From assembly GCA_021413725.1 (NCBI GenBank), contig JAIOPU010000060.1:1-34184 (forward strand): a DNA stretch of 34,184 nucleotides. Reading direction: 5' to 3'. The DNA is from Armatimonadota bacterium (GTDB lineage: Bacteria > Armatimonadota > Fimbriimonadia > Fimbriimonadales > Fimbriimonadaceae). This document shows, piece after piece, positions 1-34,184 of this stretch. The notes below the pieces were generated by a model. That model was given only the letters and a program-made list of their open reading frames with translations, had not been told where the DNA came from and did not search any database. How positions within the stretch are numbered: position 1 is the stretch's first letter; every line of letters starts with the position of its first letter. A program made the position numbers and the translations under genes.

Positions 1-1422
1 CGCCTGTCCGCCGACCGCAGAGCCGATTTTCACGATCTCGCCCAAGGAACGGCGAGCTTCATAGTAGTCTCCGACTTCCTCGTGAAGCATAGATTCACCC
101 AAAAGTAGCCAGGGAAGTATCCGTCCCGCGCCGTTGGCCTCGAAGAGGCGGCGTGCGCGTTGAAGATTTTCAGCAGCGACATCGATCTTCCCTTCAAAAA
201 TAAGAGGATCAAGGCTCGCCATCAACTGTTGCGCAAGCATCGCAGAAGTCTCCAAGTATTCGGAGCGCTCCGCGTGCGCGCGGTGTATCTTGCGACTCTC
301 TTCGACTCGCCCCACGTGTTGCAGGACCACGGCGAGTTGTTGCTCGAATTCAAACGCAATTTCGGGTCTTTTAGTCTGCCGCGCAAATGCAAGTGAATCC
401 TCAGCAAACGTAACCGCCTTGCCAAAATCGCCGCGCGACAAATGTCCATAAGCCAAAGCCCCACCCAATCGGGCGGCGACCATCGGCTCACCCATCGCCA
501 CCGCTTGCTCAATCGATCTCACGGCATCTTCGGATTCGTTGGTCAATCTTCCGGCCATTACAGTTAGATACACATGTTGAGCTTTCACCAAGCGACGTTC
601 GCTAGACTCGGTGGGATTCACCGCTAAACTTCTCCGATGAAAATCACGGGCTGCCTCTACCGGCATGCTCAGCCACTGACTCTGTGTGGCTACTAACATT
701 GAAAGAGCGTCCGCCGGGTTTCGGTCCAAAAGCCACTCGGCTGCAGTGAGGAGAGGGTGGCTTTCGTAGGTGCTGACCTCGGGTCCGATGTTCGAAACCG
801 TTCCCATCTCGCGGATGACTTTTATTCGGTAGGCATCAGCGGTGGCAAAAGCCTTGGCGCGTTGGCCACTCGCGTTCAAGTACTTTACGCGGAGGGCCGC
901 CGCATCTTCGTTCCAAGGATCAATCGCGCAAGCGCGTTCGATCAACTCCAGCCCCCCTGCCCGATCGCCCGCTTCCCACGCTTGCTCTCCACACGATACT
1001 GCACTCTCGCACGCAATATTTCTCAACTCAAGGCGCGTCTCGATGACCCATTCCTGGTCCAGACCTGGCATGAATTCACCGCGATAGGTCGTATGGTCAT
1101 CTAACGTTAACCAATCGCATTCAATCTTCCCTTCGGGGATAGAAACGTAATCTCGGCTGGCTTCAAAATGAGGAAAGACCTTGCGCAAAACCACGAGCGC
1201 GTTTCGCAAACTGTCGAGAGCAGCTTTGGAAGTGCAACCCGTCCAAATCAACCCAGCCACCTCCGCGCGCGCGAGGTTCTCCCCCGCACGAGAGGAGACA
1301 TAGGCCAAAGCCGCGAGCGCGTTTTTCGCAGAAATCGGCACCGGAATTCCATCAGCATTGAGGAGTTCCATCCTGCCCAAGAGATTGAGTCTCCAGGGTC
1401 TCGTTTCCGAACTTGCGACCAT
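1..1422 (-). CDS. SARP/BTAD-type transcriptional regulator with TPR-like region (3' end outside window)
   Basis: The frame is open from an ATG at 1422 to the window edge, giving 474 visible codons with no stop; the C-terminus is missing. Residues about 10-85 look like a winged-helix OmpR/SARP-type DNA-binding domain (LNLLGRMELLNADG, then SRAGENLARAEVAGLIW and a LDSLRNALVVLRKVF recognition region). Residues about 100-205 match a bacterial transcriptional activator domain: acidic WL.L..Y.GEF..G, then helical pairs with GLELIERACAIDPWNEDA. The rest is helical and rich in Ala and Leu, consistent with TPR repeats. Such proteins are cytosolic DNA-binding activators. The target is unknown; the divergent PEP-CTERM gene is the nearest candidate. 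The start is supported by a consensus -10 seven bases upstream, suggesting a leaderless mRNA. Confidence 0.85.
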   Translation of the reverse strand, partial: MVASSETRPWRLNLLGRMELLNADGIPVPISAKNALAALAYVSSRAGENLARAEVAGLIWTGCTSKAALDSLRNALVVLRKVFPHFEASRDYVSIPEGKIECDWLTLDDHTTYRGEFMPGLDQEWVIETRLELRNIACESAVSCGEQAWEAGDRAGGLELIERACAIDPWNEDAAALRVKYLNASGQRAKAFATADAYRIKVIREMGTVSNIGPEVSTYESHPLLTAAEWLLDRNPADALSMLVATQSQWLSMPVEAARDFHRRSLAVNPTESSERRLVKAQHVYLTVMAGRLTNESEDAVRSIEQAVAMGEPMVAARLGGALAYGHLSRGDFGKAVTFAEDSLAFARQTKRPEIAFEFEQQLAVVLQHVGRVEESRKIHRAHAERSEYLETSAMLAQQLMASLDPLIFEGKIDVAAENLQRARRLFEANGAGRILPWLLLGESMLHEEVGDYYEARRSLGEIVKIGSAVGGQA

Positions 1423-1429
1423 TCCCCCT

Positions 1430-1458
1430 ATTATACGATTTTTACAGGGAGAATCCAA
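1430..1458 (-). promoter_or_regulatory. Promoter for the BTAD regulator, probably leaderless
   Basis: On the minus strand TTGGAT (1458-1453), a 17-base spacer and a perfect TATAAT (1435-1430) precede the ATG at 1422 by seven bases. Transcription would then start at or next to the A of ATG. The purine-rich AGGGGGA touches the start codon and is too close for a normal Shine-Dalgarno site. Confidence 0.6.
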
Positions 1459-1532
1459 GTTTCTGACGCGCTATTTGTGCCGGTTTTGAGGCTCATTCTC
1501 ACACTTTTGCGTTTGTTTTGCGCTTGGGTTTC

Positions 1533-1538
1533 TATACT
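1533..1538 (+). promoter_or_regulatory. -10 box TATACT upstream of PEP-CTERM gene
   Basis: TATACT lies 30 bases before the ATG at 1569. No good -35 is visible at 16-18 bases; the upstream region is T/G-rich. An AAAGGA element between the box and the start could bind the ribosome. Confidence 0.45.
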
Positions 1539-1568
1539 AATCAGATTCCTTACAAAGGACTGAATATT

Positions 1569-2462
1569 ATGAAAAGATTGAACAGAGATCTCGCCGTTGT
1601 TGCGTTGCTTGTCGCAGCGCCTCTTATCGCTACTCAAGCCCATGCGCAATCACGCTGGTCAATTGCCTATACTGCCGCCACAAACGTTGGGTCCTATCTG
1701 GGAATCATTGACGGTGAGTCATCCAGTACAGGCGCCCTCGTCGAAGCTCAGTCGAACACAAACTTTACGGGCTTAGACAGCAATGGGAACACGCAAACCA
1801 TGAACTTCACCGGTACAACTCGCGACAGCGCGGAGTATGGACGACTTCGTTGCTACGCTTCCGGCACAGTTTCCAACACGTACTACAATCCCGCGAACCC
1901 AGAGTTTTATAACTCCACTACGGGTGTGATGAACTATGCGGGATCGCCTTCAACCATGGCTTGCCTTGGCTTTTCGGGCTTCGACGACATCCTGCAATTT
2001 GGCGGAAACCTTCAGGCGGGTTACAAGGCCCGATATATTTTCCACGTTGACGGAACAAACTCAGGTTATCGAGGCGCGGCGGGAATGGGCGTGGGTATTG
2101 CGGGGAATCCAGATGAATCGTTTTTCGCGTTTGATCCCGGTTCCTATAACGAAATCTGGGCGACGCAATCTTACGACATCAACGGGATAACACCGCAAAC
2201 CATTCATGTGCAGTTCTCCAATCAATTCGTTGTGGATGCCAACGATGTTCCCGAAGGATCGACATTCTCGGGAACGTCCGACTTCTCCTCCACGCTTACA
2301 CTGGCTCAAATTCAAGTGGTAGACGCCAATGGAAACGAAGTAACAAGCGGCTGGACAGTTACCGCTGCATCAGGAACCCATTACCCAACCGTTCCTGAGC
2401 CGGCATCCTTCGCGGCTCTTGCTTTTGGCGCGGTAATCCTCATCAAGCGACGACGATCCTAG
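1569..2462 (+). CDS. PEP-CTERM sorting-domain exported protein
   Basis: This is a 297-residue protein with an N-terminal signal peptide (MKRLNRDLAVVALLVAAP, Ala-rich cleavage region ending AHAQ). Its C-terminus is a PEP-CTERM signal: VPEPAS, a hydrophobic segment (FAALAFGAVILI), then KRRRS. Such tails are recognised by exosortases that anchor or release surface proteins. The middle is Ser/Thr/Asn/Gly-rich, beta-type and not assignable. I chose ATG 1569 because it begins the signal peptide and follows AAAGGA; an upstream in-frame start would add 17 non-signal residues. The stop is one base from the stop of the convergent ABC transporter, with no terminator between. No exosortase is in the window. 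Confidence 0.85.
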   Translation: MKRLNRDLAVVALLVAAPLIATQAHAQSRWSIAYTAATNVGSYLGIIDGESSSTGALVEAQSNTNFTGLDSNGNTQTMNFTGTTRDSAEYGRLRCYASGTVSNTYYNPANPEFYNSTTGVMNYAGSPSTMACLGFSGFDDILQFGGNLQAGYKARYIFHVDGTNSGYRGAAGMGVGIAGNPDESFFAFDPGSYNEIWATQSYDINGITPQTIHVQFSNQFVVDANDVPEGSTFSGTSDFSSTLTLAQIQVVDANGNEVTSGWTVTAASGTHYPTVPEPASFAALAFGAVILIKRRRS

Positions 2463-2463
2463 C

Positions 2464-4182
2464 TTAGGCGGGACCGTATTGCGCTTCGTGCAAGCGCTGA
2501 TAAACTCCGGCGGCACTGACTAAGTCTTCGTGCCGCCCTTGTTCCGCAACGCCGGTCTCATCCACCACAACGATACGATCGGCGTTTTGTATGGTCGCCA
2601 AACGATGCGCAATCACCAGCGTCGTCCTTCCTAAAGAAAGCTCGGCGAGCGATGCTTGGATCAAGCGTTCTGTTTCGGTATCTAGAGCAGACGTAGCCTC
2701 ATCCAAGATCAAGATAGGCGGGTTCTTCAGAAACATTCTCGCGATCGCCATCCTCTGCTTCTGTCCACCCGAAAGCTTAACGCCCCGCTCACCGGTCAGA
2801 GTGTCCAGACCCTCCGGCAGTTGTTCGATCATCTCAAAGAGTCGCGCTCGCTTCGCCGCGTCCATGATCTCATCGTCCGTTGCGTCAAGCCTTCCGTAGG
2901 CGATATTCTGCCGAATCGTCCCCGCGAACAAGAACACGTCCTGCTGAACAATCCCGATGTTCTTTCGCAAAGAAGCCAGCGTCATATCCCGAATGTCGAT
3001 TCCATCGACCGTGATTCGTCCCGAGTCCAAGTCGTAAAAACGCGGCAACAGAGAGCAAAGCGTCGTTTTTCCCGCCCCGCTTGGCCCGACGAATGCCACC
3101 GTTTCTCCCGCCTTTAGGTGCAAATTGATGTCCCGAAGCACCGTCTTGTGTTCGTCGTAACCGAAAGTTGCCGACTCAAAGACAATGTCCCCGCGTAATG
3201 TTCCGACCTCGACTGCGCCCGGGAGATCGGCGATATCCGGTTCGGTGTCGAGCAATTCGGTATAGCGCTTGAACCCCGCAATACCCTTGGGATAGGTCTC
3301 CAACACGGCGTTGATCTTCTCGACCGGGCGGAAAAAGACATTCACCAAGAGCAAGAAGCCCATGAATCCGCCGACGGTGAGTTGGTTATGAAGGACAAAG
3401 TACGCCCCAGCCACCATAACGGAAAGTTGAACAAGACGCATCGTCATGTAACTCAGCGACATGCTCATCGACATGAGCCGATAGGCATCCAATTTGGTCT
3501 CGCGATACAAACCATTGTCCAAGGCGAAAAGCTCTCGCTCGTGATCCTCGTTTGCAAAAGCCTGCACGACCCTGATTCCGCCGACGCTTTCCTGGATGCG
3601 GTTATTGAACTCTCCAACTCGGCCGAATAAAATCCGCATATTGCGGGTCATCGCCCGTCCATATCGGGATGAAATCCACACCATCGGGGGAACAACCGCC
3701 CCTGTGATCAGAGCAAGTTTCATATTGATTCCAAACATCAGCACGAACGCACCGACAAAAGTCATCACCGCGATGAACGCATCCTCTGGCCCGTGATGTG
3801 CAACCTCGCCGACGTCCTCCAAATCCTTAGTCACCCGCGCGACAAGGTGTCCGGTTTTCTGATTGTCATAGAACCTGAACGAGAGTTTTTGAAGGTGGTC
3901 AAAGATCTTTCGTCGCATCTCCGTCTCAATCGCAATCCCGAGCACGTGCCCCCAATAATTGACCACATATTGCAATCCGGTGTTGAGAACATAGATGGCG
4001 AGCAGGCCAAGAGTGGCGGCGATGATGAGTCCCCAGTTCTCGCTGGGAAGGAGACGATCTACAAAAGCCTTCACCGCGAGTGGAAAGGCGAGTTCCAGCA
4101 GTCCAGAAACGACGGCGGACGAAAAATCTAGGATAAACAACCGTCGGTGAGGACGATAGTACGAAAAGAAGCGTTTAAGCAT
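2464..4182 (-). CDS. MsbA-like ABC exporter, fused permease and ATPase
   Basis: The protein has 572 residues, the usual length for a homodimeric type IV ABC half-transporter. The N-terminal transmembrane domain (about 15-310) has six likely helices and the intracellular coupling segment FRFYDNQKTGHLVARVTKDLE. The ATPase has Walker A GPSGAGKT (366-373), a Q-loop at IVQQDVFLF (411-419), signature LSGGQ (470-474), Walker B ILILDE (490-495), a D-loop SALD and the H-loop His526. All catalytic residues are present, so it should be active. The family moves lipids, lipid A precursors, drugs or peptides across the inner membrane; the substrate cannot be read from sequence. It stands alone, convergent with a PEP-CTERM gene and divergent from a PilZ-like gene. 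Confidence 0.93.
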   Translation of the reverse strand: MLKRFFSYYRPHRRLFILDFSSAVVSGLLELAFPLAVKAFVDRLLPSENWGLIIAATLGLLAIYVLNTGLQYVVNYWGHVLGIAIETEMRRKIFDHLQKLSFRFYDNQKTGHLVARVTKDLEDVGEVAHHGPEDAFIAVMTFVGAFVLMFGINMKLALITGAVVPPMVWISSRYGRAMTRNMRILFGRVGEFNNRIQESVGGIRVVQAFANEDHERELFALDNGLYRETKLDAYRLMSMSMSLSYMTMRLVQLSVMVAGAYFVLHNQLTVGGFMGFLLLVNVFFRPVEKINAVLETYPKGIAGFKRYTELLDTEPDIADLPGAVEVGTLRGDIVFESATFGYDEHKTVLRDINLHLKAGETVAFVGPSGAGKTTLCSLLPRFYDLDSGRITVDGIDIRDMTLASLRKNIGIVQQDVFLFAGTIRQNIAYGRLDATDDEIMDAAKRARLFEMIEQLPEGLDTLTGERGVKLSGGQKQRMAIARMFLKNPPILILDEATSALDTETERLIQASLAELSLGRTTLVIAHRLATIQNADRIVVVDETGVAEQGRHEDLVSAAGVYQRLHEAQYGPA

Positions 4183-4333
4183 GTCAGGGGGCGTCTCTCA
4201 AGGATGCCACATACCGGCTCAGACCAACTTGCCGGGAAAGATTTGGCATTGAGCGTCTGTCCGGAAACATCACATTGTGAATCTACAGGCGCAACATTTG
4301 CCTTACTTGTCACGTCTTTACTCTTGTCAAATT

Positions 4334-4360
4334 GGGGAGAAGTCAGCAATGACTTCCCCC
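4334..4360. other. Stable hairpin between divergent genes
   Basis: GGGG-A-GAAGTCA pairs with TGACTTC-CCCC around a GCAA (GNRA) tetraloop. That is 11 base pairs with one bulged A, followed on the plus strand by CTTTT. It resembles a terminator, but no gene upstream on either strand needs one. It may be a leader attenuator or part of a small RNA. The rest of the 4183-4382 gap shows only two TTGTCA copies 19 bases apart. Confidence 0.5.
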
Positions 4361-4457
4361 TTTTACCGTCTCCCACAAATTCATGCTGTCCAATGTCAAC
4401 GATCGGTTCCTAAGAAATTTTAAATCTCTCCGCTCACGGCTGACAGAAAAATCCACA

Positions 4458-4985
4458 ATGAAAACAACCTCCTCCTGGGCGGTTGAAATCACGGAAACCA
4501 GTTTGGTCTTGTCTCAAACGGACTCGAATGAGCTGAAAGTTGGGGCGCAAGTGATCATTGAAGTGTTTGGCCAGAAGAACAATCTCTTGGCCCACGGAGT
4601 TTTAACCGCGGTCACTCTCGATTCACTGGTCATTGCGGTTCGCACTCCGTTCGCTCTGCACCCCCCTACCGAACAGGCACGAGCATCCATGGTTCGCTTA
4701 TCGGCGACGGTGAATCCTAATGGTTCAAGCACGATTTGCAATCTGATGGATGTCTCACTCGAAGGCTGCGCGTTCGAAGGTCCGCTAGATTATGAGAGAG
4801 GTCAGGTGATTCCCATCGTGCTTCACACCCCCGCGGGCGACATTTCCGGGGTCTTTACGGTCCGAAATTGCCGTCCCAAGGATTTCACCGGTTCGGTTTA
4901 CCGAACGGGTGGAACTTTGGAGATCGTTGATCGAATTGCTGCCGCACGCTGGGCGAAAGTGCTGGCGGAAAATATCTGCGCTTAG
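4458..4985 (+). CDS. PilZ-like domain protein
   Basis: A protein of 175 residues from ATG 4458; an in-frame ATG at 4383 would add 25 residues, and neither start has a clear Shine-Dalgarno site. The C-terminal half contains LMDVSLEGCAFEGPLDYERG followed by beta-strand-like IPIVLHTPAGDISGVFTVRNCR. This resembles the D/NxSxxG half of a PilZ (cyclic-di-GMP receptor) domain. The N-terminal half (VGAQVIIEVFGQ, HGVLTAV) resembles the beta-barrel domain often found ahead of PilZ. The RxxxR motif that binds cyclic-di-GMP is not evident, so binding is doubtful. No operon partner is seen; the 21-bp array lies just downstream. The family assignment is tentative. Confidence 0.55.
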   Translation: MKTTSSWAVEITETSLVLSQTDSNELKVGAQVIIEVFGQKNNLLAHGVLTAVTLDSLVIAVRTPFALHPPTEQARASMVRLSATVNPNGSSTICNLMDVSLEGCAFEGPLDYERGQVIPIVLHTPAGDISGVFTVRNCRPKDFTGSVYRTGGTLEIVDRIAAARWAKVLAENICA

Positions 4986-5054
4986 GCGATTTGGCACTTA
5001 TTTACTTCTTTTTCTCCAAAACTTACGAAAAACCTAATTTTTTGAATGAAAATA

Positions 5055-5264
5055 CTTCGATCTTTTGATTAAAGATCGAGGTTTTTTGATTAAGAATCAA
5101 GGTTTTTTGATAAAGGAAGCTCTTCTTTTATCAAAAGATCAAGGTTTTTTATCAAAGAATCGAGGTCTTTTGATTAAGTATCGAGGTTCTTTGATTGAAG
5201 ATCGAAGTCTTTTCATAAGATAAGCTCATCTTTTGATTAAAAATCGAGGTCCTTCTATTGGAAT
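5055..5264. repeat. Ten-unit tandem array with exact 21-bp period
   Basis: The AT-rich gap splits into ten units of exactly 21 bases with no indels. Unit starts are 5055, 5076, 5097, 5118, 5139, 5160, 5181, 5202, 5223 and 5244. Type A begins TCGAGG or TCAAGG, followed by a T-tract and GATTAAG. Type B (5055, 5118, 5223) begins CTTCGAT or AGCTC, followed by TCTTTTGATTAA. T-tracts repeat every two helical turns, which predicts bent DNA. One frame reads a degenerate heptad (RGFLIKN, QGFLIKE) but lacks ATG and has a stop, so coding is unlikely. The flanks (4986-5054 and 5265-5360) hold nothing else clear. Confidence 0.9.
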
Positions 5265-5360
5265 TGCGAGTCGGACCATCCAAATGGCTTAACCTTCCTT
5301 TGGCCCCGTGCCGTAGCAATCCGGGTCTCGCACCAACATCATGGCGGGTTACTTTTTCTC

Positions 5361-7697
5361 TTGGCGTCTTCGGTTGCGTTCGCGCAGCCAGTCCCTTCCG
5401 CCTTGGACACGGTTCGGAAGCTTGAAACCGACCTGAACTTCGACAGCATGTATCCGCGGCGTTCCTACCTCGGCAAGACAGCCGCGCCCCAGGGATGGAG
5501 TCACGACGACCGCTTTTTGGCTTACACTTGGAACCCGTACGATATCCGCAGCAGCGATCTCTTTCTCTTCGACTCGCGATCGGGCAAGACCGAGAGGCTT
5601 ACGAGCATTGAGATGATGGCAAAATTCGACCGCGACTCCAAACTCGCGATTGACTTCATCAAAAAAGATGACGAAAGAATCACAAAATGGGACGGCCTCT
5701 CTGATAATGAATGGCGAACCGAGCGACAGAAATTTAAGGAAGAGCAAGAGAAAAAGAAGAAACCCGATCCAAGTTATCCCGGAATTGGAGGCATCGCTTG
5801 GGCAAAGAAATCCAATGAATTCTTAATGCTATTCCGCGGCGACATTTGGCGTTGGAAAGTCGGAGAATCTGCACCCAAACGCATCACCCAAACTCGCGAA
5901 GCAGAATTCAATATTGAATACTTGCCTGACGATAGTGGCTTTGTTTTCCGGCGCGGTAACGGAGTGTACAAGATCAAGTTTGGCAGCGAGTTTGTCCGAC
6001 AAATTAACCCCGAACTCCCTGACGGCGCGGAATTTGGTGGGTACAGTCTAAGTCCCGACGGAACGAAGATGCTCGTCACCGGTTCGAAGCCAGGTGCACC
6101 TGATCGACAAGTTGATTGGATCAGTTACCGAGAACGATTTGCGCAAGCCAAGAAGACGGCAAGAGGTGTTGCCGAAGACGACTTCCAAGGTCAAACCTTG
6201 ATGTACTTATTCGATATCACGGATAAGGCTCTGGATGATGTGGACTCCGATCAAAAACCTTATGAATTCTATAAGTGGGCAGGTGGAGAAGAATGGCAGT
6301 ACTTTAGCATCAGTGACAACCCTTGGTCACCGGATGGTTCGAACTTAGTCTACAGTAGCTATAAGCGCGATAAGCGTGAATGGAAGATTCAAGAAGTAAA
6401 CCCGAGGGTCCGCAACATTACCACTCTTTGGGAAGGCAAAAGCGATGGTGAGCATCAAACTCCCCAATTCACTCAACCTTTTTACACTGCAGATGGTAAG
6501 AATGTCGTCGCGCTGCTCGATAAGAGCGGATGGAGACAGGTCCATCTCATCAATCGCGCCACCAAAGCCGAAACTCAACTCACCAAAGGCGATTATGAAA
6601 CTTACCCATTACAACTCAGCGCCGATAAGAAGTCAATCCTAGTTCGCTCCAGCAAGGAATCCTTAGCCCGACGAAACCTCTATCGAGTGAGTCTCTCAAC
6701 AGGGGAGATGACAAACCTGACAACAGGGACCGGTGTCTATACCGAGCCGACGATTGCCCACAAGTCGGATAAGATGGCAAGCGTCTTCAGTTCCTGGAAT
6801 AACCTGCGAGAAATGGTTGTCCTCGATGGCGGAAAAGAACAAACAATCACCGAGTCACACAAGAAAGACGCGTTCTGGAAGAACATCAAGCTCAAACCAG
6901 AACTCTTTACTTTCAAGAACCGACACGGCGATGATGTACAAGGATTCATGTTCTTGCCTCCCGGGCTCAATGAGCGCAGTTCCAAGCGTCCGTTGTTTAT
7001 CTATGTCTACGGGGGCCCGTTGGGTCAAGGCAATAGTGTTGTTGACGGTGCATTCGGTAGCTCCGAGTACATGTTCAATCAGTACCTTGCTTACACGCTA
7101 GGCTATGTCACCGTTGTCCTCGATCCACGCGGCAGTAGCGGATACAATGCGCGATTTGGAAAATCAAACTTTGACAATCCCGGCGTCGGACAAACCGAAG
7201 ACCTCAGCGATTGCGTGAAGTTCATGGAGTCCAAGTATCCCATCGACATGACGCGAGTCGGACTTACCGGTTGGTCCTTCGGAGGATGGCAAACTCAGCA
7301 CGCCATGTACACTGCCCCCGAGGTATTCACTCTAGGCATCGCAGGTGCCGGACCGACAGAGTGGCAGAACTATAACAGTTGGTACACGGGCGGCGTTATC
7401 GGGAATACCCCAAAGAACGATCCCCTCTATCTCGACAAGTATTCACTCACCAAGTTTGCCGGTAATCTCAAATCTCCCCTGCTCCTGCTCCACGGCATCG
7501 AAGATACGAACGTCCTCTTCCAAGACACGATCCACATCTACCGAAAACTTCTGCAAGCTGGAAAAGGCCCGCTAGTAGAATTAGCCCTCGACCCCACCGG
7601 CGCCCACGGCATGGGAGGAGACATGGACACCCGCGACCGCCACGCGATTTACCTCGAGTTCATCGCTAAGCACTGGGGAGCGAAAAAAGCCGACTAG
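5361..7697 (+). CDS. Prolyl oligopeptidase family (S9) serine peptidase, exported
   Basis: The protein has 778 residues from TTG 5361. An N-terminal beta-propeller-type region (WSHDDRFLAYTWNPYD, YSLSPDGTKML, WSPDGSNLVYSSY blades, to about residue 500) precedes an alpha/beta-hydrolase domain. The oxyanion region is YVYGGP, the nucleophile Ser639 is in GWSFGG, Asp715 is in HGIEDTNV and His749 is in GAHGMG. This triad is typical of DPP-IV/acyl-aminoacyl peptidase-like S9 enzymes, which cleave short peptides after Pro or other residues. A signal peptide (LLFLLASSVAFA, then QPVPS) spans the annotated start, and the frame is open upstream to 5241 without ATG, GTG or TTG. The true start is therefore unresolved. 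An out-of-frame ATG at 5341 would join the frame if one T were added to the T-run at 5353-5357. Confidence 0.92.
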   Translation: MASSVAFAQPVPSALDTVRKLETDLNFDSMYPRRSYLGKTAAPQGWSHDDRFLAYTWNPYDIRSSDLFLFDSRSGKTERLTSIEMMAKFDRDSKLAIDFIKKDDERITKWDGLSDNEWRTERQKFKEEQEKKKKPDPSYPGIGGIAWAKKSNEFLMLFRGDIWRWKVGESAPKRITQTREAEFNIEYLPDDSGFVFRRGNGVYKIKFGSEFVRQINPELPDGAEFGGYSLSPDGTKMLVTGSKPGAPDRQVDWISYRERFAQAKKTARGVAEDDFQGQTLMYLFDITDKALDDVDSDQKPYEFYKWAGGEEWQYFSISDNPWSPDGSNLVYSSYKRDKREWKIQEVNPRVRNITTLWEGKSDGEHQTPQFTQPFYTADGKNVVALLDKSGWRQVHLINRATKAETQLTKGDYETYPLQLSADKKSILVRSSKESLARRNLYRVSLSTGEMTNLTTGTGVYTEPTIAHKSDKMASVFSSWNNLREMVVLDGGKEQTITESHKKDAFWKNIKLKPELFTFKNRHGDDVQGFMFLPPGLNERSSKRPLFIYVYGGPLGQGNSVVDGAFGSSEYMFNQYLAYTLGYVTVVLDPRGSSGYNARFGKSNFDNPGVGQTEDLSDCVKFMESKYPIDMTRVGLTGWSFGGWQTQHAMYTAPEVFTLGIAGAGPTEWQNYNSWYTGGVIGNTPKNDPLYLDKYSLTKFAGNLKSPLLLLHGIEDTNVLFQDTIHIYRKLLQAGKGPLVELALDPTGAHGMGGDMDTRDRHAIYLEFIAKHWGAKKAD

Positions 7698-7716
7698 GCA
7701 CTGGTACGCTGAAACC

Positions 7717-8460
7717 GTGCTTGACCTAGAAAGCTATCTCGCCCAAAGACAACGCCCGACGGGCGCGCACTCGATGGTTCAGCGGTGGGAGAATTTGGTT
7801 TTTCTTCACGGCGCAGTTGAACCGGACGAAGTCCAAAAACTGCTTCCCGCAGGCCTCACAGTGGACACCTTTCCCGACGTAACTGGGCGGGAGATGGCTT
7901 GGATTGGACTGGTCCCGTTTGCCATGCGGGGCGTAAGGTGGCGCGGTATTCCCGGCATTCCGTCCGCGACGAACTTCCTAGAATTCAACGTGCGGACCTA
8001 CGTGCATCGCGAGGGTCGCGACCCGGGAGTTTGGTTCTTCAGCCTCGACGCTGCGAGTCGGCTTGCGGTCGTCGGAGCAAGGCGATTCTATTCTCTGCCT
8101 TACTTCCCAAGCCGAATGCGAGTCCAAACGGGCAAGGTGCTCGAATATCGGGCGGAGCGGTTCGATCAAAGCAAAACTGGGCTCGAACTAAGCCTCCCAA
8201 TGCCTACCGAAAAGCCCATCCCCGCCACCCCTGGCACCCTAGAGTTTTTCCTCGCCGAGCGTTATCGCCTCTACGCCCTTCGCCGGGGCCGCCTCCTCAC
8301 CGGCCTAGTCGCGCACACGCCCTACACGCTGGCCCCCGTCCCCGATTGGACCCTCAAGGAGACTTTGGTGAAGGCGGGAACCGGCCTCAACATCACCTTC
8401 ACCCACGGCCTGTTTTCGCCGGGTGTGGATGTGGAGGTTTTTGGATTGACTCGGTGTTGA
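7717..8460 (+). CDS. DUF2071 (YqjF-like) family protein
   Basis: A protein of 247 residues from GTG 7717, 20 bases after the peptidase stop. It has the DUF2071 pattern: VQRWENLVFLHGAVEPDEVQKLLPAGL at the start, EMAWIGLVPFAMRGVRWRG, then NFLEFNVRTYV, GVWFFSLDAASRLAVVGARRFYSLPYF and a C-terminal L.HTPYTLAPVPDW. The family resembles acetoacetate decarboxylase-fold proteins but has no established reaction, so none is assigned. It is likely cytosolic, as no signal or membrane segment is seen. TACGCT ends six bases before the start and could be a weak -10 box, but no -35 matches; co-transcription with the peptidase is equally possible. Confidence 0.85.
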   Translation: MLDLESYLAQRQRPTGAHSMVQRWENLVFLHGAVEPDEVQKLLPAGLTVDTFPDVTGREMAWIGLVPFAMRGVRWRGIPGIPSATNFLEFNVRTYVHREGRDPGVWFFSLDAASRLAVVGARRFYSLPYFPSRMRVQTGKVLEYRAERFDQSKTGLELSLPMPTEKPIPATPGTLEFFLAERYRLYALRRGRLLTGLVAHTPYTLAPVPDWTLKETLVKAGTGLNITFTHGLFSPGVDVEVFGLTRC

Positions 8461-8493
8461 AAGAGCGAAGCGGGGTTGTTAAGAATAAGACAT

Positions 8494-8559
8494 TTCCCCC
8501 TCAATTCCCTTCGGTTTTTGCTTTTCTCGAAGCATGATGCATTGAGGGAGAACTTTTTT
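8494..8559 (+). terminator. Long-loop inverted repeat with T-tract; possible terminator
   Basis: TTCCCCCTCAAT (8494-8505) pairs with ATTGAGGGAGAA (8541-8552) over 11 of 12 positions. It is followed by C and six T residues. The 35-base loop is long for a terminator. The left arm continues as TTCCCTTCGGT, which recurs in the MITE-like element at 16172-16304, so this may be a reduced copy of that element serving as terminator. Confidence 0.4.
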
Positions 8560-8605
8560 CAGAGAGACAAATTGCAACCATTCTTCTCTTGCCTCCGTTC
8601 TCAAT

Positions 8606-9151
8606 ATGATGAACAAACTCTCTAGCCTCATTTTTGGAATCGCGATGGCGTCAATCGCTCCGTGCCAAGCCCCGGACTTCGGAGGCAAGAAGCAAATTGA
8701 AATGATGGGGAAGCTAGCTTTCTTAGTAGGCGAATGGGAAGGTTCCGCCTCCTTTTTCCGCGGTGAACAAAAGATCGCTGTTCTCTCCTCGGAAAAGGTA
8801 GAAATCAAAGCCGGAGGGGCGGCCCTTTTTGTGACAGGAATGCACTGGATGATGCGCGGCGATCAGAAGATTCTTGTGCATGACGCAGCCGCTATGATTT
8901 TTTGGGATGAAAAACTGAATACGCATCGGATGATGTCTCAAATGGGAAGCGGCGCGCGAAGCGAGTTTTCGATTAATGTCGAAGGTAAAGGCTTCAAATG
9001 GCAAGCACCCTCTCCAGCCGGAGGAACGATGCGTTACGTCATGACCATGTCGCCTAGCGGTGAATGGTTAGAAACTGGTGAACAGTCGAACGATGGCAAG
9101 GTTTGGACGAAATCGTTTGAGATGCGACTGAATAAGAAAGCCAGCAAATAA
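8606..9151 (+). CDS. Secreted DUF1579-like protein
   Basis: A protein of 181 residues (180 if the second ATG is used). The N-terminus is a signal peptide (KLSSLIFGIAMASIAPCQA). The mature part has LAFLVGEWEGSASF early, E.V....G.ALFVTGMHWM, MIFWDEKLNTHRMMSQMGSG and a closing MRYVMTMSPSGEWLETGE. This pattern is typical of DUF1579 and related small lipocalin-like beta-barrels. The ligand is unknown. A Cys at residue 20 is not in a lipobox. No Shine-Dalgarno site is seen; the gene has its own upstream gap with an inverted repeat, so it is probably monocistronic. I am fairly sure of the fold family and not of the role. Confidence 0.7.
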   Translation: MMNKLSSLIFGIAMASIAPCQAPDFGGKKQIEMMGKLAFLVGEWEGSASFFRGEQKIAVLSSEKVEIKAGGAALFVTGMHWMMRGDQKILVHDAAAMIFWDEKLNTHRMMSQMGSGARSEFSINVEGKGFKWQAPSPAGGTMRYVMTMSPSGEWLETGEQSNDGKVWTKSFEMRLNKKASK

Positions 9152-9201
9152 GACTTTTACATTTATTCGCCCAAAATTGGCGTCTAAAATGCATAAGTAG
9201 G

Positions 9202-9705
9202 ATGAAAGTCGCGCCGCTTCTCATTTTTGTAGTAGCCTGCGGTTGCGCACGTGATGCAGACAAGCCGATCGCGGCGGGTAATGCAAAGACTGGTTTGCTT
9301 ACCTTACCGGTCATCGTCGTCAACGGGGAAATCTGCGGAACATACTCAAAGTATGAGCTTCGAAAAGGGAAGTATCAGCAGTTAGGGTGGGTGCGGCCAG
9401 AGCACCAATTCACCCTTAACAAAAACGGTACCTTCATTTGGAGCCGAGAGAAAGTGCTGCGCGAACCCGGAGTCGCTGAACGGTGGGCACTACGCAGCCT
9501 TGACTATGTCGGAACCGGGAGATGGTCAAAGGAGGGCACTCTGCTAGAATTGGATGGCTCTGAAAAGATCGTTCAAGAGGTGACTCAAACGGAGTGTCGC
9601 AGACCACCGGAACCGGGACCGCAAAGGCCTCGCCGCCAAACATTGCCGTCCGACAAAAGTAGTCCTACAAAAACGGGACAGGCGCACCCTTGGATTCGCA
9701 GATAG
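9202..9705 (+). CDS. Small lipoprotein of unknown function
   Basis: A protein of 167 residues with a lipoprotein signal: MKVAPLLIFVVAC with Cys13 as the lipidation site, followed by GCARDADK. The mature part contains VNGEICGTYSKYELRKGKYQQL and FTLNKNGTFIWSRE, then WALRSLDYVGTGRWSKEGTLLELDG. This looks like a small beta-sheet domain resembling exported 'tgtW' proteins that report a dose-like quantity, but I cannot name a family. The C-terminal 35 residues are rich in Pro, Arg and Lys and probably disordered. AGTAGG sits immediately upstream of ATG 9202. It lies between two other exported-protein genes. Confidence 0.65.
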   Translation: MKVAPLLIFVVACGCARDADKPIAAGNAKTGLLTLPVIVVNGEICGTYSKYELRKGKYQQLGWVRPEHQFTLNKNGTFIWSREKVLREPGVAERWALRSLDYVGTGRWSKEGTLLELDGSEKIVQEVTQTECRRPPEPGPQRPRRQTLPSDKSSPTKTGQAHPWIRR

Positions 9706-9758
9706 ACTGAAAGTGTATCGCTTGATAACAAATCTGCAGGCGGTAGGGACTTACGAAA

Positions 9759-10841
9759 ATGAAGAAAATTACTCTTTTATTATTCGCTACGTTACTACTT
9801 ACACCCACACAGGGTGGAGCCAATACGTACTCCGACAACTTCAATGATGGCGCCAAGAATCCGGCACTATGGTCGGTAAACACCGTCGGTGAGGTCGCCG
9901 CGACAGAACAGAACGGACGACTTGAACTTTTCACCTCAGGCTGGGCAATGGGGAACTTCTCCGCCGAGTTCTTGGGCGTACCCCGTCTTGTCGGCGACTT
10001 CGATATCAAGTTTGACTTCGACCATATTCTCTGGCCCAGTAACAACGGTATTCGAACGGGAATCAGTGTTGGAGTCGGGGGTTACGGGTACACGCTTGAA
10101 CGAACCTGCATGGGAACATGGGGCGGCGAGTCTATCCTCAGCGACGTCAACGGCAATCTGACGGTCTTGCCGTACGAGGCAACAACGGGTGCCTTGCGAC
10201 TCGTTCGCGTCGGCAACGTGATGACTGGTTATTACTATTCCGGCGGATGGCATGTCGTGAGTTCCGTCAACGCTCCCATTGAGGAAATGTCGTTCAAACT
10301 TTGGTCTTGGTCTGGAGATCAATTCTTCGGTCACCAAAATTCAGTCGCGACGTTCGACAACTTTGTCGCGGTCGATTCTGCCCAAACCCAGGCGACCCTG
10401 GCGGGCAAGATCAATCTGACGGACTACGTTGGTGATTTGACGGTTCCGGAACTAAGATTCACACTCAGAAACACCAACGGAGTCATCATGGAAGACTGGA
10501 CGCAGAAGTTGGGTGCTACGGGCACCTTCAGCCATCCTTCCTTGGTGCCCCTGGACGGCAACGGCTACATTCTGACTATCCGTGGCTCGCACTGGCTTGG
10601 AAAAGCCATGAAACTGGACGCTTCCAATGCGGATAGCATTGCGGTGGCGTTAGTCAACGGAGACGCGAACGGAGACAACGTGATTGACCTCACGGACTAT
10701 ACGATCGTGGCGACCGCGTTCAACGCGCTACCTAGTTCAGCAAACTGGGATGCGCGAGCCGACTTCAACGGCGATGAAGTCATTGACCTCACTGATTACA
10801 CAGTCGTGGTCACGAACTTCAACGCGATTGGGGATTACTAG
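9759..10841 (+). CDS. Exported protein with C-terminal dockerin-like calcium-binding repeats
   Basis: A protein of 360 residues. It has a signal peptide (MKKITLLLFATLLLTPTQGGA), then residues about 25-205 with an LamG/concanavalin-like look (YSDNFNDGAKNPALWSV, FDIKFDFDHILWPSNNG, ATFDNFVAVDS). A beta-type region (about 210-295; TLRNTNGVIMEDWTQKLGATG) resembles carboxypeptidase-regulatory-like repeats. Residues 300-357 hold two EF-like motifs, DANGDNVIDLTDY and DFNGDEVIDLTDY, 30 or so residues apart. Type I dockerin modules have such Ca-binding duplications and dock to cohesins, but in non-cellulosomal bacteria the partner is usually unknown. No PEP-CTERM tail is present. A strong terminator follows directly. 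Confidence 0.75.
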   Translation: MKKITLLLFATLLLTPTQGGANTYSDNFNDGAKNPALWSVNTVGEVAATEQNGRLELFTSGWAMGNFSAEFLGVPRLVGDFDIKFDFDHILWPSNNGIRTGISVGVGGYGYTLERTCMGTWGGESILSDVNGNLTVLPYEATTGALRLVRVGNVMTGYYYSGGWHVVSSVNAPIEEMSFKLWSWSGDQFFGHQNSVATFDNFVAVDSAQTQATLAGKINLTDYVGDLTVPELRFTLRNTNGVIMEDWTQKLGATGTFSHPSLVPLDGNGYILTIRGSHWLGKAMKLDASNADSIAVALVNGDANGDNVIDLTDYTIVATAFNALPSSANWDARADFNGDEVIDLTDYTVVVTNFNAIGDY

Positions 10842-10852
10842 AAGCATGAGAT

Positions 10853-10881
10853 TGGGCCGGGCATTGCCCGGCCCATTTTTT
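10853..10881 (+). terminator. Intrinsic terminator of the dockerin-like gene
   Basis: GGGCCGGGC and GCCCGGCCC form a perfect nine-pair stem with an ATT loop, flanked by a T-A pair and followed by six T residues. It lies 11 bases after the stop at 10841 and is the clearest intrinsic terminator in the window. Confidence 0.9.
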
Positions 10882-10886
10882 CTCGC

Positions 10887-11543
10887 GTGATTTTCTCGCT
10901 GAGCGAGCACACAAAGTGTCCAGCATCCAGTAAAGCTGCCGGTCTATCGCGAGGTAGCCCCATTCTGTGCAAAACTGGCGTCGTGTTGCTCTTATCCGCA
11001 ATTCTTGGCGTTGGACTAACTCTAGATGCCGGCGAATTCAAAACCGTCACCGTCGTTCCTCTCGGCAAGGTTCCGAAAGCCCAAGTGGCCAGCATCGCGG
11101 CCCGATTAAGGAGTGTCTATGGTTTCCAAGTTGATATCGCGCCAACTACCCCTCTTCCCAAGTCTGCCTACTATCCTCCGCGTGCAAGATATCGCGCAGA
11201 TCGCCTGCTCACTTGGCTGGGCCCCCGCTTCCGGACCGATCATATTCTTGGAATCACCGCGCAAGATATCTCTACCACCAAAGGCAAAGTCGCGGACTGG
11301 GGCGTTTTCGGCCTCGGTCAAATGCCCGGCCGGACGACAGTGATTAGTAGTTTTCGACTTCGCAAGCCAGGAAAGATCACGGTTTCCGAACGGCTTGACC
11401 GAATCGCCGTCCACGAACTCGGCCACAACCTCGGACTTCCCCACTGCCCGAATCGGTGCATCATGTCGGACGCGGAAGGCAGCATCAAAAGTGTCGACTC
11501 TACGGGCACGTTCTGCAAGTCATGCCGAGAGCGGATGAAATGA
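10887..11543 (+). CDS. Archaemetzincin-like zinc metalloprotease (M54), exported form
   Basis: The frame encodes up to 218 residues. The zinc site is HELGHNLGLPHC (residues 176-187; ligands His176, His180 and His186, catalytic Glu177). It is followed by Cys191, Met193 and a CKSC pair at 210-213. This combination of HExxHxxGxxHC, Cys-x-Met and CxxC identifies the archaemetzincin family, whose extra cysteines bind a second zinc. Spacing to Cys191 and to the CxxC is about one residue shorter than the classical pattern. The GTG at 10887 lies almost inside the preceding terminator, so the true start is probably further in. A hydrophobic stretch (VVLLLSAILGVGLTL, residues 32-46) could be a signal peptide started from GTG 10983. 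Family members are usually cytosolic, so export would be unusual. Confidence 0.8.
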   Translation: MIFSLSEHTKCPASSKAAGLSRGSPILCKTGVVLLLSAILGVGLTLDAGEFKTVTVVPLGKVPKAQVASIAARLRSVYGFQVDIAPTTPLPKSAYYPPRARYRADRLLTWLGPRFRTDHILGITAQDISTTKGKVADWGVFGLGQMPGRTTVISSFRLRKPGKITVSERLDRIAVHELGHNLGLPHCPNRCIMSDAEGSIKSVDSTGTFCKSCRERMK

Positions 11544-11864
11544 CCGTTGCGATCGGCTTGCTTCGAGGGGTTAATGTCGGCGGCAATAACAAATTGCCGA
11601 TGGCCGACCTGAAGCAAATTCTCACCGACATAGGTTGCGAGGACTGCCAGACTTACATCCAGAGTGGGAACTTCATATGTCGGACCGAGTCGCCAGAATT
11701 GACTGCCCGACATTTGAACGCCGCGATCAAAAAGCGGTTCGGAATGCATCGGCGACAGCAAGTTGCATGCATTCCCCTCATGGAAGAGGCTCTCCCAAAA
11801 TTGCACGGGCCGAAATTGGAACACCGTGCTAAAACTGGAAGAGCTTGCCTCCCAACTGCTCTGA
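11540..11864 (+). pseudogene. Decayed DUF1697 gene with internal deletion and frameshift
   Basis: From ATG 11540 (overlapping the stop of the protease gene) the frame reads the typical DUF1697 N-terminus: AIGLLRGVNVGGNNKLPMAD, LKQILTDIGCEDCQTYIQSGNFIC and up to IKKRFGM. After about 11750 this frame is nonsense. In another frame, 11811-11864 reads RNWNTVLKLEELASQLL and a stop, which is the usual C-terminus of the family. Only about 108 codons remain where the family has about 180. I infer an internal deletion with loss of frame. The family function is unknown. The following kinase gene starts 43 bases later. Confidence 0.75.
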
Positions 11865-11906
11865 TATCTCACGCCCATTGTGCTACAGTTAAGTTAGGGC
11901 AACCTG

Positions 11907-12707
11907 ATGAAGACGGTTTTCTTGGGTATCGGTGGAGGTTCGGGCTCGGGCAAGACTTACTTAGCCCGAAGAGTCGGAGAACTGGCGGGTCCAGAAAATG
12001 CGGCTCTCGTCTCGATGGATCAGTATTTTCGCCCCTGTGGCACGACCGATCGCCGGCGCATCAACTTTGACCATCCGAATCACTTAGACCTCGAACTTTT
12101 GACTTTTCACCTGCAGGAATTACGTTCCGGGCGATCGGTCAAGACCCCGGCCTACGATTTCGCCACGTCGGAGCTACGGCTTGATGTGACCGAAGTCCAC
12201 CCTGTGCCCGTGATCATCGTAGAAGGGCTTTTCGTCCTTTCCGCTCCGGTGTTGGACTGCCTTGACATGACGTGTTTTCTCGACGTCGCGGACGATCAAC
12301 GCCTGCTCGGCCGAATCCTGCGGGACCTGGAGGAACGCGATCCGAACATCGAGCACATCATTGACCGGTACCAGCGTTTTGTTCGCCCAAGCTATCACGT
12401 CTTCGTCGCTCCATCACGCCAGAATGCCGACGTCGTCGTGGACTTTACTTACCGTCGAGCACTCTTTACACGCTTGCTTGCCCATATTGTTCAAGACTAT
12501 GCAAACGGCAGCGTTGATTTACCCACCCTACTCCATGAACTGAAGAGCGAGAATTATACGCTGGGCTACCGTGCCGACGAAAGCATCATGCCCATCGGCA
12601 TCGATATTCGCAGGCTCGCGGAGGCTTATCCGGAGCACGCGTTTCCCGAGGCTAGCGTTGCCGAATCGGTGAAACCGAAACTCTTTATCTCCTCAGAGCC
12701 AACCTAG
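11907..12707 (+). CDS. Uridine kinase-like P-loop kinase
   Basis: A protein of 266 residues with Walker A GGGSGSGKT (about 9-17), followed by SMDQYFRP, NFDHPNHLDLELL, TPAYDF and VPVIIVEGLFVL. The RILRDLEERD segment forms the lid. These are the marks of the uridine kinase/phosphoribulokinase family, which phosphorylates uridine or cytidine with ATP or GTP in the cytosol. About 50 residues at the C-terminus (LHELKSENYTLGYRADES and on) exceed the usual Udk length of about 210. The true substrate may therefore differ from uridine. There is no Shine-Dalgarno site at the ATG. The epimerase gene starts 11 bases after the stop. Confidence 0.85.
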   Translation: MKTVFLGIGGGSGSGKTYLARRVGELAGPENAALVSMDQYFRPCGTTDRRRINFDHPNHLDLELLTFHLQELRSGRSVKTPAYDFATSELRLDVTEVHPVPVIIVEGLFVLSAPVLDCLDMTCFLDVADDQRLLGRILRDLEERDPNIEHIIDRYQRFVRPSYHVFVAPSRQNADVVVDFTYRRALFTRLLAHIVQDYANGSVDLPTLLHELKSENYTLGYRADESIMPIGIDIRRLAEAYPEHAFPEASVAESVKPKLFISSEPT

Positions 12708-12718
12708 TTCCAAACCAA

Positions 12719-13654
12719 ATGAAAATTGTCATCGCAGGAGGGTCTGGGCATGTTGGCGCATTGCTGATTCGTAACTTTGCGAGTCGCGGGGACGAAGTCG
12801 TGGTTCTTTCGCGAAGTAAAGGAGTCCTTTGGGACGGTCGAACACTTGGGCCATGGGCGGAGAACATTGACGGCGCGGATGTCGTCATCAATCTCGCCGG
12901 TCGCACCGTAAATTGCCGCTACACCGCCGAAAATCTGAAGCAAATGATGGACAGTCGGATCGACTCTACGCGAGTTATCGGGCAAGCCATTCAAATCGCA
13001 AAAAATCCACCAAGAGTTTGGCTACAGTCCAGTACCGCCACGATCTACGCGCATCGCTTGGACGCGGCGAACGATGAAGTGACGGGAATTCTCGGAGGCG
13101 ACGAGCCAGACGCGCCGTTCAAGTGGAACGCGAGTATCGCGATCGCCAAAGCCTGGGAAACGACCTTGGATCAGGCTGAGACACCTCACACTCGTAAGGT
13201 CGCCTTACGAAGTGCAATGACGATGTCGCCGGACAAAGGGAGCATCTTCGATGTATTCTGCTCTCTGGCTCGCAAGGGGCTCGGCGGGACATTGGGAAGC
13301 GGTAAGCAGTATGTTTCCTGGATTCACGAACTTGATTTCGCAAATGCGATTCAGTTTTTGATTGAGCGTGAGGAACTCGAAGGCGCGGTCAATCTTGCTT
13401 CGCCAAATCCCTTGCCCCAAGCCGAGTTTGCGCGTGTCTTGCGAGATGTTGTCGGTGCCAGATTTGGAATTCCGGCCCCCGCGTGGCTCGTCGAGTTCGG
13501 CACAACTCTCATGCGAACCGAGAGCGAGCTCGTCTTGAAGAGCCGACGAGTCGTGCCAGCCCGCCTTCTGCAAGCCGGATTCGAATTCAGATTCCCTAAT
13601 TGGGCTGATGCCGCAGGAGATCTCCTACTTCGCGCCCAAGGCCTCATTCAATAA
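12719..13654 (+). CDS. TIGR01777-type NAD(P)-dependent epimerase (YfcH-like)
   Basis: A protein of 311 residues. It starts with the Rossmann motif IAGGSGHVGALL (GxxGxxG). It then has DVVINLAGRTVNCRYTAEN, the diagnostic segment of this atypical short-chain dehydrogenase/epimerase family, and SRIDSTRVIGQAI. The C-terminal DUF1731 region is visible as YVSWIHELDFANAIQFLIE, GAVNLASPNPLPQAEFARVL and a final helix set (LVLKSRRVVPARLLQAGFEF). The substrate is not known for the family. Eleven bases separate it from the kinase gene, suggesting co-transcription. Its last 30 bases overlap the end of the convergent nuclease gene. Confidence 0.88.
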   Translation: MKIVIAGGSGHVGALLIRNFASRGDEVVVLSRSKGVLWDGRTLGPWAENIDGADVVINLAGRTVNCRYTAENLKQMMDSRIDSTRVIGQAIQIAKNPPRVWLQSSTATIYAHRLDAANDEVTGILGGDEPDAPFKWNASIAIAKAWETTLDQAETPHTRKVALRSAMTMSPDKGSIFDVFCSLARKGLGGTLGSGKQYVSWIHELDFANAIQFLIEREELEGAVNLASPNPLPQAEFARVLRDVVGARFGIPAPAWLVEFGTTLMRTESELVLKSRRVVPARLLQAGFEFRFPNWADAAGDLLLRAQGLIQ

Positions 13655-14491
13655 ATCAGCCAGCCGATAGCCCGCGAGCGTAACTCGCTCGTTGCTCACT
13701 CCCTTGGCCCATGTCCGATAACTTTCAGGCACGACTTCGTTCTGCTTCAAATTGTATAGATGACTGCGCATCGCAAAACCTTCCTCTGCCCACTTCATCG
13801 GGTCGTGGACCTTGACATCTTTGAAATGAGACCGAGGATACGTCTTTGTTCGAAGATTGTTCGCGCGGTTTTGGAGGTCGCGGTTTGCGTCTCCACTCAG
13901 CGGTCTGGACGATCCCAAGAACGATCCGGCTCCAAAATCCCAGAACGCGTGTAGATTATCCACTGGTCGATTTCCCCACCCATCAATCGGTGCGATCTTA
14001 AATGAGTTTCCACCACGGTCGCCGTCGGGACTTTCCTCGGTATCGCGGGCGATGGCGTGGAACGGTTGGTGAACGTCGCCAACGAAGTGAATCAAGAACT
14101 TCAGCGCACGAGCCTTATCCGTATCGGAAGCAGCCTTATCGCTCAGAACCGCCTTGAATTTATTGATCGCCCAAGCCACGTTTTGGTTCAGCGCCTCATT
14201 CTTCGTCGGCTTTCCATCCTCGCGGAAATGAATGTTGATATAGTGCCAAGGGCCGTTGTCCGAGTCCTTGTGATCGTCTGCCCAGCAGGCGGCCATGTAG
14301 AACGTATTGGTTGGCTTATTTGGCTTATCCTCGGGGGCGAGATTGATCTTTAAGAGTTCGTTAACTCTTGCCAATACCGCCGGTTTCAGGTCTTCTTGAG
14401 CAACGGCGGCGACAAGCATGTGCCCGGTGTCGTTCCAAGCCGAAGAAAAGGCACTCAGACCGAGAGCGGAAAGAAGGAGGAGATTTCTCAT
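13625..14491 (-). CDS. S1/P1-type zinc nuclease, exported
   Basis: A protein of 288 residues. A signal peptide (MRNLLLLSALGLSAFSSA) is followed directly by WNDTGH. Cleavage would leave the N-terminal Trp and a His at mature position 6, the exact zinc-ligand arrangement of P1 and S1 nucleases. Further ligands are seen at ACWADD, WHYINI, FLIHFVGDVHQPFHA and NLHAFWDFG; GGNSF is also conserved. Enzymes of this family cleave single-stranded nucleic acid and 3'-nucleotides using three zinc ions, outside the cytoplasm. All ligands seem intact, so activity is likely. The gene overlaps the end of the convergent epimerase gene by 30 bases and lies downstream of a PEP-CTERM gene with a terminator between. 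Confidence 0.92.
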   Translation of the reverse strand: MRNLLLLSALGLSAFSSAWNDTGHMLVAAVAQEDLKPAVLARVNELLKINLAPEDKPNKPTNTFYMAACWADDHKDSDNGPWHYINIHFREDGKPTKNEALNQNVAWAINKFKAVLSDKAASDTDKARALKFLIHFVGDVHQPFHAIARDTEESPDGDRGGNSFKIAPIDGWGNRPVDNLHAFWDFGAGSFLGSSRPLSGDANRDLQNRANNLRTKTYPRSHFKDVKVHDPMKWAEEGFAMRSHLYNLKQNEVVPESYRTWAKGVSNERVTLAGYRLADLLNEALGAK

Positions 14492-14544
14492 GGGGTTATT
14501 CTAGCTGGATTTGAGGTCCGCAGTTTAGACGTCCAAGCAACAGA

Positions 14545-14572
14545 AAAGCACCCGAGACAACTCGGGTGCTTT
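14545..14572 (-). terminator. Terminator hairpin after PEP-CTERM gene
   Basis: AAAGCACCCGAG pairs perfectly with CTCGGGTGCTTT around an ACAA loop (12 pairs). On the minus strand it is followed by TTCTG and on the plus strand by CTTC. It sits 25 bases past the stop of the minus-strand PEP-CTERM gene and ahead of the nuclease gene. Confidence 0.8.
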
Positions 14573-14596
14573 CTTCGATCTTCCCAAAAAGAACTC

Positions 14597-15253
14597 TTAG
14601 GCTCTTCGGCGTCGCAACAAAGCTACTGCGCCAAGTCCAAGAGCGAGAAGGCTCGCCGGTTCAGGGACTGCAGACACTTGGAAATCAACGCCGGTGGTGT
14701 CGTAGAAGAAGCTTCCGTTACTACCATATCCGACTCGGACATCCACGGTGTCACCGGCTAGCAAACTCTGAGTTCCCGCGTATGCATTCGAATTACCGAA
14801 ACCCGACACCGTGTTATCGTAAATCGAAACGCCGTTCAAAAGTACGTGAACATCGGTTGTTGTGGCATCTTGGCCGATGAATCCAGCGCTGACCGAATAG
14901 AGACCGGCCGCAGCGGCAGTGTAACGCAGAATCGAATACTCTCCGTTCGGACCAGGGTGCAGCGCAAGTTGAAATGCCGACAAAGTGACCGTTCCAGAAA
15001 CGATGGTTGATCCCGTCGTGTTCTTGAAGAGCGAAGGATTGCCGTCTGCCGCCATATCTCCGCGCCATTGAATAATCGGGCCAAGCGTTGCGGTGGTCCC
15101 GCAGAGGGTCAGGGGGCCAGCCAGCGTTGACGACCAACCATAAGTCCATACTCCGTTGGGATTGGATGCCAGCGAGAAATCTGCCGCCGCGTCAGAACCG
15201 AAACTGCTTGCTGCCAATGCAGACACAGTCACGAGTGTGAAAATTTTATTCAT
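14597..15253 (-). CDS. PEP-CTERM sorting-domain exported protein
   Basis: A protein of 218 residues with a signal peptide (MNKIFTLVTVSALAASSFGS) and a classical tail: VPEPAS, LLALGLGAVALL, RRRRA. The middle is Gly/Ser/Thr-rich, beta-type, with YSILRYTAAAAGLYSVSAGF and DVHVLLNGVSIYDNTVSGFG. This resembles carbohydrate-binding or jelly-roll domains that read 'the sum of a field', but no family can be named. AGGGAG lies eight bases before ATG. A consensus TATAAT lies upstream, and a perfect hairpin terminator follows. It is divergent from a third PEP-CTERM gene, sharing a 216-base control region. Confidence 0.87.
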   Translation of the reverse strand: MNKIFTLVTVSALAASSFGSDAAADFSLASNPNGVWTYGWSSTLAGPLTLCGTTATLGPIIQWRGDMAADGNPSLFKNTTGSTIVSGTVTLSAFQLALHPGPNGEYSILRYTAAAAGLYSVSAGFIGQDATTTDVHVLLNGVSIYDNTVSGFGNSNAYAGTQSLLAGDTVDVRVGYGSNGSFFYDTTGVDFQVSAVPEPASLLALGLGAVALLRRRRA

Positions 15254-15309
15254 TTTTCGTCTCCCTTTCTTTGAGCCGAGGAAACAAGCGTTCCGAGCGG
15301 ATCACTTCT

Positions 15310-15315
15310 ATTATA
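15310..15315 (-). promoter_or_regulatory. Consensus -10 box for the minus-strand PEP-CTERM gene
   Basis: TATAAT on the minus strand, with TTGGTT 17 bases upstream as a weak -35. It predicts a leader of about 50 bases carrying AGGGAG before the ATG at 15253. The 15254-15469 gap also has an imperfect AAAAGGGCA / TGCCCCTTTT inverted pair of unknown meaning. Confidence 0.6.
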
Positions 15316-15443
15316 TTCCACTTTTTCAAAAAAACCAACATTCCATGCAAAAAAGGGCAGAACTAGAAGTTTTTGCCAGGTTTTTGCGCCCGATGTCACA
15401 AAATGCCCCTTTTATGACGATTAAAGAGACCAGTTACTTTTTG

Positions 15444-15449
15444 TATATT
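15444..15449 (+). promoter_or_regulatory. -10 box TATATT for the plus-strand PEP-CTERM gene
   Basis: TATATT is 20 bases before ATG 15470, with AAAGGA between them. No convincing -35 is seen at the right spacing, so an activator or another sigma factor may be needed. Confidence 0.4.
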
Positions 15450-15469
15450 GGATTTTGAAAGGAAAAAAA

Positions 15470-16087
15470 ATGAGAAATCTCAAAACTCTCGCTGTAGTTG
15501 CAGCGATGCTCTCCGTAGTCGGATCGGCTTCAGCCCAAATCATGACCAGCTCCGCTGCTTTCCAAGCTGCTATCGCGAATGACCCGGGTCAATTCAACAA
15601 CCCACTCGGTTCTTCCACGGCAAACTGGAATGGCGGAACGCCGAACATGGCTTACACCGTTACCGCTACTCCCATTGCTGGACTCTACAGCGATGGCAAC
15701 TTCATTGGCGTCAACAATAATGGCAGCGACCTACTCATCACCTTCACAAGCGGCAACGTTCGAGCAGTGGGTGGAAACTGGTTCCACACTGACTTTAGCG
15801 ATAACTTCCGGCCACAAGGAGTTACTTTGACTTACAACGATGGCACGGTGGATACCTACACCCCAGGATCAGCATCAGACTTCCATGGTTACGTATCAGC
15901 TTCCCCAATTCTGTGGGTCAAGATGTCGAAAAACTCACCGTACATCGACTCTACTGGAACTTCTATAGCGGTCTGGGCTTCGCTTGATAACCTCGTCACT
16001 TCATCCCACGGTGCCGTCCCAGAGCCAGGTTCACTCCTCGCTCTCGGTCTCGGCGCAGTCGCTATGATGCGACGAAAGCGAAACTAG
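15470..16087 (+). CDS. PEP-CTERM sorting-domain exported protein
   Basis: A protein of 205 residues from ATG 15470, chosen because AAAGGA lies eight bases upstream and the signal peptide begins there (MRNLKTLAVVAAMLSVVGSA, cleavage near ASAQ). The tail is VPEPGS, LLALGLGAVAMM, RRKRN. The body (GTPNMAYTVTATPIAGLYSDG, then SDLLITFTSGNVRAVGGNWFHTD, DGTVDTYTPGSASDFHGYVS) resembles small surface proteins with a single beta-sandwich. I know no specific role. The tail is very close to that of the divergent 14597-15253 protein although the bodies differ, so only the sorting signal is shared. Confidence 0.87.
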   Translation: MRNLKTLAVVAAMLSVVGSASAQIMTSSAAFQAAIANDPGQFNNPLGSSTANWNGGTPNMAYTVTATPIAGLYSDGNFIGVNNNGSDLLITFTSGNVRAVGGNWFHTDFSDNFRPQGVTLTYNDGTVDTYTPGSASDFHGYVSASPILWVKMSKNSPYIDSTGTSIAVWASLDNLVTSSHGAVPEPGSLLALGLGAVAMMRRKRN

Positions 16088-16112
16088 TTCGGTAGCCCTG
16101 AACTAGGGATGT

Positions 16113-16145
16113 AACAGAGGTGAGGGAGAATCCCTCGCCTCTGTT
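16113..16145 (+). terminator. Intrinsic terminator of PEP-CTERM gene
   Basis: AACAGAGGTGAGGGA pairs with TCCCTCGCCTCTGTT (15 pairs, one G-T) around a GAA loop, 25 bases after the stop. The following T-run is short (TTT including the last stem base). A smaller CTAGTTC/GAACTAG hairpin overlaps the stop region. Confidence 0.75.
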
Positions 16146-16171
16146 TGCGTCTTTTGTGGGCTTGGGAGAAG

Positions 16172-16304
16172 AAAACCTCACCCCAGTTCCCTTCGGTCAC
16201 AGGCCCTCTCCCTCACGGAGAGGGAAAATTGCAACAAATCTACCGAATGCGTTGCTTCTCCCCGAGGGAGAAGCCGGTGAGGCACGAACCGGATGAGGGT
16301 TTTT
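16172..16304. repeat. MITE-like intergenic element with imperfect terminal inverted repeats
   Basis: The ends AAAACCTCACCCC and GGATGAGGGTTTT are imperfect inverted repeats. Inside are two perfect hairpins: CCCTCTCC/GGAGAGGG and TTCTCCC/GGGAGAA. The 133-base layout resembles the small non-autonomous 'CCCTCTCCC' intergenic elements seen in many bacterial genomes. No transposase is nearby. Part of the left end (TTCCCTTCGGT) recurs at 8506. Confidence 0.55.
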
Positions 16305-16329
16305 GCCGATGGAACTTCCCAATTCCTGC

Positions 16330-16518
16330 TCAAACACGATTATTCGAACGACAGAAACGATTGTTCGAACGGTCGAATAACTCTTTCTCTTAAGAAACTT
16401 TCCTTTTCGAACCTTCGAAAGAGATTTTCTCTTAAGCAAGAAGCAATTTTTCCTGCTCGAATAAGTTCTTTTGTAGCTCGAATAACTTTTTTTCTTACTC
16501 GAATATGTTTTTTTCTTG
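16330..16518. repeat. Second 21-bp-periodic array, TCGAA-based, about nine units
   Basis: Unit starts at 16330, 16351, 16372, 16393, 16414, 16435, 16456, 16477 and 16498 give nine 21-base units without indels. TCGAA occurs at 16344, 16365 and 16407 (phase 1) and at 16373, 16415, 16457, 16478 and 16499 (phase 2). All spacings within a phase are 21 or 42. Best-conserved units are of the form CTCGAATAAC, T-tract, CTTA. The array is T-tract-rich like that at 5055-5264. One plus frame and one minus frame are partly open, but the resulting peptides are low-complexity heptads with no good start, so I do not call a gene. Confidence 0.88.
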
Positions 16519-16569
16519 GACTATGGAATCAATTACTTAGCTGAGGCTCGGCCTCGGGGGAACCCCATA

Positions 16570-16659
16570 ATGAAAAAAGCAAACAGAAAGGTACCGATTA
16601 CCGGACCAGTTCGACATAGCTCCAGAGGAGCCACGACACACTTCGGAGGGCTTAACTGA
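16570..16659 (+). CDS. Possible 29-residue basic peptide coupled to the next gene
   Basis: ATG 16570 opens a 29-codon frame (MKKANRKVPITGPVRHSSRG, then ATTHFGGLN). Its TGA overlaps the ATG of the next gene as TGATG. The peptide is basic and has no membrane segment. Two small GC-rich hairpins (GAGGC/GCCTC and GGGG/CCCC) lie just ahead of the start, making this region structured. The overlap suggests translational coupling, but the frame is short and could be chance. It may be a leader peptide. Confidence 0.4.
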   Translation: MKKANRKVPITGPVRHSSRGATTHFGGLN

Positions 16660-17291
16660 TGGACTGGATCAAATCCAATCGGCAACTGTTTAAGGTCCAA
16701 GCGGAGCAATTCTCAGCGGGAATTGTGAGTTATGGCGAGGGCCTCAACCTCACGAGCGGCGAGGTTACCGGGTTTGGCGCCCAGTTGACGGTCTACAGCG
16801 ACGATCTCGCTCTCGCGGCTGCGGCTAAAGCGGCATCGGATGCGGCTTACGAAACCATCCTGACCGACCAACGCAACCTCGTGAAGCTCATGCGCAAATA
16901 CAACGTGCGGATGCAGGCCAGCGCAGCAATCAATAACGCCAAGCGCGCAGAAATCGGCATTCCGATCCCGGCGACACCTTCCACCATAGAGCCGAAGACA
17001 GTGACCGGACTGCTTGCCACCGCCTTTGAGAACGGCGAAGTGAAGCTGAAGTGGAACCGAACCGGCAACGCCCAAGGTGTGATTTTCAACATCGAAGTGA
17101 GCGATGATTCGGTGAATTGGGATCTGCTGACGACGAGCACAGCGACGAAGATCAAACTGAGTGGCTACACTCCCGGCGAAAAGAAAACCTTCCGCATCGT
17201 GGCGACCCGGGGAGAACTCATTGCCGGGCCCTCCAACCTTGCTGTGATCTATGACGGCGGCAGCGGAGTTTCCCTCTCGCTTGCGGCTTAG
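16659..17291 (+). CDS. Uncharacterised protein with C-terminal fibronectin type III-like domain
   Basis: A protein of 210 residues with no signal peptide. Residues about 1-100 are helical and Ala-rich (GFGAQLTVYSDDLALAAAAKAA, then DQRNLVKLMRKYNVRMQASAAINNAKR). Residues about 108-200 resemble an FnIII sandwich: VTGLLATAFENGEVKLKWNR, VIFNIEVSDDSVNWDLLTT, PGEKKTFRIVATRGELIAGPS. CGGAGGG lies about ten bases before ATG and is a good ribosome site. Known FnIII proteins mediate extracellular binding, but no export signal is seen. I do not recognise a named family. A strong terminator follows. Confidence 0.75.
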   Translation: MDWIKSNRQLFKVQAEQFSAGIVSYGEGLNLTSGEVTGFGAQLTVYSDDLALAAAAKAASDAAYETILTDQRNLVKLMRKYNVRMQASAAINNAKRAEIGIPIPATPSTIEPKTVTGLLATAFENGEVKLKWNRTGNAQGVIFNIEVSDDSVNWDLLTTSTATKIKLSGYTPGEKKTFRIVATRGELIAGPSNLAVIYDGGSGVSLSLAA

Positions 17292-17303
17292 TTCGTAGGC
17301 TGA

Positions 17304-17337
17304 AAAAAGGGCTGTCTCAAACGAGATGGCCCTTTTT
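17304..17337 (+). terminator. Intrinsic terminator
   Basis: AAAAAGGGCTGTCTC pairs with GAGATGGCCCTTTTT (15 pairs, two G-T) around AAAC. The A-stretch and T-stretch on the two sides make it bidirectional. It follows the FnIII-like gene by 12 bases and precedes the tRNA promoter. Confidence 0.88.
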
Positions 17338-17371
17338 GCCGCCCAGTTCGTCACTAGGGAGGCCGGGACGG

Positions 17372-17377
17372 TATACT
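17372..17377 (+). promoter_or_regulatory. -10 box of the tRNA-Arg gene
   Basis: TATACT lies 13 bases before the first tRNA base. A weak -35 (TTCGTC) is 19 bases upstream. The location between terminator and tRNA supports it. Confidence 0.5.
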
Positions 17378-17389
17378 GTTTCTTCCACT

Positions 17390-17465
17390 GCGGAATTAGC
17401 TCAATGGATAGAGCAACAGTCTTCGGAACTGTAGGTTGGGGGTTCGAGTCCCTTATTCCGCACCA
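17390..17465 (+). tRNA. tRNA-Arg (anticodon UCG), CCA encoded
   Basis: A full cloverleaf can be drawn. The acceptor stem is GCGGAAT/ATTCCGC, the D-arm GCTC/GAGC, and the anticodon arm ACAGT-CTTCGGA-ACTGT with anticodon TCG. The T-arm is GGGGG-TTCGAGT-CCCTT (two G-T pairs), followed by discriminator A and genomic CCA. It reads CGA codons. It is complete, unlike the tRNA-Val fragment at 22208. Confidence 0.97.
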
Positions 17466-17492
17466 ATTCTTTTTTCGGTATGCTCTGGAATT

Positions 17493-17954
17493 ATGAGCGA
17501 ACCGTATAACGCTGGCAAATTTCCAACCCTGACTCCCTACATCGTCGTGCGCGATGGAGCGGCGGCGATTGCGTTTTATGAGAAGGCATTTGGTGCGGTG
17601 GCACGAGATATCGCGCACACGCCCGACGGCAAAATCATGAATGCGCAGTTGCAGGTCGGCGATTCTGTCCTCATGCTGAACGACGAATTCCCCGACTACG
17701 GCGTGCTTGCGCCGCAGCCGGGTGAGAGGGTTCACACGACATTGCACATCAGCTCGCAGAGCGTTGATGAGGATTTCCAGCGGGCGATTGATGCCGGTGC
17801 GGAAGTCACGATGCCGCTCGCGGACATGTTCTGGGGCGACCGCTACGGCGCGCTCACCGATCCCTTTGGCTACAAGTGGTCCATGGGGCAGAAGATGCGC
17901 GACCTGACGCAGGACGAGATGATGGCGGAGATGGGGAAAGAGACCGGACTCTAG
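17493..17954 (+). CDS. VOC/PhnB-like glyoxalase-fold protein
   Basis: A protein of 153 residues. It begins FPTLTPYIVVRDGAAAIAFYEKAFGAV, followed by GKIMNAQLQVGDSVLMLNDE and then TTLHISSQSVDEDFQRAIDAG. The end is DMFWGDRYGALTDPFGYKWSM. This is the PhnB-like branch of the vicinal oxygen chelate fold, with two beta-alpha-beta-beta-beta modules. Substrates are unknown for most members and metal-binding residues are often missing. ATG 17493 is preferred because earlier in-frame starts lie inside the tRNA. TATGCT lies nine bases before the ATG, so a leaderless or very short-leader mRNA is possible. The DUF4166 pair is convergent at the 3' end. Confidence 0.88.
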   Translation: MSEPYNAGKFPTLTPYIVVRDGAAAIAFYEKAFGAVARDIAHTPDGKIMNAQLQVGDSVLMLNDEFPDYGVLAPQPGERVHTTLHISSQSVDEDFQRAIDAGAEVTMPLADMFWGDRYGALTDPFGYKWSMGQKMRDLTQDEMMAEMGKETGL

Positions 17955-18461
17955 CTAAGCTTGCGTAGTTCGCTTCGAACCGAAACTCGCAATCAAATCC
18001 CTCACCCCACTCAGAAATACGCTGATCGCGAGAAGCAAGAGGAGCCACGCCGGGACGCCGTGATAGACCGCGCCCCACCCGGTTGGTTGCTGATACCAGT
18101 TCCACATTTCCGGGAGCAAAAAGGCGAGAAATGAGCCGTAGACAATTCCCATGATCGCGTGCATGCACCGCTCACCGGCGGGCAGTTTACGAACCTTGTC
18201 CTCTTCGACAAAGTCCCAAAGCGTAATCACAATCTCAGCCAGGAGAATCGCCAGCAACGCGACGGCAAACAGTCCGTTCCACGTTGCAAACCCCAGGGAT
18301 CCGATGATAATCGCGTAGCAAAAGTCGCGCGTTGCATGGAGTTTCAGCTCAACTTTGTTGTGGTTATCGTGAGCTAATTTGAGCTTGTATTCGTGGTAAT
18401 ACAGGGTATCGAAAGCCCCCAAACTGGCCTGCACCAACAGAATCCAAATCGCGACGTTCAT
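17955..18461 (-). CDS. Integral membrane protein, unknown family
   Basis: A protein of 168 residues from ATG 18461, which overlaps the stop of the upstream DUF4166 gene by four bases (ATGA); an earlier in-frame start would overlap far more. Likely membrane segments are MNVAIWILLVQASLGAFDTLYY, AIIIGSLGFATWNGLFAVALL with LAEIVITLWDF, a third near HAIMGIVYGSFLAFLLPEMW and a fourth at VPAWLLLLLAISVFLSGVRD. His and Asp/Glu residues in the first loop (HEYKLKLAHDNHNK) could be functional. Coupling to DUF4166 suggests a shared role, perhaps in membrane-associated lipid or redox metabolism, but this is a guess. Confidence 0.75.
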   Translation of the reverse strand: MNVAIWILLVQASLGAFDTLYYHEYKLKLAHDNHNKVELKLHATRDFCYAIIIGSLGFATWNGLFAVALLAILLAEIVITLWDFVEEDKVRKLPAGERCMHAIMGIVYGSFLAFLLPEMWNWYQQPTGWGAVYHGVPAWLLLLLAISVFLSGVRDLIASFGSKRTTQA

Positions 18462-19138
18462 GTTGTCCTCATTTCTCCCTGATAGCAACAAATTGTGCCA
18501 TACCTCGGACATTGAATCTCCACCAGAACATCCCAACCTTGCTCGCTCGGAGTGGCGGAAGCATCAATGAACGGTGCGATTCGATCCGGGAGCGCGATTC
18601 CCAAAATGCGCGAGCGGTAAGAGTGAAAAATCATCGCCCCGTGAGATTCGCTCAGGTCGAATTCCATTTGCATGGGTCCAGCTTGCTCCACGAGTTTCCC
18701 GTTTCGCAGTTGTTGCCTCGTGATCAATCGAGTTGTGCCAATGCGGCGATTCCAAACTTCGGAGTTTTCCGTCTGTGTCACTTCTAGGTGCGTCTCTAGC
18801 TTCACGCCCTCCCGCGGGAGATTCATGAGCCAGATGAAAAATTTAGGAATCAAGCGCTTGGAGTGGGTGACGGTCAATTCCCCCAGCGAGGTGTTTGAGC
18901 CATCGTGGAATTTCTTCAGGGCTTGTCCGAGCTTTTCAAACTCCGCTCCTAGCGCACTCTGATAGATTCCCACAATGTAAGCTACCACTTGCAAGCGGAG
19001 TCGGTGGTGGTCGGTAGAGGATTTGGGGAAAGAGACGGGCAATCTCGGTTGAGGCAATCCTTGTTGATCAAGAGATAGCTCTTCAGAACTTTCACAATGC
19101 GTATGCTCCAGAAAAAGTCGCCTAAGCCCCTTGTACAA
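18458..19138 (-). CDS. DUF4166-domain protein
   Basis: About 227 residues from a TTG at 19138; the open frame reaches back to 19228, but that would run deep into the divergent ankyrin gene. The domain covers most of the protein: ALGAEFEKLGQALKKFHDG, a run of beta strands (GVKLETHLEVTQTENSEVWN), RLITRQQLRNGKLVEQAGPM, GIALPDRIAPFIDAS and the end WDVLVEIQCPRYGTICCYQG. These match the DUF4166 layout of a conserved LG.....FH start and a P.G.i..Y.G end. The family function is unknown and often found with sugar-epimerase-like domains. The ATGA overlap with the membrane protein shows a two-gene operon. The start is uncertain. Confidence 0.72.
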   Translation of the reverse strand: MYKGLRRLFLEHTHCESSEELSLDQQGLPQPRLPVSFPKSSTDHHRLRLQVVAYIVGIYQSALGAEFEKLGQALKKFHDGSNTSLGELTVTHSKRLIPKFFIWLMNLPREGVKLETHLEVTQTENSEVWNRRIGTTRLITRQQLRNGKLVEQAGPMQMEFDLSESHGAMIFHSYRSRILGIALPDRIAPFIDASATPSEQGWDVLVEIQCPRYGTICCYQGEMRTT

Positions 19139-19145
19139 TGAGAGC

Positions 19146-20611
19146 GTGAGCAATGAGCTGATCAACGCAATTCGCGCCGGAAATGCAGCAGGTGTTCGGC
19201 AATTGCTGGAGGAAGGCATCGATCCCAACTTACGAATGCCGGCGGAGTCTGATCATGGGGCGTTTCTAGATCAAGTGACGCCGCTCATGGTTGCCGTTGC
19301 GACCCCGAAATCTACTCCTGAAATCGTGCAGGCCCTCCTAGCTCACGGAGCCGACCCATTCGCCGTTTCCGCGGGCGAGGTGAGCGCGGTGTGGTACGCC
19401 TGCGGGGGCGGAACTGGCTATCCTCTGACTGATGAGCACCTGAACGAACTTGAGCCGGATCATTCCTTCCGGCTCTGGGGCGGTGGCGATGCGGAGCGCC
19501 TGAGGATAATCCTTGATGCGGGTGGCGATCCCAATGAGTGCGCGGACAACGGGAGGTCTTGCGTTTACGAAGCCTGTTCGGTTGGCGACCCCGCGCGGCG
19601 CTCCGGTTGCTGATCGAGCGCGGGGCCAGGGTTGGGGCAGCCTGCCCGCCAACGTCGTTCTCGTCTACGATCACCGAGGCTATGAGCAAGCAGGTGGCAG
19701 AGTCGCTACGGGACTTGATGGCGGGTTCGTTCCACCAGTTGATCCCTCTGTTTGCTGCGTCCGCGGCGGGGAGCTTGGAGTGCGTCAAGCTGATCGTAGA
19801 GGCGGGCTTTCCTGTCGATTTCGACTTGTCCGGGACGAACGCCCTCACCGAGGTCGGGAGCGTGGAGGTAGCAGAGTACCTGTGGGATCAGGGCGTGCGG
19901 CCAGGTGCGAGCAGCTTCGGATTTGATGCCATGGACGATGCGATTGAAGCAGACAACATGCCGGTCCTTCGGTTTCTGCTCGGCAAAGCTAACCCTGCTA
20001 CGATTCAACAGAAGCTCCTGACTGCTTCCGGGGTTCGGATGAACCCGCACGCCGTGAAGCTCCTTCTTGAACTGGGAGCGGACGCGAACCTCATCGATAA
20101 GGACTTTGGCAGTCCCCTGCATTACGCTTGCTGGCAAGGAGACGGTAACGGCGGGCGAGAGAACGACGTGGTCGAGGGGACGGTCCAGGCGCTGATCGAT
20201 GCTGGAGCAGATCCGAATCTACTTTCCAGAGGCACGCGGCCTCTGCATGAAGCCGTGTATGGCGACTGGGGGTCTCCGACCTCCGTACGGGTGCTCCTTC
20301 GTCACGGCGCAGACATCGACGCCTTGGATGAGGACGGGCAAACGGCGCTGATGATCGCCGCGCAACACGGCGAGTTCGAAAGCGTTCGACTCTTGCTTGA
20401 GGCAGGCGCGGATCGAGCGCGGAAAGACAAGCGCGGAAAGACCGCCCTGGACCACGCCCAAGCCCACTTGAAAGTCTGGAAGAAGCCGCTATTGAAGTTC
20501 CTCAATCGGGGGATGGACAAGATCTTCAGCTCCGTTGGTCTCAACAGCGAAGAGGTATCTGGCAAGGCGCTTGCAGACGCGCAGAAGGTGGTGGACTTGC
20601 TGAGCAGATGA
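19146..20611 (+). pseudogene. Ankyrin-repeat protein split by a one-base frameshift
   Basis: Two frames join into one ankyrin-repeat protein of about 488 residues. The first (GTG 19146 to 19613) carries repeats such as NAIRAGNAAGVRQLLEEGID and TPEIVQALLAHGADPF. It then leaves frame after SCVYEACSVGDP. The second frame (to 20611) resumes with RAALRLLIERGARVG and continues through ECVKLIVEAGFPVDFDLSG, AVKLLLELGADANLID, ALIDAGADPNLLSRGTRPLH, VLLRHGADIDALDEDGQTAL and SVRLLLEAGADRARKDKRGK. Adding one C to the C-run at 19589-19592 restores the frame. It may be a real inactivation or a sequencing error. Ankyrin repeats bind proteins; the partner is unknown. Confidence 0.85.
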
Positions 20612-20700
20612 GGCAGAGGCACTTTGGGGTGCGTTGAATGTTAGTACTTGCCCAGATGGAGCGTAACGAACTCTAAGGGGAAAACCTCCGTCCTTCATTC

Positions 20701-21195
20701 ATGCGACATCGCCGCAAACGGTTATGGAAGGTTGTCCTTTCCGCAATCGTGGTCATGGGTGTGGGGGCTTGGTATCTCCTGCGCTCTCACGAGTCCGACC
20801 CCTATCAATTCCTCGCAGGTCGCTCGCCCACAGACGTTACCGTTCGAGGACCGGGGTCTTGGGGGCCTGAAGAGTGGCGCACGTACTCTTGGAAAGAGGA
20901 TTGGCGGCAGGTATCGGCTCAAGCCAGCCGCGAACTGCCGAAGTTCGGACTGACGAAAGAGCCTCAGAGTGACTTCCCCAATTCCGAAACCTGGATGGGG
21001 GGAAAAATCGATGGTGGGCCCTGTGGAATCGGCACCGATCACGGCGTGCGCATCGCGCTTGGCCGGGCCCAGCCCTTACCTTTGCGTGACCTAACCGACG
21101 GCAATCCGGAATGGGTGACGGTATTCGTCACTTCCGACATCGACGACAACTGGGTGAACCTTGTGCGCTACACCTTCTTCGCATACCACGATTGA
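20701..21195 (+). CDS. Uncharacterised membrane-anchored protein
   Basis: A protein of 164 residues. A basic N-terminus (MRHRRKRLWK) is followed by one hydrophobic segment (VVLSAIVVMGVGAWYLL), so it is probably a signal-anchor protein with the rest outside the cytoplasm. The soluble part contains GPGSWGPEEWRTYSWKEDWR, then a Gly-rich GGKIDGGPCGIGTDHGVRIAL and WVTVFVTSDIDDNWVNLVRY. I recognise no family. No Shine-Dalgarno site is visible before ATG. The 3' end faces the convergent 21254-22171 gene across 58 bases. Confidence 0.6.
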   Translation: MRHRRKRLWKVVLSAIVVMGVGAWYLLRSHESDPYQFLAGRSPTDVTVRGPGSWGPEEWRTYSWKEDWRQVSAQASRELPKFGLTKEPQSDFPNSETWMGGKIDGGPCGIGTDHGVRIALGRAQPLPLRDLTDGNPEWVTVFVTSDIDDNWVNLVRYTFFAYHD

Positions 21196-21253
21196 TCTGG
21201 CTCACCGAATCGGATTTAGGCAATGGGTACCGGCACGCGGACTGAGCATGACG

Positions 21254-22171
21254 CTATCGGTTCGGCAACAATCGACGGGCGCCCGATAAGTGATTATGAA
21301 GTTGCTCCGGAAGTTCAGTGTCTTCGAGCTTACGTTTGATCTGCAAAGTCACTTGGACCCAGACTTTGTCCTCTGGACCGGCGAACTGAATCTGCCATTG
21401 GTGGCGCACATACCCCTTGACGATCTCCATCGGGCTCCTTTCAAAACTGTAGGGGGAGACTACTTTTTCTTCGATTTCACTGGGTTCTGGCGGCGACCAA
21501 TAGGTCTGTATGGTGATGGCCGCACTGGAGTCAGCAGGTCCATATTCAGTCGCTTGTTGCTCGGGGTTCCGCTTGGGAAGCTGACGCCACCCTATCGGTA
21601 CCGGGAAACAAAAATTGTTGAAATCTGAACTGGTCCAGGTCCATCCTTCCGGTGGTTCTCCAAGGGATTCCGAGAGCATGTTCGCCATCCATGGCTCTGG
21701 AGTTCTTCGTAACCCGGGAACAACATCGGTCCAAGTTTCGCCCATATGAGGCTGAACTTCCGGAGCAACTTCAAATTTTGGAACGTCTATAAATCGAGCA
21801 CAACGGATGTGCGTCCGCCAATCGTCATCTGGGCGCTCAATCCACTCTTCTGAGTGGAACGGATTGAGATAGGAACTGGACATGCTAAGCGACTTCCACT
21901 GCCCGTCTCGCCAGTCCTCGGACCACGTCATAGTCAGAGTTTCGCTCCGGTACTGTTCAAAAATCTTCACCCGGCCGCAAAGGATTGCCGCACAGATCCC
22001 CAGGACTGAGTCTTCGTCATCTAGTTCGACATGCTCGTGCCAATGGCCAAAGTGAACGGTGAAGCGATACTCTTCGCGGACGATCTGGAGAAGATATGGA
22101 TGACCATTGACCCCAAGATAAGCGTCGTCCTCATTGCCTTCGAGGACAAGCACCGGATAGGCTCGAAGCAA
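21254..22171 (-). CDS. Uncharacterised protein next to tRNA-Val remnant
   Basis: A protein of 305 residues from TTG 22171. The N-terminal part (YPVLVLEGNEDDAYLGVNGH, then EYRFTVHFGHWHEHV and GICAAILCGRVKIFEQYRS) looks like one alpha/beta domain. The C-terminal half (FNNFCFPVPIGWRQLPKRN to KRKLEDTELPEQLHNHLSGA) looks like a second, SCP/DUF-type beta domain. I do not recognise either. The frame stays open upstream (PEYQIQFLNELL) into the tRNA fragment without ATG or GTG, so the true start is unclear. An ATT seven bases after GGAG would fit the length better. In the original genome this gene would have lain just downstream of tRNA-Val. Confidence 0.6.
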   Translation of the reverse strand: MLRAYPVLVLEGNEDDAYLGVNGHPYLLQIVREEYRFTVHFGHWHEHVELDDEDSVLGICAAILCGRVKIFEQYRSETLTMTWSEDWRDGQWKSLSMSSSYLNPFHSEEWIERPDDDWRTHIRCARFIDVPKFEVAPEVQPHMGETWTDVVPGLRRTPEPWMANMLSESLGEPPEGWTWTSSDFNNFCFPVPIGWRQLPKRNPEQQATEYGPADSSAAITIQTYWSPPEPSEIEEKVVSPYSFERSPMEIVKGYVRHQWQIQFAGPEDKVWVQVTLQIKRKLEDTELPEQLHNHLSGARRLLPNR

Positions 22172-22207
22172 TTCGTTAAGAAATTGAATTTGATACTCCG
22201 GGAAGGC

Positions 22208-22257
22208 TGGTGGTCGGTATAGGATTTGAACCTACGACCCCTTCAGTGTGAATGAAA
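22208..22257 (-). other. 3' half of a tRNA-Val (CAC): probable integration-site (att) copy
   Basis: On the minus strand an anticodon arm TTTCA-TTCACAC-TGAAG (anticodon CAC; one G-T pair), a five-base variable loop and a T-arm GTAGG-TTCAAAT-CCTAT are followed by acceptor half ACCGACC, discriminator A and CCA. The matching 5' acceptor GGTCGGT and the D-arm are absent: the upstream sequence is unrelated. Tyrosine integrases commonly insert at tRNA 3' ends, leaving such a fragment at one boundary. The intact tRNA would be at the other boundary, on the higher-coordinate side, and is not in view. Confidence 0.8.
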
Positions 22258-22296
22258 TTCTTTTAGGTTCGATGGGGCAATTTTGAGTCTACAGAG

Positions 22297-22419
22297 GTCT
22301 CCTGAAGTCTCCCAAAATCTGCCGTATGTGAGAGACAAAGTGAGAGACAGCTTTTGTCCACCCTGTAATTATTGCGCCATCGTACGACAATTTTCCTTAA
22401 GCCCAGTTCACCTAGAGAC
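22297..22419. repeat. Cluster of GAGAC/GTCTC motifs next to the tRNA fragment
   Basis: GTCTC is at 22297 and 22307 and GAGAC at 22332, 22344 and 22415. Two of them belong to a 12-base direct repeat, GTGAGAGACA at 22328 and 22340. Five copies in 123 bases next to a presumed att core fit integrase arm-type sites. Confidence 0.5.
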
Positions 22420-22436
22420 TAGCTCTGAGGTGAACG

Positions 22437-23006
22437 TTGAAAAATCTTCAAACTGTTCGGGGGAGCACAAGCGCTCCTCCACGTCGCTCAGCACCATTTG
22501 ATGTTGAGCCTGGGTTCTATGAACCCGCTGACCTGTGGATGTACGGGAATACCAGGCTCCTGAAAGGGCGCCTCGAATGGATACTGGCATCACAAGGCCC
22601 TGGACCGCACTCTCCCGCTGAACTTGACGCTATTGAGCGCGAATCTGAGCGGATCGTGCTTGCTGGCGCTACGCTCGTGTGCGGGATTCATAACCCAGCC
22701 CATCAGCGAGCGGCAATTGTGCCCTTGCGATGGGGTGCGCCGAGGATTCTTGTGCTGTCGGGTGGGTTTCTGCATCACTTGGGTGAGAATCTGAAAGAAG
22801 AGCCATTTAGAGCTGCGAGGCTCTGGAGGTATCAGTGGGACCCCCATACTGATCTTGCCATTTCACGCCGTGCGCCGGATAAAAAGCCGACGTTTGCAAG
22901 GCACAACCCTACGGTAGACCGGCTCATTGCAAGAATCGCGAGTAGGAAGGTTGCAGGGCTGTTGTTTCAGCTCGGCAGGAGCCGGGAGGATCTAGATGAG
23001 CTTTGA
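22437..23006 (+). CDS. DprA/SLOG-like Rossmann-fold protein
   Basis: A protein of 189 residues from TTG 22437, chosen because GAGGTGA lies five bases upstream. The middle part reads LWMYGNTRLLKGRLEWILAS, SPAELDAIERESERIVLAGA, TLVCGIHNPAHQRAAIVPLRW and GAPRILVLSGGFLHHLGENL. This follows the DprA layout (a short strand, helix, G..lVsG....aH..A, then a second strand ending in GG or AG). DprA binds single-stranded DNA and loads RecA, but small solo members on mobile elements are uncharacterised and may bind nucleotides. The conserved RAARLWRYQWD and RRAPDKKPTFA motifs lie beyond that core. A small gene overlaps its 3' end by 11 bases. Confidence 0.6.
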   Translation: MKNLQTVRGSTSAPPRRSAPFDVEPGFYEPADLWMYGNTRLLKGRLEWILASQGPGPHSPAELDAIERESERIVLAGATLVCGIHNPAHQRAAIVPLRWGAPRILVLSGGFLHHLGENLKEEPFRAARLWRYQWDPHTDLAISRRAPDKKPTFARHNPTVDRLIARIASRKVAGLLFQLGRSREDLDEL

Positions 23007-23175
23007 AGAGTGGATGAAGGAACTTGACCTTCTCTGCTGGTCTAACTATGGAATGTCGATCCACGACCTTCCTGATATGTGTTTCCGAGATGCCTTCGAT
23101 GGAGAAGTCACTCCACTTCAGTTCTTCCACGATGAACTGGGATCCGTTGATGATCTAGCGAAATGTCTTGCCTAA
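22996..23175 (+). CDS. 59-residue acidic protein of mobile-element type
   Basis: ATG 22996 overlaps the end of the DprA-like gene by 11 bases. The protein begins MSFEEWMKELDLLCWSNYGM and continues SIHDLPDMCFRDAFDGEVTP, LQFFHDELGSVDDLAKCLA. The pattern F..WM...D......G.S..DLPD..(F/Y)RD.F..G..P is common in small accessory proteins of plasmids and integrated elements. No activity is known to me. A GGAG element before the ATG (22985-22989 region) supports translation. A hairpin terminator begins six bases after the stop. Confidence 0.7.
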   Translation: MSFEEWMKELDLLCWSNYGMSIHDLPDMCFRDAFDGEVTPLQFFHDELGSVDDLAKCLA

Positions 23176-23181
23176 CTCCCT

Positions 23182-23211
23182 AAGCCCTCACAGTCTGATG
23201 TGGGGGCTTTT
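23182..23211. terminator. Bidirectional terminator between convergent genes
   Basis: AAGCCCTCACA pairs with TGTGGGGGCTT over 11 positions (one T-G) around a GTCTGA loop. It is followed by TT and then CGCTTGCTT. It lies between the 59-residue gene and the convergent HTH gene and can serve both. Confidence 0.8.
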
Positions 23212-23218
23212 CGCTTGC

Positions 23219-23413
23219 TTACCCTTCTCGGATTGTCCGCTCAACGAACGCACTGAGCTGCTCAAAGGTAATTCTCCTTGCTCGTCCAATCTTGATGGTG
23301 TCAATCTTGCCCGCGTTGATCAGTTCGTACATGAGCGAGCGGGATAGCGACAGTAAGGCTCCTGCCTCGACCACAGTGTAGGCTAGTTTTGACTGATGCG
23401 TGATTCGTTCCAT
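23219..23413 (-). CDS. AlpA/excisionase-type helix-turn-helix protein
   Basis: A protein of 64 residues from ATG 23413; a GTG at 23434 would add seven residues. The sequence KLAYTVVEAGALLSLSRSLM, YELINAGKIDTIKIGRARRI, TFEQLSAFVERTIREG matches the small HTH_17/MerR-like excisionase fold. That fold has a helix-turn-helix followed by a wing with I.IGR.RRI. Such proteins bind DNA as recombination-directionality factors or regulate integrase genes. The position close to a tRNA-derived att site supports this role. No integrase gene accompanies it in the window. Confidence 0.85.
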   Translation of the reverse strand: MERITHQSKLAYTVVEAGALLSLSRSLMYELINAGKIDTIKIGRARRITFEQLSAFVERTIREG

Positions 23414-23505
23414 GCCATCAGTATTTGACAGCACAGGGAACCCACAGCAGAAGGAGTGCCTATTATTGAGCTTTGGCTAAACTAAAAACCCCACTTGTTC
23501 AGATT

Positions 23506-26500
23506 TTACAGCTGCAACAGATGTTTCAGCGAGTCTTCGTGCCCGGGTTGCAACTCTAGCACTCGCTCAAAGTGCGCTTTGGCAAGTTCGCTCTGTCCAC
23601 GCCTCAAGTGGAAGATGCCAAGGAAGTATGAGGCATCGGGGATGTTCCGGCTGGCGAGATGCCTGAGCCTTGGCTCGGCGAGGTGTTCGAGGTCGTGGTT
23701 CAGCATGAACTTCACGAGGTAGAGATGTGCATCGTCTCGGTGCTGGCATTCCGCAACCGCTGTTTCTAGGGCTCGAAGTGCGGCTGGTACACCATCGGTG
23801 GCGAGCAAGAATTTCTCGGTCATCGAAAGGTAGTTGGTTGAAATTCCTTCGACGCTTCGAACGTGCTGTGTCGCGTCTCGCGCGGCTTTATTATCGCCAC
23901 ATGCCAAAGCGGCGTCAAAAAGGGCAAAGGCTGACGGAGTGAAACCGGCTGATGAGGCAAGAGATTGTAACCAAAGTTCTTTGGCCCGGGGGTAATTACC
24001 AATTTGAGCATAGAGGGAGGCAAGATTGAACAGCGTCTTGTGTCCGACTATGGCAACATCGTAACTGGAGTAAAAGCCCGTCGTCTCCTCAGCGAAAATA
24101 GTCTCGTATGCTTGGATGGCTGCCTCAGTGTTCCCAAGCATGCTGTGGGTCATGCCAAGATGAAAGTAGAGTTCAGGGTCCCATCCGACGCGCTCAAGTC
24201 CTGCAACAAAAACGGGGATAGCTGCTTCTGGACTGATGGCTTCGCGAACACTAACGCCTTTGAGAGCATAGGCCTTGCGCAGGTGAGACTCGGCTCCCGT
24301 CGCCTTGGCGATGGAGTCGGTGAGCCACTGAATCGCTTGTTCGTGCTCACCCGTGAAATGAGCCGTCATACCAAGGTTAAACAGGACAAACGGGTGCTCT
24401 GGATTGTCGGCTAGGTCAAGTGCGAGCAGCTGACTGTCGCGCTCGCGCTTACGCTTTTGGCCGTCCTCCGAAGTGTCGTACCCGGAGTGATAGACCACCG
24501 CTTCGCACCGCGCGATGCGGCCGGGGTGCTCATTGAGGGCGGGTAGTATTTGCTCGTGGATGTGGAGGGAAAACTTAAGGCCGGGATAGTTGCGGAAGAG
24601 CTTGACGTGATCGACCCGGGTTCCCGAGTTCTCACCTTCATCGAGGAACTGCACCGGCACAACAAACCCATGCACGTCGGATGGCGCCTGGAGCGCGGCT
24701 TGGAGGATTGCTTCGCCTGAAGCCAGGGGCAATGTGTCATCGGCGTCTAGCCAAAATATCCAGTCTCCGGTGGCATAGCTTAAGGACTGGTTTCGCGCTA
24801 CGGAGAACGAGTTCTCCCACGGGTGCTCGTAGACTTGTGCACCGTGCGACCGTGCAATCGCGATGGTCTCATCTGTTGAGCCGGTGTCAATGATGATCGT
24901 CTCATAAAAGAAGGGAATGGCACTCTTAAGACAAGCATCAATGACTCTTTCTTCGTTTTTGACAATCATACAGAGCGAAATCCGCGCTTTTTTGGCCAGT
25001 TTGACAATTTGTTCACGGAGCTTCTCTGGCTTGCGAGCAGGATTAAACACAATGCGCTCACTGCTTGTTCCGGGAAGGCAGTTCACAAACCCAGTCTGCA
25101 GGTCTTCCTGCCACTTATGGTTAAACTTGCGGGAATTCTCTTCAAGGAGCCGCTGAGGCTGGGGGATCGCGTTGTGAATCGTCTTTGAGCCTACATGATG
25201 GACAAAGCTAGTCCCTGAGATGAGCATTTTGTACCCCGCGCGGCGAATGCGGTAGCAGAGGTCGTTATCTTCAAACATCCCAAGCCCAAAGCGCTCGTCG
25301 AATGCACCAACTTCGCTCAGCACACTCTGGCGCACGAGCAAGCAAAAGCCAACCAGCATATCAATCTCAATGTCGTCTTGCCCGAGGCTCGCAAAAAGGT
25401 CGGCATAGAGTCCGAGCCGGTCCAGATGTGTGTAGGTGATGCGAGTTGCCTGGAAGTGGCCCACATTATTGGAATATGGGCCGACGGCGGCGATACTGCC
25501 TGATGTTTCTAGCGAGCGAATGAGAGCACGCAGGGCAACCTCTGGCATGAACGCATCGCTATTGAGGAAGAGCACATAGTCCCCGGCGGCACATGCATAT
25601 CCCTGGTTCGAGGCTTTCGCGAATCCCAGATTAGCCTCATTTTCGATGAGGGTGACGAACGGAAAGGACTTCGCAACTTCTCTCGCGTTGTCGAGACTTG
25701 CATTGTCCACGACGATGACTTCCTTCAAGAGCGATGCAAACGGGGCTAGGGTTTGCAAGCATTCGGTGAGTTCTTCGGCGGCTCCGTAGACCGGAATGAC
25801 AATGGACATCTTTGAAAGGTCTGCCTCAATGGAGACGGGTTCGGCGGCCTTGAAGGTTGAAGCCAGAATCTCAGGCACGGGAATTCGCTCCGCCCAGCCG
25901 TAGGCTTCAGGGTGCGTCGGATGGAGGTTGTTGCTCATGGGGTCCATGTCCCAGCCTTTCCAGACCTTCGAGTACCAGTTCGGGACAAGTTCGTCTTTAT
26001 GACTCCATGTCCCCACCTTGCGACGAATCCGGCTATCGGAACCCGCATACGACATGTGGTGCAAGATGCCGTACTCCTCTCCAAGAACCAATGCTCGACC
26101 GCCAGAAAACTCACGCAAATACGTGTGCTCGACGGTGTGCAAATTCAAAAAGAGCATCGGGGTTCTGCGCTCCCTAGGGCGAATGACGAACTCTGGAGAC
26201 TTCCAGTACGTGTCGTTCTGCACGTAGACCCTGTCGGCAAGATCAGATTCGGCGAGTTTAAGAAGGGCCGTCAGTAGTTCGGGTTCAATGACTTCATCGG
26301 TGTCGGGAATGAGGCAGTGGGTGAAGCCGCGCTCTTTGAGGAGGGCATAGGCTTCACGTCGATGTATCCCTTCGTCAGTCCAATCTCCTTCAATGACGGT
26401 CAGTCTCAGCTTTTCGGCAAGGGCGATGGTCGCTTTGTAGTCTCCCTGGTCGGCGTTCCACGAAACGCGGCTGACAAACGCAAAGAGCTCACCTGCTCCT

Positions 26501-26571
26501 CGAAAGCTCTCGGCGGCGGCTTCAAAGAACTCAATATCATCATGGACTAGGAACGCAACCGCGACAGACAT
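23506..26571 (-). CDS. Three-domain glycosyltransferase with C-terminal TPR repeats
   Basis: A protein of 1021 residues from ATG 26571 (a GTG two codons earlier is possible). Domain 1 (about 5-240) is GT-A-like with LIPDTDEVIEPELL and a WSHK...PNWYSKVWKGWD segment. Domain 2 (about 257-490) is a family 2 transferase: MSIVIPVYGAAEEL, VVDNAS, YVLFLNSDAFM, MFEDNDLCYR. Domain 3 (about 533-710) is a second family 2 unit: SLCMIVKNEERVIDACL, IIDTGSTDETIAIAR, WIFWLDADD. Residues about 720-1021 form TPR repeats (LFNLGMTAHFTGEHEQAIQWL, LYFHLGMTHSMLGNTEAAIQ). All acidic metal sites look intact. It probably builds a surface glycan or glycosylates a protein, with TPRs binding partners. No other glycan genes flank it except possibly 26622-27332. 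Confidence 0.85.
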   Translation of the reverse strand: MSVAVAFLVHDDIEFFEAAAESFRGAGELFAFVSRVSWNADQGDYKATIALAEKLRLTVIEGDWTDEGIHRREAYALLKERGFTHCLIPDTDEVIEPELLTALLKLAESDLADRVYVQNDTYWKSPEFVIRPRERRTPMLFLNLHTVEHTYLREFSGGRALVLGEEYGILHHMSYAGSDSRIRRKVGTWSHKDELVPNWYSKVWKGWDMDPMSNNLHPTHPEAYGWAERIPVPEILASTFKAAEPVSIEADLSKMSIVIPVYGAAEELTECLQTLAPFASLLKEVIVVDNASLDNAREVAKSFPFVTLIENEANLGFAKASNQGYACAAGDYVLFLNSDAFMPEVALRALIRSLETSGSIAAVGPYSNNVGHFQATRITYTHLDRLGLYADLFASLGQDDIEIDMLVGFCLLVRQSVLSEVGAFDERFGLGMFEDNDLCYRIRRAGYKMLISGTSFVHHVGSKTIHNAIPQPQRLLEENSRKFNHKWQEDLQTGFVNCLPGTSSERIVFNPARKPEKLREQIVKLAKKARISLCMIVKNEERVIDACLKSAIPFFYETIIIDTGSTDETIAIARSHGAQVYEHPWENSFSVARNQSLSYATGDWIFWLDADDTLPLASGEAILQAALQAPSDVHGFVVPVQFLDEGENSGTRVDHVKLFRNYPGLKFSLHIHEQILPALNEHPGRIARCEAVVYHSGYDTSEDGQKRKRERDSQLLALDLADNPEHPFVLFNLGMTAHFTGEHEQAIQWLTDSIAKATGAESHLRKAYALKGVSVREAISPEAAIPVFVAGLERVGWDPELYFHLGMTHSMLGNTEAAIQAYETIFAEETTGFYSSYDVAIVGHKTLFNLASLYAQIGNYPRAKELWLQSLASSAGFTPSAFALFDAALACGDNKAARDATQHVRSVEGISTNYLSMTEKFLLATDGVPAALRALETAVAECQHRDDAHLYLVKFMLNHDLEHLAEPRLRHLASRNIPDASYFLGIFHLRRGQSELAKAHFERVLELQPGHEDSLKHLLQL

Positions 26572-26577
26572 TCCCAC

Positions 26578-26583
26578 AGTATA
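26578..26583 (-). promoter_or_regulatory. -10 box TATACT six bases before the glycosyltransferase ATG
   Basis: Minus-strand TATACT is followed by GTGGGA and ATG. No -35 is clear. The spacing would put the transcript start at the first codon, as for the regulator at 1422. Confidence 0.45.
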
Positions 26584-26621
26584 AACTTATTGCCACCCTG
26601 CTCGGGGTAGCATCGCTAAAA

Positions 26622-27332
26622 GTGCAATCAAATCACCGCTTAACGCTAGAAACAAAGGTTTGGGAGAAGGACTGGCGACGCCTCATTCTCTTAGAGGAGT
26701 GCAAGCACATCTTCGAGCGTATTCTCACGCCTTGCCACCGGAGACTCCTCATCAACAATGTCGAAGATCCCAAAGCCGTGGCAGGCTACGCCGAAAAGCT
26801 CGTCGCGAAGGGAATTTTGGACGAGGTCGTCATCGTAGATTCTCATATTGAAGCCGCGCTCACGCATTTTAAGCTTTCAAAAGAGTCGTTAGGGATTGGT
26901 TTTGCCTACTCAGCGGCAGAACTTGTGGGAATTTTCACCTGCGAGACGGAGTACCTTGCCCACTTCGCGGGGGATTGCCGGATGCTCCACTACTCGCATT
27001 GGTGCGAAGATGGCATGAACACTTTAGCTGAAAATAACGATATAGCAGTGGTGAATCCCATTTGGAATGGTGACGTGCTTGAAGTTGAAAAAGAAGCTAC
27101 CGAAAGAGTAAGGAACTACTGTCTGGGTTACGGGTTTAGCGATCAGTGCTACCTTGTGCGGACGATGGACTTACTGAATGCCGATTTAACCCAGATTCAC
27201 CCCGATTCGAGGGGGTTTCCGGCCTACGGTGGGGAGCTTTTTGAAAAGCGCGTTGATGGGTGGATGCGAACCGAGGGACGCCTCCGAGCGACGGATTTGA
27301 CTGCAACCTACGTTCATGGAGGTCAGCTTTAG
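26622..27332 (+). CDS. Uncharacterised protein divergent from the glycosyltransferase
   Basis: A protein of 236 residues from GTG 26622, without a Shine-Dalgarno site; TAGCAT nine bases upstream could be a leaderless -10. The N-terminus reads VWEKDWRRLILLEECKHIFE, then CHRRLLINNVEDPKAVAGYA with a VIVDSHIEAALTHFKL segment. The middle contains YLAHFAGDCRMLHYSHWCED and DIAVVNPIWNGDVLEVEKEA, and the end has HPDSRGFPAYGGELFEKRVDGWM. The conserved-looking Asp, His and Trp residues suggest an enzyme, and it resembles a GT-A-type transferase in layout, but I cannot name a family. Only 50 bases separate it from the divergent glycosyltransferase start, so a joint role in glycan assembly is plausible. 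Confidence 0.6.
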   Translation: MQSNHRLTLETKVWEKDWRRLILLEECKHIFERILTPCHRRLLINNVEDPKAVAGYAEKLVAKGILDEVVIVDSHIEAALTHFKLSKESLGIGFAYSAAELVGIFTCETEYLAHFAGDCRMLHYSHWCEDGMNTLAENNDIAVVNPIWNGDVLEVEKEATERVRNYCLGYGFSDQCYLVRTMDLLNADLTQIHPDSRGFPAYGGELFEKRVDGWMRTEGRLRATDLTATYVHGGQL

Positions 27333-27348
27333 GGGCTGAACTTGCAAA

Positions 27349-27657
27349 ATGCGCGAAGTTGTTGGGTGCGGTGGGGTTCCGGGGGATGGTCCTTACATTA
27401 AGGTTTCGGCGACATTTCGAACCCAAACCCTGAATAATTGCCGTTGCATCTGCAACGGATGCGCTACCGCGGTGGAAATTTGTAACTTTTTAACGAAACT
27501 AATTGAAGGCCGAGACCCGTCAAAGTTACTGAGCCTGGAACTTTCGGATATGCACGTGCTGTTTCCCAATGTAGCAGACGGCAAAGGATTCTATCGGGAT
27601 CTGGCTCTGGAAGCAATTTTAGCTTTATGCAAGCAATGTTTCGAGGATGTAGAGTAA
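27349..27657 (+). CDS. Possible NifU/IscU-like iron-sulfur scaffold protein
   Basis: A protein of 102 residues. The pattern IKVSATFRTQTLNNCRCICN, then GCATAVEICNFLTKLIEGRD and a C-terminal LALEAILALCKQCFED resembles NifU/IscU. That family has a GC.....a.s..l..li.G segment, a middle linker and a final A...A......C. The expected third ligand Asp/Cys arrangement is not all clear, and the protein is shorter than the 125-150 residues usual for IscU. It could instead be a distantly related Cys-rich protein. It starts 16 bases after the stop of the preceding gene, so it may share an operon. Any metal binding is inferred only. Confidence 0.45.
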   Translation: MREVVGCGGVPGDGPYIKVSATFRTQTLNNCRCICNGCATAVEICNFLTKLIEGRDPSKLLSLELSDMHVLFPNVADGKGFYRDLALEAILALCKQCFEDVE

Positions 27658-27678
27658 GGTTGCAATTGGAGCAAAACT

Positions 27679-27849
27679 ATGGCAGAAAATCAGACCGAGA
27701 ATACGCAGTGTGAACTCAAGCCCTGTCCGCCCAGTTGGTGTGTGAATGGAGATCAGACGACCGTGCCGAATCCCCACCAGCCCGCAAGTGATTGCCAAAT
27801 GAGCAAAGTGAACTCCCCTGGGCCAAATTGTATTCAGTACTCAGGCTAG
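27679..27849 (+). CDS. 56-residue Cys/Pro-containing protein upstream of RHS
   Basis: ATG 27679 follows GGAG at a good distance of eight bases. The product begins MAENQTENTQCELKPCPPSW and continues CVNGDQTTVPNPHQPASDCQ, MSKVNSPGPNCIQYSG. It has five Cys, many Pro and Asn, no signal and no membrane segment. It lies 24 bases before the RHS start and may be an accessory, such as an adaptor. I recognise no family. Confidence 0.6.
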   Translation: MAENQTENTQCELKPCPPSWCVNGDQTTVPNPHQPASDCQMSKVNSPGPNCIQYSG

Positions 27850-27873
27850 CAGAGCACATTAGAGACTAAATCT

Positions 27874-30800
27874 ATGAATCGTCATGTCCACCCGTCCTTT
27901 GAAGGAGTCTTCGACCCCTACTCTCCGCGCCCGGTCCCAACTACTGGTGAACTCTTTGTCGATCCTGAGATTAGCCTGAAGGCCAAGAAGTTCAATCTTG
28001 ACATCAGTTTCTACTACAGCAGTACAGCCACCAACTCGAACAAGGAGTTCGGCACGCAAAGGACAATTTCTCTTAAAGGAAGGGTCGTGTCCCATTCTGA
28101 TGGGGTTTATGTTGAGCGGGATAATTTTCTGAAGTATGCCTATGCGGTTTCGACGCAAGGTGGAGGAATCACCACCTACATGTCGGGGCAAACGGCCCAG
28201 GGTGTTCGGAATGGGCTGACCTTCAACGGAAGTAAGTTCACGGAAACAACGCCTTCTGGGTTTGTCTATGAGTACGATCACGCGGTAAGCGGCGCAAGCG
28301 CGCCAAGCCTATATCTCTTGACGGCCATGAAGGACGCTCAAGGCGTGACGCAGACCATTGCCTACGGAACCGGGGTCGAGGTCGATCTCATAAAGACCAT
28401 CACTGTCCCCGGTGGAAAAGTCGTTACCTTTAGTTACGTTGCAGGCGCAACGGTTTCGCTGCTGAGCACCATTGAGGATTGGAGCAATCGCCCGACCACG
28501 CTCCAATACGATGCAAACCGAAACCTAACTACATTGATGTCCCCAAGCGGATGCATCACCAAATACGGCTATGTTTTGACCAGCGGCCAGTATTTGATGA
28601 CGAGCATCGAAGACCCGTTTGGCTATCAGACGAACTATGCTTTCGATTCACGGGGGCGGGTGACGAGCATGACCGCAGGTGCGGGAACTTGGAACTACTC
28701 CTTTGCCAACCACTCAAGCACGATGACAAACCCAGCAGGCGGGATCACCTCGTACGCGATGGGAACGAATAATCGCCCCCTCACTGTGGAGTACCCCGCC
28801 GGATACGTGGTGACCTACGGCTACGATACGAATGGATTCATAAACCTTCAGCAAATGCCTCACGGCGATGTTTTGAGCATGGTTTTTGCGACCAATGGTC
28901 AGCCGCAGGTACAGCGCGATGCTCTCGGTAACGCCACTAGCTTCGGCTACGACGCGGCGGGCAACCTCGTCAGCGTCCTGGACGCCATGGGTGGGGTTGT
29001 GACGATGGCCTACAACGGCGACCGCACGATGGCCTCCCGGATGGACCAGCTCGGACGCGTCACGACGTGGACGTACAACGCCGATGGCACAACCAAAACA
29101 GTAACCGATCCGCGTGGGCTGGTGACTTCGATGGGCTACGACGCAACCGGAAATGTAGTTTCTGTGCAGTCCTCGTTTGGCGCGGTGACTACGCACGCTT
29201 ACGATACGCTCAATCGCCGAATCGCAACGACTGATCCTCTGGGTCGAACTACAACTACGGCGTACGACACGGGCGACCACGTCATTTCTACCACCAACGC
29301 GATGCTTGAAACGTCGCAGTACATTTGGAATGGTTGTCGCATGGTGGCGCAGGTCAATCCACTCAATCAACGGACTACCATAACCTACGACCGATTTGGC
29401 AATAAGTCCACCGTCATGGATGCCCTCGGCAACGTCGCCACGATGCAGTACAACGTCATAGGAGATTTGACGACGCTTATTGATGCTGCAGGCGGCGTTT
29501 CGACAATGGCCTACAATGCTGCGAGGCAGCTTCTCACGAGCTACAATCCGCTTGGTTTTGCGACCACGAGCATTTATGACACGAGTGGGCGGCGGGTTGC
29601 GACGCAGAATGCGCGGGGTTTTAGCACAACGAATACCCTTGATGCGCGGAGCAAGATCGTTTCGACTACCGATGCGCTCGGCAACATCACCGAATACGCC
29701 TACGACAATTTGGGCAGGCAAATAGAAGTTAAGACTCCGCTAGGTTTCCGCACGACTACGGTGTTTGACGCGGCTAGCCAGGTCATTGCCAATATCGATG
29801 CGCTAACCAATCGCACCACAACGAGCTACAACAAGGATGGTCAGCCGGTGACGATGATGGATGCCTTGGGCCGAATTTCGACGACGGTTTATGAGACTAA
29901 CAGCACGAGGCCGATTGCGGAAATTAGCCCGCTTGGGTTTACTCATACAGTTTCGTATAATTTGGCGAGCCAACCGGTAACGATGATGGACCCGGGTGGA
30001 AATATCTCCTCAACGGTCTATGACCTTGCTGGTCGCCAAATCGCTCGGGTGAATGCCATCGGTGGGCGCGTGACGACAAGTTACAACGCGGCGGGCCAAG
30101 TTGTCTCGATGGCAAATGAGCTCAACAAGGTGACGACATTCACGCTGGATGCGCTCGGCCGACAGATTGACGCGAAGAGTCCGCTGGGGAATGTGACGAG
30201 CAAGGTGTACGACAAACTGGGGCGACAGATTGCTTCGGTGGACGCCTTGGGCAACCGATTCACAACTTCTTATGACGCGGCAGGAAGGCCCGTGACGAGT
30301 ATTACCGCTCTCGGGTTTGTAACGACTAATACCTTTGACAAGAATTCAAATCTCACCGCGACTCAGAATCCACGCGGCTTCTTGACCACGCACAGCTACG
30401 ATGCGCTTGACCGGGTGGTGACTTCGATGGATGCTTTGAATACCATCACGAGCAATGTTTTTGACGCCGATGGGCGGCAGACGGTGATGGTGGATGCGCT
30501 TGGGGGCCGAATTACGATGGCCTACTCGAATCGCAATGAGATGATTGCCATCGGCAACCAACTTGGGCAGATAACCACCTACGCTTTTGATGCGGCAGGG
30601 CAGGCGAGTACTCGAAAGTTCGCCAATGGTGATGTTACAAGTTATGGCTTTGATGCAAATGGGCGGCTTGCAAGTACCTTGTATGCGGACGCGACTCGGG
30701 TGACCATGCAATACGACTCTCGTGGGAACAATACCACGATGCTTGATTCGACGGGAACCACAACGTTTGCCTTTGATGCGTTGAGTCGGACGGTTGGGAC

Positions 30801-32541
30801 GACAAGGCCGGGACCGTTTGTTCAAGCCTATACCTTTGATTCAGCGAGTCAAAGAACCCGTTTAGTAGACCCGAATACTGGGGTTACGACTTATGCGTTT
30901 GACGCTGATGGACGAGTCGTGAGCTTTATGGACCCAAGTACGAAGGTAACTACGATTGCCTACGATGTGCGGAACATGAAGACAACCACGACGTACCAAA
31001 GCGGACGGGTCCAGGCCTGGACGTTTGATGCGGACGGACGCAATACGGTGATTAGCGACAAGAATGGCGCTACTGTTCTTCAGTTGATGACGTATACCTT
31101 CGACAACAACAGTAACCGTGAGTCTGCGAGAGACTCAAATGGTTCGGTGACGACTTATTCCTTTGACGGTAAAGACCGCTTGACGCAGGACTTGACGACA
31201 GGAACTTCGGCGCATACGTACGACTATACGTTTGACTCCAGAGACAATTTGGTAACCAATAACGAGTCGGGGACGGTTGTGACGATGGCGTATGATGCCG
31301 CTTCCAGGCTGGTGACTTCGATCTCTGGTTCTTCAATTACGACTTACACGTTCGATGTCAATGGCAATATGACGAACGCGAATCAGGCCGGAACACGCAC
31401 AACGATGACCTTTGACAAGGAAAATCGATTGGCTTCGCATAACATCGGAGGCGGTAAATTCGGCTTGACCAACGTCTCTTACGACGGAATCGGTCGAAAG
31501 ACGAAGTCTCAGAAATCTGCAGATATTGTTGATTTTGTTTGGGATGATTGGAATCTGCTCGGCGGCAATTTTGCCCTCGTTCCATTCCCCGCACCGACAA
31601 TGTCTACTCTCCTCCACATTGTGGACGGACTGATGTTGGCGGAGACGGACGTATCTTCCGTTACCCGCACTGATTACCTTGTGGACTTCTTGGGTTCGAT
31701 CACAGGCCTCACCAATTCCTCCGCAGCGGTTTCTGGGACTCGTCGGTTTAAGCCGTACGGGCCGTTGCTTTCGGGAAGCGATGCGTCGGGTTGGACTGGG
31801 AATACGGGGAGTCGGTATACGTCTTTACTCTTTGCGGAACAATACAATAAGTATAGGCATTACTCAAGTACGAGTAAGCAATGGGTAACGCGAGACCCCA
31901 TTTGGCCTAGACAGTTAGCGTATGGTTATACCGGGGGGAACCCAGTTACCAAGATTGATCCGAGTGGGTTAACGGCGATAACATTTCCTGCTATAGGAAC
32001 TGCAATTGAATTCGTTGGAGGTACCGTAGTGGCAATTGGTGCGACCGTGGTCTGTTCTGTTTATGCGATTGGAACCTCGTGCTATCAAATTTGTACCTAT
32101 GATATAAACGATCCTTCAAGAGATGGTTACTTTACAGGTGCAGGTCGATGTGTGGCGAACTATTTTTATCCGCTACCCGTTGAATCATCACCTATGGATC
32201 GAGTGATACAAATTAGCCGCCTTCCCTATTGTCCGGCGAGAAAACCATTGCGCCCCGGGATTGAGCCTGATAACCCCTATTTCCCGCCCGTTCTGCCGAT
32301 CAACCCGAAAGGGCCTCCTGGATGCGAATTCTACGTGGTACCCTGCGCACCGATCATAACTGTAGATCCAGCAGGTATACACGGACCAGACCTCTGGATA
32401 ACGCACGGCTACGGAACATGCTACGGCGTTCATACGCATATTGTGTTTGGATATCGATTACCTCCATCGTGTGATTGCAAATATGGCAAACGGGTCCCTT
32501 TGACATGCTTCGGATTGTTTGTGCCCGGTCCAAGATTCTGA
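27874..32541 (+). CDS. RHS/YD-repeat protein with variable C-terminal tip (candidate toxin)
   Basis: A protein of 1555 residues. The N-terminal 200 (DPEISLKAKKFNLDISFYYS and on) resembles the DUF6531-like start of RHS shells. Residues about 200-1300 are dozens of YD repeats (G..TTYAYDALGR-type), which build a hollow beta-shell. The RHS core end is seen at LLFAEQYNKYRHYSSTSKQW, VTRDPIWP and KIDPSGL (to residue 1366). The tip is residues 1367-1555. It has a hydrophobic stretch (about 1380-1400), a Pro-rich linker and 11 Cys, ending HTHIVFGYRLPPSCDCKYGK and PLTCFGLFVPGPRF. RHS tips are usually toxins released inside the shell; this tip matches no toxin I know. No signal peptide is seen. A predicted immunity gene follows 11 bases later. 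Confidence 0.92.
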   Translation: MNRHVHPSFEGVFDPYSPRPVPTTGELFVDPEISLKAKKFNLDISFYYSSTATNSNKEFGTQRTISLKGRVVSHSDGVYVERDNFLKYAYAVSTQGGGITTYMSGQTAQGVRNGLTFNGSKFTETTPSGFVYEYDHAVSGASAPSLYLLTAMKDAQGVTQTIAYGTGVEVDLIKTITVPGGKVVTFSYVAGATVSLLSTIEDWSNRPTTLQYDANRNLTTLMSPSGCITKYGYVLTSGQYLMTSIEDPFGYQTNYAFDSRGRVTSMTAGAGTWNYSFANHSSTMTNPAGGITSYAMGTNNRPLTVEYPAGYVVTYGYDTNGFINLQQMPHGDVLSMVFATNGQPQVQRDALGNATSFGYDAAGNLVSVLDAMGGVVTMAYNGDRTMASRMDQLGRVTTWTYNADGTTKTVTDPRGLVTSMGYDATGNVVSVQSSFGAVTTHAYDTLNRRIATTDPLGRTTTTAYDTGDHVISTTNAMLETSQYIWNGCRMVAQVNPLNQRTTITYDRFGNKSTVMDALGNVATMQYNVIGDLTTLIDAAGGVSTMAYNAARQLLTSYNPLGFATTSIYDTSGRRVATQNARGFSTTNTLDARSKIVSTTDALGNITEYAYDNLGRQIEVKTPLGFRTTTVFDAASQVIANIDALTNRTTTSYNKDGQPVTMMDALGRISTTVYETNSTRPIAEISPLGFTHTVSYNLASQPVTMMDPGGNISSTVYDLAGRQIARVNAIGGRVTTSYNAAGQVVSMANELNKVTTFTLDALGRQIDAKSPLGNVTSKVYDKLGRQIASVDALGNRFTTSYDAAGRPVTSITALGFVTTNTFDKNSNLTATQNPRGFLTTHSYDALDRVVTSMDALNTITSNVFDADGRQTVMVDALGGRITMAYSNRNEMIAIGNQLGQITTYAFDAAGQASTRKFANGDVTSYGFDANGRLASTLYADATRVTMQYDSRGNNTTMLDSTGTTTFAFDALSRTVGTTRPGPFVQAYTFDSASQRTRLVDPNTGVTTYAFDADGRVVSFMDPSTKVTTIAYDVRNMKTTTTYQSGRVQAWTFDADGRNTVISDKNGATVLQLMTYTFDNNSNRESARDSNGSVTTYSFDGKDRLTQDLTTGTSAHTYDYTFDSRDNLVTNNESGTVVTMAYDAASRLVTSISGSSITTYTFDVNGNMTNANQAGTRTTMTFDKENRLASHNIGGGKFGLTNVSYDGIGRKTKSQKSADIVDFVWDDWNLLGGNFALVPFPAPTMSTLLHIVDGLMLAETDVSSVTRTDYLVDFLGSITGLTNSSAAVSGTRRFKPYGPLLSGSDASGWTGNTGSRYTSLLFAEQYNKYRHYSSTSKQWVTRDPIWPRQLAYGYTGGNPVTKIDPSGLTAITFPAIGTAIEFVGGTVVAIGATVVCSVYAIGTSCYQICTYDINDPSRDGYFTGAGRCVANYFYPLPVESSPMDRVIQISRLPYCPARKPLRPGIEPDNPYFPPVLPINPKGPPGCEFYVVPCAPIITVDPAGIHGPDLWITHGYGTCYGVHTHIVFGYRLPPSCDCKYGKRVPLTCFGLFVPGPRF

Positions 32542-32551
32542 AGAGGTCAAT

Positions 32552-33130
32552 GTGAATATTGATAAACAATTATATCGTGATTGTGTGGGGTTCGTCTCCT
32601 TCCCAAATTTCGGACAGCCGGTTGAATGGCCCCGCTACATGATGCTTAGTGGAGGCCCAGAACTCGCTGATCCAACTTCTTGTTTGAGCGGAATTTTCCT
32701 TTCTCTTTCCTCCGCTATGGTTGCCTCACCTACGAAGGAGATTGTTGCGTTGGCTGTGCCTAGTGCTATTACTTTCCTCCGATCCCTTGCACTGGGGCGG
32801 CAGTTAACGATCTCCAATGACTTCAACCAGCAACATGTTGACGAAGCAATCGAAACTTACGGTGGAGCTACTCCTTCCTTAGTAGAAGCGCATTGGCCTT
32901 TGTTAGGGTTCACGGTTGCGGACTGCTGGTTGGGAACATCTCAGTGGTTTTTTAATGCATCCTACCAGGAGTTTGAAATTGAACTAAATGAATCTGGATT
33001 GTTGAACGATGACTCGGATGCGCATATGGTAAGGACTATCATGGATTACACATCCCCTTATGATTCGCCGCACTACGTGATTGCAATGTATTTGGTTCAG
33101 AGAGCTGCGAAGAATGAAAGGGAGCGTTAA
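32552..33130 (+). CDS. Predicted immunity protein for the RHS tip
   Basis: A protein of 192 residues from GTG 32552. GAGG lies six bases upstream and the start is only 11 bases after the RHS stop, so both are probably on one transcript. The sequence is new to me: MNIDKQLYRDCVGFVSFPNF, GQPVEWPRYMMLSGGPELAD, then a hydrophobic CLSGIFLSLSSAMVASPTKE and an acidic C-terminal half (YQEFEIELNESGLLNDDSDA). A cytosolic protein with one possible membrane-facing helix fits. The position just behind a variable RHS tip is the usual place for the cognate immunity gene. No similarity supports this, only context. Base composition is more AT-rich than the RHS core, as expected for an exchanged cassette. Confidence 0.65.
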   Translation: MNIDKQLYRDCVGFVSFPNFGQPVEWPRYMMLSGGPELADPTSCLSGIFLSLSSAMVASPTKEIVALAVPSAITFLRSLALGRQLTISNDFNQQHVDEAIETYGGATPSLVEAHWPLLGFTVADCWLGTSQWFFNASYQEFEIELNESGLLNDDSDAHMVRTIMDYTSPYDSPHYVIAMYLVQRAAKNERER

Positions 33131-33149
33131 ATGGTCATTGGAGATTGTT

Positions 33150-34184
33150 CTGATGACCGCATGGTCACGACCATGAATGCTTTGGGCATATTTCGACTTC
33201 GGTCTATGACGCCGATGGCAGAAATACTGCTCTGGTGGACCCCGCCGGTGGGTTTACTACGATGGTGTATTCCAGTCGCAATGAGATGATTGGGATTGCC
33301 AATCCTCTGAACCAGCGGACGAGTTATACCTTTGATGCGGCGAGCCAGCGCACTCGACTTGTTGATCCGAACGGCGGGGTGACAACTTTTGCATTTGATG
33401 CGGATGGACGGATCGTGAGCACTATCGATCCGATTGCGAAAGTGACCACTATTGCTTACGATGCGCGGAATATGAAGACGACCACGACATATCAGAGTGG
33501 AAGGGTTCAAGCCTGGACCTTCGACGCTGATGGCCGCAATACGGTGATTAGTGACAAGAATGGGGTACCCGTTCTGCAGTTGATGACGTATACCTTTGAC
33601 AAGAACAGCAACCGTGAGTTGGTTCGGGATTCAAATGGGTCCATTACTACTTATGCCTTTGATGGAAAGGACCGGCTCACTCAGGATTTGACTACGGGGA
33701 CTTCGGCCCACACTTATGATTACACGTTTGACTCTCGTGACAACCTCATAACCAATAACGAGTCGGGGACGGTTGTGACGATGGCGTATGATGTAGCATC
33801 TCGGCTCGTGACTTCTATTTCTGGTGCTTCGGTGACGACCTACACGTTCGACGCGAATGGGAACATGACCAACGCGAACCAGGCAGGGACGCTGACCACG
33901 ATGACCTTTGACAAGGAGAACCGGGTTGGATCTCATACGAACGGCACTCTTATCACGATTACCTACGACGGAATGGGTCGAAAGCGGCAGTCTAGGGTGA
34001 GTAAATCGAGCTACACCAAGTATTGGTGGGATGGGTGGAATTTGCTGGGTGAGAGCACGGCGGTGGCAACCTTGAAGACGATGCCGACTTTGTATGACAT
34101 CGTGGATGGCGTAATGCTTGGCGAAGTGGACGTCCCCGGCAACACCCGCATGGATTACCTTGTGGACTTCTTGGGTTCGATCAC
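33150..34184 (+). pseudogene. Displaced second RHS C-terminal module, frameshifted, runs off the window
   Basis: From 33150 the DNA encodes RHS repeats closely related to residues about 845-1280 of the main RHS protein. The first part reads DDRMVTTMNALG in one frame, then ISTSVYDADGR in another; adding one C near 33187 rejoins them. From 33190 the frame is open to the window end, starting from no good codon (the frame has a TGATGA pair just upstream). Against the main gene, about 90% of residues match over 160 positions. About 80 residues present in the main gene are missing here. Such orphan RHS cores with an alternative tip are typical of RHS loci. It should contain a different tip beyond the window edge. 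Confidence 0.85.

Follow-up and report, generated by a model that had tools for sequence, protein, structure and literature searches.

Tandem 21-bp palindromic arrays of changing sequence upstream of an fn3-family gene in Armatimonadota and other bacterial phyla

ParMRC-type centromeres (parC) and iteron arrays consist of tandem sites, set in phase with the helix, to which a dimeric DNA-binding protein binds; they lie upstream of partner genes, and their specificity evolves rapidly. REP/BIME elements, which are associated with RAYT transposases, are tandem palindromic units of alternating orientation that are intergenic and dispersed, the REPs measuring 35–40 bp (PMC2817692, PMC8266576). TIGR-Tas systems have units of about 36 nt, made up of conserved repeats of 8–12 nt and variable spacers of 9 nt, and encode a Tas protein with a Nop domain (PMC12045711). 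Here, we compare these systems with tandem 21-bp arrays found in a member of the Armatimonadota, and with arrays of the same geometry in other phyla; no published description of such a class was found in the open-access literature.

The DNA analysed, termed the window, is a stretch of 34,184 nucleotides with a GC content of 53%. At positions 16330–16518, where GC falls to 34%, it contains about nine imperfectly palindromic units of 21 bp (array 2, given no strand). The sequence TCGAA occurs eight times, at 16344, 16365, 16373, 16407, 16415, 16457, 16478 and 16499, and each site falls at residue 6 or 14 modulo 21; the chance of eight sites being confined to any two residue classes is about 1e-6 by post hoc arithmetic. 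Identity at lag 21 is 0.524 (2000 dinucleotide shuffles gave 0.275 ± 0.037), and none of the 2000 shuffles matched array 2, whether at lag 21 or at the maximum over lags 8–63. The repeat is thereby confirmed as real. The first-pass annotation of this DNA had proposed a 21-bp periodic array with eight TCGAA sites in two phases, which these values bear out, and had named shuffled DNA as a control that might refute it; shuffling never yields equal periodicity, and the arrays are not limited to two. Tandem Repeats Finder reports only the last third of array 2 (16447–16518, period 21). The array as a whole is mirror-symmetric about 16412.5, with one pair of inverted arms at 16340–16368 and 16457–16485 and another at 16389–16411 and 16414–16436. 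It is because of this symmetry that TCGAA appears in two phases, which represent one half-site in opposite orientations to the left and right of the centre and are not two families. The TTAAG end is confined to two units. When the genome itself was searched with the exact pattern and by BLAST, the sole match was array 2, and no sequence partner was detected.

Approximately 140 bp downstream of the end of array 2 begins an open reading frame for a 210-aa protein (16659–17291, + strand) that belongs to a family with 27 copies in this genome. The AlphaFold model of its product (mean pLDDT 88.8) predicts a helical hairpin at the N terminus, in which a single long helix spans residues 33–87, and a C-terminal domain whose fold matches fn3 domains; the fold search returned nothing beyond fn3. 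No Pfam or NCBIfam model matches the protein above its cut-off, fn3 (PF00041) scoring 13.2 bits against a gathering cut-off of 25. Searches by fold, Pfam and NCBIfam matched the linked protein to no DNA-binding fold and to no RNA-binding family, and the helical N-domain of the family is close to neutral, with a mean net charge of −0.9, rather than basic. Relatives occur in Armatimonadota, Planctomycetota and Acidobacteriota. Attention had been drawn previously to the PEP-CTERM gene on the other side of array 2 (15455–16087); the important neighbour is instead the downstream frame, whose family repeatedly bears arrays. Regulation of a neighbouring gene by array 2 is possible.

Further elements can be read from the sequence around the array. 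The PEP-CTERM gene is followed by a terminator-like hairpin (16113–16145, + strand), and directly 5′ of array 2, at 16176–16300, lies a REP-like inverted element (CTCACCCC...GGTGAGG, CCCTCTCCCTCACGGAGAGGG); GC-rich hairpin elements akin to it flank several further arrays. Between array 2 and the gene there is a putative hairpin, GAGGCTCGGCCTC (16543–16555, + strand), which is also present at loci L061 and L062. A putative leader frame of 29 codons (MKKANRKVPITGPVRHSSRGATTHFGGLN; 16571–16660, + strand) overlaps the start of the family gene at TGATG, and its GGAGG motif is also the ribosome-binding site of that gene; the close paralogues at L061 and L062 likewise have similar leader frames in front of them. 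An Rfam scan of the window returned only a tRNA.

The association between arrays and this gene family extends well beyond one locus. Regions upstream of 109 family genes, drawn from the same genome, from relatives and from named genomes in other phyla, were scanned at lags 12–69 (two loci, L099/L128 and L125/L129, were counted twice through different collections). Strong periodicity, defined as z of at least 6, was present in 54 of the 109 regions, at lag 21 in 26, lag 42 in 24, lag 63 in three and lag 22 in one. In a second sample of 40 regions, taken mainly from genera g21 and g16, 18 were periodic, all at 21, 42 or 63; one of the 18 (L350 = L036) overlaps the first set. Many family members have the array, of about 8–15 tandem units, 100–400 bp upstream of the gene; such arrays occur, among other named hosts, in Chthonomonadaceae, in Pyrinomonadaceae and further Acidobacteria, and in Tepidisphaera and other Phycisphaerae. 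Linkage of array and family gene thus holds across several phyla. An array is not obligatory, as around half of the family genes in the 109-region scan have no detectable one, most Phycisphaerales copies among them. Across 805 kb of sampled DNA, the remaining periodic stretches have scattered periods and fall mostly within open reading frames. Two genomes without good family matches (G007 and G062) had no 21-bp array in 400 kb, a comparison of low power given that G021, with 11 family copies, also had none in 200 kb. No DNA-binding gene was seen to accompany the arrays consistently.

Individual loci show additional features. At L136 (1347–1579) the array upstream of the family gene has a period of 22 rather than 21, and a 21-bp array lies about 1 kb further up. 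In three planctomycetes (L130–L132), a strongly conserved leader separates the array from the family gene, upstream of the start at 3001; this leader may extend the family protein in frame at its N terminus by a basic stretch rich in Gly and Arg (MPDPTPVPAQKAHKGGGGRRGRKAGAP).

Within the genome that contains the window, a fragmented draft, at least 25 arrays of 21 bp were seen. Together with the arrays of other phyla and the silent open-access literature, this upholds the earlier suggestion of a genome-wide class of DNA arrays that is apparently undescribed. Some arrays are solitary: three (L011, L187 and L208) turned up when some 518 kb of this genome beyond the window was sampled irrespective of arrays, and array 1 of the window (5025–5272, no strand), upstream of a DPP-IV-like gene, is another. 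In the latter gene (5361–7697) no clear in-frame ATG precedes the signal peptide, so its start or the assembly may be off. BLAST of all arrays against the genome revealed sequence classes. The C106 array matches that of C180 (83% over 181 bp, E 1e-49); C238 groups with C153 and C57, C246 with C159 and C282, C99 with C253, and C253 with C160, while the array of C125 (gene-linked, L074) groups with array 1 and the solitary array of C224. Each class numbers one to four arrays, and each of the six classes followed comprises a gene-linked member and one or more solitary ones. Arrays 1 and 2 had been taken for one repeat family, an idea that stands for their geometry and fails for their sequence, the pair not being among those that share 11-mers above chance. 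For this reason a TCGA/T-tract motif joining the two was rejected, and the TCGA core, T-tract and TTAAG do not serve as a family signature, other arrays being GC-rich with different cores.

The rims of many arrays (L074, L068, L070, L246, L252, L253 and L011) carry a 10-bp motif, TTTGAACCTA / TAGGTTCAAA. Array zones account for 1.5% of the DNA sampled from this genome and hold seven of the motif's 16 copies; the motif also occurs in another genus (G084, locus L336). In genome G016, a solitary 21-bp array (L274, 11019–11437) lies between apparent inverted repeats (TTGCCAGACCGGG...CCCGGTCTGGCAA) separated by some 420 bp; it resembles a small insertion, and related repeats occur nearby in the same genome.

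Comparison of orthologous loci shows rapid turnover. In genus g21, genomes G085 and G086 encode family proteins that are 92% identical; their leaders are conserved, and their arrays can be aligned with a gap of exactly one 21-bp unit; the first-pass annotation had suggested comparing strains for changes in unit number. The G084 orthologue, at 70–72% protein identity, retains the leader and the period with units of new sequence, so the period of an array outlives its sequence. Units in genus g18 are still recognisably related at 76% protein identity, and arrays beside related proteins in different Acidobacteria have no common sequence. Arrays therefore gain and lose whole 21-bp units and accumulate substitutions, while period and mirror symmetry persist.

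Unit sequences are unlike at nearly every locus, and GC ranges from 0.30 to 0.75. What the arrays have in common is geometry alone: they are non-coding runs of about ten units, tandem imperfect palindromes set two helical turns apart. Units are contiguous, without spacers, and up to 0.98 identical to one another in the best arrays. The palindrome axes are spaced by 10.5 or 21 bp, complementarity at the best dyads is 0.52 against 0.27 when the axis is shifted, and the centre of each palindrome consists of two to four bases without symmetry.

No whole number of base pairs below 21 makes up a whole number of turns of B-DNA, and the simplest reading of a palindromic repeat fixed at this length despite sequence drift is selection for a symmetric protein that would bind side by side on one helix face. 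Our preferred reading, to which we assign a probability of about 0.42, is that the array is coupled to the fn3-family gene and provides, as double-stranded DNA, the docking platform of a symmetric DNA-binding factor. A dimeric or oligomeric factor would bind side by side along one face of the helix and, once docked, would control or mark the linked gene. Each locus would drift towards a site sequence of its own, and solitary arrays of the same class would either offer that factor additional binding sites or have spread as copies of the gene-linked array. This reading is favoured by periods of 21, 42 and 63, by palindromes that are non-coding and neutral as to strand, by the gap of one unit, the solitary partners and the linkage across phyla. 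It is weakened by the arrayless half of the family genes, the lack of a co-travelling DNA-binding gene, the near-neutral N-domain, and solitary array L208 (C180), which sits between convergent genes and is therefore left without explanation by promoter regulation. The helical-turn argument is one that we infer from the number 21, and the array at L136 has a period of 22. ParMRC and iteron arrays may offer a good functional analogy in their helical phasing, placement upstream of a gene and rapid sequence change; the arrays differ in being chromosomal and numerous in each genome, no ParM, ParR, Rep or partition gene was recognised at the array loci read, and the L136 family protein has no relatives in plasmid and phage collections.

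Two other readings compete most closely with a docking platform: a dispersed repeat of the BIME type and an array that acts as RNA. The first, a serious contender that we nevertheless judge rather unlikely, would be a non-autonomous palindromic repeat copied around the genome, with the family genes as sites where it accumulates or is tolerated. The arrays resemble REP/BIME elements in being palindromic, tandem, alternating in orientation, intergenic (one lies in a convergent gap) and dispersed, and in forming sequence classes inside one genome; members of a class also occur as solitary copies, the edge motif is enriched at arrays, and the genome (G000) encodes four Y1 (REP-type) transposases (PF01797). 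However, no 21-bp array lies within 1.5 kb of these four genes, whereas a RAYT (Y1/HUH) gene would be flanked by its repeat, and classes of one to four arrays contrast with more than 100 copies of one palindrome. The period is 21 bp rather than 35–40 bp, geometry but not sequence is common between genomes, and attachment to one gene family across phyla while sequence changes is unexpected of a transposing repeat. As a separate observation, two of the Y1 genes (C160, 6936–7265, and C266, 8113–8448) lie about 1–2 kb from a solitary array, on C160, or from a family gene, on C266, which may be chance.

Alternatively, the arrays could be transcribed into tandem hairpins or guide-like RNAs, comparable to TIGR arrays, that form a ribonucleoprotein with the fn3-family protein. 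They share with TIGR-Tas dual alternating units, 5–15 repeats, an adjoining protein gene and a repeat sequence specific to each locus; inverted symmetry with two to four unpaired central bases would suit hairpins, and so could covariation within units (3940 against 3696 ± 25 on permutation, a value inflated by the shared ancestry of duplicated units). Yet G-U pairs are not in excess, numbering 434 where 466 would be expected (p 0.24), and RNA folding z is alike on both strands (p 0.55), on which grounds RNA hairpins on the gene strand were rejected. Units of 21 or 42 bp, contiguous and in the best arrays nearly identical, leave no room for the variable spacers of TIGR arrays or for the unique spacers that, with invariant repeats and cas genes, mark CRISPR; nothing about RNA obviously calls for an unvarying period of 21 bp, and the near-neutral linked protein, a modelled helical hairpin plus fn3, matches neither a Nop domain nor an RNA-binding family. 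We regard an RNA array as unlikely.

A further proposal, which we consider improbable, is that the fn3-family protein binds its own upstream array, in autoregulation or DNA coating, each paralogue having its specific array sequence. It would account for one private-sequence array per paralogue and fast co-divergence, and the pairing of gene-linked with solitary members in the six classes fits it too; the near-neutral helical domain and the lack of a match to any DNA-binding fold speak against it, as does the fact that, in different Acidobacteria, related proteins have arrays with no sequence in common. The fn3-family protein accordingly stays one candidate binder within the docking reading, and is not assumed to be the binder since its helical domain is not basic.

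A neutral minisatellite or chance periodicity of AT-rich DNA is very improbable: array 2 is AT-rich and units are gained and lost, but its periodicity exceeds that of every shuffle, other arrays reach 75% GC, and where a neutral process would yield many periods, 53 of the 54 strong signals fall at multiples of 21 while periods elsewhere in the 805 kb are scattered. Promoter variable-number tandem repeats (contingency loci) likewise vary in unit number between related species; the present arrays differ in being palindromic and fixed at 21 bp across phyla whatever their sequence. Heptapeptide coding (21 bp being seven codons) has a negligible likelihood and was rejected by the mod-3 test, for despite an 83-codon open frame across array 2 and one open frame in several other arrays, substitutions show no codon phase (mean p 0.51), frame, strand and peptide are inconsistent, and others, such as array 1, have stops in all six frames.

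Conservation in non-coding DNA is usually recognised from similar letters. In these arrays the letters turn over inside a single genus, whereas the spacing and the mirror symmetry are retained from phylum to phylum, and sequence-similarity searches consequently miss the arrays. A simple search rule, periodicity at lags 21 and 42 upstream of family genes, can be applied to any genome collection. More tentatively, and with some doubt on our part, the arrays and genes may form a two-part system spanning phyla, in which selection would hold helical geometry (21 bp, mirror symmetry) beside a dedicated fn3-family protein as sequence drifts; the many mutually distinct array–gene pairs per genome, with their solitary partner arrays, would then amount to sequence-agnostic or locus-private chromosomal addressing. 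For the family itself, an orphan group of proteins, the arrays are the first genomic clue, and they provide a testable case of helical phasing as a conserved trait.

What the first reader, a model, noticed from the sequence alone, without database searches (positions are those of the whole stretch)
31972..33130. New RHS C-terminal tip with Cys-rich end and adjacent immunity candidate
The 189-residue tip follows DPSGL and combines a hydrophobic helix, Pro-rich linker and 11 cysteines, matching no toxin known to me. A 192-residue gene with its own GAGG site starts 11 bases after the stop. This is the standard toxin/immunity arrangement with unknown members in both positions. The hydrophobic helix suggests membrane entry or a pore; the Cys-rich part may be disulfide-bonded or bind zinc.
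Basis: partly seen in the sequence, partly recalled or inferred. Interest (0 to 1): 0.72.

Follow-up and report, generated by a model that had tools for sequence, protein, structure and literature searches.

The report
New Armatimonadota RHS toxin–immunity pair
A little-studied environmental bacterium carries a large toxin-delivery protein whose tip ends in a small cysteine- and histidine-rich domain of a previously unnamed family, followed by a gene of another unnamed family that probably protects its owner; the arrangement is well known, but these two families are new.

Summary
In detail: after DPSGL the RHS protein has a 189-aa tip (11 Cys), and a 192-aa GTG-start gene begins ten bases after its stop. 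Neither matches Pfam, NCBIfam, PHROGs or PDB sequences. Profile searches of all 291 held genomes of the phylum (Armatimonadota) found seven further copies of the tip's C-terminal ~65-aa core (invariant H137, C150, H154, C169, C179; HTH in most). In all eight loci a gene starts at or near the tip stop; seven of those eight belong to one partner family by leave-one-out profiles. The hydrophobic helix is not the toxin: the same segment precedes unrelated tips with unrelated downstream genes, while cores without it keep the partner family. That double dissociation makes the Cys/His core the likely toxin and the partner its immunity protein. All partners are acidic and soluble-looking, most cores basic, which favours a cytosolic, nucleic-acid-targeting enzyme over a pore; this step is inferred. 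Many partner homologues stand alone (orphan immunity). Structure prediction failed (pLDDT 30 and 40), so fold and chemistry stay open. Verdict: ordinary RHS polymorphic-toxin architecture with new toxin and immunity families.

The parts
27874..32541 (+). RHS/YD-repeat polymorphic toxin gene, 1555 aa
   Evidence: PF05593 E 7e-91, 20 stretches; Rhs_assc_core TIGR03696 35.2 bits, cut-off 32.5
31894..31971 (+). Putative C-terminal aspartyl autocleavage site: D of RDP (31894-31896) and NPVTKIDPSGL (31939-31971); fits PxxxxDPxGL, the two Asp 21 residues apart
   Evidence: sequence against the motif and catalytic Asp pair described in PMC8765631
31972..32538 (+). Tip, 189 aa, 11 Cys
32020..32178 (+). 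Hydrophobic, modular segment (CYEICTYxPGHPxGPFTGxG type), shared with unrelated tips; probable membrane-entry/pretoxin segment
   Evidence: profile A8 hit E 1.1e-21; unrelated tips behind it
32224..32343 (+). Pro-rich linker
   Evidence: sequence; poorly conserved in alignment
32344..32538 (+). Toxin core, 65 aa: invariant H137, C150, H154, C169, C179 of the tip; GxCxGxHTH
   Evidence: profile A9 hit 32344-32532 E 1.3e-23; leave-one-out 53.5 bits, best of 1000 shuffles 10.6; alignment
32542..32546 (+). Ribosome-binding site AGAGG of the partner
   Evidence: sequence
32552..33130 (+). Partner gene, 192 aa, GTG start: predicted immunity protein, net charge -12
   Evidence: leave-one-out 35.8 bits, best shuffle 7.7; charge
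33131..34184 (+). Displaced RHS core fragment without own start, 79% identical over 596 nt to the upstream RHS; runs off the contig, probably continuing into another tip/immunity cassette
   Evidence: blastn; open ORF 33235-34182

Best explanation
This is an RHS-delivered antibacterial toxin with its immunity gene. Proposed steps: the RHS repeats form a shell that holds the tip (known for RHS proteins, not shown here); an aspartyl self-cleavage after DPSGL frees the 189-aa tip (motif present, cleavage inferred); the hydrophobic GPxTGxG segment helps the tip reach or cross the target membrane (inferred from its modular sharing); the C-terminal 65-aa Cys/His core is the toxic domain (supported by the double dissociation); the 192-aa acidic soluble protein encoded directly downstream binds and blocks the core (linkage shown, binding inferred). 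The most likely activity is a cytosolic attack on nucleic acid, by a histidine-based RNase or a metal-dependent nuclease stabilised by zinc or disulfides; I put that last step at about 0.4.
For: Eight cores in seven genomes, each with a gene starting from about 25 nt before to some tens of nt after the tip stop. Seven of those eight partners belong to one family by leave-one-out profiles, 17.9-129 bits against shuffles of at most 8.7. Seven of eight cores beat 1000 shuffles in leave-one-out. Double dissociation: tips with the hydrophobic segment but another C-terminus (G034, G181, G046 C22 and C39, G192) have partners with no score or at most -1.0 bits, while cores lacking the segment (G100, G046 C83 and the G032 fragment) keep the partner family. 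Tip swapping on similar RHS cores in G046. Stand-alone partner homologues, including a 66% identical copy in the window's own genome. All 17 partners acidic (-7 to -20) and without a clear transmembrane helix; seven of eight cores basic. Motif for self-cleavage.
Against: No toxicity, binding or protection data. Structure predictions failed, so no fold supports an enzyme. The G057 partner (5.6 bits against best shuffle 6.9) and the G079 core (8.1 against 9.8) are not independently supported. Acidic partners are common among immunity proteins of many kinds, so charge is weak evidence for a nuclease; one core (G048 C4) is not basic. No type VI sheath gene in the window's genome or 100 relatives, so the export route is unknown.
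Confidence: 0.72

Rival explanations
1. Membrane-active toxin: the hydrophobic segment is the killing part (pore or depolariser) and the Cys/His core only stabilises or targets it.
For: Segment reaches Kyte-Doolittle 1.97 over 19 residues; glycine-zipper-like stretch in the G046 C83 tip; membrane-depolarising tips are known in polymorphic toxins (PMC12744356, PMC11630599).
Against: The segment sits before unrelated tips with unrelated partners, while the partner family follows the core even when the segment is missing; partners carry no clear transmembrane helix, whereas immunity to pore formers is usually membrane-bound (general knowledge).
Confidence: 0.1
2. The core is a peptidase or other metalloenzyme (JAB/JAMM-like HxH zinc site, or a Cys-His hydrolase) acting on a protein or the cell wall.
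For: HTH with an upstream invariant H and several Cys looks like a metal site; Tox-JAB-2 toxins have H[ST]H (PMC3482391).
Against: No Pfam hit for seven members even at E 10. The JAMM Ser and Asp after HxH are not conserved in relatives and there is no conserved Glu.
Confidence: 0.2
3. The pair is not an antagonistic system: the tip is a structural or adhesive Cys-rich end and the downstream gene is a folding helper.
For: Neighbouring unrelated tips of this RHS subtype are equally Cys-rich, so Cys-richness is a general trait; no toxicity data.
Against: Stand-alone partner genes in about nine genomes with no RHS tip next to them are hard to explain for a folding helper but fit orphan immunity (PMC3150448); tips and partners are swapped together.
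Confidence: 0.08

Closest known systems
RHS polymorphic toxin/immunity modules (Rhs-CT/RhsI of Dickeya dadantii 3937; PMC3150448)
   Same: RHS repeats, DPxGL junction, variable tip, small gene directly downstream, displaced cassettes with partial RHS core downstream, orphan immunity genes
   Different: Tip and immunity sequences belong to no family in the libraries searched; phylum Armatimonadota; no type VI sheath gene found
CdiA-CT modules with separate cytoplasm-entry and toxin domains (PMC9424206)
   Same: Exchangeable entry-type segment followed by an exchangeable toxic domain; immunity follows the toxic domain
   Different: RHS not CdiA; entry function of the segment here is inferred only; no sequence relation shown
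Tox-JAB-2 / DUF4329 RHS toxins (PMC3482391)
   Same: H[ST]H motif at the C-terminus of an RHS protein
   Different: No Pfam match; the Ser/Asp ligands and Glu are not conserved; core is short and Cys-rich

Membership tests
RHS polymorphic toxin system | RHS/YD repeats and Rhs-associated core | tested here: met
   PF05593 E 7e-91; TIGR03696 35.2 bits over cut-off 32.5
RHS polymorphic toxin system | PxxxxDPxGL junction with two aspartates about 22 residues apart | tested here: met
   NPVTKIDPSGL at 31939-31971; Asp 21 residues upstream; motif from PMC8765631
RHS polymorphic toxin system | Tip varies on similar RHS cores | tested here: met
   G046 carries three different tips on similar cores
RHS polymorphic toxin system | Immunity gene directly downstream, co-inherited with the toxic domain | tested here: met
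   the G057 partner is not independently supported
RHS polymorphic toxin system | Tip is toxic and partner protects | not testable with these tools
   needs an expression experiment
Any described toxin or immunity family (Pfam, NCBIfam, PHROGs) | Profile match of tip or partner | tested here: not met
   no match for several members, E up to 10 for Pfam and NCBIfam apart from single chance-level hits at 0.09-0.12
Tox-JAB / JAMM metallopeptidase | E, HxH, S, D ligands | tested here: not met
   HxH in seven of eight cores, S and D not conserved, no conserved E
Type VI-delivered RHS effector | Type VI sheath genes in the genome | tested here: not met
   VipA PF05591 in 0 of 101 genomes including its own, E. 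coli control positive; own genome is 88% complete
Pore-forming tip | Hydrophobic segment co-varies with the immunity gene | tested here: not met
   segment and partner dissociate

The most novel reading that the evidence does not exclude
The core is a new, very small toxin fold with its own active-site chemistry (H-C-H-C-C metal or Cys/His centre), confined to Armatimonadota, and its immunity family has spread as stand-alone defence genes through the phylum.
Probability: 0.2. Interest if true: 0.6.

Novelty: new member of a known kind. Interest (0 to 1): 0.42.

Why it matters
It adds a toxin-domain family and an immunity family, defined here by profiles and invariant residues, to the catalogue of bacterial warfare proteins, from a little-studied phylum in which RHS cores occur in 201 of 291 genomes. 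It also separates, by comparison alone, the part of the tip that the immunity protein follows (the Cys/His core) from the part that is shared delivery hardware, which makes the toxic domain directly testable as a 65-aa piece.

Tried and rejected
AlphaFold2 of the tip (3-row alignment, mean pLDDT 29.7) and of the partner (4-row, 40.1): too poor to compare folds, so no fold search was run. Profile searches against PDB sequences: nothing for partner or full tip; the core only gave aldehyde dehydrogenases at E 0.5, rejected as chance. Hits in G111 and G112 rejected: antisense to what reads as an RNA polymerase beta-subunit gene, no RHS. Hits of the core profile at E above 1e-3 in G247, G189, G190, G192, G124, G112 not accepted. 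Peptide-pattern scans of 84,980 named genomes returned only two relatives, both already known from the genome search; this is not proof of absence elsewhere, since patterns are strict. No plasmid match. Cys-richness as a hallmark of the toxin: rejected, because neighbouring unrelated tips of the same RHS subtype share it even though other RHS tips do not; the first of these samples is biased to loci found through this family. JAB/JAMM membership rejected.

Full report
Observation. The RHS ORF 27874-32541 ends in NPVTKIDPSGL, followed by 189 residues with 11 cysteines; a 192-aa ORF with AGAGG and a GTG start follows after ten bases. The RHS body gives 20 RHS-repeat stretches and an Rhs-associated core match just above the curated cut-off. 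Tip and partner match nothing in Pfam, NCBIfam or PHROGs, nor do seven members of each family at E up to 10 in Pfam and NCBIfam apart from single chance-level hits, nor PDB sequences.

Relatives. The window is contig C69 of a 3.13-Mb, 88% complete assembly. Protein search in 150 relatives found tips in G048 (two copies), G057 and G100; profiles over all 291 held genomes of the phylum added G032, G079 and G046. Read individually, the eight carry a C-terminal core with GxCxGxHTH or a close variant and later CxC and C; in alignment H137, C150, H154, C169 and C179 of the tip are invariant, and H156 is missing in G079 only. Leave-one-out profiles support seven of eight cores against 1000 shuffles; G079 is supported instead by its shared segment and partner. 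Damaged copies exist in G191 (in-frame stop) and G186 (segment and core in different frames).

Partner. In all eight loci a gene begins between about 25 nt before and some tens of nt after the tip stop, with ATGA-type overlap in G057 and G079. Leave-one-out profiles place seven of the eight in one family (17.9-129 bits; shuffles at most 8.7); the G057 partner stays below its best shuffle. The family also occurs without a neighbouring RHS tip in G197, G051, G081, G194, G064, G043, G070, G038 and G011, and as a 66% identical copy at the edge of contig C37 of the window's own genome. That is the pattern of orphan immunity genes described for CDI and Rhs systems (PMC3150448).

Which part is the toxin. 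The hydrophobic part of the tip is a separate module. A profile of it (A8) finds the same segment in RHS proteins of G034, G181, G192 and two of G046 whose C-termini are different. The genes behind those other tips do not belong to the partner family: highest -1.0 bits against 80 or more for members. Conversely G100 and G046 C83 have the core without that segment (0.3 and -2.5 bits) and keep the partner family, and G032 has only the core and partner, with no RHS beside it. The partner therefore follows the core, so the core is what it has to neutralise.

How it may work. The junction fits the PxxxxDPxGL self-cleavage motif, and an Asp 21 residues upstream matches the two catalytic aspartates of RhsA, 22 apart (PMC8765631). 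Cleavage would free the tip. The shared hydrophobic segment then resembles in role the entry domains of CdiA-CT toxins (PMC9424206), by analogy only. The core would act in the cytosol: the 17 partners are soluble-looking and acidic (-7 to -20) and seven of eight cores are basic, as with many nuclease/immunity pairs; Zhang et al. list several two-histidine RNase toxins (PMC3482391). A metallopeptidase or another hydrolase remains possible; JAB membership was tested and not met. No type VI sheath gene was found in the genome or 100 relatives, with a working control, so export is open.

Cysteines. In RHS tips met around this family Cys is 6.7% against 1.1% in the bodies (this automatic sample holds repeats and two non-RHS entries), while 24 tips of the phylum's best RHS cores have 1.2%. 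Most of the eleven cysteines are thus a trait of this RHS subtype, perhaps disulfides for passage outside the cell; only three are invariant in the core.

Limits. Structure predictions failed. Presence outside the phylum was tested only by strict peptide patterns and in plasmids. The contig ends in a displaced RHS core fragment, 79% identical over 596 nt to the upstream gene, so a further cassette probably lies beyond it. Toxicity and protection are untested.

Noticed in passing
window 33131-34184: Displaced RHS core fragment without start directly behind the partner gene, running off the contig: probably the start of another tip/immunity cassette.
   Followed up: partly
L123 (G000:C37) 3-524, minus strand: Second partner-family gene, 66% identical, without an RHS tip upstream and cut by the contig end: likely orphan immunity.
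   Followed up: partly
L122 (G032:C1:771000-777000) 2074-2311, 2791-3031, 4471-4710: Three copies of a 241-nt element with complementary ends (CGGGTGGCATGCATCG / CGATGCATGCCACCCG) flank small genes including the RHS-less core/partner pair; a few more partial copies elsewhere in that genome. MITE-like; could be how the pair moves.
   Followed up: partly
L039 (G191) and L041/L084 (G186): Damaged copies of the tip: in-frame stop within the core (G191), segment and core in different frames (G186).
   Followed up: partly
L045 6942-7838; L016 1668-2705; L018 994-2193; L017 645-1445: Further RHS cassettes next to family members with unrelated, mostly Cys-rich tips (up to 15 Cys in 173 aa), with their own downstream genes; no family assigned.
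   Followed up: no
L044 4605-5216 (same as L017 2047-2658): A second G057 partner-like gene lies behind a different tip and a small hydrophobic gene, suggesting tandem immunity genes.
   Followed up: no
phylum-wide: Rhs-associated core in 201 of 291 Armatimonadota genomes, often as arrays of about 300-aa cassettes, although no type VI sheath gene was found in the 101 closest ones.
   Followed up: partly
window 9759-10841 and 26622-27332: ORF with a type I dockerin domain (E 2e-6), and a 236-aa ORF just before the RHS gene with no Pfam match.
   Followed up: no
window 23506-26577, minus strand: 1023-aa protein combining family-2 glycosyltransferase and TPR repeats next to the RHS gene.
   Followed up: no
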